From Gloeobacter kilaueensis JS1 (GTDB lineage: Bacteria; Cyanobacteriota; Cyanobacteriia; Gloeobacterales; Gloeobacteraceae), in assembly GCF_000484535.1 (NCBI RefSeq), contig NC_022600.1:2418001-2482000 (forward strand): 64,000 bases of DNA, read 5' to 3'. Below the pieces are notes generated by a model. It made no database searches, had not been told where the DNA came from, and was given only the letters and a program-made list of their open reading frames with translations. The position numbers were made by a program, and so were the translations under genes. Below, one piece after another: positions 1 to 64,000 of this stretch. How positions within the stretch are numbered: position 1 is the first letter of the stretch; each line of letters starts with the position of its first letter.

Positions 1-168
1 TAGAACCGGTCCACCGATAAGCAACACCAGCCATAAGCTTGTCCCGGCTCTCCAGGAAAATCTGGCCATCGCAGCTACCCTCCGGGCTCTTCCCCTTTAA
101 TCTAGATGTAGGGGTTGAGAGCAGCATAGCTGATGATCGGCCACCAGGACAAGTGTAGAACCCTCTCG

Positions 169-1845
<1,677 letters not shown>

Positions 1846-1889
1846 TTATAGCAATCCGAGTCCGGGCTTTTGTGCGTGGAGAACGGCGC

Positions 1890-2228
1890 TCAGCTTTTGG
1901 AACCGCCCACCTGCGGACGGCCCATGCTGAAGTTGAGGACGCGGCTATCGAGGTTGTAGGCGATCTCGCCTTTTTGCAGCAGGCTACGAATAAAATTCTC
2001 AAGATCGGAGCCGATGCGCCGCAGGTTGTAGTCGCTCAGGGCCTGGCCGCTGTACTGGGCGACGAGCCGCTCGAATTCGGAGTAGACCTTCTGCAAAGCA
2101 ACGTCGTTCCAGATAAATTCGTTGTCTGGATCGATGTCGAGGGTGAGCTTGCGGTCGCTCGGGTAGAGCACTTCGGCCTGGACCTCGGCGGCGAAGATGT
2201 GGACGTGGCGCGTGGTGGATTTGAGCAT
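1890..2228 (-). CDS. ndhM: NAD(P)H-quinone oxidoreductase subunit M
   Basis: Encodes a peripheral subunit of the cyanobacterial NDH-1 complex, which passes electrons from ferredoxin to plastoquinone in respiration and cyclic electron flow. The 112-residue protein is nearly all one NdhM domain. Typical stretches are KSTTRHVHIFAAEV at the start, LDIDPDNEFIW in the middle and YNLRRIGSDLENFIRSLLQ toward the end. A longer open frame continues upstream through typA on the other strand; I use the internal ATG at 2228, where the family normally begins. The gene is divergent from typA across 138 bases, which must hold both promoters. NdhM is restricted to oxygenic phototrophs and is strong evidence that this is a cyanobacterium. 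Confidence 0.95.
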   Translation of the reverse strand: MLKSTTRHVHIFAAEVQAEVLYPSDRKLTLDIDPDNEFIWNDVALQKVYSEFERLVAQYSGQALSDYNLRRIGSDLENFIRSLLQKGEIAYNLDSRVLNFSMGRPQVGGSKS

Positions 2229-2366
2229 GAGCGTCGCTATTTTTATAAATTTTAACACCGGCTCTCTGTCCCGCAGGATTCGCTGCCCGAAGCAGCCGCA
2301 ACGGGCCGAAAATGCTAGCATGGGTTTGTCTAAACTTTTGTAAAACCAGGCTTCGAGCACCATCCA

Positions 2367-4175
2367 ATGGAAACCAACCGTCTGAGTCCTGCTCAGATCC
2401 GCAACATCGCGATCATCGCCCACGTCGATCACGGCAAGACGACCCTGGTCGATGCACTCCTCAAACAGTCCGGCATCTTCCGCGACAACGAGGTGGTGGA
2501 GACCTGCGTGATGGACTCGAACGACCTCGAGCGCGAGCGCGGGATCACGATTCTGGCCAAGAACACGGCGGTGCGCTACCGCGATCATCTGATTAACATC
2601 GTCGATACTCCTGGCCACGCCGATTTTGGCGGCGAGGTCGAGCGCGTACTGGGCATGGTCGAGGGCTGTCTTTTGATCGTCGATGCCAACGAAGGCCCGA
2701 TGCCCCAGACCCGCTTCGTCCTTAAAAAAGCGCTCGAAAAGGGCCTCAAGCCCATCTTGCTCGTCAACAAGATCGACCGGCCCCAGGCGGATCCGCACCG
2801 GGCGATCGACAAGGTGCTCGACTTATTTATCGAACTGGGAGCCGACGACGATCAAGTCGATTTTCCGGTCCTCTACGCCTCCGGGCTGGCGGGTTTTGCC
2901 AAAAACGAACTGGCCGACGAATCCAAGGACATGCAGCCATTGTTCGAGGCGATCCTCCGCCACGTCCCGTCCCCGGTGGGCAACCCCGACAAGCCTTTGC
3001 AATTGCAGGTGACCACCCTCGACTACTCCGAGTACCTGGGCCGGATCGTAATCGGCAAGATCCACAACGGTGTCCTGCGCGCCGGTGAGACGATCGCCAT
3101 CGTCAAAGATTCCGGACAGATCCAGCGCGGCAAGGTGGCCAAACTTTTTGGCTTCGAGGGCTTGAGCCGCACCGAACTGGCAGAGGCATCGGCGGGCAAC
3201 ATCGTGGCGGTGGCGGGTTTTGCCGACGCCAACATCGGCGAGACGCTCACAAGCGCCGATCATCCCGAGGCGCTACCGCTGATTCGCGTCGATGAACCGA
3301 CATTGCAGATGACCTTCTCGGTCAACGACTCGCCCTTCGCCGGCCAGGAAGGCAAGTACGTCACCAGCCGCAAACTGCGCGAGCGGCTTTATAAAGAACT
3401 GGAGACCAACGTCTCGCTTCGGGTCGAAGACACCGACTCGCCCGATCGCTTTTTGGTCTCCGGGCGCGGCGAATTGCACCTGGGCATTCTTATCGAGACG
3501 ATGCGCCGCGAGGGCTACGAGTTTCAAGTCTCCAAGCCCCGCGTCATCTTCCGGGTGGTGGACGGCCAGGTCTACGAGCCCTTTGAGCTACTGGTACTCG
3601 ATGTTCCCGACGACACTGCCGGTGGTTGCATCTCCAACCTGGGCCGCCGCCGGGCCGAGATGCAGAACATGCAGAGCTTCGGCAATGGCCGCACCCAGCT
3701 CGAATTTGTAATCCCGGCCCGTGGTCTGATGGGCTTTCGCTCCGAGTGCCTGCGCCTGACGCGGGGCGAGGGGATCATGAGCCATTCTTTTGTTGACTAC
3801 CGCCCCTCGGTAGGCGAGATGGAAACCCTCAGAAACGGCGTGCTCGTTGCCTTTGAAGAGGGAGAGGCCACCTACTACGCGCTGCAGAACGCCGAGGACC
3901 GGGGTCTGTTTTTTATCACCCCCGGCACCCGCGTCTATGCGGGCATGATCATCGGTGAGAACAACCGCCAGCAGGACCTCGAACTCAACATCTGCAAGAC
4001 CAAAAAGCTCACCAACATGCGCTCCGCCGGCGGTGAGGAACTGGTGCAGCTCAAGACGCCCATGATCATGAGCCTCGAGCGCGCCCTCGAGTACATCAAC
4101 GACGACGAACTGGTAGAGGTGACGCCCCGATCGATCCGCCTGCGCAAGCTGGCCCTCAAGGCTGCCCGCAAATAA
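2367..4175 (+). CDS. typA: Translational GTPase TypA/BipA
   Basis: Ribosome-associated GTPase of the EF-G/LepA superfamily, linked in other bacteria to stress and low-temperature ribosome assembly. All G motifs are visible in the first 170 residues: AHVDHGKTT (P-loop), RERGITI (switch I), [12 protein letters not shown] (switch II) and NKIDR. The EF-G-like domains and the TypA-specific C-terminal domain follow, giving 602 residues, normal for the family. The ATG at 2367 follows a TTGTAAAAC stretch with no strong ribosome binding site. Divergent from ndhM; msrA follows 59 bases downstream on the same strand. Confidence 0.97.
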
Positions 4176-4234
4176 GATCGATCCACCAGCCCCTGCCCCA
4201 CGAATACTTTATAGAACCTCCTGGAGGGATCGCC

Positions 4235-4897
4235 ATGTGGTTGTTCGACAAGCTCGACACCAAAATCAAGATGCCCAGTCCCGAGCAGGCGCTGCCGGGC
4301 CGCCAGCAAAAGATGCCCGTGCCCGAAAAGCACTTCGTCAACGGCCATCCGCTGGTGCCACCTTTTGCTGAAGGATACCAGACGGCCATCTTTGGCCTGG
4401 GCTGTTTCTGGGGGGCCGAGCGCAAGTTCTGGCAGACGCCCGGCGTCTACACCACCGCCGTCGGTTACGCCGGTGGCTACACGCCCAACCCCACCTACCG
4501 GGAAGTCTGCACCGGCAAGACCGGCCACAACGAAGTCGTGCTCGTCGTCTTCGATCCGGCAGCGGTGAGCTACGAGGAACTGTTAAAAGTCTTCTGGGAA
4601 AGCCACGATCCGACCCAGGGGATGCGCCAGGGCAACGATGCCGGCACCCAGTACCGCTCGGGCATCTACACCACCACCCCCGCACAAAAACGGCTGGCCG
4701 AAGCTTCCCGCGACGCCTATCAGGCGCTCCTGACAAAGGCCGGTTTCGGTGAAATCACCACCGAAATCCTCGACGCGCCCGCGTTCTACTACGCGGAGGA
4801 CTACCACCAGCAGTACCTGGCCAAAAATCCCAACGGCTACTGCGGTCTGGGCGGCACTGGCGTCGGTTGCCCGGTGGGGCTATTCGAGAACGCCTAG
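4235..4897 (+). CDS. msrA: Peptide-methionine (S)-S-oxide reductase
   Basis: Repairs oxidised methionine (S-sulfoxide) in proteins using thioredoxin-type reductant. The catalytic motif GCFWG is at residues 56-60 with Cys57 as the nucleophile. [21 protein letters not shown] follows as in the family, and the C-terminus [11 protein letters not shown] supplies the likely resolving cysteines. It has 220 residues, with about 45 N-terminal residues before the core, as is common in cyanobacterial and plant forms. The start is supported by CTGGAGGGATCGCC just upstream. It runs convergently toward the ABC transporter genes, with only 20 bases between stops and no clear terminator. Confidence 0.96.
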
Positions 4898-4917
4898 AAC
4901 GATTGCAAGTCGTGTGT

Positions 4918-5706
4918 TTATGCTCCCATGCCCGAGTACTGCTTGAGGCCGCGCCGCCAGAGCCAGCGGTTCAGCCCAAAAAAGAGAATCCCCCAGAGGA
5001 ACATCACCAGCAGCCCCCGTGGCCAGTTGACTGGTAATCCGGCGATGACGCTGGCTGGAAAGTAGACCAGGTACGGAAAAGGGGTCCAGAGGGCGATCTC
5101 GCGCACGACGGGAGGAAAGATCGTCAAAGGAGCGATGAGGCCCGAAAGATAGGCGTAGCAGAGAAACCACAGTTCTTCGATCGCACTGGCCCGCTCGGTC
5201 CAGAAGGCGAGCAGGGCAAAGGTGTACTGAATCAAAAAGCGCAGGGCAAAGACGAGCACCGCCAGAGCGGCGAAGGCGAGGGCGTTGCGCCAGTCCGGTA
5301 TCCAGAAGGCACTCGGGTAGAGCAAGAAAAAAAGCCCGACCAGGAGCACGATAAAGGGCAGCCGTGCCAGTCTTTCGCTCACGTGGCCTGCGACGTGCCG
5401 CCAGACCGGGTCGATAGGCTGGAGCAGGTAGGAGGAGAGCCGCCCTTCGACGACTTCCCGCTCGAACTCCCAGACCACCCAGACGACGGTGAGCTGGCGG
5501 ACGACAAAGACGGCGATAAAGTAACGGGCAAAATCGAGCGGCCCCAGGCCAAAGCGTCCGCCCTGGGCCGCCTGGGTCCACAGTCCCAACAAGATAATCG
5601 GCAGCGAGCCGGAGAGCGCCCAAAGTAACAGTTCCGCCCGGTACTCGAGCATGTAGGCGTACTGCACGGCGAGCAGCGTGCGGGTCTTATGCCACAGATC
5701 GTTCAA
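4918..5706 (-). CDS. ABC-2 type transporter permease
   Basis: Integral membrane subunit of an ABC exporter; the substrate is unknown. The 262-residue protein has about six hydrophobic segments, for example residues 28-45, 60-78, 110-130 and 140-170, and ends with a short basic tail. Composition and length fit the ABC-2 permeases that pair with NatA-type ATPases in cyanobacteria. The start codon overlaps the end of the upstream ATPase gene by 4 bases, so the two subunits are translationally coupled. Related systems often have two different permeases; only one is present here, so a partner may lie elsewhere or this one may form a homodimer. Confidence 0.85.
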
Positions 5707-6686
5707 TTGACGCTCCCGGTCGAGAAGACTTTGCCGATCACCTCGTCGATGGGCGGATCGCTCACTTTGAGATCGACCACCTGCAGTTCCGCCAGGAGCC
5801 GGGCGACGGTGCGGGTGAGGCTGTCGCGCTCAACTAGAAACCGCGCCTCGCACCTGGCGAGCATCTCGACTTCGCCAAAGCCCACCAGTTCCGCCTCGCT
5901 GTAGGGACGGCCAAATTCGGCGCGCACCTCGCGGTAGGGCGCAAAGCGATCGAGCAGGCCGTCGAGGCTGCCGTCGTAGATGAGCCGCCCCTTGTGGATG
6001 AGGAGCACGCGCTTGCAAAGGGCGGTGATGTCGGCCATGTAGTGGCTGGTGAGCAGCACCGTCGCCCCGTAGCGCTCGTTGTACTCTTTGAGAAACGTGC
6101 GCACGGCGGTCTGGGCGTTGACATCGAGACCCAGGGTGGGTTCGTCGAGAAAGAGCACCGCCGGTCGATGCAACAGGGCGGCGAGCAATTCTGCCTTCAT
6201 CCGCTCACCCAACGACAGCTTGCGCACTGGCTGGGTAAGTTTGTCGGCAAGGGCGAGCATCTCGCTCAGTTCCCCGACGCGCTCGGTATAGTCGCGGTCG
6301 CTCAGGCCGTAGACGGCGGCGTTGACTTTCAGCGAATCGAGGGCCGGTAGATCCCAGATGAGTTGCTGCTTCTGGCCCATGACCAGGGTGATCTTGCTCA
6401 AGAAGGCCGCCTCGCGCCGAAAAGGGACGAAGCCCGCCACCTCGACACTGCCCCCAGAAGGATAGATAAGCCCGGTGAGCATCTTGAGCGTCGTCGTCTT
6501 GCCCGCTCCGTTCGCCCCCAAAAAGCCCACCACCTCGCCCGGCTCGATGGCGAAGGAGACCTTCTGAACCGCCTCCACCAACCTGTACTTGCGGCGCAAA
6601 AAATGGCGGAGCGTGCCAACAAGGCCCGGTTCCTTGTCGGCGACCGGATAAACCTTGCTCAAATTCTCGCTTCGGATGATCGCCAT
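5703..6686 (-). CDS. ABC transporter ATP-binding protein (NatA-like exporter)
   Basis: Cytoplasmic ATPase that drives the permease encoded directly downstream. In the roughly 327-residue protein, the Walker A motif is GANGAGKTT, the Q-loop is MGQKQQLIWDLP, the signature is the variant LSLGERMK, and Walker B is VLFLDEPTLGLD followed by TSHYM (H-loop). The C-terminal about 100 residues form an extension usual in ABC-2 exporters. I choose the ATG at 6686 (MAIIRSENLSKVYPV); the open frame continues 24 codons upstream but those residues do not look like the family. Divergent from the dehydrogenase gene at 6859. Confidence 0.9.
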   Translation of the reverse strand: MAIIRSENLSKVYPVADKEPGLVGTLRHFLRRKYRLVEAVQKVSFAIEPGEVVGFLGANGAGKTTTLKMLTGLIYPSGGSVEVAGFVPFRREAAFLSKITLVMGQKQQLIWDLPALDSLKVNAAVYGLSDRDYTERVGELSEMLALADKLTQPVRKLSLGERMKAELLAALLHRPAVLFLDEPTLGLDVNAQTAVRTFLKEYNERYGATVLLTSHYMADITALCKRVLLIHKGRLIYDGSLDGLLDRFAPYREVRAEFGRPYSEAELVGFGEVEMLARCEARFLVERDSLTRTVARLLAELQVVDLKVSDPPIDEVIGKVFSTGSVN

Positions 6687-6858
6687 ACTCCAACTGTAGT
6701 GGCCCGGAGCACTCCCAGGCCGGGGAAGGACAAACCGCCAGGCAAGAAAATGTAGCAAAAGATACCGAGTATGACGTTCTGTTGCCGCCCCTTTCGCCGG
6801 GGATCAAAAGTTTTGTAGCATTAGATACGGAATTAAACTTCTCGCCAAGGAAAGCCGT

Positions 6859-8136
6859 ATGGTTATCAGTCTCGATGAATCGCCGAACCCGGCCTACATC
6901 TGTCCGGCGGATATTGCCTGCACCAACCTCGATCGCGCCGCACAGATCCTGCAGTTAGATCCGGGAGCGGTGGAAGTGCTGCGCACGCCCCATCGGGTGT
7001 TGACGGTTTCGATACCGGTGCGGATGGACGACGGCCAGATTCACGTCTTTGCCGGCCATCGGGTGCAGCACTGCAACATTCTCGGTCCCTACAAGGGCGG
7101 GATGCGCTATCACCCGAGCGTGACATTGAGAGAAGTGTCGTCGCTCGCGATGTTGATGACCTGGAAATGTGCGCTGTTGGGCATTCCCTACGGTGGGGCC
7201 AAAGGCGGCATCGCCGTCGATCCGCAAGCGCTTTCGGCGGGCGAACTGGAGCGGCTCACCCGCCGCTTTACGAGCGAACTGGTGCGCGACATCGGGCCGC
7301 AAATCGACATTCCCGCGCCGGACGTGGGCACCGGGGCGCGGGAGATGGCCTGGATGATGGACACCTACTCGATGAGCGTCGGGCACGCCTCGCCGGGGGT
7401 GGTGACGGGCAAGCCCCTCAGCGTCGGCGGCTCGAAGGGGCGCGACGCTGCTACCGGGCGGGGGGTGGTGATTGCCTCGCGCGAGGCGCTTCTCACCGGC
7501 AAAAAGAGTCTGCGCGGCGCGACGATCGCCATTCAGGGCTTTGGCAAGGTTGGCAAAGCTGCCGCCCTGATTTTTGAGCAGGAGGGAGCGCGGGTGATCG
7601 CCGTCTCCGACGCCTCCGGTGGCCGCTACGACCCGGAGGGGCTGGATATCGAGCGGCTCGCCGACTACGTGCGCGACGGCAGCCGCCTGATCAACTCTTC
7701 GCAAGGCCAGTTCATCTCGAATGCGGAGTTGCTGACCCTCGAGTGCGACGTGCTCGTTCCTGCGGCCCTCGAAAACCAGATTACCGAGGCGAACGCTGCC
7801 CAGGTGCGCGCCCGGATCGTCGCGGAAGGGGCAAATGCGCCGGTGACAATCGAGGCGGACCGCATTCTGGAGGAGCGGGGCGTCACCGTTTTGCCGGATA
7901 TTCTCGCCAACGCCGGTGGCGTCGTGGTGAGCTACCTCGAATGGGTACAGGGGCTGTCGTACCTGTTCTGGGACGAGGAAAAGGTCAACCTCGAACTGGA
8001 GAAGTTGATGGTCGCCGCCTACACCCGCGTCCTGCAGCAGGCCGTCAAGTTCCGCCTGCCCCTCAGACCCGCCGCCTATACCCTCGCTGTGGGCAGGGTC
8101 GTCGAGGCGTTCAACCAGCGCGGCCTCTATCCGTGA
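6859..8136 (+). CDS. gdhA: Glu/Leu/Phe/Val dehydrogenase (glutamate dehydrogenase type)
   Basis: Oxidatively deaminates an amino acid, most likely glutamate, or runs in reverse to assimilate ammonium. The 425-residue protein has the dimerisation/catalytic domain first, with YKGGMRYHP and GAKGGI carrying the active-site lysines, and PAPDVGTG. A Rossmann domain follows with QGFGKVGKAAAL near residue 225. GRDAATGRGV and EGANAPVT complete the signature. Length and order are normal. Substrate specificity cannot be fixed by reading alone; the overall resemblance is to glutamate dehydrogenases of the 420-residue class. A GC-rich hairpin follows the stop. Confidence 0.92.
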   Translation: MVISLDESPNPAYICPADIACTNLDRAAQILQLDPGAVEVLRTPHRVLTVSIPVRMDDGQIHVFAGHRVQHCNILGPYKGGMRYHPSVTLREVSSLAMLMTWKCALLGIPYGGAKGGIAVDPQALSAGELERLTRRFTSELVRDIGPQIDIPAPDVGTGAREMAWMMDTYSMSVGHASPGVVTGKPLSVGGSKGRDAATGRGVVIASREALLTGKKSLRGATIAIQGFGKVGKAAALIFEQEGARVIAVSDASGGRYDPEGLDIERLADYVRDGSRLINSSQGQFISNAELLTLECDVLVPAALENQITEANAAQVRARIVAEGANAPVTIEADRILEERGVTVLPDILANAGGVVVSYLEWVQGLSYLFWDEEKVNLELEKLMVAAYTRVLQQAVKFRLPLRPAAYTLAVGRVVEAFNQRGLYP

Positions 8137-8141
8137 AGCCA

Positions 8142-8162
8142 CTACCGGGACAAACCCGGTAG
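8142..8162 (+). terminator. Possible terminator hairpin after gdhA
   Basis: An 8-bp perfect stem (CTACCGGG / CCCGGTAG) with a 5-base loop begins 5 bases after the gdhA stop. There is no T-run behind it, so it could be a factor-dependent terminator or an mRNA 3' end stabiliser rather than a classic intrinsic terminator. Confidence 0.45.
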
Positions 8163-8287
8163 CTTCCAGCCCTTGCGAGCCAGACCTTCCTTGGCACTCC
8201 CGCTCCCTTACGGAGAGGATTGCCTGCCCGCTGTCCTTTGGGGATGCCCCTTCTGCTAAAGTTGGAGGGGCAATCGCGGGGCAGCGG

Positions 8288-8752
8288 GTGGTTTCTGTTT
8301 TGGGATTGGATGTAGGCAGCAAGCGCATCGGCGTGGCCGGTTCTGACCCCACCGGTCTGATTGCCAGCGGTCTTGAGACGCTCGTGCGCTCCGAACTGAG
8401 CACAGACCTGGAGGTGATTCGCGCCTGGGTGGACCGGCGGCGGGCGCAGGCGGTGGTCATCGGTCTGCCGCGCAACATGAATGGCTCGCTCGGCCCCCAG
8501 GCCCACCGCATCCGCTACTTCGGCCAGCAGCTGGCCCAGGTGATCGATGTGCCGATTCACTACGTCGATGAACGCCTCTCCACCGTCCAGGCTGGGCGCT
8601 CGCTCCAGGGAGTCTCCGCTTCCCGACGCAAGGCACTCATCGACCAGCAGGCGGCTGCGATCATTCTTCAACAGTGGCTCGACACGCGCCGCTGGCAACA
8701 AGATCCCAATCAGGAATCCCCAGATGAGCGACACACTAACGCTGAAAGATGA
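8288..8752 (+). CDS. ruvX: Putative pre-16S rRNA nuclease / Holliday junction resolvase-like protein
   Basis: Member of the YqgF/RuvX family with an RNase H-like fold, implicated in trimming pre-16S rRNA. The N-terminus SVLGLDVGSKRIGVAGSDP is the family signature with the first catalytic Asp; VVIGLPRNMNG and YVDERLST supply further conserved acidic residues. It has 154 residues, near the usual length. The start is GTG. The 3' end overlaps the next gene by 29 bases, indicating an operon with the DUF3727 gene and mltG. Confidence 0.92.
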   Translation: MVSVLGLDVGSKRIGVAGSDPTGLIASGLETLVRSELSTDLEVIRAWVDRRRAQAVVIGLPRNMNGSLGPQAHRIRYFGQQLAQVIDVPIHYVDERLSTVQAGRSLQGVSASRRKALIDQQAAAIILQQWLDTRRWQQDPNQESPDERHTNAER

Positions 8753-9272
8753 AGCGGGCCGGACTCTCGCCTGTGAGCTGGTCACAGAACTGGAGATCGA
8801 CGGCGCGCAGTACGGGCTGGTCGTTCCCCAGGCGACACCGGTCCGATTGATGGCCTGGGAAGCTGCCGACGACGAGGACGGCAACGGCGAGGAGGAGGAT
8901 ACCCTGCTTGCGGACCTCGACGACGAGGAGATCGAGCGGGTCTTTCAGACCGCCAGGGCGGTCCTGGCCGAGCAGGATCTCAAGCTGGTCGATTCGGCCT
9001 ACCTGCTTATCGTCGAGGGCGACATTCCCAACGCCGACGAGGCCGAGTTTTATTCGATCGCCGACGACGAGGACAACGAAGAAGAAGAAGAGTACCAGTT
9101 GCTTGAAGAATTTTTCTTTGAGGACCGCCGCTACGGCATCTTTACACCCCTCGACCCGGTGATGCTCTTTGTCGAGTTGCCTGCGGAGGGCGAGCCGAGG
9201 GTTCTCGAACCGGAGGAGACCGCCCGCTTGATGCCGAACTTTGAAGAGGCGCTGCTCGATCTGGCGGAGTAG
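8724..9272 (+). CDS. DUF3727 (DUF1292-like) acidic protein
   Basis: Cyanobacterial and plastid-lineage protein of unknown function, 182 residues and strikingly acidic. The N-terminal half resembles DUF1292 (TLTLKDEAGRTLACELV, then YGLVVPQATPVRLM). Two acidic runs are centred near residues 50-65 and 110-125, and a C-terminal DUF3727-like part follows (EFFFEDRRYGIFTPLDPVMLF). The open frame extends upstream inside ruvX, but ATG 8724 with AGGAATCCCC ahead of it starts where the domain starts. It sits between ruvX and mltG with overlaps on both sides, so the three are almost certainly one transcript. Confidence 0.85.
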   Translation: MSDTLTLKDEAGRTLACELVTELEIDGAQYGLVVPQATPVRLMAWEAADDEDGNGEEEDTLLADLDDEEIERVFQTARAVLAEQDLKLVDSAYLLIVEGDIPNADEAEFYSIADDEDNEEEEEYQLLEEFFFEDRRYGIFTPLDPVMLFVELPAEGEPRVLEPEETARLMPNFEEALLDLAE

Positions 9273-10303
9273 TGTTCTGCCGGCGGCTACTGCTATTACT
9301 TGTGCTGGCCGGTTGTGCCCTTGCTGGGGGCTGGTTCTGGGCCGCTCAGCCCCCCGAGCGCACCCGGCCCGTGCGCGTCGTCGTCATAGCCGGTAGCGGC
9401 AGCCTGCGCATCGGCGAACAGCTCGCTGCTGCCAAAGCAATCCGGTCGAGCTGGGCTTTTTGGGCGCTGGTCCGCTTCAAAGGCTGGCAGGACCAGCTCA
9501 AAGCCGGTACCTACGAAATTCCGCCGGGCCGCTCGCTTGAGGCCGTTGCCGAGCAGATCCGCAAGGGGGAGACGCTGCGCTTTCGCTACCGCATCCTCGA
9601 AGGCTGGAATACGCTTCAGATGGCCCGCTACTTTGAGCAACTGGGCTACTTCAAGATAGAAGATTTTCTGCGGCTCACAAGAGGCCCGCAGATGCTCCGC
9701 CCCCCCTGGTTGCCCGCCGGGATCGACCGGCTAGAAGGGTTTCTTTTTCCTGACACTTACGATCTTCCAGCTGAGAAACTGAGCGCCCGCACCGCCGTCA
9801 CCCAGATGCTGGGTGCCTTCGAGCGATTGGCTCTGCCCCTCTACCGCACCCAGCCCGATCCGCCTCGATCGCTGAATGAATGGGTCACCCTCGCCAGTCT
9901 GGTCGAAAAGGAGGCAGCGGTGAGCGAAGAGCGCGCGGTCATCGCCGGGGTCTTTGTGAACCGCCTGCGCATCAACATGCCCCTTGCCTCCGATCCGACC
10001 GTCGAGTACGCCTTTGGTATCCGCCAGAGCGCCGAGCGGCCCCTCACCTACGCCCAGGTACGCCAGCCTTCGCCCTACAACACCTACATCCAGCCTGGCC
10101 TGCCCCCGACTCCCATCGCCTCGCCGGGGCTTGCCAGCCTGAGGGCTGCCCTCCAACCGGCTTTGACGCCCTACCTGTACTTTGTCGCCCGCTACGACGG
10201 CACCCACGTCTTCAGCCGCACCGAGGCCGAGCACGAGCAGGCCAAAAAACGCATCCGCGCCGAGCGGCTGGCCCGCCGGGGCGCAGTTGGAGCCGGGCGT
10301 TAG
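9272..10303 (+). CDS. mltG: Endolytic peptidoglycan transglycosylase MltG
   Basis: Membrane-anchored lytic transglycosylase that cleaves nascent glycan strands and limits their length. A hydrophobic anchor spans about residues 4-20 of 343. The YceG/MltG domain contains LASLVEKEAAVSEER with the catalytic Glu, FVNRLRINMPLASDPTVEYAFG, and the closing PSPYNTYIQPGLPPTPIASPG, all typical of the family. The GTG start overlaps the preceding stop by one base (TAGTG), which implies coupled translation with the DUF3727 gene. Confidence 0.94.
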   Translation: MFCRRLLLLLVLAGCALAGGWFWAAQPPERTRPVRVVVIAGSGSLRIGEQLAAAKAIRSSWAFWALVRFKGWQDQLKAGTYEIPPGRSLEAVAEQIRKGETLRFRYRILEGWNTLQMARYFEQLGYFKIEDFLRLTRGPQMLRPPWLPAGIDRLEGFLFPDTYDLPAEKLSARTAVTQMLGAFERLALPLYRTQPDPPRSLNEWVTLASLVEKEAAVSEERAVIAGVFVNRLRINMPLASDPTVEYAFGIRQSAERPLTYAQVRQPSPYNTYIQPGLPPTPIASPGLASLRAALQPALTPYLYFVARYDGTHVFSRTEAEHEQAKKRIRAERLARRGAVGAGR

Positions 10304-10335
10304 CTGGTAGAATCGAAAAAGTTTTTGTGCGACGG

Positions 10336-10869
10336 ATGGCTGGTAAATCGCTGCTGCGGCCCGACTTGATCGTTGCGGGGCCCGTCTCGGAGCTGAGCTT
10401 CGAGTGGCTCAAACAGCGCCACGTCGCCGGGCTCATCCTCGATCTCGACGACACGCTGCTCGCCCTGGGTGAGCAGATCGTCAACACAAAAGTGATGGAT
10501 TGGGTGGCCCGCGCCCGGCTGGAGTTCAATCTCTGGATCGTGAGCAACAACCCCAACCGGCCCTTTATCGAGTCGATTGCCCTCTCGCTGTCGTTGCCCT
10601 ATGTCAACCGGGCAGCCAAACCGTCGCGCCGCGCCCTGCGCCGGGTGCTCGAAGAGATGCAACTGCTTCCCGAGCAGGTGGCGATCGTCGGCGACCGGTT
10701 GCTCACCGATGTGCTGGCCGGCAATCGCCTCGGCCTTGTCACCGTTCTGGTCGAACCACCGGGACCCAGCCGGATACTGCGCGGTCGCCTGCTGCGAGCA
10801 GTGGAGCGCCTGGTCTTTCCGGACGTTCTGATTCGGCCTACTGGCAATCCCTCCGTAGGCAGATCTTAA
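10336..10869 (+). CDS. YqeG-family HAD phosphatase
   Basis: HAD superfamily hydrolase (subfamily IIIA) of the YqeG group, about 177 residues. Motif I is DLDDT (residues about 35-39), motif II lies in IVSNN, and motif III/IV is GDRLLTDVLAGNRLG. The family is related to the mitochondrial phosphatidylglycerophosphate phosphatase GEP4/PTPMT-like HAD group, so a role in phosphatidylglycerol synthesis is possible; this is inference. The frame is open far upstream inside mltG; ATG 10336 is the first sensible start, with a GTG 9 bases earlier as an alternative. Confidence 0.85.
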   Translation: MAGKSLLRPDLIVAGPVSELSFEWLKQRHVAGLILDLDDTLLALGEQIVNTKVMDWVARARLEFNLWIVSNNPNRPFIESIALSLSLPYVNRAAKPSRRALRRVLEEMQLLPEQVAIVGDRLLTDVLAGNRLGLVTVLVEPPGPSRILRGRLLRAVERLVFPDVLIRPTGNPSVGRS

Positions 10870-10954
10870 GAAAAACTGTGGTTCTACCAGGCAGGGTGTT
10901 TTTTGGGCGTAGTATGTATTCTTGATAGAGATGGGGCTTGGATTTATAGCCCTA

Positions 10955-11019
10955 ACCCATAAATCCCTGCTAAATTTTCGGGGCCAGGTTCTCTCCTTTC
11001 GGAGGCAACCTGGTTTTTT
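10955..11019 (+). ncRNA. Candidate ~65-nt small RNA or attenuated leader
   Basis: A good sigma70-like promoter is visible just upstream: TTGATA at 10922-10927, a 17-base spacer, then TATAGC at 10945-10950. A transcript starting near 10955 would run about 65 nt and end at a strong intrinsic terminator at 10984-11019. It lies between yqeG and the gene at 11038, whose start is only 18 bases after the T-run. It could therefore be a free-standing small RNA or a leader that controls that gene. I do not recognise it as a named RNA family. Confidence 0.4.
10984..11019 (+). terminator. Intrinsic terminator
   Basis: A perfect CCAGGTT / AACCTGG stem encloses a second short stem (CTCC tttc GGAG) and is followed immediately by six T residues. 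This is the clearest intrinsic terminator in the left part of the window. Confidence 0.8.
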
Positions 11020-11037
11020 AATCGCTATCCTGAAGCT

Positions 11038-11631
11038 ATGAGAAAGCAGCCCAAACGCCCGAGCCATCGCAAGCAGCGCCCGATGCCCATGCGGCGCTTC
11101 GAGGAAGCGGCTGAGACGCTCGAAGAAGAAGAAGGCAAGTCCCGGCGGCCCGCCGCCGACGAGTTGCTCGACAGCGAGGATCTGCCGCGCTACTTGCGGC
11201 GCACGCCCCAGCAGAGCACCGGCGGCCTGGTGCGCTTTTCGCTCATCGCCACCGGGGTACTGACGATCTTTTTAGCTGCGCTGGCCTTTGTGTTGCGTCC
11301 GGAACCCAATCCGGTGCTGCCCGACGGCGTCAAGATCAAGCAGGGTGTGGCGGTGCTCGCCTCGCCGCGCGGTTTTACGGCGACCCTCGACGCCCCCGGC
11401 ACCGGCAGCCGCCTGCTGATGATCGAGGATGGCCGGGGAAGCGACAAAGAGCGCGACGGTTTTATCTGGTTCAAGGACGTTCCTTCCCGCACTGTACCGG
11501 CGGGCAACTACGCGCTGGAGCTGTCTGCCCCCGGCTATCAAAAACAGCGCCTGCCTGTCACCGTCGCTGCTGGTCGGCCCCAGCTTCTGGGCTACAACAC
11601 GCTCACCGCCCTCAAGAAAGTAGGCCAGTAG
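11038..11631 (+). CDS. Single-pass membrane protein with PEGA-like domain
   Basis: Function unknown. The 197-residue product begins with a strongly basic, then acidic cytoplasmic segment (about residues 1-63), has one membrane helix at about residues 64-86 (VRFSLIATGVLTIFLAALAFVL), and ends in a beta-rich extracytoplasmic part. The sequence FKDVPSRTVPAGNYALELSAPGYQ in that part looks like a PEGA domain, a small fold often found in surface or cell-wall proteins. The ATG directly follows the terminator noted just upstream. The next gene, thrB, starts at the base after this stop, so the two are likely co-transcribed despite unrelated roles. Confidence 0.75.
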   Translation: MRKQPKRPSHRKQRPMPMRRFEEAAETLEEEEGKSRRPAADELLDSEDLPRYLRRTPQQSTGGLVRFSLIATGVLTIFLAALAFVLRPEPNPVLPDGVKIKQGVAVLASPRGFTATLDAPGTGSRLLMIEDGRGSDKERDGFIWFKDVPSRTVPAGNYALELSAPGYQKQRLPVTVAAGRPQLLGYNTLTALKKVGQ

Positions 11632-12555
11632 TTGCACGCGCTGAGGGTCAGGGTACCAGCCACTTCCGCCAACCTCGGTCCCGGCTTCGATTGCCTGGGG
11701 GTCGCCCTGGCCCTCTACAACGAGTTCACCTTCAGCGCCGCTGAAAGTTACAGCTGCACGGTCACAAGCGGCGTCTCCAAGAGCGATGCCCTGCAGGTGA
11801 GTACCGACACCAGCAACCTGGCCTGGCGCGCCTTTGGCTATTTATTTCATCAATATGGTGAGCCGGTGCCGCTGGTGGATCTTGCAATTGAGATGAACGT
11901 TCCCCTGGGCCGGGGTCTGGGCAGTTCGGCGACAGCGATCGTGGCGGGGGTGGCAGCGGCCAACGCCTGGCTGGGTTCGCCTCTGAAGCGTCCGCAGTGG
12001 CTGGAAGTCGCCGCCCGGATCGAGGGGCATCCCGACAACGTCACCCCGGCGGCGCTGGGAGGCTGTCAGCTCGCCCTGTTGGGCGACAGCGGAACGCTCA
12101 TCACCTGTCCGATCAAATGGCACGACAGCCTGGTGCCGGTCCTGGCGGTGCCGGATTTTGCCCTCGCCACCAGCAAAGCCCGCGCCGTTCTGCCCAAAAG
12201 CGTTCCCCACGCCGACGCCGTCTTCAACGCCTCCCACCTCGCCCTGCTCATCCGGGCGATCGAGAGCGGCGATGGCCAGTGGCTCACCGAAGCGCTGCAG
12301 GACCGGTTGCACCAGCCCTACCGCTCGGAGTTGATCCCCGGCTGGCAGCAGGTGCGCGAGGCGGCCCGCGCTGCCGGGGCCTGGGAGGTGGTCATTAGCG
12401 GTGCCGGGCCGAGCCTGCTTGCGCTCTGTCCAGTAAGCGCTGCCCAGGCGGTCCGACAGGCGATCGCCGATGTCTGGCCGGGGGCGACGATTCTGCTGCC
12501 GGGACTCGACCGGGAGGGTTGCCAACTCGGCGATCCGGCTACTTTTGCACTGTGA
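11632..12555 (+). CDS. thrB: Homoserine kinase
   Basis: Phosphorylates homoserine on the way to threonine; GHMP kinase fold, cytosolic. The 307-residue protein begins with VRVPATSANLGPGFDCLGVAL, the family N-terminus. It has the ATP loop PLGRGLGSSATAIVAG near residue 90 and VVISGAGPSLLAL near residue 255. The start appears to be TTG immediately after the preceding stop. The 3' end overlaps the convergent sulfate-binding-protein gene by 17 bases, which is unusual and leaves no room for a terminator between them. Confidence 0.94.
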   Translation: MHALRVRVPATSANLGPGFDCLGVALALYNEFTFSAAESYSCTVTSGVSKSDALQVSTDTSNLAWRAFGYLFHQYGEPVPLVDLAIEMNVPLGRGLGSSATAIVAGVAAANAWLGSPLKRPQWLEVAARIEGHPDNVTPAALGGCQLALLGDSGTLITCPIKWHDSLVPVLAVPDFALATSKARAVLPKSVPHADAVFNASHLALLIRAIESGDGQWLTEALQDRLHQPYRSELIPGWQQVREAARAAGAWEVVISGAGPSLLALCPVSAAQAVRQAIADVWPGATILLPGLDREGCQLGDPATFAL

Positions 12556-13573
12556 GCTGATCGAAGCTGCCACCGTCGTCGAAGTGGTCCCGCTGGGCCT
12601 TGCGCCAGCCGCCAAAGACCTGTTCGACCGTCACCAGCTTCAGTCTGCCAAACTGGGAAGTGTAGCGGTGGGCAACGCTCGCCAGGTGGGGCCGGTAGTG
12701 GTGGCGGGCGACGATCGTCTGGCCCTCGAAGCTGTAGAGGTACTCCAGATACGCTTTCGCGAGTGCGGTCGTTCTGTGCTTTGCGGTGTTGCCATCGAGC
12801 CAGCTCACCGGTGGCTCCGCCAGAATGCTGAGGGAAGGGGTGACGATCTCGAAGCTGTCCCTGCCCAATTCTTCTAGCGCCAGGTACGCTTCGTTTTCCC
12901 AGGCGAGCAGTACATCTCCCAGACCGCGCTGCACGAAGGTGAGCGTCGCTCCCCGTGCCCCACCGTCGAATACCGGGACGTTGTGTAGCCATCGGCCCAT
13001 ATAATCGCGGATCTTTATCTCGTTGCCGTTGTACTTTTTGCTCGCCCAGGCCCAGGCCGCCAGGTAGTTCCAGCGCGCTCCGCCGGAAGTTTTTGGGCTA
13101 GGGGTAATCACCGCAATACCAGGCCGGGCCAGATCCTCCCAATCGACGATCTTTTTGGGATTGCCCTTCCGTACCAACAGCACGATCGTCGAAGTATACG
13201 GGCAGCTGTTGTCCGGCAGGCGCTTCTGCCAGTCCGCCGGGAGGAGCCCAGCATCGTCGTGCAGAGTATCGATGTCGTAGGCGAGGGCGAGGGTCGCCAC
13301 ATCCGCCTCCAATCCAGCGATGAGCGCGCGCGCCTGCTTGCTGGAGCCACCGTTGGACATCTCGACGCGCACCGCCTGGCCTGTCCTCTGTTGCCAGTAG
13401 CGGCTGAAGGCGGCGTTGTAGTCCGCGTAGAGCCGACCGGTCGGATCGTAGGAGGCGTTGAGAAGCGTCACTGGTTCGGCTGTGAGCGCACCCTGCCATC
13501 CCAGTAGTGCGCTCATCACCGCGAGGACCAAGTAAACGCTGCGTCGTCGAAAGCACGCAGGAGGACTCGACAT
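12539..13573 (-). CDS. Sulfate/thiosulfate ABC transporter substrate-binding protein
   Basis: Periplasmic binding protein of the Sbp/CysP family. Residues 1-32 are a signal peptide (basic start, then YLVLAVMSALLGW, Ala-rich cleavage area). The mature part opens with VTLLNASYDPTGRLYADYNAAF, contains MSNGGSSKQARAL, and later PKTSGGARWNYLAAWAW, all hallmarks of sulfate-binding proteins. It has 344 residues from the ATG at 13573. No cysT/cysW/cysA genes are next to it; instead a TauE/SafE permease lies directly upstream on the same strand. The binding protein may serve a transporter encoded elsewhere. Confidence 0.93.
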   Translation of the reverse strand: MSSPPACFRRRSVYLVLAVMSALLGWQGALTAEPVTLLNASYDPTGRLYADYNAAFSRYWQQRTGQAVRVEMSNGGSSKQARALIAGLEADVATLALAYDIDTLHDDAGLLPADWQKRLPDNSCPYTSTIVLLVRKGNPKKIVDWEDLARPGIAVITPSPKTSGGARWNYLAAWAWASKKYNGNEIKIRDYMGRWLHNVPVFDGGARGATLTFVQRGLGDVLLAWENEAYLALEELGRDSFEIVTPSLSILAEPPVSWLDGNTAKHRTTALAKAYLEYLYSFEGQTIVARHHYRPHLASVAHRYTSQFGRLKLVTVEQVFGGWRKAQRDHFDDGGSFDQLTVQK

Positions 13574-13636
13574 TGCCGGCTCTCTAAGATCGCTGCGCAT
13601 CAGACTATAGCAGCTATCTATCGGTCCAGGGCAATC

Positions 13637-14428
13637 TCAAATTTTTGTGAGCATCTGCCAGCCCACCATCAAAAGCAGCGAATACAGTGTCACCTGCAGG
13701 GCTGTCTTTGGAACCAGTGGACAAAGCTTCGCTCCGATCAATACTCCCGGCACCGTTCCCAGCCAGATGGGCAGCACCAGTTGCCAGTTGATATTGCCCA
13801 GGCTGGCGTGTCCAATCGAAGTAAAAATAAGCAAGATTGCAGCCTGTACGATGTCTGTGCCAACCAGCTTCCAGGGATCGAGGCGAAAAAAGAGCAGAAG
13901 TGCAACCGCAAATAAAGAACCGGAGCCGACACTGGTGAGACCGACGATTGCTCCGAGGATAAAACCGACAACCATCGAGAGGATCCGGCCTGTCGTCGTC
14001 GAAAGATCGAATTTTGGAGAATCGGGCAGCTTGAATTTAAGATAGCGGCTAAATATCAGCCTGCCCAGATAAAGAGAAGAAACGCCAATCAGCACGAAGC
14101 CGACGACGTGGATGAGCATCATATCCAGTTGAGCGATTCCAAGGGAACGGGCGGCAAAGATCGCACCGATACCGGCAAAAGAGCCTGGAATACTGCCGAG
14201 GGCCAACCACCTGACAACTTCGAGATCGACTGTCCCCTGCTGCCAATGTTTGTAGCCACCTACCACCTTCATCAAGGTCGCGGAGACGACATCGGAACCG
14301 ATGGCAATCGATCCAGGGATATTGAATACTAAAATCAATAGAGGCGTCATCAGTGCCGCGCCGCCAACGCCTGTCATTCCAACAACTATACCGACAAGAA
14401 GGCTAGCAAGCGAAAGTTTAATGTCCAT
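13637..14428 (-). CDS. TauE/SafE family sulfite/anion exporter-like permease
   Basis: Membrane protein of 263 residues with about eight hydrophobic helices. It shows the TauE/SafE pattern of two related halves: LLVGIVVGMTGVGGAALMTPLLIL near the N-terminus and FILGAIVGLTSVGSGSLFAVALLLF in the middle. Family members move sulfite, sulfoacetate or related organosulfur anions. It is followed after 63 bases by the sulfate-binding-protein gene on the same strand, which supports a sulfur role. Direction and substrate cannot be told from the sequence. Confidence 0.88.
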   Translation of the reverse strand: MDIKLSLASLLVGIVVGMTGVGGAALMTPLLILVFNIPGSIAIGSDVVSATLMKVVGGYKHWQQGTVDLEVVRWLALGSIPGSFAGIGAIFAARSLGIAQLDMMLIHVVGFVLIGVSSLYLGRLIFSRYLKFKLPDSPKFDLSTTTGRILSMVVGFILGAIVGLTSVGSGSLFAVALLLFFRLDPWKLVGTDIVQAAILLIFTSIGHASLGNINWQLVLPIWLGTVPGVLIGAKLCPLVPKTALQVTLYSLLLMVGWQMLTKI

Positions 14429-14930
14429 ATATTTTTACCAGCAGGAGGGAAGATCGAACGAAGAACAGGCAGGCGCAAACGATCGCGAAGCGCTAAATCC
14501 ACGAAACAGTTCAAAGTTTGAGAGAGTCGTGAAACGGGGTGGTAGATGCAGTAGAAGGCAGAGCGGTGGCGGCGATTCGGACAATATTGATTACATTAGC
14601 CTCTCAGCATAGAGGTTTTGGTGGATAAACGTTGAAAATCTGGTAAAAAGTGAAGCAAATGAAAGATCCTGCAGATCCGAAATAAAACTTGCATTCAACC
14701 GTTGAACGTAAAATAAATTTCTTTGTTGCGTGTTATGTAAAATAAACTGCACTTTGCATATTTCTATGGTCTGAACAACACATCAGAGGCGGTGGGGATG
14801 GCGCTACTGGAGCGGTTCTTTTATAGATGTCTTTTGTGATACACAGTCGTTGCCGGGGCTGGAGGGGATAATACGCCTCGGACCGGCTTGTCTCCGCTTC
14901 CATTGTTTTGGTCAGTATGAGGTGTGTGTC
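14429..14930. other. Gene-free AT-richer spacer
   Basis: About 500 bases without a credible gene. The middle (about 14640-14760) is clearly more AT-rich than the surroundings and contains two copies of GTAAAATAAA about 35 bases apart. It must carry the promoters of the TauE gene (leftward) and the VCBS-repeat gene (rightward). I see no tRNA, no repeat array and no strong terminator. Confidence 0.5.
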
Positions 14931-17143
14931 ATGAAGATGCCGCAAGTTCGTGAGCGACTTGCACTATCGTTGCAGCTGCCGCTCTGTCTGGCTGTCAGCG
15001 GTCTCAGCCTGTTGACAGCGCTGGCCCAGCCAACGAAGGCTGCGATCAGCTTTGCGGCTCCACCGACCTTTGCCCTGGGTACCACTCCAAGCGCAGCGGT
15101 CTCTGGTGACTTCAACGGCGACGGCAAGCCGACGTAGCGGTGACCAACGCCGGTTCAGATAATGTCTCAATTTTGATTGGCAAGGGCGGCGGTCAGTTCA
15201 AGCCGGCGCGCAATTTTGCTGTGGGCGATGGTCCGGTTGCCCTGGTGGCAGGCGACTTCGACGCTGACGGCGATCTCGACCTGGCCGTCGCCAACGCCAA
15301 CGCCAGCACCGTCACGCTGTTGCGCAACAACGGCAGTGGCCGCTTTCGCACCGCAGCCACCCTGGCAGTCGGCTCAAAACCCTACAGCATCAAGACCGGT
15401 GACTTCGACGGCGACGGCGATCTCGACCTGGCGACGGCCAATTACGGTGCCAACACCGTCACCGTCATCCTCGATCAGGGCAAAAAGTTCGCTGTGACCC
15501 AGAACGTCTCGACCGGCGGGCAGGGGGCGATTTCGCTGACACCGGGCGACTTCGACGCTGACGGCGATCTCGACCTGGCGGTAAGTAACGGGGCTTACGG
15601 CAGGGGCACGATCACTCGTCTGACCAACAACGGCAGCGGTACCTTCGCAAGCGGCACCCCCGTCTTCAGCTTTTACTTTTACATCACCCCGGTGGCGATC
15701 GTCGCCGGTGACTTTGACGGCGACGGCGACACGGACCTCGCCACCACGACCAGCAGCAACTACTTCTCCGATTACGTCGCGCTGCTACCCAACAACGGCA
15801 GCGGCAGTTTCCCGAGCGTCAGGTACATCCGGACCTCCACAGGGGCATTTTCGATCACTGCAGGCGACATCGACGGCGATGGCGACTCAGACTTTATCGT
15901 GCCGGGGATCATCGACAACACCGTCTCGGTGCTCGTCAACCAGGGTGCTAACAACTTCGTCGAGGGGCTCCCCCGCTTCATGCCCGGCAACAAACCCCGA
16001 GCTGTGGTGCTTGGCCGCTTCGACGACGATGCTCTGCCGGACGTCATCAGCGCCAACAGCGACGGTGTGGCCGCGCTGCTCGTCAACCTCGGCGGCGATA
16101 GCTTGGCCGCACCGCAGGCGCTGAGAGTGTTGGGCGACAATCCGGTGGCGGTCGTGAGCGGCGATATCGACGGCGATGGTGACATCGATCTTTTAAGTGC
16201 AAGTTTCTTTGGCTTTGGCAAAGATGTCACGATCTTCAAAAACCAGGGCAACGCCCAGTTCACAGCCACTGCGCTGCCGGTGGATCAACTCAACGATCTG
16301 AACCTGGCCGATCTAGATAAAGACGGCGATCTCGACTTGGTGACGGTTGGCTCCGGCGGCACGAAAATCCTGCTCAACGACGGCAGCGGCAACTTCAGAT
16401 TGCTATCTACCTTCTCCGGCAGTGCGAACGCCATCGGCACCGGCGATCTCGATAACGATGGAGATCAAGATATCGTTGTCGTCAAAAATTCCAACAATAC
16501 CGTTCAGATATTTCTCAACAACGGCAGCGCTTCCTTCAGCACTGGCCAGAGCACCAGTAGCGGCGGCACCAACCCGAGCGATCTTGTTCTTGGCGACTTC
16601 AATGGCGACGCCAAGTTAGACGTGGCGGTGACCAACCGCAATTCCAACCAAGTCTCTGTCCTGCCCGGTCAGGGCAACGGTACCCTGGGCAGTGCCAGTA
16701 ACTTCAGTGTCGGCAATACGCCCGATGCCCTGGCAGCAGGGGATATAGACAACGACGGCGACCTGGATCTGGTCACAGCCAACAGCTTCACCGACACCCT
16801 GTCGCTGCTCATCAACTCCGGTAGCGGCAGTTTTGGACCGGCCCAGACTTTGAGCGGAGCCGACAACCCGGAAGATGTTGCTTTTGCGGACCTCGACAAC
16901 GACGGCGATCTCGACATTGTTGCTGCCGGCGTGTACGCGGCCACCGTTTTCCAGAATCAGGCTGGTCAGTTCACGCTGCCACCGGTGAACGCGACAGTCG
17001 CCATCAGCAGTACCGGTCTGGCCACAGGCGATCTCGACGGCGACGGCGATCAGGATCTGGCTGTCAGTTCCAGCCTTGTCTTCAGTTCTTCTTATACCGT
17101 CAGTGTCCTGCGCAACCAGCTGGTTCCCAACCCCATCCCCTGA
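14931..17143 (+). pseudogene. Secreted VCBS/FG-GAP repeat protein, frameshifted near its N-terminus
   Basis: A signal peptide (MKMPQVRERLALS, hydrophobic core, cleavage near LAQPTKA) is followed by FG-GAP/VCBS repeats. Each repeat has a calcium-loop core such as GDFDADGDLDLAVAN. The first frame ends at TAG 15135-15137 right inside repeat 1 (GDFNGDGKP then stop). The second frame resumes at once (DVAVTNAGSD) and stays open from 15140 to 17143. Restoring one G at 15131 would join them. Counting both frames there are 14 repeats, enough for two seven-bladed propellers. Either a recent one-base loss inactivated the gene, or this is a sequencing error, or (less likely, no slippery heptamer seen) a frameshift site. 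Function is unknown; proteins of this kind are usually extracellular. Confidence 0.8.
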
Positions 17144-17194
17144 GAGGGGCCGCGCCGAACTAAGTAAAATAGCAGCAACCAGAGAACAGGCATT

Positions 17195-17761
17195 ATGCAA
17201 CAGGCAGCGGGCGGGCGAATGCGCTGGACGGCACGGGAGCTGGAATGGTTGCCGGACAATGGCAATCGCTACGAGATAGTCGATGGAGAATTGCTCGTCA
17301 CCCGAGCGCCCCACTGGAAGCACCAGGAAGTCAGCCTGCGCCTCGGTGCCGCCCTGGATGCCTGGTCAAGCCGCACCGGTTTGGGACGGGCGGCGGTAGC
17401 ACCGGGAATCTGCTTCAGCGACGCAGATAACGTGATTCCGGACGTTGTCTGGGTCAGCACCGCCCGCCTGGAAGTTCTGCTCGACGAGGCCGGGCATCTG
17501 AGCGGGGCACCGGAACTGGTGGTGGAGGTGGTTTCTCCCGGCTCCCAAAACGAGCGCCGCGACCGGGAACTCAAGCTCAAGCTCTACTCGCTGCGCGGAG
17601 TACAGGAATACTGGCTGGTCGATCGCACTTTAGAGCAAATCGAAGTTTATCGGCGAGAAGAAGCGATGTTGAAGCTGACCGGTACGTTCCTGGCGGCTGA
17701 AACGCTCACGACTCCCCTGCTGGAGGGGTTTGCCTGTCCGGTTGGTGCTTTGTTTGCCTGA
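17195..17761 (+). CDS. Uma2 family endonuclease-like protein (DUF820)
   Basis: 188-residue member of the PD-(D/E)XK-fold Uma2 family, which is hugely expanded in cyanobacteria and has unknown targets. The core is visible: YEIVDGELLV (catalytic Glu), VIPDVVWV (catalytic Asp), ELVVEVVSPGSQ (E-x-V motif) and the later KLKLYSLRGVQEYWLVD. The C-terminus GFACPVGALFA is the 5' edge of a 96-bp segment found again at 20206. Start ATG follows AGAACAGGCATT; no strong ribosome site. The 51-base gap after the VCBS gene has no terminator. Confidence 0.88.
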   Translation: MQQAAGGRMRWTARELEWLPDNGNRYEIVDGELLVTRAPHWKHQEVSLRLGAALDAWSSRTGLGRAAVAPGICFSDADNVIPDVVWVSTARLEVLLDEAGHLSGAPELVVEVVSPGSQNERRDRELKLKLYSLRGVQEYWLVDRTLEQIEVYRREEAMLKLTGTFLAAETLTTPLLEGFACPVGALFA

Positions 17762-17821
17762 GGGGCAAGTTCAAAATTCGAAGGGTAAAGCACTCTGCGC
17801 GGGATCGAGATCGAGCGCCTG
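17726..17821. repeat. 96-bp imperfect direct repeat, copy A
   Basis: Matches 20206-20301 without gaps, with 14 mismatches by my count (about 85% identity). Copy A covers the last 11 codons of the Uma2 gene and continues into a sequence that, read on the minus strand, is the last 15 or so codons of the adenine methyltransferase whose intact copy ends at 20251. Confidence 0.85.
17771..17821 (-). pseudogene. Remnant of methyltransferase 3' end
   Basis: Read on the minus strand this encodes ALDLDPAQSALPFEF followed by a stop, nearly the same as the C-terminus FDLDPAQSALAFEF of the methyltransferase at 20251-21930. The match stops about 17 codons in; the sequence further upstream on that strand does not resemble the enzyme. 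It is a fragment left by duplication or recombination. Confidence 0.75.
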
Positions 17822-18414
17822 ATTGGGAGAAACCGGTGTTGTCAGAGAAGTTGTCGTGTGTTCTGCCCTTGAGCAGCTTGTGGCAAGTGTATCTCTTCTT
17901 TTAAAACTTTGGCCCTGGGCGGATTGAGATGTACCTGATTTGGGATCTCTCAGTTGTGGATATCCCTTGACCACCGCGACGGATTCTGCTCCCTCGCCTA
18001 CTGGTAGACCACTCGGCGCTGCTTGCGAATCTGGACATCTTCGCCGCGATGGCGTTGTCCTGCTCCCCGAATGGGGGGTCGGGAGTGAGGAACTTCAGGC
18101 GGCTATGATGATGCTCTTTGCTGTACCAGAGCCCGTCTTTCGCTGCCAGTCCTGCAGACGCTGGCTTTTTTTGGTTAGCGGTTTATCTGGAGATTCAGAA
18201 AGCTGACACTTAATCAGCGTGCGCAGCGTGCAGCGTCTGGAGAACTGTCAGTCAATCAGCCCTCAACCCCCAGCGATCAGCTCACTGTGTTCGGCACGAC
18301 CTGGAAATGTTGAGATGGGGCTGTAGAGTGTAGGGTAGGGTGACTGCGCTGGTGGCAGGAGTGGTCCGCCCCGGCAGCCAAAAGTCCCCTCCCTTCCACT
18401 GACAGGAGCAGAAG
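17822..18414. other. Spacer without a credible gene
   Basis: About 590 bases between the methyltransferase remnant and the FG-GAP gene. Short open frames exist (for example 17940-18206, 88 codons) but show no recognisable family and no convincing start. One hairpin plus T-run is listed separately. The string CCCCGAATGGGGGG at about 18065 recurs near 35861 behind lpxB. The region looks like decayed sequence within an accessory patch. Confidence 0.45.
18145..18172 (+). terminator. Possible intrinsic terminator
   Basis: Five-base stem GCCAG / CTGGC with an 11-base loop that itself contains CTGCAG, followed by seven T residues. The gene it would end is not clear, since the preceding sequence holds no firm coding region. 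Confidence 0.4.
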
Positions 18415-20124
18415 ATGTTTCTCCGGCACGGTCTACCTGGCAAGCGCTATGCAGCGGCAACGTCGCTCTACCACACTCGGGGGTGGCTGAGTGTATCGCT
18501 CAGTGTGTGTTGGCTTTTAAGCACGGCGGTGCTGCCACCAGTGGCGAGGGCATTGCCCGTGGAGGACGAGGTGGCGGTGCCAATCAGAGGTGCGGGCTTC
18601 GTCATCAACGGCAGCAATGTGTATGATTCCTCCGGCCTTTCTGTCAGTGGGGCAGGCGATGTCAATGGCGATGGACTGCCAGATGTGATTGTCGGGGCTT
18701 CCGGTGCCTCCCCGAATGGTCAGGCTGCTGCTGGTCGCAGCTACGTAGTCTTTGGCAAGCGCAACGGCCAGCCGGTGGATCTAACTGCCATCGACAGCGG
18801 CAGCAGCCCAGACGGTTTCGTCATCAACGGTAGCCAAGCGGGCGATCAATCCGGCCGCTCTGTCAGTGGGGCGGGGGATGTCAACGGCGATGGACTGGCC
18901 GATGTGATTGTCGGGGCTCCCTCTGCCGACCTGAATGGTCAAACCTCTGTCGGTCGCAGCTACGTGATCTTCGGCAAGCGCAACCTCAAGCCAGTGCAGT
19001 TATCTGCCATTGAAAGCGGCAGCAGCCTGGACGGCTTCGTCATCGACGGCAGCAATGTGAACGATGAAGCTGGCCGCTCTGTCAGTGGGGCAGGCGATGT
19101 CAATGGCGACGGACTGGCCGATGTGATTGTCGCAGCTCCCTATGCCTCCCCCAATAGTCAATTCGAGGCTGGTCGCAGCTACGTGGTCTTTGGCAAGCGC
19201 AACCTCAAGCCAGTGGAGCTATCTGCCATTGAAAGCGGCAGCAGCCTGGACGGCTTCGTCATCGACGGCAGCAATGTGAACGATGAAGCTGGCCGCTCTG
19301 TCAGCAGTGTGGGAGATGTCAACGGCGATGGACTGGCAGACCTCATCGTCGGGGCTTTCCGGGCCTCCCCGAATGGTCAAACCTATGCTGGTAGCAGCTA
19401 CGTGGTCTTCGGCAAGCGCAATCGTAAAGCAGTGGAGCTATCCGTCATAGAAAGCGGCAGCAGCCCAGACGGCTTCGTCATCAACGGCAGCCAAGCGGAC
19501 GATTTCTCTGGCTATTCTGTCAGTGGAGCCGGGGATGTCAACGGCGACGGACTGGCAGACCTCATCGTCGGGGCTGAGGGTGCCGACCCGGAAGAGACTG
19601 GTCGCAGCTACGTGGTCTTCGGCAAGCGCAACACTCAGCCCGTGGAGCTATCTGCCATCGAAAGCGGCACCAGCCGTGGCGGCTTCGTCATCAACGGCAG
19701 CCAGTCATTCGATAGGTCTGGCCGTTCTGTCAGTGGGGCAGGCGATGTCAACGGCGATGGACTGGCTGATGTTATTGTCGGGGCTTTGTACGCCGACCCG
19801 AATGGTCAACCCAATGCTGGTCGCAGCTACGTCATCTTTGGCAAGCGCAACCTCAAGCCAGTGGAGTTATCTGCCATCGAAAGCGGCAGCAGCCTAGACG
19901 GCTTCGTCATCGACGGCAGCCAAGCGGGCGATGAAGCCAGCGTGGTCAGTGGGGCGGGGGATGTCAATGGTGACGGACTGGCAGACCTCATCGTCGGGGC
20001 TCCCTTTGCCGACCCGAATGGTCAAACCTATGCTGGTAGCAGCTACGTGGTCTTCGGCAAGCGCAACCTCAAGCCAGTGGAGCTGGCACAACTGGAAAAG
20101 ACTGGGTCCTCCCCCTCTCCTTGA
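18415..20124 (+). CDS. Secreted FG-GAP (integrin-alpha-like) repeat protein, seven repeats
   Basis: 569 residues. A long basic N-region leads to a hydrophobic signal (WLSVSLSVCWLLSTAVL, cleavage near VARALP). The rest is seven near-identical repeats of about 63-68 residues, each holding SVSGAGDVNGDGLAD (calcium loop), VIVGAP-like and YVVFGKRN. Seven FG-GAP repeats make one closed seven-bladed beta-propeller, as in integrin alpha chains. The seventh repeat is shortened in the blade (GDEASVVSGAGD). DNA copies of neighbouring repeats are almost identical over 60-70 bases, so the gene has grown or been homogenised recently. ATG 18415 follows GACAGGAGCAGAAG. Likely an extracellular or surface protein; ligand unknown. 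Confidence 0.88.
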   Translation: MFLRHGLPGKRYAAATSLYHTRGWLSVSLSVCWLLSTAVLPPVARALPVEDEVAVPIRGAGFVINGSNVYDSSGLSVSGAGDVNGDGLPDVIVGASGASPNGQAAAGRSYVVFGKRNGQPVDLTAIDSGSSPDGFVINGSQAGDQSGRSVSGAGDVNGDGLADVIVGAPSADLNGQTSVGRSYVIFGKRNLKPVQLSAIESGSSLDGFVIDGSNVNDEAGRSVSGAGDVNGDGLADVIVAAPYASPNSQFEAGRSYVVFGKRNLKPVELSAIESGSSLDGFVIDGSNVNDEAGRSVSSVGDVNGDGLADLIVGAFRASPNGQTYAGSSYVVFGKRNRKAVELSVIESGSSPDGFVINGSQADDFSGYSVSGAGDVNGDGLADLIVGAEGADPEETGRSYVVFGKRNTQPVELSAIESGTSRGGFVINGSQSFDRSGRSVSGAGDVNGDGLADVIVGALYADPNGQPNAGRSYVIFGKRNLKPVELSAIESGSSLDGFVIDGSQAGDEASVVSGAGDVNGDGLADLIVGAPFADPNGQTYAGSSYVVFGKRNLKPVELAQLEKTGSSPSP

Positions 20125-20184
20125 GCCGCACCGGAGGATCTGCTAGCTTGCCCAGTTACGGCTCAACTGCTGCTCAAAAAGACA

Positions 20185-20241
20185 GTTTTGCCACCATTGC
20201 CGACAGGGTTTGCCTGTCCGGTGGGTGCGTTGTTTGCTTGA
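20185..20241 (+). pseudogene. Remnant of a Uma2 gene 3' end
   Basis: The frame reads VLPPLPTGFACPVGALFA and stops at TGA 20239-20241, essentially the Uma2 C-terminus seen at 17726-17761. No Uma2 catalytic core precedes it, so it is a truncated leftover lying just before the intact methyltransferase end. Confidence 0.7.
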
Positions 20242-20301
20242 TCGTCGGGCTCAAAATTCAAAGGCCAGAGCACTCTGCGCGGGATCGAGATCGAACGCCT
20301 G
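20206..20301. repeat. 96-bp imperfect direct repeat, copy B
   Basis: Partner of 17726-17821, same orientation, gap-free. Here the Uma2 part is the remnant and the methyltransferase part is functional, the mirror image of copy A. Confidence 0.85.
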
Positions 20302-21930
20302 CCACACCAGCGCGTCCAACTGGCGCTCCAGAGCCGCCACAGGACTGCCCAAGGGCAGGCTGTAGATCTGCTGGGCGAGGCCAACCAGTTGCCGGGACTG
20401 GGGACGATCCGGCCTGGGGAGGGGAAATTTTTCGACGTACTGACTCATGAAGCGGCGGCGACCGGCGTAGAGCTTGTTGTGGAAGCAGTGGTCGTAGAAG
20501 TGGGCGATAAAGCTCGAATTGCCGACTGCGAGTGCCAGCCAGAGTGCATCGCGCTCTGAGGATTTATCGCACCGGAGCCAGTAGCAGTCGCCGTTGACGA
20601 CGCTGCCGGTCTCGTCGAGCCAGAAGGTGGGCTCCTCGACGATGTCGCGAAAGACGAGTTTAGGCGCAGCCCAACCGTCCGGATCCTGGGGAACCCACAA
20701 CTCGTACCACTGGCGGTTGGCTGCTAGTAAATAACTGCGGGCGATAAGAATCTGACGATGTTTTTCGAGGTAGCGGGCGGTGCGGGGATAGGCATCGAGG
20801 GGAACAGCCACCCGCCGCCCTGCGACGACCTGGTGGGGATAGACGATCTGCCAGGCGGTCTGGGAATTGGCTCGAAAGCGCCCGGCTCCGTGGTGGGTGG
20901 CGAGGGGTTTAAGCAGTTCCGGGCGCTCCTCCGGCGGCCATTCCTGCCAGTCGGAGCGGATGAAGACACTGTCGGCACAGGTTTTTACGCCGACGCGAAT
21001 TTTGCCCAACTCGCCAAAAGTCTTCCAGGTCCGGCTGCGCACTCTAGCGAGCCAGTGCTCAGAGTTGCCGGTCGTCATCCGCCACAGCGCACCGGGGGGA
21101 TCCGGCGCGAGCGTGCCGTGGCGCACCTCAAAGCGGCGGCCATCCGTCACCTCGACGACGCCATCCAGATTCAGAGCGGCCAGGGGGCTGGCTGCACAGC
21201 CGGTAGCCGCTGCGCTCGTCCGGTAGATCGAACTGAAGGGAGTGTCCGCTGTCGTGATCGGGCTGTCTGTTCCTTCGAGGAGCACGACCGCAGGCAGCAC
21301 CGCCGCCGCAAATAGCTGCGTGTCCCCCAGATCCCAGATCGCCCGCAGTTGAAAGCGCTCGCTCAGGGCGCGGCGCACACTCGCCCCAGCCCGGATGCTC
21401 ATGAAGCGATTGGAGAGAATCAGCCCGGCAACGCCCGTCGGAGCAAGCAGCCCGGCGATGCCCAGAACGAACGCCTGGTAAAGATCGAGGCGGCCCGTCA
21501 ACCCGAAGCGCCGGGCCAGGGCACGGGACTGGTCGCTTCCGAGAATCTGGGTGCGGACGTAGGGCGGATTGGCGATCACGATGTCGAAGGGGCCAGCCGC
21601 CGTCGGCTTCTCGCTGGCGACATCGAGAAAGCAGGTTCCTTCGACGGTAAGAACAGCCGGGGCGAGGCGTGCCCGCGCCCGCTCGCAGGCGGCTGTGTCC
21701 GTCTCGTAGCCGTGGAGTGTCACCCCGGCGGCCTCGGAGCCGAGTTTGGCAAGCAGGCTTACGAGCAACTGGCCGTCGCCCAGTGCCGGATCGAGAATGC
21801 GCAGGGGCCGTTTCCGCTCGCCGGGCAGATAGCGGACGATTTGCTCGGCGACAAAGTCGGCAAGTGCTGCCGGGGTGTAGGTCGCTCCCTGTGCTTTGTG
21901 AAAATCCGGTGACTGGAAGCGGCCCCCCAC
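20251..21930 (-). CDS. Eco57I/TaqI-type N6-adenine DNA methyltransferase
   Basis: 559-residue class I methyltransferase acting on adenine in DNA. The cofactor region has ILDPALGDGQLL (motif I) and HGYETD (motif II). The catalytic motif IV is NPPYVR near residue 140. The C-terminal half (from about 330) resembles the TaqI-like specificity domain, with VRVGVKTCADSVFI and YAGRRRFMSQYVEKFPLP. It is too short to be a type IIG fusion enzyme, and no restriction gene lies beside it, so it looks like an orphan methyltransferase. It begins 3 bases after the uvrB stop and is probably co-transcribed with it. Its own 3' end is duplicated at 17771. Confidence 0.87.
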   Translation of the reverse strand: MGGRFQSPDFHKAQGATYTPAALADFVAEQIVRYLPGERKRPLRILDPALGDGQLLVSLLAKLGSEAAGVTLHGYETDTAACERARARLAPAVLTVEGTCFLDVASEKPTAAGPFDIVIANPPYVRTQILGSDQSRALARRFGLTGRLDLYQAFVLGIAGLLAPTGVAGLILSNRFMSIRAGASVRRALSERFQLRAIWDLGDTQLFAAAVLPAVVLLEGTDSPITTADTPFSSIYRTSAAATGCAASPLAALNLDGVVEVTDGRRFEVRHGTLAPDPPGALWRMTTGNSEHWLARVRSRTWKTFGELGKIRVGVKTCADSVFIRSDWQEWPPEERPELLKPLATHHGAGRFRANSQTAWQIVYPHQVVAGRRVAVPLDAYPRTARYLEKHRQILIARSYLLAANRQWYELWVPQDPDGWAAPKLVFRDIVEEPTFWLDETGSVVNGDCYWLRCDKSSERDALWLALAVGNSSFIAHFYDHCFHNKLYAGRRRFMSQYVEKFPLPRPDRPQSRQLVGLAQQIYSLPLGSPVAALERQLDALVWQAFDLDPAQSALAFEF

Positions 21931-21933
21931 GCG

Positions 21934-23976
<2,043 letters not shown>

Positions 23977-24119
23977 ATGTGTCCAAAAGTTCACATCACC
24001 TGGCTATTGTAGCCGATGGTGGGCCAGGGCGGTGGCGATTGAGCGGGATCGTTTCGCGGCGGTCGTGCTTCATGTTAACGTTTTGGGTGCTGAATTTTCC
24101 AACGGACGTTAAAGCCGGT

Positions 24120-24317
24120 ATGAGCAATGTCCTGGACCGCCTTTTCCAGCAGGCGGTGCGCAAGTTAAAAAGCAGGGGCTACAAGGTCGAAGCAGACAGC
24201 AGCAATTCTCCCTACTACATTGTCTTGCGCTCGAACGGCTTTCCGGTCGATTCACCGTCGGGAAACTGGCAATTTTCAAAGATGGATGTGATTCGTTTCT
24301 CCGAGCAAGAACCTTAG
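24120..24317 (+). CDS. Small hypothetical protein, 65 residues
   Basis: Not recognised. A short, basic, probably globular protein (MSNVLDRLFQQAVRKLKSRG, then YYIVLRSNGFPVDSPSG) with no signal or membrane segment. The open frame extends 47 codons upstream, but those codons read like non-coding sequence and overlap the uvrB promoter region, so I favour the ATG at 24120. It precedes scpA by 56 bases on the same strand. Confidence 0.55.
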   Translation: MSNVLDRLFQQAVRKLKSRGYKVEADSSNSPYYIVLRSNGFPVDSPSGNWQFSKMDVIRFSEQEP

Positions 24318-24373
24318 CGGGCTGAAGGTTTCCAGGTGCTATTGTTGATGACAACTGGCCCTGTTACGCTGCG

Positions 24374-25108
24374 ATGCCCAAAGATGCGATCGGTATTTTG
24401 ATTGACCTGGCCCGCCGGGGGGAGATCGATCCCTGGGACATCGATGTGGTGCAGCTAACCGATCGCTTTTTGCATTCTTTGAGCCGCCTCGACAGCGCCG
24501 ATCTGCCCCGTTCCGGCCAGGCGATTTTTTATGCGTCGGTGCTGGTGCATATGAAGGCGGAGATCCTCGAAGGCCGGATGCTCGAACCGTCCCCTCTCGA
24601 AGCGGATCTAGACGAAAGCGATCTCACTGCCGCCGGGTTGCCGGGGGTCGCCCTGGAGCGGTTGATCCGGCGCAGGCCGGCGGTACCGGCGATCGTCGAG
24701 CGGCCCCTCACCCTCAACGACCTCATCGCCCACCTGCGGGAGGTCGAGCAGATCGAGCGGCGGTCTGCCCGCGAACGGCCCAGCGAGCGCCGCACCCTCA
24801 TCAAGGGGCCGCCGGTGCGCACGATGGCCGAAGTCGAGCACCTCGCCCACCAAGAAGACCTCGAAGCGCTCGTCAGCGAACTGTGGCAGGTGCTCACCAG
24901 CCGGGGTGTAAGAGCGTTTGAAGTTTTGCTAGAACACTATCGAGACCGGGTCGGGGCTTTTTTGGGCCTGTTGTTTCTTGCCCACCGCGACCGGGTCGTG
25001 CTCGAGCAGGCCGAATTTTACAGAGATATCGAGATCTATGCAGTCAACCAGCCTGAAGACGCGCCTGGAGGCGGTGCTCTACCTCAAAGCCCGCCCGCTC
25101 AACCTTGA
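24374..25108 (+). CDS. scpA: Segregation and condensation protein A
   Basis: Kleisin subunit of the SMC-ScpAB condensin that compacts and separates chromosomes. The N-terminal segment (AIGILIDLARRGEIDPWDIDVVQLTDRFL) fits the SMC neck-binding helix of cyanobacterial ScpA, and the C-terminal winged-helix part contains FEVLLEHYRDRVGAFLGLLFLAHRDRVVLEQAEFYRDI. It has 244 residues. The gene overlaps scpB by 71 bases, an unusually long overlap. Confidence 0.9.
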   Translation: MPKDAIGILIDLARRGEIDPWDIDVVQLTDRFLHSLSRLDSADLPRSGQAIFYASVLVHMKAEILEGRMLEPSPLEADLDESDLTAAGLPGVALERLIRRRPAVPAIVERPLTLNDLIAHLREVEQIERRSARERPSERRTLIKGPPVRTMAEVEHLAHQEDLEALVSELWQVLTSRGVRAFEVLLEHYRDRVGAFLGLLFLAHRDRVVLEQAEFYRDIEIYAVNQPEDAPGGGALPQSPPAQP

Positions 25109-25514
25109 GCAATTGAGCCGCTACGCCGAGTGCAGCAAGGACGACTGCCGCGAGGCGCTGCTCGAATTACTCGACGACTACGCCCGGCGCGACAGCGCCC
25201 TCGAAATTGCCGATACCGCCGGGGGCTACGCCCTGCAGCTGCGTCCGCCGCTGCAAGATCTCATTCAGCGGCTGGTGCCGACGGATATCGGTATCGGTGC
25301 CCAGCGCACCCTGGCGCTCATCGCCCTCAAAGGACCATTGCCCCAGAGCGAACTGGTCGAGTTGCGCGGTTCCGGTGCCTACGATCAGGTGCGCGACCTG
25401 GTGCAGAAGGGTTTTATCTCGCGCCAGGTAGAGGGGCGTTCTTATAAGCTGCGGGTGACCGAGAAGTTTTACCAGTACTTTGCCATCGAAGACGTGCAGG
25501 ATCTGGTGAGGTAA
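25038..25514 (+). CDS. scpB: Segregation and condensation protein B
   Basis: Partner of ScpA in the SMC complex, with two winged-helix domains. From the ATG at 25038 the product is 158 residues: SLKTRLEAVLYLKARPLNLEQLS (first winged helix), then RTLALIALKGPLPQSELVELRG and YDQVRDLVQKGFISRQVEGRSYKLRVTEKFYQYF (second). The ScpA end and the ScpB start share 71 bases in different frames. The next gene begins 8 bases after the stop. Confidence 0.9.
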   Translation: MQSTSLKTRLEAVLYLKARPLNLEQLSRYAECSKDDCREALLELLDDYARRDSALEIADTAGGYALQLRPPLQDLIQRLVPTDIGIGAQRTLALIALKGPLPQSELVELRGSGAYDQVRDLVQKGFISRQVEGRSYKLRVTEKFYQYFAIEDVQDLVR

Positions 25515-25521
25515 GACCGCG

Positions 25522-26460
25522 ATGGATCTGCAGAATCGACGCACCAACTTGCTTTTGCTCACGGTTCTTTTGCTCACGGCGATGCTGGTGGCTGGGGTGA
25601 TGGTGCTTATCTTCCAGGAGCGCCAGTCGCCCGGCCCGGTCAAGAGTGCGCAGTCGGGCAGCCTCAAGGTGCAGACGATTCAAAAATGGCTCCGCCAACT
25701 GCCCGATCAGGTGCAGCTCGAAAAGGCGCGCACCCTCGCTGCCGGCGGCCAGAGCGCGGATTTGCTGGCGGCGGTGGGCCAGCTCAGTGCTGTAGGCCGC
25801 GAGTCACCGGTCTACCTCGAAGCCCAACAAAAGATGCGCCTCTGGAACCGCCAGGTGCTCGAAAAGGCGCGCAAGGAAGCCGAAAGTCCCTCGCCGCGCG
25901 CACTGCAGGCAGCGATTGCTCTGGCTGTGCGGATTCCGGCTGCCACCCCCGGCTACGAGCAGGCCCAGGCTCAGGCGCGGCAGTGGCAGCAGGCTCTCAA
26001 CAGCGCCACCGCCGTTGCCACTGCTGCACCGCCCGCCCCCCCGCCGCTTATTTCTGCTCCTTCTCCCCAGGGCCGCCCCGCTCCGAGAAGCCAGCCAGCC
26101 CCTTCGCTCAAAGAAAGCGATCTCGAAGATGAACAGCTCGTCGATGGTGTCACCCTCAGTGCCATCAGGGTGCGCGTGCTGCAGAGCGGTGAATTTCGGA
26201 TCACCGCCCAACTGGCCAACAACTCCACCCAGCGCTACGTTTTTTTGCCAGGGTTTATCAAACTCACCGACGGCAACAACACCGATATGAGTGCAAAAAT
26301 TAAACTGAGCAGCCCCGACGGGATCGTCGATCCTGAGGGCGTCGTGCGCCTGACAATCATCGGTCAGGGGGGCTGGCAGCCGCCCTATCGCCTGGCAATC
26401 AACGAGATGAGACCGATCACAGGCCAGCCGCGCAACTTTAATTTGCTCATCGCGCCCTGA
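25522..26460 (+). CDS. Membrane-anchored protein of unknown function
   Basis: 312 residues, not recognised. One N-terminal membrane helix (about residues 9-30) is followed by a helical, possibly coiled stretch (about 50-165), a Pro/Ala-rich linker (about 170-205), and a C-terminal beta-sandwich-like part (VTLSAIRVRVLQSGEFRITAQLANN and onward). The layout suggests a periplasmic or lumenal domain on a stalk. Its position just after scpB is probably operonic, but no functional link is evident. Confidence 0.7.
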   Translation: MDLQNRRTNLLLLTVLLLTAMLVAGVMVLIFQERQSPGPVKSAQSGSLKVQTIQKWLRQLPDQVQLEKARTLAAGGQSADLLAAVGQLSAVGRESPVYLEAQQKMRLWNRQVLEKARKEAESPSPRALQAAIALAVRIPAATPGYEQAQAQARQWQQALNSATAVATAAPPAPPPLISAPSPQGRPAPRSQPAPSLKESDLEDEQLVDGVTLSAIRVRVLQSGEFRITAQLANNSTQRYVFLPGFIKLTDGNNTDMSAKIKLSSPDGIVDPEGVVRLTIIGQGGWQPPYRLAINEMRPITGQPRNFNLLIAP

Positions 26461-26513
26461 TGGCCAAACGGTTTCAATGGTAAAATCCTGATGTTTTGTC
26501 AAGTGGATTTTCC

Positions 26514-27545
26514 ATGGTGCAAAATCCGGGCGATGGGCCTATCCGCGTTGGGGTGATCGGCGTGGGTAACATGGGTCAGCACCACACCCGTGTGCTGAGC
26601 CTGCTCAAAGATGTCGTCCTCGTCGGGATCGCCGACACCAACGAAGATCGCGGCCTCGACATTGCCAGCAAGTACCGCGTGCGCTACTTCAAGGATTACC
26701 GCGAACTGATTGGCCACGTCCAGGCGGTCTGCATCGCCGTACCGACCCGGCTACATTATCTGGTCGGCCAGGACTGCCTGAAGCAAGGTGTGCATATTCT
26801 GATCGAAAAGCCGATTGCAGCGGACATCACCGAGGCCGAACAACTCGTCAATCTCGCCGCCCAGAACGGTTGCATTCTTCAGGTGGGCCATATCGAGCGG
26901 TTCAACCCGGCTTTTCGTGAGCTGCGCAACGTGCTCAAAAACGAAGAGTTGCTGGCCTTCGAGGCCCATCGGATGAGTCCCTATTCGTCGCGGGCCAACG
27001 ATGTCTCCGTCGTCTTCGATCTGATGATCCACGACATCGACCTGTTGCTTGAGCTGGTACCGCATCCGGTAGCGAGGATGACCGCCGCCGGCAACAACCG
27101 CGCTTCCCACATGGGTTATCTCGACTACGTGACAGCCACGGTGGTCTTCACCAACGGCACGGTGGCGAGCCTTACAGCGAGCAAAGTCACCCACAGCAAA
27201 ATCCGTACCCTGTCCGCCCACTGCAAAAATTGCCTGGTGGAGGCCGATTTTTTGAGCAACAAAGTGCGCCGCCACCGCCCGCCCGATTCGGACTACACCA
27301 CCGAGTACGGCCAGGTGCTCTACCGCCAGGCCGGGATCATCGAGGAGGTGCAGACCAGCAACATCGAGCCCCTCAGCGCCGAGCTGGAGCACTTTATCTT
27401 CTGCGTGCGCGGCGGCAATCAGCCTTCGGTGGGCGGCGAGCAGGCGCTCAAGGCATTGCGGCTGGCCGCCGACATCGAACAGATGGCCCTCGACGGCAAG
27501 ACGTGGTACGGTAGCGACCCGGACCTTGGGGATATTCTCTCTTGA
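26514..27545 (+). CDS. Gfo/Idh/MocA oxidoreductase, GnnA-like
   Basis: NAD(P)-dependent sugar oxidoreductase, about 343 residues. The Rossmann start is RVGVIGVGNMGQHHTRVL; the conserved EKPIA motif (ILIEKPIAADITEA) and VGHIERFNPAF follow, as in nucleotide-sugar 3-dehydrogenases such as GnnA and WbpB. I start at ATG 26514; a TTG six codons upstream is also in frame. The gene overlaps the following aminotransferase by 4 bases. The pair would oxidise and then aminate the 3-position of a UDP-sugar. With the lipid A genes 700 bases downstream, UDP-GlcNAc is the likely substrate; this is inference from context. Confidence 0.85.
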   Translation: MVQNPGDGPIRVGVIGVGNMGQHHTRVLSLLKDVVLVGIADTNEDRGLDIASKYRVRYFKDYRELIGHVQAVCIAVPTRLHYLVGQDCLKQGVHILIEKPIAADITEAEQLVNLAAQNGCILQVGHIERFNPAFRELRNVLKNEELLAFEAHRMSPYSSRANDVSVVFDLMIHDIDLLLELVPHPVARMTAAGNNRASHMGYLDYVTATVVFTNGTVASLTASKVTHSKIRTLSAHCKNCLVEADFLSNKVRRHRPPDSDYTTEYGQVLYRQAGIIEEVQTSNIEPLSAELEHFIFCVRGGNQPSVGGEQALKALRLAADIEQMALDGKTWYGSDPDLGDILS

Positions 27546-28651
27546 TTCCAATTCTTGATCTGTCCCGGCAAACCGCAGCACTCCTCCCTCAAATCGAAGC
27601 TCTCTGGCGCGAGATTACCACCAGCGGCAGCTTTGTCCTGGGCCGGCACGGCAGAGCCCTCGAAGCAGAGATTGCCGCCCTCAGCGGCACCCGCTTCGCC
27701 CTGGGCGTCGCCTCCGGCACCGACGCGCTGCATCTGGTGCTGCGCGCCCTGGGTCTGGGGCCGGGCGACGAGGTGATCACGACGCCCTTTAGCTTTATTG
27801 CCACCGCCGAAGCGATCTCCTACTGCGGCGCGACGCCGGTCTTCGTCGATATCGACCCGGCCACCTTCAACATCGATCCGGCGCGCATCGAGGAGCGGAT
27901 CACCCCGCGCACGCGGGCGGTTCTGCCGGTGCATCTATTTGGCCAGGCCGCCGATCTGGAACCCATCCTGGCGGTGGCCGAGCCCCATGGCCTCGCCGTC
28001 GTCGAGGACTGCGCCCAGGCGATCGGCACGCTCTACAGGGGCCAGCCGGTGGGTTCTTTTGGGGTGGCGGGCTGTCTGAGCTTTTATCCGACCAAGAACC
28101 TCGGTGCCTTCGGCGACGGCGGCATGGTCGTCACCTCCAATCCAGAATTGGCCCACCGGATCGCCTCGCTGCGCGTCCACGGCTCCCACGAGCGCTACTA
28201 CCACGACGAGGTGGGCTACTGTTCGCGCCTCGACGAGTTGCAGGCGGCGGTCCTGAGAGTCAAACTGCCCCACCTGGAGCAGTGGAACCTGCGCCGCGCC
28301 CAGATCGCCGATCGCTACGACGCGCTTCTGGCCGATCTGCCCCTCATTACCCCCGCCCGCGCCGCTTACTCGACCCATACTTTTCACCAGTACACTGTCC
28401 GCACCGATGCCCGCGAGCGGGTGCTCGCTCTTTTGCGCGAGTGGCAGATTGGCTCGGGCGTCTATTATCCGGTGCCGTTGCATCTTCAAAAAGCCTACGC
28501 CCACCTGGGCTACCGGCCCGGCGATCTGCCCAATGCCGAAAAAGTGGCCGCCGAGGTCTTCTCGCTGCCGATGTATCCCGAATTGGACGACGAGCAGATC
28601 GATCAGGTAGCAGCCGCTCTCGCTGGGGCAACGGCGGCGGTCAAAGTCTGA
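27542..28651 (+). CDS. DegT/DnrJ/EryC1 aminotransferase, GnnB-like
   Basis: PLP-dependent sugar aminotransferase, 369 residues. GVASGTDALHLVLRALG and PFSFIATAEAI bind PLP phosphate; VEDCAQAIG holds the ring-binding Asp, and SFYPTKNLGAFGDGGM the Schiff-base lysine. It overlaps the oxidoreductase by 4 bases, so they act as a pair on a ketosugar nucleotide. Known pairs of this type are GnnA/GnnB (UDP-GlcNAc to its 3-amino analogue for lipid A) and WbpB/WbpE (uronic acid branch). I prefer GnnB because the lpx genes are close, but cannot exclude the other. Confidence 0.87.
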   Translation: MIPILDLSRQTAALLPQIEALWREITTSGSFVLGRHGRALEAEIAALSGTRFALGVASGTDALHLVLRALGLGPGDEVITTPFSFIATAEAISYCGATPVFVDIDPATFNIDPARIEERITPRTRAVLPVHLFGQAADLEPILAVAEPHGLAVVEDCAQAIGTLYRGQPVGSFGVAGCLSFYPTKNLGAFGDGGMVVTSNPELAHRIASLRVHGSHERYYHDEVGYCSRLDELQAAVLRVKLPHLEQWNLRRAQIADRYDALLADLPLITPARAAYSTHTFHQYTVRTDARERVLALLREWQIGSGVYYPVPLHLQKAYAHLGYRPGDLPNAEKVAAEVFSLPMYPELDDEQIDQVAAALAGATAAVKV

Positions 28652-29137
28652 TTACTTGTTGCTGATAAAGTCGTTGGGATTGAGGGTATCGAGAAAGTCG
28701 CGGAACGCTTCGCGCTCGGCCTCGTCGGCTTCTTGATCGACGGGAATCGACGCTTCGGCGATCACTTCTTCCATCGCCCATATAGGCGTCGCCGTGCGCA
28801 GGGCGAGGGCGATCGCGTCGCTGGGCCGCGAGTCGATCTCTTTGCGCAGTTTGCCCCGGCGCGTCGTAATGATCGCGTAGAAGGTGTTGTTTTGCAGGGA
28901 ATGGATGACAATTTTCTCGACGTGCAGATCCCATTCCTTGCACAGTCCGGCCATCAGGTCGTGGGTCATCGGGCGCGGCGATTTTTGACCTTCGAGGGCC
29001 TGCAAAATGGCATTTGCCTCGGCTTTGCCGATCCAGATGGGCAGGGCGCGGCGGTCGTGCAGGTCGCGGAGGATAACGATCGGCAGGCGGCTCGCCGCAT
29101 CGAGGGCAATCGCTGCAACCTTCATCTCTACCGCCAT
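28652..29137 (-). CDS. Bifunctional nuclease family protein (DUF151)
   Basis: 161 residues, BFN domain throughout: MKVAAIALDAASRLPIVILRD, then LPIWIGKAEANAILQAL and the typical RPSDAIALALRTATPIW, with an acidic C-terminal tail. Family members have reported DNase/RNase activity in plants; in bacteria the role is unclear. Stops at the base directly after the aminotransferase stop on the other strand, so the two convergent genes abut with no gap. The start is ATG 29137; the family often begins a few residues before MKV as here. Confidence 0.88.
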   Translation of the reverse strand: MAVEMKVAAIALDAASRLPIVILRDLHDRRALPIWIGKAEANAILQALEGQKSPRPMTHDLMAGLCKEWDLHVEKIVIHSLQNNTFYAIITTRRGKLRKEIDSRPSDAIALALRTATPIWAMEEVIAEASIPVDQEADEAEREAFRDFLDTLNPNDFISNK

Positions 29138-29359
29138 AGGGCACCCCGCACGCTTCGAGAACTGATGCTATTTTGCGCCTGATCCTACCTGATCCGCCAG
29201 TGGCTTTGCCAACCGGATCGGCGTGTATTTTTGTCGTCCGAACAGGGGGAGGGCTGTGGCAAGCTGGCCCAGTCGCGGTAAACTTAATTGACCTATCTGC
29301 ATCCGCCTTTTTTCGCGGGACCGCGCCCGCATCCGCTGCACCCTACAGGCTTCGCGCTC

Positions 29360-31369
29360 ATGCATCCATCTTTGAGTCGTTTGACGATTGCTCAGGCTAC
29401 CCTCACGGCGCTGGTGGCAGGCCAATGCCTTGTCATCCCCTCCGTGCTCGCCCAGGAGAGCAATCCTACTGCTACCCCCCCGGCGACAACCGCTGCTCCC
29501 ACTCCCCCAGCGGCTTCCGGCGGATCGCCCTTTGGTCAGACCAATCCCGCCGCTTCGCCCTTCGGGCAGGTCCAGTCCAGCCCGGCTCCGAGCACCGGCG
29601 GTGAGCCGGCTGCCGACCAGGCGGGCAGCAAGTCCACCGAGCCCCAGGTACTGGTGGCGGAGGTGCGGGTTGTGGCCACCAAGGGCCAACTCGGCCAGTC
29701 GCTCGAAGAGCGGGTCTACGACGCGATTCGCACCCGGCCCGGCCAGACGACGACGCGCTCGCAGCTGCAGCAGGACATCAACGCCGTCTTTGCCACCGGC
29801 TACTTCGCCGATGTCAAGGCCACCCCCGAGGATACGCCCCTCGGCGTGCGGGTTACCTTCGACGTTTCGCCCAACCCGATCCTCGAAGGGGTGAGTGCCG
29901 AGGGAGCGACGCTGTTACCCAAGCAGGTAGTCGAGGACACCTTCAAGCCCCAGGTGGGCCAGACGCTCAACTTCGGTGAACTGCAGCGCGGCGTCAAGTC
30001 GATCGAAGAATGGTACGCCGAGCGCGGCTACGTGCTTGCCAAGGTAGCGGACGTTCAATCGACCCCCGACGGCAAGGTCAAGCTCGTCGTCACCGAGGGC
30101 GTCATCGAAGATATCCGGGTCAAGGGCAACACCCGCACCCGCGACTTTATCGTTACCCGCGAGGTCGGCCTCAAGCCCGGCGATGTCTTTAACCGCAACG
30201 CCATCCAGCGCGACCTGCAGCGGGTCTATGGGCTGAGCATCTTCAAAGATGTCTCCCTCGATCTGGCCCAGGGCCAGGATCCGCAAAAAGTCGTCGTCAA
30301 CGTCAAAGTCGAAGAAAAAAGCACCGGCTCGATCGCTGCGGGCGCGGGCGTCAACTCGGCCTACGGCTTTTTTGGCACGCTGTCTTTACAAGAAGCGAAC
30401 CTGGGGGGCAACAACCAGAAGGCCGGCCTCGATGTGCAGGGCGGCGGCCAGATTTTGCTTTTTAACCTGAGCTTTACCGACCCCTGGATCGCAGGCGATC
30501 CGAACCGCACCTCCTATACGGCCAACCTCTTCAACCGCCAGCAATTTAGCTACGTCTTCAACGGCGGCGGCGTCGGCGTTCTCAACCCCAGGACAGGCTT
30601 CATCGAGACCCCCCGCGAGAACCGGCTGGGCCTGGGCCTCGTCTTTGGTCGGCCCCTCGAAAACGGCTGGCGCGCCTCGGCGGGCACCCGCTTTGAAACG
30701 GTCCAGTTGCGGGACTACCTGGGCCGCGCCTACACCGTCGATAACCAGGGCAACCCGCTCACCGTCAGCGGCACCGGCACCGACAAGCTCTTTTTCTTGC
30801 AGGGGGCATTGGTGCGCGACACCCGCGACAACCCCAACACGCCGCGCTCCGGCTCGGTGTTGCGCGGGTCGCTCGACCAGTCGGTGGGTCTGTTGGGCGA
30901 CGCCTTTTTTACCCGGCCCACGGTTTCCTATAGCCAGTACATTCCGGTAGACGTCCTGCCCTGGGGCAAGGGCAAGCAGGTGCTCGCCTTCAACAGTTCG
31001 ATCGGCACCGTCTTTGGTAGCCTGCCTCCTTACGAAGCGTTCACCCTGGGCGGCGGCAACTCGGTGCGCGGCTACTACGAGGGCAGCCTCGGCACCGGTC
31101 GCAGCTATATGATCAACTCCGTCGAGCTGCGCGCTCCGATCTTCGATCCGGTAGGAGCGGCGCTGTTTATCGACTACGGCGATACGATCGGCTCCCAGGC
31201 TTCGGTGCTCGGTGCCCCCGGACTGGTGCGCGGCAAACCTGGCGGCGGCCTGGGTTACGGCATCGGCCTGCGCATCCAGTCGCCCCTTGGTCCCCTGCGC
31301 ATCGACTTTGCCGCCAACACCCAGGGTCTGCCCAGCCAGGTCCACTTTGGGCTCGGAGAAAAGTTTTAG
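29360..31369 (+). CDS. bamA: Outer-membrane assembly protein BamA (Omp85)
   Basis: Inserts beta-barrel proteins into the outer membrane. The 669-residue product has a signal peptide (about 1-31), a Pro/Thr/Ala-rich stretch (about 32-90), three POTRA-like domains (about 95-320, including QVLVAEVRVVATKG and IEDIRVKGNTRTRDFIVTREVGLKPGD), and a C-terminal 16-strand barrel. The barrel contains GGGNSVRGYYEG, the VRGY lid-lock motif, and ends in Phe, as usual for outer-membrane proteins. Three POTRA domains are the cyanobacterial pattern. I choose ATG 29360; a TTG 24 codons upstream is in frame. The stop overlaps the lpxD start. Confidence 0.94.
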   Translation: MHPSLSRLTIAQATLTALVAGQCLVIPSVLAQESNPTATPPATTAAPTPPAASGGSPFGQTNPAASPFGQVQSSPAPSTGGEPAADQAGSKSTEPQVLVAEVRVVATKGQLGQSLEERVYDAIRTRPGQTTTRSQLQQDINAVFATGYFADVKATPEDTPLGVRVTFDVSPNPILEGVSAEGATLLPKQVVEDTFKPQVGQTLNFGELQRGVKSIEEWYAERGYVLAKVADVQSTPDGKVKLVVTEGVIEDIRVKGNTRTRDFIVTREVGLKPGDVFNRNAIQRDLQRVYGLSIFKDVSLDLAQGQDPQKVVVNVKVEEKSTGSIAAGAGVNSAYGFFGTLSLQEANLGGNNQKAGLDVQGGGQILLFNLSFTDPWIAGDPNRTSYTANLFNRQQFSYVFNGGGVGVLNPRTGFIETPRENRLGLGLVFGRPLENGWRASAGTRFETVQLRDYLGRAYTVDNQGNPLTVSGTGTDKLFFLQGALVRDTRDNPNTPRSGSVLRGSLDQSVGLLGDAFFTRPTVSYSQYIPVDVLPWGKGKQVLAFNSSIGTVFGSLPPYEAFTLGGGNSVRGYYEGSLGTGRSYMINSVELRAPIFDPVGAALFIDYGDTIGSQASVLGAPGLVRGKPGGGLGYGIGLRIQSPLGPLRIDFAANTQGLPSQVHFGLGEKF

Positions 31370-32415
31370 TGGGCAGTACCTTCAGCGCTGCTGCCCTGGC
31401 TGAACTGGTCGGCGGCAGGCTGATCGGCGACCCGGATCGGCTGGTGAGCGGTGCCCGACCGCCGGAGGAAGCCGAAGCGAGCGATCTTACCTTTGCCCTC
31501 GATCCGCCGGCGCGGCGGCTACTGGAGGGCACACGGGCCGGTGTGGCCGTCACGCCCCAGATCTGGCCGCTCGATCACCTCACTCAGATCGTCGTCGAGA
31601 ATCCCCGGTTGGCGATGGCGCGGCTGCTGGGGCACATGTTCCCGCAGCCGATCGCCCTGCCGCCGGTGGGCATCGATCCGGCGGCGGTGGTCCATCCGAG
31701 TGCGCTGATCGACTCGACAGCCACGGTGGCGGCTCTCGTCTACGTCGGTCCCCAGGCCCGCATCGGTGCTGGCACCTACCTGTATCCGGGCGTCTACGTC
31801 GGCTCGGGGGTAGTGGTGGGCAGCAATTGTCTCATCTATCCCAACGTCGTGCTGATGGACGGCGTCTGTCTGGGCGACCGGGTCATCGTCCACGCGGGCA
31901 GTGTCCTGGGTTCCGACGGCTACGGCTTTGTACCGACACCCGAGGGCCATCTCAAGGTGCCCCAGGTCGGGACGGTGGTGGTGGGCGACGACGTCGAACT
32001 TGGAGCCAACGTCGCAATTGATCGAGCGACGATGGGGTTTACCTGCATCGGGACCGGCACCAAAATCGACAACCTCGTGCATATCGGCCACAACGATCAG
32101 GTGGGCCGCCACTGCCTGATCGTCTCGCAGGTGGGGCTGGCCGGTTCGGTGAAGGTGGGTGACCGCACGGTGATCGCCGGACAGGCCGGGGTAGCCAACC
32201 AGACGACGATCGGGGCGGACTGCCTGGTCTTGGCCCGCTCTGGAGTGACCAAGGATCTGCCGGATCACTCGAAGGTGTCGGGCTTTCCGGCACAGGAACA
32301 CAAGCAGGAACTGCGCCAGCAGGCGGCGCGCTCGAATCTGCCCCAGATCTTTGAGCAGTTGCGCCAGTTGCAGCAGCGCGTCCAGCAGCTCGAAAAAGAG
32401 ATGGGGAGGCTCTGA
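31369..32415 (+). CDS. lpxD: UDP-3-O-(3-hydroxyacyl)glucosamine N-acyltransferase
   Basis: Adds the second acyl chain in lipid A synthesis. The 348-residue protein has the uridine-binding N-terminal domain (FSAAALAELVGGRLIGDP) and a long left-handed beta-helix of hexapeptide repeats (HPSALIDSTATVAALVYVGPQARIG and onward). It contains the catalytic region VHIGHNDQVGRHCLI and a C-terminal helical coil (QQRVQQLEKEM). The GTG start shares one base with the bamA stop. Confidence 0.95.
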   Translation: MGSTFSAAALAELVGGRLIGDPDRLVSGARPPEEAEASDLTFALDPPARRLLEGTRAGVAVTPQIWPLDHLTQIVVENPRLAMARLLGHMFPQPIALPPVGIDPAAVVHPSALIDSTATVAALVYVGPQARIGAGTYLYPGVYVGSGVVVGSNCLIYPNVVLMDGVCLGDRVIVHAGSVLGSDGYGFVPTPEGHLKVPQVGTVVVGDDVELGANVAIDRATMGFTCIGTGTKIDNLVHIGHNDQVGRHCLIVSQVGLAGSVKVGDRTVIAGQAGVANQTTIGADCLVLARSGVTKDLPDHSKVSGFPAQEHKQELRQQAARSNLPQIFEQLRQLQQRVQQLEKEMGRL

Positions 32416-32417
32416 TT

Positions 32418-33275
32418 GTGCAGTACACCCTCGCTCGCCCCGTCGAGTTGGTCGGGACGACCCTGCACCGGGGGCTGGCGGTGCGCCTCGCTCTTTTTGC
32501 AGCTCCCGCCGGCACTGGCCGCCGCTTCGTGCGCAGCGATCTAGACGGTGAACCGACTATCCCGGCGGTGGCCCGCTTCTTTCGTCCCAGTGCCCTCTCG
32601 ACCACCCTTGAGCGCGAGGATGGTGCAAGTATCCAGACCGTCGAGCACCTGCTCGCCGCCCTCTACGGCCTGGGGATCGACGACTGCCGGATCGTCGTCG
32701 ATGGGCCGGAGTTGCCAATTCTCGACGGTTCGGCCCGCCCCTATCTTGAGGCGATCGAGCGTGCCGGGTTGCTCGCAGCCTCCGTGCCCCGGCCCACCTA
32801 CCGCATCGCTGCGCCCGTCACCGTCTACGAGCGCGACGCCTTCGTCTCGGCTGTGCCTACGAGCGAGGCGGGACTGCGCCTGAGCTACGGCATCGATTTT
32901 CCGGCTCCCATCGGCCAGCAGTGGTTCAGTCTCCTGCTTACCCCTGAGAGCTTTGCCCGCGAGGTGGCCCCGGCCCGCACCTTTACGATGCGCTCGCAGA
33001 TCCAGCAACTGCTCGATCGGGGTCTCATCCAGGGGGGCAGTCTCGCCTGTGCCCTGGTGGCCGATACCGACGGTTGGATCGAGCCGCCCGCCTGGCCCGA
33101 CGAACCGGCCCGCCACAAACTGCTCGACCTGCTGGGGGATCTGAGCCTCACAGGCGTCGCGCTGAGCGGCCATGTGATCGCCTACAAGGCCGGTCACGCC
33201 CTGCACGGCCAGCTGGCCCACCGCCTGTTCGAGGCTAGCCAGTCCCATTTTTCGCTTCTAGATGTCGCCCGATGA
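32418..33275 (+). CDS. lpxC: UDP-3-O-acyl-N-acetylglucosamine deacetylase
   Basis: Zinc deacetylase, the committed step of lipid A synthesis. In 285 residues, the motif [17 protein letters not shown] carries the first zinc His; [12 protein letters not shown] is the active-site loop; [14 protein letters not shown] gives the other His/Asp ligands, and [10 protein letters not shown] closes the site. The start is GTG, 2 bases after lpxD. It overlaps fabZ by 4 bases. LpxC can in principle act on 3-amino substrates, which matters for the GnnAB idea. Confidence 0.95.
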
Positions 33276-33718
33276 CCACCGAGAACGTCGTACTGCAAAA
33301 CGTCGAAATTCAGCAGCTGCTCGCCCACCGCTATCCTTTTTTGCTGGTGGACCGCGTGATTGCCTACGAGCCGGGCAAGCGGGCCGTCGGCCTCAAAAAC
33401 GTCACCTTCAACGAACCGCACTTCCAGGGCCACTTTCCTGGGCGGCCCCTGATGCCGGGCGTACTGCTCATCGAGGCGATGGCCCAGGTGGGCGGCATCG
33501 TCTGTGCCCAACTGCCCGAAGCCAATGGCCGCATTCCGCTTTTAGTCGGCGTCGAGAAGGCCCGCTTCCGGGGCCAGGTGATACCGGGCGATCAGGTGAT
33601 CATCACCGCCGAGGATCTGCGCACCCGCATGAAGCGCTTCGGCATCATGCAAACCCGCTCCGAGGTCGGTGGCAAACTGGTAGCGCAGGCAGAGATCATG
33701 TTTTCCCTGGTAGATTGA
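33272..33718 (+). CDS. fabZ: (3R)-hydroxyacyl-ACP dehydratase
   Basis: Hot-dog-fold dehydratase that competes with LpxA for (3R)-hydroxyacyl-ACP and so balances phospholipid and lipid A synthesis. It has 148 residues; [17 protein letters not shown] is the family N-terminus, [19 protein letters not shown] holds the catalytic His and Glu. The ATG overlaps the lpxC stop by 4 bases, a coupling common in lpx clusters. Confidence 0.96.
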
Positions 33719-33755
33719 GTCCAGATGTCTTGCTCATGCCACAATCATCAAAGTC

Positions 33756-34619
33756 ATGAACCCAACCGCTCTGAGGACGCCTTTGATTCATCCCACCGCT
33801 GTCGTTGACCCACGGGCAGAACTCGATTCCACTGTGCAGGTCGGGGCGTTCGCGGTGATCGGTGAGCATGTACGCATCGGACCCAACACGATCGTCGGCC
33901 CCCATGTGGTGATCGATGGTTGGACGCAAATCGGAGCAGACAACGAAATCTACAACGGTGCGACGATCGGAACCCCGCCTCAAGATCTCAAGTACAAGGG
34001 TGAACCCTCCTGCGTGCGCATCGGCGACGGCAACCGCATCCGCGAATTTGTGACGATCAACCGGGGCACCGTCACCGACGAAGGCAACGAGACGGTCCTG
34101 GGCAACCACAATCTGCTGATGGCCTACGTCCATGTCGGCCATAACTGTGTGATCGGCAACAACGTCATCATCACCAACACCGTCGCCCTGGCCGGGCACA
34201 TCCATATCGAATCGCAGGCGCGCATCGGAGGGATGGTGGGCCTCCACCAGTTCGTCCACGTCGGCAGGCTGGCGATGATCGGGGCGATGGCCCGCATCGA
34301 CCGCGACGTGCCGCCTTTTACCCTGGTCGAGGGCCATCCGGGGCGCGTCCGGGGGCTCAACTGGGTCGGCCTTGAGCGCGCCGGGATCTCAGACGCCGCC
34401 GGGCACGACCGCGAGAGCTACCGCCTGCTCAGACAGGCGTACAAGTTGCTCTACCGCAACGGTTTTCCGCTCGAAAAAGCCCTGCAGGAGGTGCAGAGTC
34501 TGGCGGGCAATCCCTACATCGACCATCTGCTCACGTTCTTGCAGCATTCGGCAGGCTCCCCCGCCCGCCGGGGGCCGACTCCGGCGGCCCGCCGGCGCAC
34601 TGTGGGCGAAGACAGTTAA
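33756..34619 (+). CDS. lpxA: UDP-N-acetylglucosamine (or 3-amino analogue) acyltransferase
   Basis: First acyl transfer of lipid A synthesis. Hexapeptide-repeat trimer, 287 residues, about 25 longer than the E. coli enzyme because of a Pro/Arg-rich tail. The catalytic region is LLMAYVHVGHNCVIGNN, where the second His matches the catalytic His of the family; the residue after it is Asn rather than the Asp of E. coli. GGMVGLHQFVHVG follows. If the GnnAB-like pair upstream works as proposed, this enzyme may form an amide rather than an ester bond. Confidence 0.95.
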   Translation: MNPTALRTPLIHPTAVVDPRAELDSTVQVGAFAVIGEHVRIGPNTIVGPHVVIDGWTQIGADNEIYNGATIGTPPQDLKYKGEPSCVRIGDGNRIREFVTINRGTVTDEGNETVLGNHNLLMAYVHVGHNCVIGNNVIITNTVALAGHIHIESQARIGGMVGLHQFVHVGRLAMIGAMARIDRDVPPFTLVEGHPGRVRGLNWVGLERAGISDAAGHDRESYRLLRQAYKLLYRNGFPLEKALQEVQSLAGNPYIDHLLTFLQHSAGSPARRGPTPAARRRTVGEDS

Positions 34620-34623
34620 CCCG

Positions 34624-35784
34624 ATGGCCTCCCAGCGCCTGTTTATCAGTACCGGCGAGGTCTCAGGCGACCTGCACGGCAGCTTTTTGATCCAGGCGCT
34701 GCGCGAGCGCCGTCCGGAGCTTGAGATCGAAGCCCTGGGCGGCCAGCGGATGGCCGCCCTCGGGGTGCCGATGCTGGGCGATACGATGACGCTCTCCTCG
34801 ATCGGCGTGGTCGAAGCGATTCCTTATATCCTGCCTACCCTGCGCATCCAGAACCGCCTCAAGTCTTTTTTTGATCGCTACAGGCCGGATCTGGTCGTGC
34901 TCATCGACTACATCGGTGCCAATGTCCGCGTCGGGCGGCTCGCCCGCAAGCTGGGCATCCCAGTGGTCTATTACATCGCTCCCCAGGAGTGGGTCTGGAG
35001 TACCTTCCGGGGTGATACGGCCCGGATCGTTACCTTCAGCGATCTCATTCTCGCTATCTTTCCGGAGGAAGCCCGCTACTACGAGCGCCACGGCGGCAAC
35101 GTGCGCTGGATTGGCCACCCGCTCATCGATATCGCCCAGGCCCGGACCAGCCGGGCCGCCTTTCGCGAGTTGATGCAGACGCCCGAAGCGAGCCCGGCAG
35201 TGGTGCTTGCCCCGGCCTCGCGCTCCCAGGAGTTGCAGCACCTGATGCCGTTGTTGTTCGAGACCGCCAGGGCGATCGAGCACACCCTCCCGGCAGTGCG
35301 CTTCTGGATCTCCGCCTCCACCCCCCGCTTTCGAGAGGCGATCGAACAGGCTGCTGCCGCTTCTGGAATCGCTTTTCAGTTCGTACCGGAGGGCCGCAAC
35401 TATGACGCCCTCGCCGCCGCCGACCTGCTCCTCACCAAGTCCGGCACCGTCAACTTAGAAGCGGCCCTGCTCGATCTGCCCCAGGTGGTCGCCTACCGCG
35501 TCGATCCGCGCACGATCTGGGTGGCGCGCAACTTGATGGGCTTCAAGATTCCTTTTATGTGCCCGGTCAATCTCGTGGACATGTCGCCCATCGTGCCCGA
35601 ATTTTTGCAGGAAAAGGCGACGGTCGAGGCACTCACCGCCGCCAGCCTCGAATTGCTCACCAATCCCCAGGCTGCCGCTCGAATGCGCTCAGAGTACGCT
35701 CGCATCCGCGCCCTGCTCGGCGATGCGGGGGTCGTCGATCGCGCCGCCGATGCCATCCTCGAAATGCTCGACAAGCGCGGCTGA
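34624..35784 (+). CDS. lpxB: Lipid A disaccharide synthase
   Basis: Joins UDP-2,3-diacylglucosamine and lipid X to the lipid A disaccharide at the inner membrane. It is a GT-B glycosyltransferase of 386 residues: LFISTGEVSGDLHG at the N-terminus, LPTLRIQNRLKSFF, DYIGANVRVGRLARKLGIPVVYYIAPQEWVW, then PASRSQEL and the donor site LLTKSGTVNLEAAL. The frame is open upstream inside lpxA; ATG 34624, 4 bases after the lpxA stop, is the correct start. It is the last gene of the bamA-lpx run. Confidence 0.95.
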   Translation: MASQRLFISTGEVSGDLHGSFLIQALRERRPELEIEALGGQRMAALGVPMLGDTMTLSSIGVVEAIPYILPTLRIQNRLKSFFDRYRPDLVVLIDYIGANVRVGRLARKLGIPVVYYIAPQEWVWSTFRGDTARIVTFSDLILAIFPEEARYYERHGGNVRWIGHPLIDIAQARTSRAAFRELMQTPEASPAVVLAPASRSQELQHLMPLLFETARAIEHTLPAVRFWISASTPRFREAIEQAAAASGIAFQFVPEGRNYDALAAADLLLTKSGTVNLEAALLDLPQVVAYRVDPRTIWVARNLMGFKIPFMCPVNLVDMSPIVPEFLQEKATVEALTAASLELLTNPQAAARMRSEYARIRALLGDAGVVDRAADAILEMLDKRG

Positions 35785-35814
35785 TGCTGACCAGGTAGAC
35801 AAAGCTGAAACCGT

Positions 35815-35890
35815 CCCCACCCCTCCACACCCCCCCTGCCCCCGCTCTCCTCCTCCTGCCCCCCGAATGGGGGGCTGCCCCGCCGGGCAG
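35815..35890. other. C-tract with G-quadruplex potential and two GC hairpins
   Basis: On the minus strand 35815-35843 reads as four G-runs (5, 7, 4 and 4) with loops of 2, 6 and 1 bases, a canonical G-quadruplex pattern. Two perfect hairpins follow: GCCCCCC gaat GGGGGGC at 35858-35875 and CTGCCC cgcc GGGCAG at 35875-35890. There is no T-run. The stretch may end the lpx transcript, and it separates it from the insertion sequence. Confidence 0.5.
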
Positions 35891-35950
35891 AGGAGAAGAG
35901 ATACGGTATTGAGAGTCAAGCAGCCTCCTCCTTTCTTCTCTTCCTCCGCC

Positions 35951-36979
35951 CTACTGCAAGCAAACCAACCTGCCGTGCTCTGCATCGAAAGGCGTGTCTG
36001 TTTTCACAACCGCCCAGGCAATGTGTAAGAGTTTGCGAGCCGCAGCGCAAAGCGCTACCTTTGCCGGTTTACCGGCTGCTCGTAGCCGCTGGTAAAAGCT
36101 TTTAATCTGCTGATTGCAGCGGATCGCACTCAAGCTCGCCATATACAGCGCCGTGCGTAAGCGGGCATTGCCTGCATGGCCGATGCGCTCTGGTCTATGA
36201 AGGCTGGTGCCGCTACGGTGGGAGCGGGGAGCGAGACCCGCGTAGGCCACCGCCGCTTCCACCGTTGCACAGCAGCCGAAGTTGAGGGTACTCACCAACA
36301 CCCACCCAGCGGTGACAGACCCAATGCCTTTGATAGTGCGCAGCTTGGTTGCAGCTTGATGCCAAAGCGAGTCTTGGGCGAGCAGCGCTTCTAGCTGAGC
36401 TTCCATCTGCGCAATCTGCTCATCGAAGGTGTGGCTCAACTGCTCCAGACTCGCTTGTACCGCCGCCACCACCAACGGAAATTGCCGCAGAGCGTGCAAC
36501 TGGTTGTGCAGTTGTTGGCGTTGCTGCAGCAAGGCATCGCGATGCTGCAGGCGCTGTTGGAGTTGGTAATAAATCTCAGGCGGCGGCTGCCAAAGACCAG
36601 GTTGCAGGGCGGCAGCGAGTTGGGCAAGCGTCTGGGCATCAAGCGCATCGCTTTTGGAACGCTTGAGCAGTGCCCTGGCAAAGTAATGAGACTGAGCGGG
36701 GTTGACCACACTGACGGCAAAACCTTTGAGCGCCAGAAATGTGGCCAGTCGCATCCAGTAGGAGCCTGTGGCTTCGATGACCACTAACACCTCAGCGGCG
36801 GTGGGACAGACGGCGAGTAAGCGTTCGGCCAATTGGCAGTGTCCTTCGGGGGTTTGGGGCAGTGTGATGGCAGCGGTAGGCTTTGCGTGGGTGAGCAGCC
36901 AGGCGGCAGTGACAGTGAGTGCCGCCACATCAATACCGACAAATAGCTGATAGTCGTTTTGTGAACCGTCTCGCTGCAT
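35951..36979 (-). CDS. IS110 family transposase
   Basis: DEDD-type recombinase, 342 residues. The N-terminal catalytic domain shows FVGIDVAALTV (first Asp), LVVIEATGSYW (Glu) and KSDALDAQTLAQLA (Asp pair). The C-terminal Tnp_IS116/IS110 domain shows LRTIKGIGSVTAGWVLV and AYAGLAPRSHRSGTS with the conserved serine. The frame is open 29 codons upstream, but ATG 36979 begins where the family begins. The gene looks intact. Recent work on IS110 shows that non-coding DNA flanking the gene encodes a bridge RNA, so the sequence on either side deserves attention. Confidence 0.93.
   Translation of the reverse strand: MQRDGSQNDYQLFVGIDVAALTVTAAWLLTHAKPTAAITLPQTPEGHCQLAERLLAVCPTAAEVLVVIEATGSYWMRLATFLALKGFAVSVVNPAQSHYFARALLKRSKSDALDAQTLAQLAAALQPGLWQPPPEIYYQLQQRLQHRDALLQQRQQLHNQLHALRQFPLVVAAVQASLEQLSHTFDEQIAQMEAQLEALLAQDSLWHQAATKLRTIKGIGSVTAGWVLVSTLNFGCCATVEAAVAYAGLAPRSHRSGTSLHRPERIGHAGNARLRTALYMASLSAIRCNQQIKSFYQRLRAAGKPAKVALCAAARKLLHIAWAVVKTDTPFDAEHGRLVCLQ
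35951..36979. mobile_element. IS110-type insertion sequence (minimum extent)
   Basis: Only the transposase gene can be delimited. IS110 elements usually lack terminal inverted repeats and target duplications, and I see neither, so the true ends lie somewhere in the flanking spacers (35785-35950 and 36980-37367). No second copy occurs in the window. Confidence 0.6.
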
Positions 36980-37367
36980 GAGTGTCTCCAGTTGAAGCTT
37001 CAGAGGAGGTAGGCAAGTTCCGCAGGACGGCAAAAGTCTAGCCTCGTGATACGTGGTCAGTGCCACTCGATACGGTTCAGCTTTGCCGGTCCTTGATAGC
37101 GGGGGACAATCTCTTCCACGCGGTCAAAGCCGCAAGGGGGGGCACAGTCCTCACCGCTACCTTGGAACCAATAGCAATATACGAGGGGGGGTTCACTGTA
37201 ACTGGGCTGCAGGTGGGATGGGTGAAGTCGGTTGCAGATTTGTCTTATTTTTCTTCTGGGACGTAGGGCTGCTTTGATCTGACGTTTAATCACCTCCAGC
37301 TACTTGGTCGATCAAAGGGCGACAATCTGCCGGATACACTGAAAGTCAACGCGCTTCTTGATCAAGA
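36980..37367. other. Spacer upstream of the IS110 transposase
   Basis: About 390 bases with no gene I can support. The part next to the transposase start is where IS110 elements carry their long non-coding end and bridge RNA. It contains G-runs (GGGGGGG near 37135 and 37184) but no clear terminator or inverted repeat. Confidence 0.4.
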
Positions 37368-38138
37368 ATGAATGCCTTCAAACCCGGTTCTCCACTACCG
37401 CTGGCAAACCCCTCTTTGCCAACGATGTACGATTTACCAAGCGAGAACCCCGAGGAACCCGGTTTGCCCGACCAGTTCCACGACTGGCAGCCCCAACTGC
37501 TCAGCCAGACCTTTCGACCCCTGGCTGTGCCCATCGAGCAGGTGCTTACCGCCGCTGATTTGAATATCTACTACGATCCGAACAATCCCAAGTACTACAA
37601 GCGCCCGGACTGGTTTGCAGTGGTGAGTGTCCCCCGCTTCGTCGAGGGCGGCAGGCTCAGCTATGTGCGCTGGCAGGAAGGGCGCTCGCCCCTCGTCGTC
37701 GTCGAACTGCTCTCACCGAACACGATCGAAGAAGACCAGGGGCTGACGCTGCGCGGCCAGCAACCGCCCTCGAAGTGGGAAGTGTACGAGCAGATATTGC
37801 AGGTGCCCTACTACGTGCTCTTCGACCGGGTAGACGACACACTCCAGATATTTCGTCTGGAAGCGGGGCTTTATAGAGAGCAGTCCGAGAGTCGTCTGTG
37901 GATAGAGGAGCTGCAGATCGGTTTGGGTTTGTGGAGGGGAAGGTTTGCCGACTGGGAGCGGCAGTGGCTGCGGTGGTACGACAGTGAGGGGCAGTGGATT
38001 CCCAGCGAGCAAGAGAGAGTTGCTCTGGAGCGGCAACGGGCTGAATCGGCGGAGCAGCGCGCCCAGTTGGCCGAGCGACGGGCCCAGGCGCTTGCCCAGA
38101 AGCTCAAAGAAGTGGGGATCGATCCAGACAGTCTTTAG
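37368..38138 (+). CDS. Uma2 family endonuclease-like protein with coiled-coil tail
   Basis: 256 residues. The PD-(D/E)XK core is recognisable: YYDPNNPKYYKRPDWFAVV (catalytic Asp), PLVVVELLSPNTIEEDQG (E-x-L motif) and KWEVYEQILQVPYYVLFDR. The C-terminal 45 residues are a charged heptad-rich coil (ERVALERQRAESAEQRAQ and onward) that ends in the cyanobacterial Uma2 signature KLKEVGIDPDSL. Function unknown, as for the whole family. The stop overlaps the convergent kinase gene by 4 bases. Confidence 0.85.
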   Translation: MNAFKPGSPLPLANPSLPTMYDLPSENPEEPGLPDQFHDWQPQLLSQTFRPLAVPIEQVLTAADLNIYYDPNNPKYYKRPDWFAVVSVPRFVEGGRLSYVRWQEGRSPLVVVELLSPNTIEEDQGLTLRGQQPPSKWEVYEQILQVPYYVLFDRVDDTLQIFRLEAGLYREQSESRLWIEELQIGLGLWRGRFADWERQWLRWYDSEGQWIPSEQERVALERQRAESAEQRAQLAERRAQALAQKLKEVGIDPDSL

Positions 38139-39769
38139 CGTTCGGGTCGCGCCATCACCAGGATCTCGGTGTGGATGCGCGTGCCTTGGCCGGGGGCGGT
38201 GTGCAGGGTGCTGTGGGCCTGGGCACCGACAATCTCGACCCGGCGCAAGTAGCGCTCTAACGAAAAGATGCCGGAGTGGGGACGGCGGTCCTGGGCAGTC
38301 TGCACGTCGAAGCCGGGGCCGTTGTCGCGCACTTCGAGGGTGTAGCGGATGAACTGGTTCTGGCGCACCCCACTGAAGATGATGTCGGCGCGCACCTGCT
38401 CGTTGTCGAGGCGGGCGTACTTGATCACGTTCCAGCTCAATTCTGAAAGAACCTGATAGAGCGTCGCGGCGATGCGGCGGTCGCGGGCGCTCTCGGCCAG
38501 GTTAAAAGCGAGCGCTTCCCAATCGGCGGCTTCGAGAAGCTCACCTTCCCAGAACCACTGAAAGTGCGACTCGACGCCGCGCCGGTTTAACCGGTCGCAG
38601 ATGGGCTCGATCGCATCGACAAACGTCTGGCCACGGGCGAACTTGTCCTCGGTGCCGTTGCGCAGTACCCGCAGCTCGTCCTCGACTTCCTGGCAGCGCT
38701 CCATCGCCTCCGCCAGCCGCCAGGCGTAGTGACCAGCCTCCGGCTCGTCGGAATTTTCCAATTCATCGATGATTTCGCGCAGAAGTCCCTGGGCGCTCAT
38801 GATGCTCTGCTGGGCCGTATTGTGCAATTCTGAACTGAATTCGGCCCGGTGCTGGGATTCCCAGGCGGCGAGGGCGCGCCGGGCTCTCAGTGGATAAAAG
38901 CGGTTGAGTACCTGCACGAACAGTCCCGGCACCGCTGCCCCGCAGACCACCGCCGCCAGCACCGGCTGCGAGGGCGAAAGCGTCACCAGAGCAGCGAGAA
39001 GCAATGCTAGCAGGCCGCTACCCAGTACCAGGGGCAGCACCCGCCCGAGCGAGACAAGCCGCTCTTGATCGAGAATGCGCGTCCAGGCCATCTGCTCCTG
39101 GAGCGCCTGCACGAAGCTCGCTGCAAGCCAGATGCTCAACACGAGAAAGGCGGCAATCTGTGGCTCTGCGATCAGGGGATAGGCTACCAGCGCGTCGAGC
39201 CAGGCCGCCGAATCGAGGGGGTTTTGAACGAGCTTCAGGAGCGTCGAACCCCAGGGGGGACGCACGAAGAAAGGAAAGTCTGCGACCACGCCCCTCAGTT
39301 CATCCGTCTGGGTCTGCATCTGCCTGAGCAATTCGCGGCTTGCCGGATCGCTGCGGTTGTCGAGCAATCCCTTGGCGAGCGAATACACCTTCAATGCCTG
39401 ATCCGGCTTTCCGGCTTTGATCAAGGTTTCCGCGTAACTGGACCAGCCTAAGACCTCGCGCTGGGGCAGGTTCCACTGGTGAGCCAGCGGAATCTGCACC
39501 TGCGTATAGTACGTACCATCTGGGAGCAATGTCTGCAGGCTCCAGAGCACCAGCGCACTGGCGAACACGCCGGCACCTAGGCTTGAAAAAAGTAATTTCC
39601 ACTGCCGGGTCTTTAGCCAGTTCAGGACCGGGAGCCAGGGAGAGTGGATGGTCGTGGGCCGGAGCGATCGCGGCTTTGGGGAACGCTCAGGCGGTTTTCG
39701 GCGTCGCAAAAGCCGGGCTGTCCGTCGAACAGCCGCCCGCAGCTGGCGTTGGTTCAAAAAGGTCTGCAT
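38135..39769 (-). CDS. Membrane sensor histidine kinase (HisKA_3-like)
   Basis: 544 residues. The basic N-terminus (1-55) precedes a membrane helix (about 57-80), an extracytoplasmic stretch to about 195, then three more helices (about 200-305). The cytoplasmic kinase part has the phospho-acceptor-like ELHNTAQQS near residue 318, an N-box (LSELSWNVIKYA), a G1 box (DNGPGFD) and a short G2 region (GQGTRIH). This is the NarX/DesK-type layout, although the H-box is divergent from the usual ERxxH form. No response regulator is adjacent. Its divergent neighbour 61 bases away encodes an FHA-like membrane protein, a possible partner. Confidence 0.82.
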   Translation of the reverse strand: MQTFLNQRQLRAAVRRTARLLRRRKPPERSPKPRSLRPTTIHSPWLPVLNWLKTRQWKLLFSSLGAGVFASALVLWSLQTLLPDGTYYTQVQIPLAHQWNLPQREVLGWSSYAETLIKAGKPDQALKVYSLAKGLLDNRSDPASRELLRQMQTQTDELRGVVADFPFFVRPPWGSTLLKLVQNPLDSAAWLDALVAYPLIAEPQIAAFLVLSIWLAASFVQALQEQMAWTRILDQERLVSLGRVLPLVLGSGLLALLLAALVTLSPSQPVLAAVVCGAAVPGLFVQVLNRFYPLRARRALAAWESQHRAEFSSELHNTAQQSIMSAQGLLREIIDELENSDEPEAGHYAWRLAEAMERCQEVEDELRVLRNGTEDKFARGQTFVDAIEPICDRLNRRGVESHFQWFWEGELLEAADWEALAFNLAESARDRRIAATLYQVLSELSWNVIKYARLDNEQVRADIIFSGVRQNQFIRYTLEVRDNGPGFDVQTAQDRRPHSGIFSLERYLRRVEIVGAQAHSTLHTAPGQGTRIHTEILVMARPER

Positions 39770-39830
39770 TCCAGTGCGCTTACTCCGAGCCAGTAATCGG
39801 CTAACCTATTGCCAAGGGTAATCCAGGCCG

Positions 39831-40712
39831 ATGCTTTTGCAATTGCGCGTCCTCAAAAACGAGGAATTTGCCGAAGGGGAAGTCTATCGGTTCCAGGGCC
39901 AGATCGTCCGGCTGAGTTGGGAGAGCGACGGTCGCCTCAGCGTTGGTCGCAGCCGTCGGCCTTTACTGGTCTTTTATCAGTACGAGAATGGCTGCCGGGT
40001 GCGCTGTGTGCCCACCGAGGCCGTCAGGCTCAACGGCCTGCCGCTGGAGGGCGAGCAGCGCCTGAGCACCGGCGATCAGCTCCAGCGCACCGACGGCTGG
40101 ATTGCCCAGGTGAGCAACCTGATGTTGCGCGACGGCCAGCAGGAGGTACCGCTGGCGACTAACGCCGCCGTGCCGGCCCGGCTGCCGAGCTGTCTGGCCC
40201 AGTTGCTGATCGCGGCCCTCAGTTGTGCTGCCATCCTGGGTAGTACGCTGGGGGCTGCCCGGAAGTTGCCCGACGCCATCGCACTGCTGAAGGATGCACC
40301 TGCGGATGAGCGCTCCCAGCCGGACGGTGCCGAGCGCAGCGTGCGCGACATTGCCCTCAATCTCAAAGAAGCCCTCTCCCAGACCGGCGAGACGCGCTCG
40401 GTCTCGGTGGACGAACTGCTCGTTCAACTGGCCTACTACCGCAACACCGCCCAGCAACTGGCCCTGCTGCATCCGAGGGACGAGTTGGCCACAACGGTGG
40501 CTTCGGCGCTCAACAGCTTCTATCAACTTTCAGCTGGCCTGGGCCTCGAAGATCCCGAATTTTTCCCCAAAGCGATCGACGCGGCCAACAGCTGTCTGAC
40601 GAAGCCTGATAAGAGCAAAGACGACGAGCTGTCGCTTTTTTTTCGCTCCCTGGCTGCTATCAGCCTGCGCGAAGCCAGGGCCCGGCTGGTCTATTCCCAG
40701 CGGCGCTCTTAA
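39831..40712 (+). CDS. FHA-like domain protein with one membrane helix
   Basis: 293 residues, not assigned to a named family. The N-terminal 100 residues look like a forkhead-associated fold: LSVGRSRRP, then VRLNGLPLEGEQRLSTGDQL, which matches the GR...NG...L..GD pattern of phosphothreonine-binding FHA domains. A hydrophobic segment at about residues 123-145 (CLAQLLIAALSCAAILGSTLGA) probably spans the membrane, and the rest is helical. It is divergent from the histidine kinase gene and overlaps the cyclophilin gene by 4 bases at the 3' end. Confidence 0.65.
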   Translation: MLLQLRVLKNEEFAEGEVYRFQGQIVRLSWESDGRLSVGRSRRPLLVFYQYENGCRVRCVPTEAVRLNGLPLEGEQRLSTGDQLQRTDGWIAQVSNLMLRDGQQEVPLATNAAVPARLPSCLAQLLIAALSCAAILGSTLGAARKLPDAIALLKDAPADERSQPDGAERSVRDIALNLKEALSQTGETRSVSVDELLVQLAYYRNTAQQLALLHPRDELATTVASALNSFYQLSAGLGLEDPEFFPKAIDAANSCLTKPDKSKDDELSLFFRSLAAISLREARARLVYSQRRS

Positions 40713-41407
40713 CCCCCTGAGACGACGGTGGCAGAGAGAATCTTGTCGCCGACGCGGATCTGATCGACGACTTCCTGGCCCTTGAGCACCTTGCCAAAGA
40801 CAGCGTATTCGCCGTCGAGCTGGTGGGTGTCGGCGAGGGTGATATAAAACTGCGACGAGGCGGAGTTGGGATTTTGGGAGCGGGCCATCGCCAGTGCGCC
40901 CCGGTTGTGGAGCAGCACCGGCGGTTGCTGGCGGGGAGAGAGGCCGTTCTCGCTGTAGGTGCTGCCGTAGAGCAACTCGCCAGGCTTGCCGTCCTTGCCG
41001 GTAGGCCGGATCTCGAAGGGAATCGTGCGCTCGCTGCGGGTGGCCGGGTCGATAAAGCCGCCGGTACCGTTGCCGCGTGGGTCGCCCCCCTGGATGACAA
41101 AGCCCGGTACGACCCGGTGAAACGTCAGGTTGTCAAAAAATTTGCGCTTGACCAGATCGACGAAGTTACCGGCGGTGACCGGCGCATTGTCGCCGTCTAC
41201 CTCCAGGACGATCGGGCCTTTATTCGTCTTCAGTTCGACCGTCGCCTTGCCCTTGAGCCTGGGCAGGTTGGCCGGAACGTTGGCGGAATTGGTCACCTTG
41301 GGATTCTCCTGTGTACTGGCCGGTGGGACAACTGCGCTGCAGGCACTGACCGCCAGAATAAAGGCTGAGGCGAGAAACAGGCGGAGGGTCAGTCGCATCC
41401 GTTGCAT
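40709..41407 (-). CDS. Cyclophilin-type peptidyl-prolyl isomerase, lipoprotein
   Basis: Speeds proline cis-trans isomerisation during folding outside the cytoplasm. The 232-residue precursor has a signal sequence with lipobox VSAC (acylated Cys near residue 23). The cyclophilin domain follows, with FHRVVPGFVIQGGDPRGNGTGG and SSQFYITLADTHQLDGEYAVFGKV carrying the catalytic Arg, Phe and Gln. I choose ATG 41407 because AAGGAA lies at the right distance; a second ATG is three codons later. Confidence 0.92.
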   Translation of the reverse strand: MQRMRLTLRLFLASAFILAVSACSAVVPPASTQENPKVTNSANVPANLPRLKGKATVELKTNKGPIVLEVDGDNAPVTAGNFVDLVKRKFFDNLTFHRVVPGFVIQGGDPRGNGTGGFIDPATRSERTIPFEIRPTGKDGKPGELLYGSTYSENGLSPRQQPPVLLHNRGALAMARSQNPNSASSQFYITLADTHQLDGEYAVFGKVLKGQEVVDQIRVGDKILSATVVSGG

Positions 41408-41444
41408 CGAATTGATTCCTTGCGAACTTGCTGGCCGCAAACTA

Positions 41445-41825
41445 TCATGCCATGCCGCCGTCGATATCCGCAGGCTCTCCACTGAGCTGCTGCTCGAAGC
41501 GCTGCCGTTCAAGGCTGGCCGCTCCCCAGACGCTATCGATGTGCTCGCGGCAGCAGTGGATCGCCCATTCTGTCAGATCGTCCGGATCCTCGCCGTAGAG
41601 ATCCTGGAGCACCTGGGGCGAAACCCGACAGAAGGCCGGGCGATTCGCGTAGATGCCGCAGCGGCGCGTCGTTTTTTGAAAGTGGATGCACCAGCCGTCC
41701 GCTCCCACCAGCGAGTGGTAGAGCGCCAGCAACTCCGCGCTCAGGTACTCGGCTAAAAAGGGCCGCTCCGCCGGAGCCAGATAGCAGCAGGCTCCACAGT
41801 TCTGGACGCACTGCCAGCTTTTCAT
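41445..41825 (-). CDS. YkgJ-family cysteine cluster protein
   Basis: 126 residues with a zinc- or iron-binding cysteine pattern: CVQNCGACCYLAP at the N-terminus, GWCIHF, RRCGIYANRPAFCRV and HCCREH. These are the hallmarks of the YkgJ (CxxCxxCC) family, whose function is unknown. The ATG overlaps the stop of the L,D-transpeptidase gene by 4 bases, so the two are co-translated. The open frame continues upstream through that gene but is not coding there. Confidence 0.85.
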   Translation of the reverse strand: MKSWQCVQNCGACCYLAPAERPFLAEYLSAELLALYHSLVGADGWCIHFQKTTRRCGIYANRPAFCRVSPQVLQDLYGEDPDDLTEWAIHCCREHIDSVWGAASLERQRFEQQLSGEPADIDGGMA

Positions 41826-43198
41826 GTAGCAGCACGGGCAGGGGTGTGGCGGTAGACCGTCACCGGCACCCCGAGCGCTGCCCAGCGCCAGAGCCAGCCT
41901 GCATCCTCGCGCGCGTTCGGCCAGCGGCGATTGTGGTTGCGGGTGGACATATTGACGCAGCCGTGGCTGACCGGGGTGCCGAAGGCGTTGTGCCACCAGG
42001 CTCCGTGAAAGGCGTAGCCTTCGTGAAAGTACTGGGCGTAGGGGACGTTCTCGACGACGTAGTAGCCCGGCTGGCCGGGTCGGGCGCTGCTGCGCATCGT
42101 CTTGATGGGATAGCGGGCATAGATATAGTAGGTGCCGCTCACCGTGGGCGTACCGGCCTTGCCGGTGCTGACGCTGAAGGTGCGGACGACCTCGCCAGCT
42201 TCGATCGCCTCGACTTTTTGGGTGTCGAGATAGACGACGATCCGCCGGTCGCTGCCGGTGGAGAAGTGATAATCGAGCGCCCGCTCCAGATGGCCACCCC
42301 CCAGGGCCACCAGCCCCGCCGGGTCGATGTGGACGGCGATCGTGCTGGCAGCAGGCCAGGCCGGACGGGGTGTAAACTGCAGCCGCCTTTTGCCCAGCCA
42401 CTGCCAGCGGCCTGCAACGGCCTCGCCGTCTTTAACTTGAACGGCGATGTGGGCGCTCGCTGCTTCTCGATCGAGAAGCGGCTCGCTGAAGGTAAAAAGC
42501 AGCGGCAAGGCAAGGCCAACATCGCTCAGACCCTGGGCGTCGAGCTTAGCAGTCAGGGGCGGCGGGGCGACCAGTTGCAGGGTGAGGGGCGGCAGGGGGA
42601 TGCCGGCGCTGGTCGTCCAGTTGAGTTGGACCGGGTAGCTCTGGCCCTGGCGATAATTTTTGGCCACCACCCGGAAGCGGCGCTGGGAAGCTTCGCCCTG
42701 CACAGTTAAATCGAGCTGGTCGCTCTCCAGTTGCAGCCCGCCCACCGGTCGGTCGAACTGGAGCGCCACCGAACCGTCCGCCCCCAGGAGCCGGGTGGTC
42801 GTGCCCTGTAGCTGCGGCATCGCCGCCGTCTCAAAGGAGAGCACGCGCCCGGCAGTCTGGCCGGTCCAGTCGCGCACCACCTGCACGTTCACCGTATAGC
42901 GGGTACCGAAGGCCAGGGGCGGCGCGATGCGAAAGTGCGCACTCTGCTCAGCGCCTGCGACCAACCTGCCGCTGCTGTCGCGCACTGCGATCTGGGCGAT
43001 GCGGCTGCCGAGGCCCACAGTCTGGAGGGTGACGGCGTGGCGCGGGTCCACTCCGGTGCTGCCGGCAGCGGGGATCATGCTCACATCGAGCGGGATGAGC
43101 TGCCACCAGGCAAAAAGACCCAATAGAGCGGCAACCACCGTTCCCGCCAGCCAGCTCGTCGCTGCATTCCAGACAAAGACCGCTTTTTGAGCGCCCAA
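41822..43198 (-). CDS. L,D-transpeptidase with Ig-like domains
   Basis: 458 residues. An N-terminal membrane anchor (about residues 14-33) is followed by two or three beta-sandwich, Ig-like domains (about 40-310). A YkuD catalytic domain follows with RIVVYLDTQKVEAIEAGEVVRTF and the active-site motif SHGCVNMS (catalytic Cys) preceded by the conserved His of FHGAWWHNAFG. Such enzymes form 3-3 peptidoglycan cross-links or attach proteins to the wall. The arrangement (Ig-like then YkuD) resembles actinobacterial Ldt enzymes. It overlaps the YkgJ gene; pdxA lies 3 bases upstream on the same strand. Confidence 0.9.
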   Translation of the reverse strand: MGAQKAVFVWNAATSWLAGTVVAALLGLFAWWQLIPLDVSMIPAAGSTGVDPRHAVTLQTVGLGSRIAQIAVRDSSGRLVAGAEQSAHFRIAPPLAFGTRYTVNVQVVRDWTGQTAGRVLSFETAAMPQLQGTTTRLLGADGSVALQFDRPVGGLQLESDQLDLTVQGEASQRRFRVVAKNYRQGQSYPVQLNWTTSAGIPLPPLTLQLVAPPPLTAKLDAQGLSDVGLALPLLFTFSEPLLDREAASAHIAVQVKDGEAVAGRWQWLGKRRLQFTPRPAWPAASTIAVHIDPAGLVALGGGHLERALDYHFSTGSDRRIVVYLDTQKVEAIEAGEVVRTFSVSTGKAGTPTVSGTYYIYARYPIKTMRSSARPGQPGYYVVENVPYAQYFHEGYAFHGAWWHNAFGTPVSHGCVNMSTRNHNRRWPNAREDAGWLWRWAALGVPVTVYRHTPARAAT

Positions 43199-43201
43199 GG
43201 C

Positions 43202-44251
43202 TTACCTCGCGTGTGCAACAGACAACGATGCGCGGCGACCAGCCAGCTCAGCCGCCAGTTCGATCGCCGCTACCATACTCTGGTGGCGGGCGACGCCCTG
43301 GCCAACGATGTCGAAGGCGGTGCCATGATCCGGGGAGGTGCGGACGATGGGGAGGCCAATCGTCGTATTGACGGCCTGATCGAAGGCGAGCATCTTGACC
43401 GGAATCAGTCCCTGGTCGTGGTAGAGCGCCAGATAGCCGTCGCAGGCAGCGGCGGGTTCCCCCGCCCAGGCGCGGGCCGCGTCGATCCAGAGGGTGTCGG
43501 GCGGTACCGGGCCTTTGATCCGATAGCCCCGCTGCTGCCATTCTGCAATCAGGGCCGTGAGCCATTCGCGCTCTTCGCTGCCGATCTGGCCGTTCTCACC
43601 GGCGTGGGGATTGAGGCCCGCGACGGCGACGAGCGGCTCGTCCAGACCAAAATCGCGCTTTAAGCTGTCGAACAGCAGTTGCAATTTGTCGCGCAACAGC
43701 TGGGGGCTGAGGCTCGCGCTCACCTGGGCGAGCGGAATGTGAGTGGTGGCAAGCAGCACCCGCAGCGCCCAACTGCCGGTGGCCGGGCGCGCCGCGAAGA
43801 GCATCCCGTAGCGTTCGCTGCCAAAGGCGTGCGCCAGCACCTCGGTCTGGCCAGGATAGCGGTGCCCGGCCAGATGCCAGGCGGACTTGTGGATGGGGGC
43901 GGTGACGATCCCAGCCGCCTGGCCCGCCTGCACCGCTTCGATCGCCGATTGCAGGTAAGCGAAGCTCAAGTCCCCCGCCCCGGCAGCGACGATACCGGCA
44001 GCCACCGGCCCGCCTGCGGGCAGATCGACGATCTCGAAGCTGTCGGGAGCGGCGAGGGGAGCGACCGATCGCTCCCGCAGTTGCCAGTAGGTCCCCTCGA
44101 TCAGCTTCCGGCTGCCGTGGACGATCGGTCGGCAGCGCTCGCGCACCGGGGCGAGGGCCAGTGCCTTTAGAACAACCTCCGGCCCGATGCCTGCCGGATC
44201 GCCCAGGCTGATCGCGAGGGAAGGAATCTGTCTGTGTAAAGCCGCGTTCAT
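43202..44251 (-). CDS. pdxA: 4-hydroxythreonine-4-phosphate dehydrogenase
   Basis: NAD-dependent step of the DXP-dependent route to pyridoxal phosphate. Roughly 349 residues: SLAISLGDPAGIGPEVVLKAL at the start, APIHKSAWHLAGHRYPGQTEVLA with metal-binding His, GLNPHAGENGQIG, and GLPIVRTSPDHGTAFDI near the end. The ATG at 44251 fits the family; a TTG nine codons upstream is in frame. It is divergent from ugd, and its stop is 3 bases from the L,D-transpeptidase start. Confidence 0.95.
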   Translation of the reverse strand: MNAALHRQIPSLAISLGDPAGIGPEVVLKALALAPVRERCRPIVHGSRKLIEGTYWQLRERSVAPLAAPDSFEIVDLPAGGPVAAGIVAAGAGDLSFAYLQSAIEAVQAGQAAGIVTAPIHKSAWHLAGHRYPGQTEVLAHAFGSERYGMLFAARPATGSWALRVLLATTHIPLAQVSASLSPQLLRDKLQLLFDSLKRDFGLDEPLVAVAGLNPHAGENGQIGSEEREWLTALIAEWQQRGYRIKGPVPPDTLWIDAARAWAGEPAAACDGYLALYHDQGLIPVKMLAFDQAVNTTIGLPIVRTSPDHGTAFDIVGQGVARHQSMVAAIELAAELAGRRASLSVAHAR

Positions 44252-44390
44252 GCCAAACTTTGCAGTCTCTTCAAGCAAAGAAGCAGGATTTTCCTACTTT
44301 TGCCAGATGCTCTTAGCGTACTCTAAGAAGAAGTGCCAGTTACAGGTTCCCTTTCTGGGTGCTTTTTGCAACCGTATATGGAGTGAGTGT

Positions 44391-45767
44391 ATGAAAGTCG
44401 GAGTGATTGGAACAGGATACGTCGGGCTCGTCACCGGAGCCTGTCTGGCCCGCGTCGGGCATCAAGTTTTCTGCATGGACAACGACACTGCCAAAGTCGA
44501 GCGCCTCAAGCAGGGGATCATGCCCATCTATGAGCCGGGGCTCGAAGAACTGGTCCAGCAGGATGTCGATAGTGGATTGCTTAGTTTTACCGATAGTCTG
44601 GCCACCGTCGTCCAACACGCCGAGGTGCTATTTATCACGGTCGGCACCCCTTCCCGCCCGGACGGCTCGCCGGATCTCTCGGCGGTGCGCGCCGTCGCCC
44701 GTTCGGTCGGCCAGCACCTCGACAGCCGCTACCGGGTGATCGTCAACAAGTCCACCGTTCCAGTCGGCTCCGGCAACTGGGTGAGGATGCTCGTCGAGGA
44801 CGGTGCCCGCAGCCCGGTCGCTGCCGCCGCAGGCGATGGCGGAGTGGCTGTCCTGCAGGCTCCGCCGGAGTTGCACTTTGACATCGTGAGCAATCCCGAA
44901 TTTTTGCGCGAAGGCTCGGCGGTCTGGGACACTTTCAACCCCGACCGGATCGTGATCGGCGCTGAGAGCGAGCGGGCCGAGCAGGTGATGCGCGAACTCT
45001 ATAGCTACTGGGTGGCCCCCGAGGAGCCCGACCGCACCCCGGTGCCGCTCGTGGTCACCGATCTGGCCTCCGCCGAGATGATCAAGTACGCCGCCAACGC
45101 CTTTCTGGCGACCAAGATCAGCTTCATCAACGAGATCGCCAATATCTGCGAGCGGGTCGGAGCAGACGTGTCGCGTGTCGCCCAGGCGATCGGCCTCGAC
45201 AAGCGCATCGGCAACCAGTTTCTCAACGCCGGTGCCGGTTGGGGCGGCTCGTGCTTTCCAAAAGATGTCTCAGCTCTGGTGAGCACCGGCCAGGAATACG
45301 GCTACGAGTGTTCGCTCCTGCGGGCGACGCTCGCAGTCAACGATACCCAGCGCAAGCGGATCATCGAAAAGCTCCAGCGCGAACTGCGCATCCTCAAAGG
45401 CCGCACGATCGCCATTTGGGGACTGGCCTTCAAACCCCACACCGACGACATCCGCAGCGCCCCGGCCCTTGAGGTGGCGACGCAACTATTGAATCTTGGC
45501 TGCCGGGTGGTGGCCCACGACCCGATCGTCACCGCTGCCCAGGCCCAGGTGCAGGTGCCGGATCTGCAGGTGACGCCCAGCGCCCTCGCCGCCCTCGAAC
45601 AGGCGGACGCCCTGGTGGTGATGACCGAGTGGCCCGAGTACGCCCAGTTCGATCTGGCCGAGGTGAGCCGCCTGCTGCGCGGTCGGGTCGTCGTCGATGG
45701 CCGCAACTGCCTCAAGCGCGAGGCGGTGCAGGGAGCGGGCCTCGTCTACGTCGGCATCGGTCGCTAG
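44391..45767 (+). CDS. ugd: UDP-glucose 6-dehydrogenase
   Basis: Oxidises UDP-glucose to UDP-glucuronate for polysaccharide synthesis. The 458-residue protein has an N-terminal Rossmann domain (MKVGVIGTGYVGLVTGACLA), ITVGTPS, SNPEFLREGSAV, the catalytic Cys in GAGWGGSCFPKDV, and a second Rossmann-like C-terminal domain (IAIWGLAFKPHTDDIRSAPAL). The frame is open upstream; ATG 44391, with TATGGAGTGAGTGT ahead, matches the family start. A perfect 23-bp hairpin lies 18 bases after the stop. Confidence 0.96.
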   Translation: MKVGVIGTGYVGLVTGACLARVGHQVFCMDNDTAKVERLKQGIMPIYEPGLEELVQQDVDSGLLSFTDSLATVVQHAEVLFITVGTPSRPDGSPDLSAVRAVARSVGQHLDSRYRVIVNKSTVPVGSGNWVRMLVEDGARSPVAAAAGDGGVAVLQAPPELHFDIVSNPEFLREGSAVWDTFNPDRIVIGAESERAEQVMRELYSYWVAPEEPDRTPVPLVVTDLASAEMIKYAANAFLATKISFINEIANICERVGADVSRVAQAIGLDKRIGNQFLNAGAGWGGSCFPKDVSALVSTGQEYGYECSLLRATLAVNDTQRKRIIEKLQRELRILKGRTIAIWGLAFKPHTDDIRSAPALEVATQLLNLGCRVVAHDPIVTAAQAQVQVPDLQVTPSALAALEQADALVVMTEWPEYAQFDLAEVSRLLRGRVVVDGRNCLKREAVQGAGLVYVGIGR

Positions 45768-45785
45768 CCTCCGTCTGCCCAACTC

Positions 45786-45835
45786 AAAGCGTCCGTCGGG
45801 GTGCAGGAACGCTCCTGCACCCCGACGGACGCTTT
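45786..45835. terminator. Perfect 23-bp inverted repeat with 4-base loop
   Basis: Both arms (45786-45808 and 45813-45835) are exact reverse complements, 23 bases each, with loop ACGC. The outermost pairs are AAA/TTT, so a weak A-run and T-run flank the stem in both directions. It most likely terminates ugd transcription. Its length and perfection are far beyond an ordinary terminator, and it may be an imported hairpin element. Confidence 0.65.
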
Positions 45836-45924
45836 GCTCGGTTACATTGAAGGGGCACGGGTGGCCCTGAACTCTACCAAACACTACATATAGAACTTCA
45901 CACGGCACAAGCTGCTAAATATGG

Positions 45925-45941
45925 ACTGTATGTGGTACAGT
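45925..45941. promoter_or_regulatory. Dyad ACTGTA-N5-TACAGT upstream of the BtuR-like gene
   Basis: A perfect 6-bp inverted repeat with a 5-base spacer, 44 bases before the start codon at 45985. The size suits a dimeric repressor site. It resembles, but does not match, the enterobacterial LexA box (spacing is one base short). The regulator is unknown. Confidence 0.35.
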
Positions 45942-45984
45942 ATGGCCGTCGGTCCAGGCGCAACCGCTCCCACTAGAGGCTTTC

Positions 45985-47139
45985 ATGGCGGAGATTGGCA
46001 TCCTCACAGCCCAGGTGATTCCCGATCGGACGATTGGCCAGATCCATGTCTACGATGGCCTGGGCAAGGGCAAGTCCCAGGCTGCTCTGGGTGTGGTCCT
46101 GCGCTCGATTGGTCTGGGCATCGCCGAAAAGCGCGACAACCGCGTGCTGCTGTTGCGTTTTCTAAAAGGACCGGGGCGCGAGTACTCCGAAGATGCGGCG
46201 ATCGAGGCGCTGCGCCGCGCCTTTCCCCACCTGATCGACCAGGTGCGCACGGGGCGGGCCGAATTTTTTGGCGCTGAGCAGGTGATTCCCTTCGACAAAA
46301 AAGAAGCCCGCCGGGGCTGGGACATCGCCAAGGGGGCGATCGCCTCGGGATTCTATTCGGTTCTGGTCCTCGACGAACTCAACCCGGTGCTCGATCTGGG
46401 TTTGTTGCCGGTGGCGGAGGTGGTGAGCACCCTGCAGCAAAAGCCCCAGGATCTGGAGGTGATCATCACCGGGCGGGGGGCACCCAAAGAAATTCTCGAC
46501 GTTGCCAACCTCCACTCTGAGATGCGCGCCCACCGCCGCCCCGAGCCCACGGGTAACGGCAACGGCAACGGCAGCCATCCCCAGCGCGACTCCGGCATCG
46601 AGATCTACACCGGCGCGGGCAAGGGCAAATCGACTTCTGCCCTCGGGCGGGCGCTGCAGGCGATTGGCCAGGGCATCTCCCGCGATCTCTCGCACCGGGT
46701 ACTGATCATGCAGTGGCTCAAGGGCGGCTCGGGCTACACCGAGGACGCCGCGATCCGGGCGCTGCACCAGAGCTATCCCCACCTCATCGATCACCACCGC
46801 TGCGGGCGCGATGCGATCGTCTGGCGCGGCAAGCAGCAGGAACTCGATTACGTCGAGGCAGAGCGCGGCTGGGAGATTGCCCAGGCAGCGATTGCCTCGG
46901 GGCTTTATAAGACGATCATCCTCGACGAACTGAATCCGACGGTCGATCTTGAGCTGTTGCCGGTGGAGCCCATCGTCAAAGCCCTACTGCGCAAGCCCCG
47001 CGACACCGAGATCATCATCACTGGCCGCTGCTTCAAGCCGCCTGCCTACTTTGAGCTGGCGACCATCCACTCCGAGATGGTCTGCCACAAGCACTACGCC
47101 GAGCAGGGCGTCGATCTCAAGCGCGGCGTCGATTTTTAA
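45985..47139 (+). CDS. Tandem BtuR/CobA-fold P-loop ATPase
   Basis: 384 residues made of two copies of the cob(I)alamin adenosyltransferase (BtuR/CobO/CobA) fold joined by a short GNGNGNGS linker near residues 190-197. Copy 1 (about 18-185) has the P-loop GLGKGKSQAAL and LVLDELNPVLDLGLL; copy 2 (about 200-375) has GAGKGKSTSAL and IILDELNPTVDLELL. Both end with EVIITGRG- or EIIITGRC-type strands and LHSEM/IHSEM. Single-domain BtuR adenosylates corrinoids; whether the double form does so is unknown. The double form would be a covalent version of the normal homodimer. An intrinsic terminator follows. Confidence 0.85.
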   Translation: MAEIGILTAQVIPDRTIGQIHVYDGLGKGKSQAALGVVLRSIGLGIAEKRDNRVLLLRFLKGPGREYSEDAAIEALRRAFPHLIDQVRTGRAEFFGAEQVIPFDKKEARRGWDIAKGAIASGFYSVLVLDELNPVLDLGLLPVAEVVSTLQQKPQDLEVIITGRGAPKEILDVANLHSEMRAHRRPEPTGNGNGNGSHPQRDSGIEIYTGAGKGKSTSALGRALQAIGQGISRDLSHRVLIMQWLKGGSGYTEDAAIRALHQSYPHLIDHHRCGRDAIVWRGKQQELDYVEAERGWEIAQAAIASGLYKTIILDELNPTVDLELLPVEPIVKALLRKPRDTEIIITGRCFKPPAYFELATIHSEMVCHKHYAEQGVDLKRGVDF

Positions 47140-47172
47140 GCTGTCTACCTGTCCAGTGCATCGAGTAACCGT

Positions 47173-47203
47173 TCCGGGCCGTCCCCTCGGCCCGGATTTT
47201 TTT
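47173..47203 (+). terminator. Intrinsic terminator
   Basis: An 8-bp perfect stem TCCGGGCC / GGCCCGGA with an 8-base loop and a following run of seven T residues, 34 bases after the stop of the tandem BtuR gene. Confidence 0.85.
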
Positions 47204-47367
47204 GGGCAACCCGACTTCGCTCGGATGGTCCGGCCCACCGCAGTATCATAGGATCTGGCCCGCATGGCCTGCTGCTCAAGTGCGCTTCAAGCTCGACTCC
47301 GCTGGCTGTAGGTGGCGGGACCGCTACTGTGTCGCTGATTCACCCCGTCTTGCTGGAGAAATCTGCC

Positions 47368-48915
47368 ATGTCCGCTTCGATCGCCGCCGATCCTGCCCAT
47401 TCCCTTGCGGCGGAGGCCACCGGTCTGCTCGCCCGGCTCGGTGTTCCGCCCGAAAAATTGAAAGCCGGCAGTCTTGAGGTGCGTTCACCCATCGACGGCA
47501 GCCTGCTTGCCCGCCTGCAGACCCATACGGTAGCAGACGTGCAGGCGGCGATCGAGCGCGCTCACCGGGCATTCTTGAGCTGGCGGGAGGTGCCGGCACC
47601 CCGCCGGGGTGAGCTGGTACGGCTTTTGGGCGAGGAGTTGCGCGCCCACAAGAGCGAACTGGGCCGCCTGGTCAGCCTGGAGGCGGGCAAGATCCTCCAG
47701 GAAGGACTGGGCGAGGTGCAGGAGATGATCGACATCTGCGACTTTGCCGTTGGTCTGTCCCGTCAGCTCTACGGCCTCACGATCGCCACCGAGCGGCCTG
47801 GCCACGCGATGCGCGAGAGCTGGCATCCGCTGGGTGCGGTGGGGATCATCAGCGCCTTTAATTTTCCGGTGGCCGTCTGGTCGTGGAACGCCGCCCTCGC
47901 CCTCGTCGCCGGTGACAGCGTGATCTGGAAGCCCTCCGAGAAGACGCCCCTCACTGCTCTCGCCACCCAGGCGCTCTTTGAGCGGGCGGCGGAGCGCTTC
48001 GGCACAGCTCCTGACGGTCTGAGCGAACTGATTGTCGGCAATCGGACGGTGGGCGAAGTGCTCGTGGACGACCGGCGCGTGCCCCTCGTCTCAGCCACCG
48101 GTTCGACCCAGATGGGCCGCGCCGTCGGCCAGCGGCTGGCCGCCCGTTTCGCCCGCGCCCTGTTGGAGCTGGGGGGCAACAACGGCATGATCGTCTGTCC
48201 CTCCGCCGACCTCGATCTGGCCGTGCGCGCCATTCTCTTTGCCGCCGTCGGCACCGCCGGTCAGCGCTGCACCACCCTGCGGCGGCTTTTTATTCACCAG
48301 AGCCTCTATCAGCCCCTGATCGATCGGCTGGTCCGCGCCTACGATGCGGTGTCGGTCGGCAATCCCCTCGAAGCGCCCACCCTGGTCGGTCCCCTCATCG
48401 ACAGGGATGCCTTTGAGCGGATGCAGCAGGCGCTGAGCGATGCCCGAGCCGAAGGGGGAACAGTGATTGGAGGCGAACGCCTGCTCGCCGATCGCTACCC
48501 GGACGCCTACTACGTCCGTCCGGCCCTCGCCCTGATGCCCGCCCAGAGTGCAGTGGTGCGCCGGGAGACTTTTGCACCCATCCTCTACGTCCTCTCCTAT
48601 GGCGAGCTATCGGAGGCCATCCACCTGCACAACGACGTGCCCCAGGGACTGTCCTCGTCGATCTTCACGACCGACCTGCGGGAGGCGGAACGGTTTTTGT
48701 CGGCCACCGGCAGCGACTGCGGCATCGCCAACGTCAACATCGGCCCGAGTGGAGCCGAAATAGGCGGTGCCTTCGGCGGCGAAAAAGAAACCGGCGGTGG
48801 CCGCGAGTCCGGCAGCGACGCCTGGAAAACGTACATGCGTCGTGCTACAAACACGATCAACTACTCGCACGAGCTTCCCCTCGCCCAGGGCATCCAGTTT
48901 GCAATCGAAGGCTGA
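47368..48915 (+). CDS. ALDH7-family aldehyde dehydrogenase
   Basis: NAD-dependent aldehyde dehydrogenase, 515 residues, of the antiquitin group (alpha-aminoadipic semialdehyde / piperideine-6-carboxylate dehydrogenase). Markers are FNFPVAVWSWNAALA, the catalytic Glu in LELGGNN, the catalytic Cys in GTAGQRCTTLRRLFIH, and the ALDH7 end GGAFGGEKETGGGRESGSDAWKTYMRR followed by NTINYS. It probably degrades lysine or detoxifies aldehydes formed under osmotic or oxidative stress. ATG 47368 follows CTGGAGAAATCTGCC; the frame is open 13 codons further upstream. Confidence 0.92.
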   Translation: MSASIAADPAHSLAAEATGLLARLGVPPEKLKAGSLEVRSPIDGSLLARLQTHTVADVQAAIERAHRAFLSWREVPAPRRGELVRLLGEELRAHKSELGRLVSLEAGKILQEGLGEVQEMIDICDFAVGLSRQLYGLTIATERPGHAMRESWHPLGAVGIISAFNFPVAVWSWNAALALVAGDSVIWKPSEKTPLTALATQALFERAAERFGTAPDGLSELIVGNRTVGEVLVDDRRVPLVSATGSTQMGRAVGQRLAARFARALLELGGNNGMIVCPSADLDLAVRAILFAAVGTAGQRCTTLRRLFIHQSLYQPLIDRLVRAYDAVSVGNPLEAPTLVGPLIDRDAFERMQQALSDARAEGGTVIGGERLLADRYPDAYYVRPALALMPAQSAVVRRETFAPILYVLSYGELSEAIHLHNDVPQGLSSSIFTTDLREAERFLSATGSDCGIANVNIGPSGAEIGGAFGGEKETGGGRESGSDAWKTYMRRATNTINYSHELPLAQGIQFAIEG

Positions 48916-48970
48916 GGTTCCGTCTCACAATTGTGACAACTCTTGATAGTTCGAGAGCAGAGCCCGGCAG

Positions 48971-49056
48971 GATAATACGTGAGACGAAGGTTCTACCGCC
49001 TTCGCCTTGATGAGGAAGTGGCAGTCAGGTTGCCTCTACAGGCAGCCCTGTTTTTT
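48971..49056 (+). promoter_or_regulatory. Leader with promoter-like -10 and terminator-like hairpin before the linker gene
   Basis: GATAAT at 48971-48976 looks like a -10 box. The following leader can fold GAAGG ttctaccg CCTTC (48985-49002 region), then a second hairpin (CAGG-t-TGCCT ctac AGGCA-gc-CCTG, 49026-49050) with six T residues right behind, 27 bases before the linker start codon. The second hairpin has the form of an intrinsic terminator inside the leader, which suggests attenuation. Confidence 0.5.
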
Positions 49057-49082
49057 ACGGCCAGTTATCAGGAGAACCCACC

Positions 49083-49922
49083 ATGAATCTGCTTACCAGC
49101 AATAACTCGCGGGGCGGCAAGCTGTTCAAGCTCACCGTCGATCCGACTCCGGCAACGACCCATCTCTCGTGGTCCAGTCCTGAGACCTACGACCCGAGTG
49201 CTACGACTTACAGCCTGCTGGTCTCTCTCGACCGCCTGCTCAACGAGATGACCTACATCAAGGCCAAGGGAGGCCGGATCATCGAGGTCGTCCCCGCCGA
49301 CGAAGCCTCGGTAAGCGAGCAGAACCGCCTGGATCTGACTGCCGTCGGTGCCGAGCCCCGCGCGGTCGAGCTGTGGTCCAGCGATTCGGTTACCGATCTG
49401 CAGACGATCATCGCCGCCACCTACAAGCAGATCTTTGGCAACACCTACGTCCTTGAGAGCGAACGGCTGACCCAGGCAGAATCGCTACTCACCAACCGCT
49501 CAATTAGCGTGCGCGAGTTCGTGCGTCTGCTCGCCAAGTCCGATCTCTATAAACAGCGGTTCTTTTATTGCACCTCGAACGACCGCTTCATCGAACTCAA
49601 TTTCAAGCACCTGCTGGGCCGTCCGCCCTACAACCAGGCCGAGATTGCCGAGCACCTCGATCGCTATCAAACCTCCGGCTACGACGCCGACATCGACTCG
49701 TACATCGATAGCGACGAGTACAGCCAGGCTTTTGGCGAGACGATCGTGCCCTACTGGCGCACCTTCAACTACCAGGTGGGCCAGTCCGGCGGTGCCTTTG
49801 GCCGTACCCTCAGACTGTATCGAGGAGAGGCGGGCAGCGACACCAACCTCAACCGCACCGGGCAATTGCGCAAGATCGAACCGAGGGAGCTGTTGGTCTC
49901 GGGCCGGAATCTAATCAGCTAG
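49083..49922 (+). CDS. Phycobilisome rod linker with N-terminal CpcD-like domain
   Basis: 279 residues. The central part (about 100-240) is a phycobilisome linker domain: IIAATYKQIFGNTYVLESERL, SISVREFVRLLAKSDLYKQRFF, ELNFKHLLGRPPYNQAEI and DADIDSYIDSDEYSQAFGE. The N-terminal part (about 12-75) reads as a CpcD-like domain (LFKLTV, then YSLLVSLDRLLNEMTYIKAKGGRIIEVVP). In the usual CpcC or CpeC rod linkers the CpcD domain is at the C-terminus; here the order is reversed and nothing follows the linker domain but a 30-residue tail. ATG follows ATCAGGAGAACCCACC, a strong ribosome site. Function: joins and tunes phycobiliprotein hexamers in the rod, position uncertain. Confidence 0.9.
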   Translation: MNLLTSNNSRGGKLFKLTVDPTPATTHLSWSSPETYDPSATTYSLLVSLDRLLNEMTYIKAKGGRIIEVVPADEASVSEQNRLDLTAVGAEPRAVELWSSDSVTDLQTIIAATYKQIFGNTYVLESERLTQAESLLTNRSISVREFVRLLAKSDLYKQRFFYCTSNDRFIELNFKHLLGRPPYNQAEIAEHLDRYQTSGYDADIDSYIDSDEYSQAFGETIVPYWRTFNYQVGQSGGAFGRTLRLYRGEAGSDTNLNRTGQLRKIEPRELLVSGRNLIS

Positions 49923-51182
49923 CACCTTGCGCCCGACAAAGACCTGCTCGCAGATCTGGGCGGCCCGCTCCACCCCACCGGAGCCTGCAATCTCCGCTTT
50001 GAGCCGCCCGGCGGCCTCGCGGTAGGCAGGCTCCTCGATTACCCTGACAATCAGCGAACGCAGGGCGTCCGGGTTCAACTGCGCCGGCCAGAGCACGCCG
50101 CCGGTACCCGTCCAGAGGATGCGGCGGGCGATGGCAGGCTGCTCGTGGACCTGGGGCAGTGCCACGACTGGCAGGCCGAGGGTAAGGGCGTCCAGCGTCG
50201 TGTTGAGGCCCGCGTGGGTGAGCACCGCCGTCGAGCGCTGGATCACTTCGAGCTGCGGAGCGTAGGCGACGGCGATCGGATCGCCGGGCAGGTCGGCCAC
50301 CGTGCGCTCGTCGAGCCCGCCGCCGTGGGCAATCACCAGCTGCACCCCAAGCCCGGCACAGGCCGCTGCGATCAGCTTGAAGATTTCGGGCCGTCGATTC
50401 TGGATCGTGCCCAGCGAAGCGTACAGCACCGGTTGGCCAGCGAGGCGCTCGAAGGGGAAGGCAGGCGAGCGGGAGCGCGACGCTCCCCTCAGGGGACCGG
50501 TGTAATGAAAGTGTCTGGGCAATTGCCGACGCGGAAAATCGAAGCCGCTCGGCTGCTGGCTGATCTGGGCAAAGGGCGAATCGGTGCCCCCCCAGCGCGT
50601 CCGCCGGGGAAGATGCCAGTGGGCGCGCTGCTGCTGCAGCGTCCGCCAGAGCTTGCGGGTCAGCCAGTCGAGGGTGGCATACCCGACCCGGTTGCGCACC
50701 CGGCCCCACAGATCGGGCCGGTAGTCCCAGGGCGACGGGGCAGGGGGAATGTCCAGCTCGCGGTTGAGGGCCAGGGCACAGCAGACCGTGACGAAGGGCA
50801 GGCCCAGATATTCGGCCACTGTGCTTCCGGCAAATACCGTCTGGTCGATAAGCAGAGCCTCGATGCCCAGGGCTTCGACGGCGGCGGGTATATCCCGAAA
50901 CAGGGCGCGGGCCTCGCGCTCGTAGTACTCGATGGTGTACTTGAGATTGGCCTGACCGTCGAGGGCACTCACCTTCGCAAGAATGCCCGCCCACGATCCC
51001 GGAGGGCACTCCGCCTCCAGCACAGGATAGTAATCAAAACCTTCTGCTTCTACCTGTTGCTGCCAGTCGCGCACCATCAAAAAGACGGGGCGGTGCCCCT
51101 GGGCTTGCAGGCGATGGGCAAGGGCGGCGATCGGATTAAAGTGTCCAGTCGCCGCCGGAAGAATCACACCGAAGATCCTCAT
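49911..51182 (-). CDS. CrtX/MGT-like UDP-glycosyltransferase
   Basis: GT-B fold glycosyltransferase, 423 residues from ATG 51182. The acceptor half begins MRIFGVILPAATGHFNPIAALAHRL; the donor half has LYASLGTIQNRR, then THAGLNTTLDALTLGLPVVALPQVHEQPAIARRI, the UGT-type nucleotide-sugar motif. It resembles zeaxanthin glucosyltransferase CrtX and macrolide glycosyltransferases; a carotenoid or other lipid acceptor is plausible, not proven. It overlaps the upstream Coq4-like gene by 4 bases and the linker gene by 12 bases at the 3' end. Confidence 0.87.
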   Translation of the reverse strand: MRIFGVILPAATGHFNPIAALAHRLQAQGHRPVFLMVRDWQQQVEAEGFDYYPVLEAECPPGSWAGILAKVSALDGQANLKYTIEYYEREARALFRDIPAAVEALGIEALLIDQTVFAGSTVAEYLGLPFVTVCCALALNRELDIPPAPSPWDYRPDLWGRVRNRVGYATLDWLTRKLWRTLQQQRAHWHLPRRTRWGGTDSPFAQISQQPSGFDFPRRQLPRHFHYTGPLRGASRSRSPAFPFERLAGQPVLYASLGTIQNRRPEIFKLIAAACAGLGVQLVIAHGGGLDERTVADLPGDPIAVAYAPQLEVIQRSTAVLTHAGLNTTLDALTLGLPVVALPQVHEQPAIARRILWTGTGGVLWPAQLNPDALRSLIVRVIEEPAYREAAGRLKAEIAGSGGVERAAQICEQVFVGRKVLAD

Positions 51183-51889
51183 GGCAGGTAGCGGCCCACC
51201 AGCTCGACATCGATGTCCAGCTCGGCCCGCCACTGGGTCAGGGATTTCTCCCAGTGCTCCTCCCACTTTTGAGCAAGGAGCGGTTTCGCTCGCGCTCCCA
51301 GCCGATAGCCGACGGCAATCCGGTCGAGCAACTGTTCCAGTTCGTCGGGAGCGGTAAAGAGCACCTTCAGCATCCCCCCAGCCAGCAGCACCACCGGCAG
51401 GGGCAGGCGGGTCTGGGCCAGACAGAACGCCTGCAGCCCCAATTCGCCGCTGACGTCGCTACCCAGGGCGGTAATCAGGTGCCAGATGTCGTGGGTCTGG
51501 CGCAAGCGGGTGAGCAGGTACGCGGTGTCGTCGGTGATCGGCAAGGCGCGGTAATAGTTCGGGTCAAAACCCGTCTGGTCCATGTAGGCGGCAAAGGACT
51601 GGCCGAGCGAACCGGCGGGCAGGCGGGCCAGGGCCGCCAGATCCGGCGGCGGTGCCAGATAGCGCTCGGCGATCAAAGCTTCCATCCCCGGCTGGCGCTC
51701 GATAAAGGCGACTGCTTTTTTGGTCGCCTCCAGACGAATCAGGCCGTCTTCGATGTCGGGGGTCGCATCCGCCCGGCTCGGATCGAGGGCCAGGGTGAGT
51801 GCTCCGCGCAGCGTCGTCAGAAATTCAAGGCGCAAACCGCGTAGAGCGAACACCGGCACTCCTCCAGGGGGACGAGCGGATTGTAGCAT
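51179..51889 (-). CDS. Coq4 family protein
   Basis: 236 residues, homologous to eukaryotic COQ4, which acts in ubiquinone synthesis. The family's metal-binding motif is present as HDIWHLITALGSDVSGE (HDxxH followed by Glu), preceded by DDTAYLLTRLRQTHD. LAQTRLPLPVVLLAGGML and the C-terminal RLGARAKPLLAQKWEEHWEK also fit. Cyanobacteria make plastoquinone and not ubiquinone, so the substrate here is unknown. Translationally coupled (4-base overlap) to the CrtX-like glycosyltransferase, which suggests a joint job on an isoprenoid. Confidence 0.88.
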   Translation of the reverse strand: MLQSARPPGGVPVFALRGLRLEFLTTLRGALTLALDPSRADATPDIEDGLIRLEATKKAVAFIERQPGMEALIAERYLAPPPDLAALARLPAGSLGQSFAAYMDQTGFDPNYYRALPITDDTAYLLTRLRQTHDIWHLITALGSDVSGELGLQAFCLAQTRLPLPVVLLAGGMLKVLFTAPDELEQLLDRIAVGYRLGARAKPLLAQKWEEHWEKSLTQWRAELDIDVELVGRYLP

Positions 51890-51895
51890 CGCGCC

Positions 51896-53107
51896 TCAGG
51901 GGTCGAGTTTGAAGATCGTCCCGCTGCCATTTCTGCCACCGGTAGCTGTGGTGCCAAACAAACTGCCCCCCCGGCCAAGCGCCAGCCTGCCGTTGGGATT
52001 CGCCCCGTCGCTGCCGTTGAACGAGTAGAGCGTGCTGAAGGTGCCGTCTGCGGCAATTTTGAAGATGGTGCCCTGGCCAAAACTGCCGCCGCCGATGGTC
52101 GTACCGTACAGGTTGCCTTTTTTGTCGCGCACCAGAGCGGCAAACGGCGCGGAGCCATCGCTGCCGCCAAAGGCGTGCAGCACAGTAAAAGTACCGTCTG
52201 GAGCCAGCTTGAAGACAGTGCCCTGGCCAAAAAGACCACCTTCTGTAGTCGTGCCAAAAAGGTTACCGTCTTTGTCGCGCACCAGAGCGGCAAACGGGGC
52301 GGAGCCGTCGTTGCCGCTCAGCACGTGCAGAACGGTCACTGCCCCCCCGGCACTCATCCGGTAGATCGTACCCTGGCCGGTGGGTCCACTGGCCGTCGTG
52401 CCATAAAAGACGCCGGTCCTGCGATCGACGATCAAACCCCCAAAAGGATTGCTGCCCTCGCCGGCAAAAGCGTGCAGGACAGTCAAAGGACCGTCGGGAA
52501 GAAGCTGGAAGACGCTGCCACCAGAGAAATTGGCCCCCGTAGAAGCGGTGCCATAGAGGATGCCGCTCTTTTTATCGAGGAGCAGGCCAGCGTAGGGGTT
52601 GCTGCCATCGGCGGTGCTGAACGAATGAAGGACGTCGAAGCTACCGTCGTCAGCCAGCTTAAAAACAGTACCGAACCCAGACGCACCGCCCAACTCGGTC
52701 GTGCCGAACAGATTGCCCGATCGATCAAGGACCAGGTCGCCGGTGGGGAAAGCGCCGTTCGCAAGGTCGAAACTGTGCAGGACCGCGAAGCTGCCATCGG
52801 GGTCCAGCCGGAAGAGCGTGCCGAAATTGCTGTCTCCACCGCCGTTGGTCGTGCCGTAAAGAGCGCCTTTTTTGTCGAGCGTTACGCCCGAAACAGGATT
52901 AGCACCGTCGCTGCCGCTGAACGAATGCAGCGTTGTCAACGTCTGGGCCTGCAACGATAAAGCTCCACTGAGCACCAGAGCGAGAGCCACCACCCCATAG
53001 CGGAGGGATGACAGCAGCAAGTCACAGCAGGCTTTGCTCAGCGGGCGACGAAGGTGCCCTGCAGGAACTACCAGGGATGAAGGTGAACTCGATAAGAACA
53101 AATTCAT
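51896..53107 (-). CDS. GloVer-repeat (Gloeo/Verruco, TIGR03803) secreted protein
   Basis: 403 residues. N-terminal export signal (hydrophobic VVALALVLSGALSL around residues 34-52), then seven repeats of about 50 residues, each of the form TVLHSFxGxDG...P...L..DKxGxLYGTTxxGGxxxxGTxFKLxPDG. Seven repeats suggest a seven-bladed propeller. Such proteins are known chiefly from Gloeobacter and Verrucomicrobia and have no assigned function. ATG 53107 follows AGGAGAATTTTG, a strong ribosome site; a TTG one codon earlier is in frame. Confidence 0.9.
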   Translation of the reverse strand: MNLFLSSSPSSLVVPAGHLRRPLSKACCDLLLSSLRYGVVALALVLSGALSLQAQTLTTLHSFSGSDGANPVSGVTLDKKGALYGTTNGGGDSNFGTLFRLDPDGSFAVLHSFDLANGAFPTGDLVLDRSGNLFGTTELGGASGFGTVFKLADDGSFDVLHSFSTADGSNPYAGLLLDKKSGILYGTASTGANFSGGSVFQLLPDGPLTVLHAFAGEGSNPFGGLIVDRRTGVFYGTTASGPTGQGTIYRMSAGGAVTVLHVLSGNDGSAPFAALVRDKDGNLFGTTTEGGLFGQGTVFKLAPDGTFTVLHAFGGSDGSAPFAALVRDKKGNLYGTTIGGGSFGQGTIFKIAADGTFSTLYSFNGSDGANPNGRLALGRGGSLFGTTATGGRNGSGTIFKLDP

Positions 53108-53245
53108 CAAAATTCTCCTGATTGGGGGAGTAAAGGCGCACTAATAATAGCAGGAGGATTTCTCTTGGTTATCTTCCGTTAGGTTAATGTTCCAAGTATG
53201 AGAGACACGAAAGAGCGATAGATAAAATCCACAGTCCTGTAAAGC

Positions 53246-53261
53246 CCGTTTGTTCAAACGG
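53246..53261. promoter_or_regulatory. 16-bp palindrome CCGTTTG-TT-CAAACGG
   Basis: A perfect 7-bp inverted repeat with a 2-base centre in the 265-base divergent region between the GloVer gene and the aldo/keto reductase. It could be an operator for either gene. No T-run follows, so it is not a terminator. Confidence 0.35.
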
Positions 53262-53372
53262 ATACTTAAGGATTGTGTTTGCTCTGGCAGGGGCACACAT
53301 TGGTGTTCTGCCAGCAGGCGCATCCTGGCGCTTTCGTCCGGGCGTAGAGTGTGAAAAGCATGGAGAACCTGT

Positions 53373-54206
53373 ATGCAGACTGTTGCCCTTCCCACTGGTG
53401 CAACCGTACCGGCCCTCGGTCAGGGTACCTGGCGGATGGGCGAAGACCCGCGCCGCTTTCGCGCCGAAGCTGCAGCGCTGCGGCTCGGCCTCGATTTGGG
53501 GATGACGCTCATCGACACCGCCGAGATGTACGGCGAAGGGGGCGCAGAGCAGGTGGTAGCCGAAGCGATCGGCGGGCGGCGGGACGAGGTGTTTCTGGTG
53601 AGCAAGGTCTATCCCCACAACGCCACCCACAAAGGAGCAGTCGCCGCCTGCGAGCGCAGCCTCAAGCGCCTGCGCACCGACCGGCTCGACCTCTACTTGC
53701 TGCACTGGCGCGGCGGGGTGCCCCTCGCTGAAACACTCGCGGCCTTCGAGCAACTGCTGGCCGGTGGCAAGATTCGCCACTGGGGGGTGAGCAACTTCGA
53801 CGTGGGCGATCTGGAGGAGTTGACGGCCCTGGCGGGTGGGCAGGCAGTGGCGACCAATCAGGTGCTCTACAACCTTTCGCGGCGCAGCGTCGAGTGGCAG
53901 TTGCTTCCCTGGAGCCGGGCGCGCCATTTACCCTTGATGGCCTACTCGCCCGTCGAGCAGGGCCGTCTCTTGGGCCAGTCCGCTCTCCAGGCCATCGCCC
54001 ATCGCCACCGGGCCACTCCCGCCCAGATAGCGCTTGCCTGGCTGCTCAGACAAAAGGACGTCGTCGTTATTCCAAAAGCGGGCAATAGCGAGCACCTGCG
54101 CCAGAATCGCGCCGCCCTCGATCTGGTGCTGACAGAAGCGGATCTGGCCGAACTGGACCGGGCCTTTCCGCCTCCCCGTGGACCGCGAGCGCTGGAGATG
54201 CTCTAA
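53373..54206 (+). CDS. Aldo/keto reductase
   Basis: NADPH-dependent carbonyl reductase with a TIM-barrel fold, 277 residues. The catalytic tetrad is visible: Asp and Tyr in [14 protein letters not shown], Lys in VFLVSKVYP, His in [17 protein letters not shown] and [15 protein letters not shown] (cofactor phosphate binding) complete the family picture. It is of the YeaE/AKR5-like size class; the substrate cannot be told. ATG follows CATGGAGAACCTGT. The 3' end overlaps a small convergent gene by 4 bases. Confidence 0.93.
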
Positions 54207-54460
54207 TCCACCCGGCCCATAAAGTCGGGGCAGTCTACTGCTTGATCGGTGAGGGCGGCTTTGGGGTTGACCGGGCACTTGAGCACCATTTCGCCGCTAA
54301 AGTAACGGCAGCGGGTACAGGGAATCGCGTGATGGTGCCGGATCTGCCGCCAGTTGCGGCGCGTGCTGCGAGCCAGGCTAAAACTCAGATAGCCGATCCC
54401 AAGCCAGAGCAGGACGAACAAAATAAACTGCAGCGGGATCCCCAAAAAATGGATCATCAT
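54203..54460 (-). CDS. Small membrane protein with four cysteines
   Basis: 85 residues. A membrane segment (about residues 5-24, [20 protein letters not shown]) is followed by a basic stretch and a cysteine-bearing domain, [19 protein letters not shown] and VDCPDF. The four cysteines could hold zinc or an iron-sulfur cluster. Similar small proteins seem common in cyanobacteria, function unknown. The start is one of two adjacent ATG codons (54460 or 54457). Confidence 0.7.
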
Positions 54461-54511
54461 AGCCAGGGACGGGATGAAGTGCAGAGCCAATTTGCCACTG
54501 CCGGGGACCGA

Positions 54512-54832
54512 TTGGCAACTACCGATGAGCCTATTGCCCAGGTTACGGTCTACCTCGTGCGCTGCCGCAATGGAGCCCTCTACTGCGGCCAGACAAGCGA
54601 CCTGGCCCGGCGGCTGGAGCTGCACGCGAGCGGTAAAGGAGCGCGTTTCGTGCGCATGGCTGGTTTTGCTTCTCTGGCCGCTGCCTGGCCGGTAGAAGAT
54701 CGCAGCGCTGCTCTGCGCCTCGAAGCGGCGGTTAAGCGCCTGGGCAAGGCCACCAAAGAAGCGCTAGTGATCGATCCTGGAGCCACCGTTCTGCTGGCAG
54801 CAAAGTTAGGCATCCGGCTGGTAAACAACTAG
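54512..54832 (+). CDS. GIY-YIG nuclease superfamily protein
   Basis: About 107 residues. The GIY-YIG fold is evident: VYLVRCRNGALYCGQTSDLARRLELHASGKGARFVR, in which VYLV and LYCG replace GIY and YIG, followed by the conserved Arg; a downstream Glu lies in RLEAAVKRLG. This matches the YhbQ/UPF0213 group of stand-alone domains, with possible DNA repair roles. The start is uncertain: the frame is open to 54242, but that part is antisense to the small membrane protein gene, so I suggest TTG 54512. It ends 57 bases from the convergent CRISPR regulator gene. Confidence 0.7.
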   Translation: MATTDEPIAQVTVYLVRCRNGALYCGQTSDLARRLELHASGKGARFVRMAGFASLAAAWPVEDRSAALRLEAAVKRLGKATKEALVIDPGATVLLAAKLGIRLVNN

Positions 54833-54889
54833 AGCTTGCGTCTGGCTCATCAGCCTGCGCGCACCGTAATGGGCGAAGGGCGGTGACAG

Positions 54890-56278
54890 CTAAAGGTCTG
54901 CGTAGTGATGCAACTCCAGGCGCACTTCTTCGGCCATCTGTCGGCGTAGGGCCAGAGGTGCCAGAACTTCGCCGTGGGGCCGCCATTCGCGCAGGCGCAG
55001 GGTGAGATTGGTGTCGCCCAGGCGAACGAGGGCCTTGTAGTAAGCGTCACTGGTAGGGCGGCGGGCTACCAGGGCAAGCATCGGTTGCTGTTCTCGGGAG
55101 TCGGAATAGTGGCGGCGGATGAGCGACGGCAACTGGGCGTAGGGGATGGGGCCAAAGGTGGGGTGGCGGTGGGTATTGGCCAGCCAGCGGGCGGCATAAT
55201 CGGCGGGAAAGCGCAGCAGAAGCAGGGCGGCGGGCAGGTAGAAGTTGAAGCCCCAGGCTTCGTTCAGCGCCTTGCGGACGTAAGCCGGAGTGGGTAAGTT
55301 TCCGTCTTGCCTGCAGGAGTGCAGAGCAACCGGAACCTGCGGATCGGCCCAGTCTAAGGGTTTCAGAGTCGTGGAGGCAATTCGGTCCAGGCGATAGTTG
55401 TGCCAGCCGATGTGGCCCTCGGGCCCCAGCCCGTAGGCACTCAGGTACTTGGCGCGGCGGACGTAGTGCAGGCAGACCGGATAGACGCAGATCTGCACTT
55501 TCCGGTCGGTGGACAGGGTGTAGGCGAAAGTGACAGGGCGTAGGTCGCCCGCCTCCCACCAGCCGCGCAGTTGTTCCTGATAGTCATCGACGCGCTCAGC
55601 GTCTTCCTCCGAAAGAATGTAATCGAACTCGACAAAGATGCGCCGGTCGGTGTCGTCGTCGCCCTGCCACTCGTTGACGAGGGCATACAGTTGAGGGTAG
55701 GCAAATTGAACGGTCTGGAGAGCCTGGGCGACGCTGCGGCGATAGACAGCAGGAACGGCGGACTGCTCCTCGGGCAGGAGTCGGGGGAACTCCTCCACAA
55801 GGCGGCGGCGGTACAACCCACTGGCTCCGTCCCGCTGCAACCAGCCCAGACGGCAAAGGTGTTGCAGGTCGTCGCGGAGCGAGCGGGCAACGATGGCGAA
55901 TGGACGCTTCTTCAGGTACCGCCGAAGCAACTCCGGAGCTAGACCTGTGCGCCGGGACACCTCCAGGCACCAGGTTTCGACAGGTAGATCGGCATCGAAG
56001 CGGTGCAGCAGGGCTTCGAGAGAAAGAGTACAGAGGCAGCCAGGACAGCTAGTGCCATCGGAGGTGCGCCGCTCACCCCAGTCGTGGCCGGGAGCGTATA
56101 AGCACTTCATCAACCGGGGGGCGTTGAAGAGGTTGCCCGGTGCGCTCCCGTGGTTCCCGTCACCGTAGAGCAAGCGCAAAATCCACCACAGGCGCACCGC
56201 CCGCAGCATTCTGCCTGCCAGCTGTCCCCCGGCTAGGGCGTCCAGTACCGCTGCGTCCGGGGCGTACTCGAAGAACAT
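54890..56278 (-). CDS. TIGR03985 family CRISPR-associated WYL regulator
   Basis: 462 residues. Its overall sequence and context match the TIGR03985 family, which accompanies cyanobacterial type III loci. An N-terminal region with a cysteine cluster (SCPGCLCTL near residue 80) and helical DNA-binding-like segments (about 90-170, including LCRLGWLQRDGASGLYRRR, winged-helix style) is followed by a WYL-type ligand-binding part (about 255-330: LRPVTFAYTLSTDRKVQICVYPVCLHYVRRAKYLSAYG). It is divergent from csx3 across 75 bases that contain a perfect inverted repeat. I infer that it represses or activates the locus in response to a ligand. Confidence 0.8.
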   Translation of the reverse strand: MFFEYAPDAAVLDALAGGQLAGRMLRAVRLWWILRLLYGDGNHGSAPGNLFNAPRLMKCLYAPGHDWGERRTSDGTSCPGCLCTLSLEALLHRFDADLPVETWCLEVSRRTGLAPELLRRYLKKRPFAIVARSLRDDLQHLCRLGWLQRDGASGLYRRRLVEEFPRLLPEEQSAVPAVYRRSVAQALQTVQFAYPQLYALVNEWQGDDDTDRRIFVEFDYILSEEDAERVDDYQEQLRGWWEAGDLRPVTFAYTLSTDRKVQICVYPVCLHYVRRAKYLSAYGLGPEGHIGWHNYRLDRIASTTLKPLDWADPQVPVALHSCRQDGNLPTPAYVRKALNEAWGFNFYLPAALLLLRFPADYAARWLANTHRHPTFGPIPYAQLPSLIRRHYSDSREQQPMLALVARRPTSDAYYKALVRLGDTNLTLRLREWRPHGEVLAPLALRRQMAEEVRLELHHYADL

Positions 56279-56321
56279 CTAGACCTCTTCTATTGCATCG
56301 AGTGGAAATGGACTCCCGCCG

Positions 56322-56342
56322 TTGGAAGACCCCCTCTTCCAA
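56322..56342. promoter_or_regulatory. Inverted repeat TTGGAAGA-N5-TCTTCCAA, candidate operator of the CRISPR locus
   Basis: A perfect 8-bp inverted repeat with a 5-base spacer, located in the divergent gap between the WYL regulator and csx3, 11 bases before the csx3 start. Size and place suit binding by a dimeric WYL protein. As RNA it would form a hairpin just ahead of the csx3 ribosome binding site (GGGGAGGAAG), so translation control is an alternative. Confidence 0.6.
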
Positions 56343-56353
56343 TGGGGAGGAAG

Positions 56354-57316
56354 ATGTTCCTGTCCCCCCAAGCCAAAACCATGGACCTCCAGGCCGCCAC
56401 CTTCGATCTCAGTGTCCCGCGCCACTGGCATGGATTACACCTGCAGGTGCTGGAGATCCGTCTGCTGCGTCCCGACCGGCGACTCGAACCGGAGGATCTG
56501 CCCCGCCTGCTTCTGCCCGAGCCAGTCCACGGCGTCGGGCTCGTCATCAGCGGCAGGGGACCGCTCTGGTTGTACGGCCACCTCGTCCACCGCTACCACA
56601 GTGCCGCCTGGATCGCTATCTACGATCCGCGCCTCGGGGCAGTGGTGGTCGAGAGCCACGTTCCGGGGGCATACCTCGGCCAGGTACTCCCCTTCGAGGC
56701 GATGCCCCCGAACATCCCCCGACCGCACCCGCCGGTTCTCGCCCCGGCAGTGCTGGTGGTGGGACCGCCCGATAGCGGCAAGAGCGTCCTGGCTCACGCG
56801 CTTTTCCAGGTGCTGCTGACCGAATGCCCGGAGGTCTTTTTGCAGCGGGCCAACTGGGACGGCGAGGGTAACTATCTGCTGGAACTGGGGCCGGAAACCA
56901 CCCCAATCAGAACCAATGCCTTCGCCGCCGCCAATAAAGGAACGATGAGCGCTGGCTTCTTCGGTTACCACGCCGAGGCGATCCTGCACCTGCGCCGCCA
57001 GAAGGCTCTGGTGATCGTGGATGTGGGCGGTATGGTCCAGCCTGAGAAGCAGCCCCTCCTCGAAGCCTGCAGCCACTATCTCATCGTCAGTTCCCGCCCC
57101 GAAGCGGTCGAAGCCTGGCACACCTTCTGCCGCGACCGGGGCAACCTCGTTCCCGTAGCCGTCGTCCACAGCACCCTCAACCCCAGCGAGATCATCCATC
57201 AGCGCACCCCCTTCCTCGAACTTACCTGCGGTCCCCTCCGGCGCGGTACCCCCGTCCCTATCCCCGCTATGCTGCTGGACCGCCTGCGCTCCCTGCTGTT
57301 TCCTTCTCACTCATGA
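56354..57316 (+). CDS. csx3: Csx3 (Crn3-type ring nuclease) fused to a P-loop ATPase domain
   Basis: 320 residues. The N-terminal Csx3 domain (about 11-112) has LEPEDLP, GVGLVISGRGPLWLYGHLVHRYH and WIAIYDPRLGAVVV, the conserved His/Asp-rich core. Csx3 proteins degrade the cyclic tetra-adenylate messenger made by type III Cas10. The C-terminal domain (about 132-320) is a P-loop NTPase with Walker A GPPDSGKS at 137-144 and a Walker B-like ALVIVDVGG near 218-226. Such Csx3-ATPase fusions occur in cyanobacterial type III loci; the role of the ATPase is not known. ATG 56354 follows GGGGAGGA directly; another ATG lies 12 bases upstream. It is the first gene of the effector operon. Confidence 0.88.
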   Translation: MFLSPQAKTMDLQAATFDLSVPRHWHGLHLQVLEIRLLRPDRRLEPEDLPRLLLPEPVHGVGLVISGRGPLWLYGHLVHRYHSAAWIAIYDPRLGAVVVESHVPGAYLGQVLPFEAMPPNIPRPHPPVLAPAVLVVGPPDSGKSVLAHALFQVLLTECPEVFLQRANWDGEGNYLLELGPETTPIRTNAFAAANKGTMSAGFFGYHAEAILHLRRQKALVIVDVGGMVQPEKQPLLEACSHYLIVSSRPEAVEAWHTFCRDRGNLVPVAVVHSTLNPSEIIHQRTPFLELTCGPLRRGTPVPIPAMLLDRLRSLLFPSHS

Positions 57317-57409
57317 GTTTGTGTAACGAATGGTCAAATCCCATCACCCGATGACTGGACTCGGTTAACCTATCCTGCGGACCAATCGATACTGCAACCA
57401 ATTCTCCCC

Positions 57410-59155
57410 ATGTACCTGACCTTACTTGAAACTTCTGGCAACCAGAACTACATCTTCTCGACCAACAAACTGAAAGAAAATTTCGGCGCATCGGAGTTGA
57501 CCTATCTGGCAGGAACCCGCTGGGTTCTGGAGGCGGTGGCAGAGGCCGGGGGACCGGCGCTCTGGAGCGACGACCCGGCCCGGCTGCGCCGCAACCTGCT
57601 CGACTCCTCCCTCAACCGGGCGATCGAATCGTCGGAGTCGGTTGCCGTAGAGGTGATCGTCGCCACCTCCGGCAAGGCACTGCTGCTCACGCAGACCCCC
57701 CAGACGGCCAAGGCACTCGTTCGGGAAACAACAGCGCGGGCACTACGGGAGGCTCCGGGGCTGGATCTATTCGGAGTGAGCCGGCAATTCGACTGGGATC
57801 GCGACCTGCTCGGCGAGGTCAACCGTTGCGTCCATCGCGCTTTCGAGGCGGAGCGGGCGAGTCATCCTGGACCGATGCTGCGCTCGTTGCGCTTGCCGGT
57901 TATAGACGAATGCGCCACCAGTGGCCTGCCCGCCAATATCCGGGTCTTGAATCCCCAGGACAGGTTCGAGCCCATTTCCCGGTCAAGCCACGCCAAAGCA
58001 GGGGCTGGACCCGGAGCTTTCAAGCGCATCGAGCGGCTTTTGCGCAACGCCCCCGAGGGCAGCAGGTTACCTGACAACCTTCGCGTCCTCGAAGACAGAT
58101 TTGACAGGCTCGAATGGCTCGGAGTCGTCCACGCCGACGGCAACGGCCTGGGTGAAATTTTCCTGCGGTTCCACAAACACATCGAAGCCTGCACCGCCGG
58201 TGACAATCGCCGTTATGTCGAGCAACTGCGGCGGTTCTCGCTGGCCCTCGACCGCTGCACTGAGCAGGCGTTTCTCGAAGCGGCGAGCATCCTTGCCCCG
58301 GACCTTGCCCCGGACCGGCGCGATCGGTTTCTCCCCCTAGTGCCGCTGGTGTTGGGCGGCGACGACCTGACGGTGATCTGCGACGGCAGGCAGGCTCTCG
58401 AATTCACGCACAAATTTCTATGCGCCTTCGAGGACTACACCGCGAGCGAGCGCCTCGGAGACGACCTCTACAGAGGTATCGTGCCGGAACTGGCGAAGAA
58501 AGCGCTCGGGCAACCGCGCCTGTCAGCCTGCGCCGGGGTGGCCATCGTCAAGCGTCACTTCCCGTTCTCGCTGGCCTACGATCTGGCGGCTGACCTTATC
58601 AAAGAAGCCAAAAAAGTCAAATCGAAGATTCATCAGCCCGGTAAACCGACCGAGCCCTGGCCCAGCTCGGCCCTTGATTTCCACGTCCTCTACGACAGCT
58701 CGGCGGTAAAACTCGACGACATCCGAGGGCGGTTGGCAGTAGATAAGGGCAAAACCGTCCTGCACAGCCGTCCCTTCGTCGTTACTCCACGGGAGTTACT
58801 CGAAGGAGCAACCGGCTTTGACTGGGCCGAGCAGCACCGCATCGAGTGTCTAAAAGACCGCATCGCCGCCCTGAATAAACCTGGTGCCGTGAATAAGCCT
58901 AGTGAGGACGGTCGTCGCGCCCTGCCTAACAGCCAGATGCACCAGCTGCGCTCGGGACTATTCCTCGGCTATGAGCAGGCTGATGCCCGTTTCCGGCTCA
59001 TCTACCACCGCTACGCAAAGCAGGGCCTAAGCAAGTTCAACCAGTCGGGCGATGAACAGGTGCCGTCTCTATTTCGGGTCGAATCGGACGGGGTGCGCTC
59101 CACCGCGTTGCTCGATGCCCTCGATGCGGCTGCTTTCTACGGTGCCTCTTCCTGA
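57410..59155 (+). CDS. cas10: Cas10 (Cmr2-like), HD-less, with cyclase GGDD motif
   Basis: Large subunit of a type III CRISPR effector, 581 residues. The N-terminus carries NYIFSTNKLKENFGASELTYLAG, the Cmr2-type signature. DECATSGLPAN follows near residue 167. The first palm has HADGNGLGEIF at about 241-251, and the second palm has GGDD at residues 316-319, the catalytic motif for cyclic oligoadenylate synthesis. No HD nuclease domain precedes the palm, so DNA cleavage by this subunit is not expected. The protein is short for Cas10. It lies 93 bases after csx3, 19 bases before the RAMP fusion gene. Confidence 0.9.
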   Translation: MYLTLLETSGNQNYIFSTNKLKENFGASELTYLAGTRWVLEAVAEAGGPALWSDDPARLRRNLLDSSLNRAIESSESVAVEVIVATSGKALLLTQTPQTAKALVRETTARALREAPGLDLFGVSRQFDWDRDLLGEVNRCVHRAFEAERASHPGPMLRSLRLPVIDECATSGLPANIRVLNPQDRFEPISRSSHAKAGAGPGAFKRIERLLRNAPEGSRLPDNLRVLEDRFDRLEWLGVVHADGNGLGEIFLRFHKHIEACTAGDNRRYVEQLRRFSLALDRCTEQAFLEAASILAPDLAPDRRDRFLPLVPLVLGGDDLTVICDGRQALEFTHKFLCAFEDYTASERLGDDLYRGIVPELAKKALGQPRLSACAGVAIVKRHFPFSLAYDLAADLIKEAKKVKSKIHQPGKPTEPWPSSALDFHVLYDSSAVKLDDIRGRLAVDKGKTVLHSRPFVVTPRELLEGATGFDWAEQHRIECLKDRIAALNKPGAVNKPSEDGRRALPNSQMHQLRSGLFLGYEQADARFRLIYHRYAKQGLSKFNQSGDEQVPSLFRVESDGVRSTALLDALDAAAFYGASS

Positions 59156-59174
59156 AACGAAGACGAGATCGAGC

Positions 59175-61685
59175 ATGTCTAGAAAAAACAAAAGAAAAAA
59201 CAGACAGAACCAGGGCAACTCCGCCACCCGGTCCAACTCCAGTCCGGCCAGCCAGGCGCGCTCCCAGGCGAACTCACCGCCCGGAGGCGGCTCTGCCGAG
59301 CGCCCCAGCCCGACGCTTCCCATCGATTTTGTCTTGAAAGTGAAGATGCTGAGCGACTGGCACGTCGGGGCGGGATACGGTCGTCCCGGCGACATCGACC
59401 GGCTCGTGCGCCGCGACCACGAAGACCTGCCGTTTCTTCCCGCCAAGACCCTCACCGGTATCTGGCGCGATGGCTGCGAATTGGTGGCCTGTGGTCTCGA
59501 CGACGGCAACAAGAACGGCCCCTGGAGCCGGTGGGTCGAATACCTCTTCGGCGACCAGCCTGCCCTGGCAGAGCAAGCGTCGGGTCTGGCCCCGGTGGGC
59601 GCGGCCCTCTCGGTCAGACCCGCCCGCCTCGATCCTGCCCTGCGCCGCGTCCTGACGGAGCGGCGGGCTTTGCTGGAAGGGCTCACCTTCGTCAAACCCG
59701 GCGTGGCGATCGACGCTGCCACGGGAACAGCAAAGGACGACTTTCTGCGCTTTGAAGAAATGGTGCGCCAGGGCGCGGTGCTCCAGGCCGAGTGCAGTCT
59801 GAACGCCATCGCCTCGAAGAAGGGCCGAGAAGTAGCACTGGCTTTGCTTGCCGCCGGGGCGAAGATGGTCGAGCGCCTGGGGGGCAAGCGGCGGCGCGGC
59901 AACGGACGCTGCGAATTTACCTTGCATCACCCCGAGACCGAAGGCTGGCTCGCGGTCCTCGAAAGCACCGAAGATCCCGGCCCACCGCCCGAACCGATGC
60001 CCTGGCCTCCTGCAGACGGGACAGCGGCGGACGAGCCAACCTCCGGGGGGAGCTGGCAGCGGCTGGTACTCAACATCGAAGCCCGCACCCCCCTCGTCAT
60101 CGCCGCCCGCACCGTGGGTAACGTCGTCGAGACCCTGGACTACATCCCCGGAACACTCCTGCTGCCCATCGTCAGCCGCCGCCTGCAGCAACTGGGGGTG
60201 CCCCTGGGGGCGGCTATCGTCCGGGGCGACCTGGTCGTCACCCCCGCGACGCTGGCGGTAAACAAAGAACGGGGCCAGCCCGTGCCGAACGCGCTGTTCG
60301 AGCGCAAGGGCAGCAAGGGCTTCGAGCAGGAAGGCAACCTGTTCAATCGCTTTGAAGAGAACATCGGAGGCCAGCTCAAAGGTTGTCGAGCAGGCTATCT
60401 TGGCAGGACCGACGCGGCCCACCTGCCCGTTCTCGGCAAGATTTCCCTGCGCCTGCAGACCCATAACACCGTCGCAGACGACAGGCAGCGCCCCGATGAA
60501 TCCGTAGGCGGCGTCTACAGTTACGAGGCCATCCCCGCCGGAACCAGATTCCTGGCCGAGTTGCGTTTGCGCACTGAACTGGCAGAGCGGCTGAAAGCGA
60601 AGCAGGCCAACTGGAGCACTCTCCTCGGGGGCACCGAGCGCGTTGGCCAGGCCAAAAAAGACGACTACGGCCAGATCCAGATCTCCTGTGCAGGTAAATT
60701 CACCCCGTTCCCAGCAAGAAGCGAACAACCCTCACAGGCCCCATCCACCCTGACGGTCTGGCTGCTCTCGGACCTGCTGTTGCGCGACGAACGCCTGCGG
60801 CCCTCCACCACAGTCGAGACCCTGCGCTCTGCCCTGGAAGCGGAACTGGGGGTGAAGCTGCTGGTAGAGGGCGAGAGCGCCTTTACCCGCCAGCGCCGCA
60901 CCGAGTCCTGGCACACGCGCTGGAATTTGCCCCGCCCCTCCCTCGCCGGATTGCAGGCAGGAAGCTGTGTCCGCTTCAGCATAAAAGACGGCCAGATCCG
61001 ACTTGAAGATCTCACCCGCCTCGAAGCCGGTGGCCTGGGCGAGCGCCGGGCCGAGGGCTACGGCCAACTGAGCTTCGACGACCCGCTGTTGAGTACGAAG
61101 CTCTCGGAACTGACAGCGCTTCAGGAACAAGCCTCCGAGTCCCCTAAAAACAAGCTGGCGCTTATCAACGCCCAGAACCATGACCTCTACGCCTACGCCC
61201 GGCAGATCGAGCAGGAGGTGTGGCGGGCGAACCTGCGCCGGGTGGTGCTGGCGGTTGCCGCCTCGCCCGAGAAGCGCAAAGACTTGCTTGGCTTTAGTCT
61301 CGAAGACCAGGGAGGTAAGCCCCCCTCAAGCCAGTTGGGGGCATTGCGCTCGGTCCTGGTCGCCTGCGCCCGCAACAACCTTGAGCTTTTCAATCAGTGG
61401 CGCTCACGGCTCGAAAACAGCAGCAACCACCGGGAGCGTTGGCCTGAGTGCAGCCTCGAACGACTGAGCGAACTGGTGAACGATCCTGCTCGCATCTGGC
61501 AGGTGCTGAGCGGCCCTGAGTCAGAAGGGCGGTTGTCCCTGGAAGAGCTTGTCTGCACGAGCGACGGGCTGAACCGGCTCAAGAATGAACTGCGCTTCGA
61601 GGCGGTGCGGATGCTCGTGGACGCCTGTATCCGTGCCCACCGGCGCGAAGTCGAACAGCAGGAGGAGACACCCCATGGCTCGTAA
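59175..61685 (+). CDS. Multidomain RAMP fusion (Cas7-Cas5/Csx10-Cas11-like)
   Basis: 836 residues. A basic, Ser/Asn-rich disordered tail (1-48) leads to a Cas7-like RAMP (about 50-255; WHVGAGYGRPGDIDRL, LPFLPAKTLTGIWRDG, glycine-rich GGKRRRGNGRCEF). A second RAMP follows (about 295-635; IEARTPLVIAARTVGNVVETLDYIPGTLLLP, glycine-rich GLGERRAEGYGQLSF) that looks like Csx10/Cas5. The last 200 residues are helical and lack RAMP motifs, as expected for a Cas11-like small subunit. This is the layout of the Cas7-Cas5-Cas11 fusion of type III-Dv effectors. Asp residues in GDIDRL could be the RNA-cutting site. The start ATG 59175 is chosen inside a longer frame; the 3' end overlaps the next gene by 11 bases. 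Confidence 0.85.
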   Translation: MSRKNKRKNRQNQGNSATRSNSSPASQARSQANSPPGGGSAERPSPTLPIDFVLKVKMLSDWHVGAGYGRPGDIDRLVRRDHEDLPFLPAKTLTGIWRDGCELVACGLDDGNKNGPWSRWVEYLFGDQPALAEQASGLAPVGAALSVRPARLDPALRRVLTERRALLEGLTFVKPGVAIDAATGTAKDDFLRFEEMVRQGAVLQAECSLNAIASKKGREVALALLAAGAKMVERLGGKRRRGNGRCEFTLHHPETEGWLAVLESTEDPGPPPEPMPWPPADGTAADEPTSGGSWQRLVLNIEARTPLVIAARTVGNVVETLDYIPGTLLLPIVSRRLQQLGVPLGAAIVRGDLVVTPATLAVNKERGQPVPNALFERKGSKGFEQEGNLFNRFEENIGGQLKGCRAGYLGRTDAAHLPVLGKISLRLQTHNTVADDRQRPDESVGGVYSYEAIPAGTRFLAELRLRTELAERLKAKQANWSTLLGGTERVGQAKKDDYGQIQISCAGKFTPFPARSEQPSQAPSTLTVWLLSDLLLRDERLRPSTTVETLRSALEAELGVKLLVEGESAFTRQRRTESWHTRWNLPRPSLAGLQAGSCVRFSIKDGQIRLEDLTRLEAGGLGERRAEGYGQLSFDDPLLSTKLSELTALQEQASESPKNKLALINAQNHDLYAYARQIEQEVWRANLRRVVLAVAASPEKRKDLLGFSLEDQGGKPPSSQLGALRSVLVACARNNLELFNQWRSRLENSSNHRERWPECSLERLSELVNDPARIWQVLSGPESEGRLSLEELVCTSDGLNRLKNELRFEAVRMLVDACIRAHRREVEQQEETPHGS

Positions 61686-63189
61686 AGTCAAAACTCGCGT
61701 GCGCCTCGAAGGCGAATTGGTCGCCCGCACTGCGCTGCACGTAGGCGGCATGGGCGGCGATGCCGACGTGGATCTGGCCCTTGCCGTCAACGGCAACGGT
61801 ACACACTACATCCCCGGCACGAGCCTCGCCGGAGTCCTCAGAAGCTGGTTCGAGCACTTCGACGGCGGCACTGACCACTTCTGGGGGCCGCGCACGAGCC
61901 GGGAGCGCCCTGAAGAGGGACACGCGAGTCTCGTCATCGTCGAGGACGCCCCAATCAACGGGCGGGTCGAAACTGAAATCCGCAACGGCGTCGGCATCGA
62001 CCGGCAAACAGGCACAGCAGCCACCGGCATCAAGTACGACCGGGGCGTGCTGCCTCGCGGTACGCGCATTCCGCTCAGGGTGACGATCGACTTTACCGAC
62101 GAAGCCACCTGGGAAGCCGCCTCCGATTCCTGGTTCGCCCTGCTCGAAGCCCTCAAGCGCGGGCAGGTACGGTTCGGAGCGGGCAAGACCCGTGGTCTCG
62201 GACGGGTGCAACTCGATGCGCCGAGCGTGAAAGTCCAGCAACTTTCTACCCGCGCGGGGATGCTCGCCGCCCTCAAAGACGGAGGTGAAAGCGTCAGCTT
62301 CGAAACCCTGCCTGCCCCGGCAAAGCATAGCACCCGTCCCTGGCTGACTTTCACGGTCCACTGGCGTCCTCTCGGCCCCCTGATGGTCAAGTCGGGCGTC
62401 GATGGTCTGGCGGTCGATATGTTGCCGCTGGTCAGTGCCGTGGGGCTGGATGCGGTGCGCTTCTGCCTACCGGGCAGCGCCATCAAAGGGACTCTGCGCT
62501 CCTGGTGCGAACGTCTCGTCTGCACGCTCCTCGACCGGCCCGAGGTGCAGGAGCGCAATTCGGGAAGCCGTTTCCTGGCCCAGGTCGAGCAGCCCCTGGT
62601 AAAACACCTTTTCGGCAGTGCAAACACATACCGCGCCGCCGGTGTCCTGAGCGTGGACGACTGTTACGCGATTAACCAGATCGCCGCCGACCAGTGGAAC
62701 GCCATCGAAACGGCCACCAGCGACGGCAGTCTGCAAAGCGCCCTTCGCACCAGTGGCCTGGACGGTAGGCTACAGCAGAGCTACCACGTCGCCATCGATC
62801 GCTGGACCGGCGGGGCCGCCGACAGCATGCTCTTCACAGTCCTGGAGCCCCACGCCCTCACCTGGGAACCGCTGCGCTTCGACCTCGACCTCGACTCGAA
62901 GCGCCTGGACGGATCACTCCAGTTCCCGATCCTCGCCCTGCTGCTGTTGATGCTGCGCGATCTGGGCAAGAACCGTATCCCCCTCGGGTTTGCCGCCCTG
63001 CGGGGTATGGGAGCGGTGGCCGTGGAGCGGGTCGAGATCGAGGGTAGCGGTCTACCGACCGAACTCTCCGGGTTGCAGGAAGCGACTCTGGTTGTTGGGG
63101 ACTTCGCAGCGCTCGACTATAAGCTCCTCACCACCCTGCAGACCGCCTGGAAAAACTGGATAGACCAGCAGAGCGAGGAAGCACCATGA
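61675..63189 (+). CDS. Double Cas7 RAMP protein (Cas7-2x, Csm3-like)
   Basis: 504 residues with two Csm3/Cas7-type RAMP copies. Copy 1 (about 8-190) has LHVGGMGGDADVDL, THYIPGTSLAGVLRSWFE and the glycine-rich FGAGKTRGLGRVQL. Copy 2 (about 225-470) has VKSGVDGLAVDML, FCLPGSAIKGTLRSWCERL and FAALRGMGAVAVERVEI. Each copy retains an Asp in the loop that cuts target RNA in Cas7 backbones (DADVD and GLAVD), so two cleavage sites per subunit are likely. The ATG overlaps the previous stop by 11 bases and follows GCAGGAGGAGACACCCC. It overlaps csx19 by 4 bases. Confidence 0.87.
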   Translation: MARKVKTRVRLEGELVARTALHVGGMGGDADVDLALAVNGNGTHYIPGTSLAGVLRSWFEHFDGGTDHFWGPRTSRERPEEGHASLVIVEDAPINGRVETEIRNGVGIDRQTGTAATGIKYDRGVLPRGTRIPLRVTIDFTDEATWEAASDSWFALLEALKRGQVRFGAGKTRGLGRVQLDAPSVKVQQLSTRAGMLAALKDGGESVSFETLPAPAKHSTRPWLTFTVHWRPLGPLMVKSGVDGLAVDMLPLVSAVGLDAVRFCLPGSAIKGTLRSWCERLVCTLLDRPEVQERNSGSRFLAQVEQPLVKHLFGSANTYRAAGVLSVDDCYAINQIAADQWNAIETATSDGSLQSALRTSGLDGRLQQSYHVAIDRWTGGAADSMLFTVLEPHALTWEPLRFDLDLDSKRLDGSLQFPILALLLLMLRDLGKNRIPLGFAALRGMGAVAVERVEIEGSGLPTELSGLQEATLVVGDFAALDYKLLTTLQTAWKNWIDQQSEEAP

Positions 63190-63755
63190 GCGAACGAGTA
63201 TTACACGGACGCACGAGCAACAATCTATCCCTGGCCGAGGCTCTGACCAACTGCGCCGCGCCTCTCACCGGGGCGATCGCCCTGCTCTACAGCTCCAACG
63301 CTTGCACCTTTGCCCGCTTTGAGGATGGCCTCCTCATCGACGCTGGGGGCGACATCGACCTGACACCGGTCTTCGAGGCGCGGGTCTTTAACGAAGCGTG
63401 CGAACTGCGCTGGCTCAACACCCACGACGGTCAGGGCCGGGCGGTGCTGCTCTCGGAGACGCAGCAGAACGGCCTGGAAGAAGACATCATGCCTCTTCAC
63501 TTCCTGGAAGCCCTGCCCGGAACCTATCTGCTCTGGGGCGAGCAGATCGATTCGGACTTAGCCACTGGTTGGAGCCGGGTGGGCCGATCGCGCATGGGAG
63601 CGATCGCTATCCCCCTCGCCCCACTGCCGAAAGGAGCCTGCGTCTACCTCCAGGTGCGCGAGTACCTGGGTGAAATCGGCGATCACGGCAACGTCGCTGT
63701 TGTCGAAGAATGTCTTACCGGTCTAAGCCTGAAACCTCCCGGAGCAACAGCATGA
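63186..63755 (+). CDS. csx19: Csx19 (TIGR03984 family)
   Basis: 189 residues, the accessory subunit typical of subtype III-D. Matching features are GAIALLYSSNACTFARFEDGLLI near residue 30, FEARVFNEACELRWLNTHDGQGRAVLLSE, TYLLWGEQ, GWSRVGRSRMGAIAIPL and VYLQVREYLGEIGDHGNVAVVEECLTGL. It has no catalytic motif that I can see. It is joined to both neighbours by 4-base ATGA overlaps, so it is part of the effector operon. Confidence 0.85.
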   Translation: MSERVLHGRTSNNLSLAEALTNCAAPLTGAIALLYSSNACTFARFEDGLLIDAGGDIDLTPVFEARVFNEACELRWLNTHDGQGRAVLLSETQQNGLEEDIMPLHFLEALPGTYLLWGEQIDSDLATGWSRVGRSRMGAIAIPLAPLPKGACVYLQVREYLGEIGDHGNVAVVEECLTGLSLKPPGATA

Positions 63756-64000
63756 CCCACTCCCGCTTCCACAACCCCTACAACTTCGTTCCCGCCCCAC
63801 CGCGCCGATTGGGCGACCGGCACCTGGGCGATGCTATTCCTCCCAGCCACCATCGCCTCCACCCTGACCGCTACAGTGGGCGGATCGCTGTCACACTCAC
63901 TACCGTCACCCCGTTGCTGCTCCTCGACACAGCCAGGGTGAGCGAGAATGACCAGACAAAGCACAAGACTTACCCTCTGCGCCTGGGAGCCGATGGCAGA
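63752..64000 (+). CDS. TIGR03986 family RAMP protein, 5' part only
   Basis: Only the first 83 codons are in the window; the frame is open to the edge. FHNPYNFVPAPPRR at the N-terminus and YSGRIAVTLTTVTPLLLLDTARVSE are typical of TIGR03986 RAMP proteins, the Cas7-like subunit with an insertion in III-D effectors. Starts inside the csx19 stop (ATGA). Confidence 0.8.
   Translation, partial: MTHSRFHNPYNFVPAPPRRLGDRHLGDAIPPSHHRLHPDRYSGRIAVTLTTVTPLLLLDTARVSENDQTKHKTYPLRLGADGR

What the first reader, a model, noticed from the sequence alone, without database searches (positions are those of the whole stretch)
17726..20301. A 96-bp duplication brackets the FG-GAP gene and leaves mirrored gene remnants
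17726-17821 and 20206-20301 align without gaps (14 mismatches). Left copy: real Uma2 end plus methyltransferase remnant. Right copy: Uma2 remnant plus real methyltransferase end. The simplest history is an ancestral tail-to-tail Uma2 / methyltransferase pair whose junction was duplicated when about 2.4 kb carrying the FG-GAP gene entered, or two such loci that recombined. It suggests an insertion route not based on a recognisable transposase.
Basis: partly seen in the sequence, partly recalled or inferred. Interest (0 to 1): 0.55.

Follow-up and report, generated by a model that had tools for sequence, protein, structure and literature searches.

The report
Duplicated gene tails at scrambled locus
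In a cyanobacterium, a 96-base stretch holding the tail ends of a putative nuclease gene and a DNA-methylating gene occurs twice, on either side of an unrelated gene and the remains of a jumping gene; it looks like an ordinary scar from two diverged copies of one locus, not a new way of inserting genes.

Summary
17726-17821 and 20206-20301 align without gaps, 82 of 96 identical, and are the only two copies found in the genome, which by length is Gloeobacter kilaueensis JS1. Each copy holds the last 11 codons plus stop of a Uma2 gene, a 9-base gap, and the last 16 codons plus stop of a convergent methyltransferase (MTase).

A transposase is recognisable: 18137-17911 (minus) is the broken C-terminus of an IS3-family transposase (best E 1e-15), with an IS-end-like stretch at about 17834-17859, 12 bases past the left copy. 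Mismatches are 6 of 9 in the gap but 8 of 87 in coding, with only 2 changed residues: better explained by two versions that diverged while both gene pairs were intact than by duplication at insertion, although the gap is too diverged for either model. FG-GAP homologues elsewhere lack these brackets. No undisrupted Uma2/MTase junction was found; in 7 of 7 relatives opened the MTase lies tail-to-tail with a restriction enzyme gene instead. An ordinary rearrangement scar.

The parts
17195..17761 (+). Uma2 gene (putative restriction endonuclease family), intact, 188 aa
   Evidence: Pfam PF05685 E 9e-37; PADLOC PDC-S03 model E 1.3e-26; 81% identical gene in G001
17726..17821 (.). Left copy of the 96-bp unit
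17762..17770 (.). 9-nt gap between the two stop codons, left copy; 6 of 9 differ from the right copy
17771..17821 (-). Remnant of a second MTase gene: last 16 codons and stop
   Evidence: no further extension above shuffles
17834..17859 (-). IS-end-like stretch belonging to the IS3-family remnant
   Evidence: three IS end sequences match best here, scores 23-28 against shuffle maxima 26-27, so weak one by one, but all at the same place just beyond the transposase remnant
17911..18137 (-). IS3-family transposase C-terminal remnant, frameshifted, with two stops
   Evidence: tblastn of the two pieces joined: 52% over 94% of the query, E 1e-15, in plasmids; aligned to four plasmid homologues; no Pfam hit for the separate pieces
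18415..20124 (+). FG-GAP repeat protein gene, 569 aa, between the two copies
   Evidence: Pfam PF01839 E 4e-63; eight other matches at 59-68% identity in four Gloeobacter genomes
20206..20301 (.). Right copy of the 96-bp unit
20206..20241 (+). Uma2 tail remnant, last 11 codons and stop
   Evidence: an in-frame continuation upstream is not significant by itself (49 of 500 shuffles as good)
20242..20250 (.). 9-nt gap, right copy
20251..21930 (-). N6-adenine DNA methyltransferase, M.BseCI-like, full length, 559 aa
   Evidence: phmmer to M.BseCI 7qw5 E 5e-115 over residues 11-550; PADLOC PDLC03226 E 4e-171
21934..23994 (-). uvrB, the edge of the block conserved in the other Gloeobacter genomes
   Evidence: 89% identical in G001-G003, with the same genes on its 5' side

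Best explanation
The two 96-bp copies are the surviving overlap of two diverged versions of one tail-to-tail Uma2/MTase gene pair (an old duplication, or a resident copy plus one imported from a related lineage). The left version kept Uma2 and lost its MTase down to the last 16 codons; the right version kept the MTase and lost its Uma2 down to the last 11 codons. Between them lie an IS3-family element reduced to its right end and a member of a dispersed FG-GAP gene family. Shown: the two copies, their gene content, the IS3 remnant, the mostly silent coding divergence, the dispersed FG-GAP family. Inferred: that both pairs were once complete, that IS-associated deletion and rejoining removed the rest, and that the repeat itself has no function.
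For: Uma2 tail: 3 of 3 differing codons silent; MTase tail: 2 of 4 silent. Coding 8 of 87 differ against 6 of 9 in the gap of unchanged length (Fisher p 2e-4). Given 8 coding mismatches, at most 2 changed residues has P 0.69 (omega 0.1) or 0.35 (omega 0.2) if both copies stayed intact, against 0.036-0.038 if one copy of each gene was dead from the start. The IS3 remnant lies beside the left copy. The FG-GAP homologues compared share the gene but not the flanks. On the 36 Uma2 bases the two copies agree at 33, while they agree at 24-29 with four Uma2 tails from the other three Gloeobacter genomes (the other Uma2 paralogues of the own genome were not compared).
Against: No complete second Uma2/MTase pair and no intact junction was found. 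The 9-nt gap is too diverged for this model as well: the joint pattern is reached in at most 0.8% of simulations (1.3% for a looser window around the observed values), although in 0 of 6000 at each of nine rates under duplication at insertion. Only 96 bases carry the signal. The 12 bases between the left copy and the IS end are unexplained, and the IS end match is weak by score.
Confidence: 0.55

Rival explanations
1. Insertion with long target duplication: one Uma2/MTase junction was copied when about 2.4 kb (IS3 element plus FG-GAP gene) entered, as described for restriction-modification genes in Helicobacter, and the dead halves have decayed since.
For: Geometry fits: two direct copies, insert between them, real gene ends on the outer sides; insertions with long duplications linked to restriction-modification genes are in print (passages in PMC1643837; PMC3031569; PMC3154945).
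Against: Too few changed residues for dead copies (P 0.036-0.038); joint pattern 0 of 6000 at each of nine rates. In the passages seen the restriction-modification genes are the insert; here the MTase is part of the flank.
Confidence: 0.2
2. IS3-mediated rearrangement alone: the IS element sat in one MTase tail, and recombination between IS copies or a one-ended transposition joined two places that each held a piece of the junction, carrying the FG-GAP gene along.
For: IS3 remnant beside the left copy; ten rve_3 integrase-core matches in the genome, nine over the cut-off; uvrB marks a synteny break.
Against: No IS end is detected near 20206; no relative of this remnant among the six of ten own-genome rve_3 loci compared. 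It still needs a source for the second junction copy.
Confidence: 0.18
3. The 96 bp is a functional element (terminator or recombination site) kept at both places.
For: A 26-base run without mismatch within the MTase tail.
Against: Only two copies found in the genome, no full match in 38 other genomes; no unusual folding of the right copy (z +1.36; the left copy was not folded); no terminator-like site inside either copy; both halves are explained by coding.
Confidence: 0.03

Closest known systems
Insertion with long target duplication linked to restriction-modification genes (Nobusato et al. 2000, known here only through passages of citing papers)
   Same: Long direct repeats bracket an insert at a locus with a DNA methyltransferase gene
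   Different: Here the MTase belongs to the repeated flank, the insert holds an FG-GAP gene and an IS remnant, and the repeats show coding-constrained divergence
BseCI-type restriction-modification system (M.BseCI, PDB 7qw5)
   Same: The MTase aligns over nearly its whole length with M.BseCI; its 3' end faces the 3' end of a convergent gene
   Different: The restriction enzyme found beside the MTase in 7 of 7 relatives opened gave no match in this genome; a Uma2 tail stands in its place
IS3-family insertion sequences
   Same: C-terminus of the transposase and an IS-end-like stretch beyond it
   Different: Only about 300 bp remain; left end and most of the transposase are gone

Membership tests
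Insertion with long target duplication | Long direct repeat on both sides of an insert | tested here: met
   96 bp, 82 identical
Insertion with long target duplication | Related genome with an empty single-copy target | tested here: inconclusive
   None found: no full match in 38 other genomes; MTase at E 1e-60 in 2 of 385 other phylum genomes, both beside a restriction enzyme gene. The other Gloeobacter genomes lack the MTase, so no close empty site could be judged
Insertion with long target duplication | Repeats diverge neutrally in the dead halves | tested here: inconclusive
   P 0.036-0.038 against it from coding sites, on 87 bases
IS3-family element | IS3-type transposase | tested here: met
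   C-terminal remnant, E 1e-15, aligned to four plasmid homologues, one of them annotated as IS3 family transposase
IS3-family element | Both terminal inverted repeats | tested here: not met
   One end-like stretch at 17834-17859; no left end in 17601-20500
BseCI-type restriction-modification system | M.BseCI-like methyltransferase | tested here: met
   E 5e-115
BseCI-type restriction-modification system | Cognate restriction enzyme gene | tested here: not met
   No match in own genome with two homologues as query; the second query finds its gene in G155 and G352
BseCI-type restriction-modification system | Methylation of ATCGAT | not testable with these tools
   Needs methylation-aware sequencing; the site is recalled, not from a call

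The most novel reading that the evidence does not exclude
The Uma2 nuclease replaced the lost restriction enzyme as tail-to-tail partner of a BseCI-like methyltransferase, and the new pair was selected as a unit in at least two diverged versions, of which this locus is a fused relic; Uma2 would then act as a restriction partner.
Probability: 0.08. Interest if true: 0.5.

Novelty: new member of a known kind. Interest (0 to 1): 0.18.

Why it matters
It shows how far a pair of short gene tails can be read: the split between silent, residue-changing and gap mismatches speaks to whether copies diverged as live genes or as dead scars. It removes a claimed transposase-free insertion route and leaves an orphan BseCI-like methyltransferase without its restriction enzyme, beside the tail of a putative Uma2 nuclease, as the one point worth a bench look.

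Tried and rejected
Extension of homology beyond the 96 bp: nothing above shuffles. Protein-level continuation of the right remnant: for the 27 residues upstream of the unit, 49 of 500 shuffles score as well with a Uma2 profile and 57 of 500 with a profile of the lost restriction enzyme's tail, so undecided; with the 11 shared residues included the numbers are 0 of 500 and 4 of 500. In an earlier pairwise test five restriction-enzyme tails gave 0.008-0.51; six of eight Uma2 rows there were misoriented and are not used. One search returned no scores because of the script and was repeated. FG-GAP gene as a mobile unit bracketed by 96-bp copies: no flank match between the window and the five homologues compared better than E 0.06. 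FG-GAP gene as old neighbour of uvrB, suggested by G001 where a homologue lies 16 kb away: the genes between have no match in the window, and no FG-GAP match lies near uvrB in G002 and G003. Functional repeat: rejected. 17762-18300 against plasmid DNA: no match. MTase in viral contigs: none. Pfam on the separate transposase pieces: no hit; the match came from tblastn.

Limits: one search used peptide patterns and finds close relatives only. Of 12 plasmid records covering at least 80% of the MTase 3 were opened. Searches scored only part of the first-look candidates in some genomes. One search's output was cut and only its blastn part was used. The three pieces of the FG-GAP homologue in G003 were not in the flank comparison.

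Full report
What is there. The window lies at 2418001-2482000 of a single 4,724,791-bp contig. That length equals the published size of Gloeobacter kilaueensis JS1, and G001's 4,659,019 equals G. violaceus PCC 7421 (table passage seen in PMC3806779). The 96-bp pair is confirmed: 82 of 96 identical, no gaps, two copies in the genome, no extension beyond the edges. Each copy carries the end of Uma2 (11 codons and stop), 9 bases, and the end of a convergent methyltransferase (16 codons and stop). Uma2 (17195-17761) and the MTase (20251-21930) are full-length genes.

The transposase. The bases between the left copy and the FG-GAP gene contain, on the minus strand, the C-terminus of an IS3-family transposase broken by a frameshift and two stops (18137-17911). 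Queried as two joined pieces it matches 756 plasmid records at E up to 10; the best covers 94% at 52% identity with E 1e-15, and one of the 20 listed is annotated as IS3 family transposase. Four plasmid homologues align at 50-52%. Comparison of plasmid copies in different sites places the end of such elements at [T]CGGCGGTTGTC or [T]CGGCGTTTTTC, and the matching stretch in the window is about 17834-17859. The scores of that match are near the shuffle maxima, but three different IS end sequences all point to this one place, just beyond the transposase remnant. No left end was found in 17601-20500. So the claim of a route without a recognisable transposase does not hold, though the IS is not shown to have moved the FG-GAP gene.

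How the copies diverged. Mismatches are 6 of 9 in the gap and 8 of 87 in coding sequence (Fisher p 2e-4). Uma2: 3 differing codons, all silent. MTase: 4 differing codons, 2 silent. With 8 coding mismatches, 2 or fewer changed residues occurs in 3.6-3.8% of simulations if one copy of each gene was dead since duplication, and in 35-69% if both were intact; if both were neutral, in 0.6%. The evidence favours two diverged live versions that were later cut and joined, but it rests on 96 bases.

Relatives. Of 38 other genomes in the relatives set, none gave a full match to the 96-bp unit; the matches in G001 and G002 cover the Uma2 tail, and those in G003 and G036 are 28-base hits elsewhere in the query. 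The MTase has no close match in the three other Gloeobacter genomes (none in two, 30% over part in G003). Of 386 phylum genomes including the own one, 3 have it at E 1e-60 or better. In both others, in two contigs of the species collection and in three opened plasmids the MTase lies tail-to-tail with a restriction enzyme gene, 7 of 7; six of these partners are 54-68% identical to the seventh, in L097, and the gene ends overlap by 8-27 bases in six and lie 4 bases apart in one. Queries with that enzyme gave no match in this genome or in G001-G004, while the same query finds it in G155 and G352. So the Uma2/MTase junction is known to me only from this locus.

The FG-GAP gene. It has matches in all four Gloeobacter genomes, two further ones in its own. 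The five homologues compared with the window share no flanking DNA with it (nothing better than E 0.06), and the 96-bp unit is not found again in the own genome. It is a passenger, not a unit defined by the 96-bp brackets. To the right, uvrB onward is conserved in G001-G003. To the left, the genes at about 6.7-12.5 kb form blocks that are conserved but lie elsewhere in those genomes. So the locus sits at a synteny break.

Verdict. Observation confirmed; the mechanism is most likely ordinary: a relic of two diverged versions of a gene pair at a rearranged, IS-scarred place. [quoted passage not shown] the original paper was not seen), which remains a rival at about 0.2. Four searches of the paper library were made, none for this very repeat; the G. 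kilaueensis genome paper has no occurrence of FG-GAP, Uma2, methyltransferase or restriction in its main text.

Noticed in passing
14850-17143: The FG-GAP gene left of Uma2 seems frameshifted: a 95-aa ORF with a partial FG-GAP repeat at its end (14850-15137) is followed in another frame by a 667-aa FG-GAP ORF (15140-17143).
   Followed up: partly
20251-21930: The MTase is an orphan M.BseCI-like enzyme: its usual restriction enzyme gave no match in the genome. ATCGAT occurs 29 times in the window against 43 from a Markov estimate; two of three other hexamers checked are also somewhat low, so this is weak.
   Followed up: partly
21934: The 3' side of uvrB differs among the four Gloeobacter genomes: no pairwise blastn match at E 1e-3 among stretches of 5.5-16 kb, while the 5' side is conserved.
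   Followed up: partly
L057 11182-11772; L114 6478-6768; L116 7008-7904: ISL3-type transposase genes or fragments lie within 1 kb of FG-GAP homologues in two other Gloeobacter genomes.
   Followed up: no
L068 3863-5584: A GmrSD-type restriction gene lies about 2 kb from another FG-GAP homologue of the same genome.
   Followed up: no

Follow-up and report, generated by a model that had tools for sequence, protein, structure and literature searches.

Introduction

The locus examined here raises the question of whether a PC rod linker of Gloeobacter kilaueensis JS1 carries its two domains in the reverse of the canonical order, and what such an arrangement says about the building and the origin of phycobilisome rods. 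The gene occupies positions 49083-49922 on the forward strand of the window, i.e., the whole 64,000-nucleotide stretch that was analysed (C1:2418001-2482000 of a genome formed by a single contig of 4,724,791 bp), and according to the list of open reading frames encodes a protein of 279 aa. "Unusually located rod-capping domains" are named in the title of a 2006 paper by Gutierrez-Cirlos et al. (BBA 1757:130-134) on two G. violaceus PC rod linkers. Given that report and the solved structures, the reversed order in Gloeobacter rod linkers is an already known feature. Cryo-EM structures have displayed the reversed-order linkers of Gloeobacter since 2025 (PMC12525769). The present analysis contributes the G. 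kilaueensis copy, its probable origin by fusion, and the occurrence of the same order in a second Gloeobacterales lineage, G008; the repetition of a published feature in a second species would alone carry little weight as a finding.

Domain order of the rod linker

The PF00427 phycobilisome linker (REP) domain is matched by Pfam at residues 103-226 (49389-49760, +; 173.9 bits, E 1.8e-51), and in an AlphaFold2 model the linker domain superimposes on 3pru with 1.1 Å over 137 residues (Z 22.6). Upstream of it, PF01383 is matched at residues 35-70 with 21.8 bits (E 2.4e-4), which is under the gathering score of 27. The HMM scan that the first-pass annotation had proposed thus returned both families in the claimed order, with the CpcD match falling short of the cut-off, and because of this sub-threshold score the CpcD domain was tested in four ways. 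In relatives, PF01383 lies above the cut-off at the N-terminus: 33.2 bits in the G. kilaueensis paralogue, 28.7 and 36.5 bits in the G. violaceus-type copies, and 40.8 and 47.5 bits in copies of G004, a related MAG (Gloeobacterales ES-bin-313). In these five family members the matches span almost the whole domain and PF00427 always comes next. An independent CpcD profile, for which only C-terminal CpcD domains were used (29, all from crown cyanobacteria), gave 21.1 bits against residues 1-90, the best of 1000 shuffles of the same residues reaching 6.1 bits, and scored 0, with no CpcD match, against residues 91-279. The first-pass annotation had named the lack of a CpcD match within the N-terminal 75 residues as the outcome that would speak against it; this outcome was not obtained. 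Moreover, residues 1-77 alone match the solved G. violaceus CpcC2 (E 1e-23), CpcC1 (E 5e-17) and free CpcD (E 2e-6).

The AlphaFold2 model, whose input alignment consisted of linker-domain rows and three full-length relatives (MAFFT gave no joint alignment of the complete protein with CpcD fragments taken from crown CpcC), places strands at residues 14-20 and 43-48, a helix at 49-61 and a strand at 65-71. This strand-strand-helix-strand succession over 14-71, together with the alignment of residues 12-74 with the core linker ApcC (1b33_N) at a modest Z of 5.4, corresponds to the CpcD fold in a domain of only moderate pLDDT. It is therefore confirmed that a CpcD-like domain (residues ~12-75; 49116-49307, +) precedes a single PF00427 domain within one stop-free frame, as in the CpcD-first linkers of Gloeobacter, and that the canonical crown CpcC order, PF00427 N-terminal and PF01383 C-terminal, is not the one found; the first-pass annotation as a phycobilisome rod linker of Gloeobacter whose CpcD domain comes ahead of the linker domain is correct. 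The two domains are separated by a little conserved spacer (residues ~76-102; 49308-49388, +), which has 26-47% identity to the Gloeobacter copies over residues 76-99 and a pLDDT below 50 at residues 75-92. The C-terminal tail (residues 231-279; 49773-49919, +) has 54-58% identity to the Gloeobacter copies and is held in common with Glr1262 REP3, the phmmer alignment reaching the last REP3 residue.

Relatives and distribution

By phmmer, the protein is homologous over its full length to the solved CpcC2 (9k9w; E 6e-114, residues 1-278) and CpcC1 (E 4e-102, residues 2-278) of G. violaceus PCC 7421 (Q7NM19, Q7NGF2; PDB 9k9w, 9v7h, 9v7i, 9v7l). These linkers belong to a different species, have the same length and the same CpcD-then-PF00427 order, and are ~61-65% identical to the G. 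kilaueensis protein over residues 1-278, which diverges from them most in the CpcD domain (45-56% identity) and the spacer, whereas the linker domain keeps 70-77%. Canonical crown CpcC (7eyd, 7ext, 7veb, 7sc8) is made of the same two domain families and does the same disc-joining job, but in the opposite order. The linker domains of Glr1262 and Glr2806/CpcJ are 57-66% identical to that of the protein studied here; unlike it, these proteins and Anthocerotibacter CpcN have two, three or five linker domains. A CpcD-like domain is missing from CpcN, and the Glr1262 and Glr2806 homologues of the G. kilaueensis genome gave no PF01383 match. Outside rod linkers, the nearest single-domain relative of the N-terminus, by the above E value and by tree, is free Gloeobacter CpcD (9k9w_N2), a stand-alone cap that measures 70-75 aa and has no linker domain. 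An N-terminal CpcD is also present in the long-form FNR, FNRL (PMC10696076), where it is fused to an oxidoreductase instead of a linker domain.

When 291 cyanobacterial genomes were scanned, stop-free frames with CpcD followed by PF00427 were found, among the matches listed, only in Gloeobacter, G004 and G008. CpcD-first genes without stops number two per genome in all four Gloeobacter genomes, and G004 has three complete, stop-free copies and a fragment. G008 carries three in tandem, of 242, 242 and 241 aa, with frames from 2756, 3515 and 4231 of locus L159 (G008:C21:30000-44033). G008 is of the same family as G007, regarded here as Anthocerotibacter panamensis on the strength of its five-domain CpcN-like linker. 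A. panamensis has been reported to be without CpcC, and yet its relative G008 has CpcD-first rod linkers; this apparent second occurrence may interest work on early phycobilisome evolution. In many crown genomes, among the matches listed, CpcD followed by a linker domain is obtained only by readthrough of stops between neighbouring genes, as at L158 (G243:C147) and other crown loci where tandem rod linkers place the CpcD end in the reading frame of the linker domain that follows, with one stop codon in between. One apparent stop-free CpcD-first match, in G181, was on inspection a linker of standard order.

Origin of the domain order

The tree of linker domains places the Gloeobacteraceae CpcD-first domains in one clade with those of Glr1262 and Glr2806 (100/98), sister to Anthocerotibacter CpcN/CpcJ (96/90), and leaves the linker domain of the window protein outside the crown CpcC clade (100/98). 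In the CpcD tree, which is weak as it has 59 columns, the N-termini cluster with free Gloeobacter CpcD and with the CpcD of one Gloeobacter PE linker (98/93), apart from the C-termini of CpcC. A joint clade of CpcD-first N-termini and CpcC C-termini is rejected (p-AU 0.0068), which is weak evidence because the CpcC C-termini themselves do not form one clade. A free CpcD gene belongs to the same gene cluster as Glr1262 (locus L068). From both domain trees and this cluster, it is probable that a free Gloeobacter-type CpcD was fused to a linker domain of the Glr1262/Glr2806 group. The linker-domain tree could also be accounted for by gains and losses of genes, for example if Glr1262 and CpcN came from CpcD-first ancestors.

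Alternatively, the order may stem from a circular permutation, in which a canonical cpcC or a tandem array was re-joined so that the CpcD of one unit came to stand before the next linker domain. Such re-phasing is readily imagined where, as in many crown genomes, one or a few stops are all that part the CpcD end of a rod linker from the linker that follows in the same frame, and tandem copies are present in G004 and G008, but both domains of the Gloeobacteraceae proteins lie apart from crown CpcC in the trees, and permutation seems rather unlikely. The term "permuted", which the first-pass annotation had applied to the linker, is for the same reason probably not a description of its origin.

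A single clade of all CpcD-first proteins is rejected for the linker domains (p-AU 0.0067), the G008 proteins staying apart, but is not rejected on the CpcD domain alone (p 0.142). That Gloeobacterales gained CpcD-first linkers on two or more occasions, in Gloeobacteraceae from a free CpcD fused to a Glr1262-type domain and separately in G008, is about as likely as not. Should two origins be true, domain order in rod linkers would be evolutionarily free while both domains reach neighbouring discs.

Placement in the rod

In the 2025 cryo-EM structure of G. violaceus, CpcC1 and CpcC2, both of which are modelled, connect PC layers that adjoin each other, and their CpcD domain can be superimposed on ApcC (PMC12525769). 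The G. kilaueensis protein is very probably a co-orthologue of these PC rod linkers, a reading that takes together disc-pegging, canonical placement and origin by fusion. By analogy, its PF00427 domain would fill one phycocyanin hexamer's cavity, with the CpcD domain docked into the neighbouring hexamer, by which discs would be pegged into a rod. In canonical rods, the distal disc holds the linker domain of CpcC, and the CpcD-like part of CpcC touches the core-side disc, a contact resembled by that of free CpcD at the rod end. The Gloeobacter linkers may be placed likewise, with the linker domain in the core-distal disc and CpcD on the core-proximal disc, and the difference from canonical rods would then be confined to the re-routed joining polypeptide.

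It had been suggested by the first-pass annotation that the reversed order could reflect or cause a different rod order or polarity, in keeping with the bundle-shaped rods of Gloeobacter. In such a case the linker would be flipped, with CpcD pointing away from the core, and would contribute to the bundle shape; the order is truly reversed and Gloeobacter rods are unusual and bundled, as this would lead one to expect. The proposal is nevertheless very improbable. The 2025 paper holds Glr1262 responsible for the two three-rod bundles and Glr2806 for the core-side hexamers, ascribing bundling to these two proteins, and its available part reports no reversed polarity (PMC12525769). The linker domain also retains its fold, with >50% identity to crown CpcC. 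In addition, the G. kilaueensis genome uses both orders: its two CpcD-first PC rod linkers are encoded at 49083-49922 of the window and at 1621402-1622232 of the genome, while three linkers beside the Glr1262 homologue, taken to be the PE linkers, have PF00427 and then CpcD, though PE discs continue the same rods. PC and PE hexamers do stack within the same rods in G. violaceus (PMC12525769). With both orders in one genome and both pigments in the same rods, it is unlikely that domain order alone sets rod polarity. The covalent order of rod-linker domains is therefore not fixed, and should not by itself be read as rod polarity. The Glr2806 homologue of the same genome has two linker domains instead of three, as has also been described for the G. 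kilaueensis strain in the 2025 paper (PMC12525769).

Gene start and surroundings

A ribosome-binding site, AGGAGA (49070-49075, +), precedes the ATG by 7 nt, and an alignment of the upstream DNA of rod linker genes showed that both elements are kept across them. That the N-terminal CpcD is a chance similarity or the product of a wrong start codon, as the sub-threshold Pfam score might insinuate, is refuted by the independent profile scoring far above the shuffles, by close relatives passing the PF01383 threshold, by the CpcD fold of the model, by the conserved AGGAGA and ATG, and by solved homologues that include the N-terminal residues, and is scarcely credible.

The gene is solitary; by sequence reading, one of its flanking genes resembles an aldehyde dehydrogenase gene and the other, which is convergent, a glycosyltransferase gene. 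No Rfam family was found within 47000-51500, and phage sequences gave no match to the rod linker protein. TTGATA and GATAAT stand 22 nt apart at 48943-48976 of the window, an odd spacing for a sigma-70 promoter, and are kept in most of the aligned upstream regions. The 5' leader further contains a terminator-like hairpin followed by TTTTTT (49028-49055), ~28 nt ahead of the ATG. No such T-run is seen upstream of the paralogue or the other aligned Gloeobacter copies, and chance alone would give about one site of this kind. Elsewhere in the window, positions 45985-47139 encode a protein of 384 aa which, from reading its sequence, appears to join two CobO/BtuR-type corrinoid adenosyltransferase domains in tandem, both having a GKGKS P-loop.
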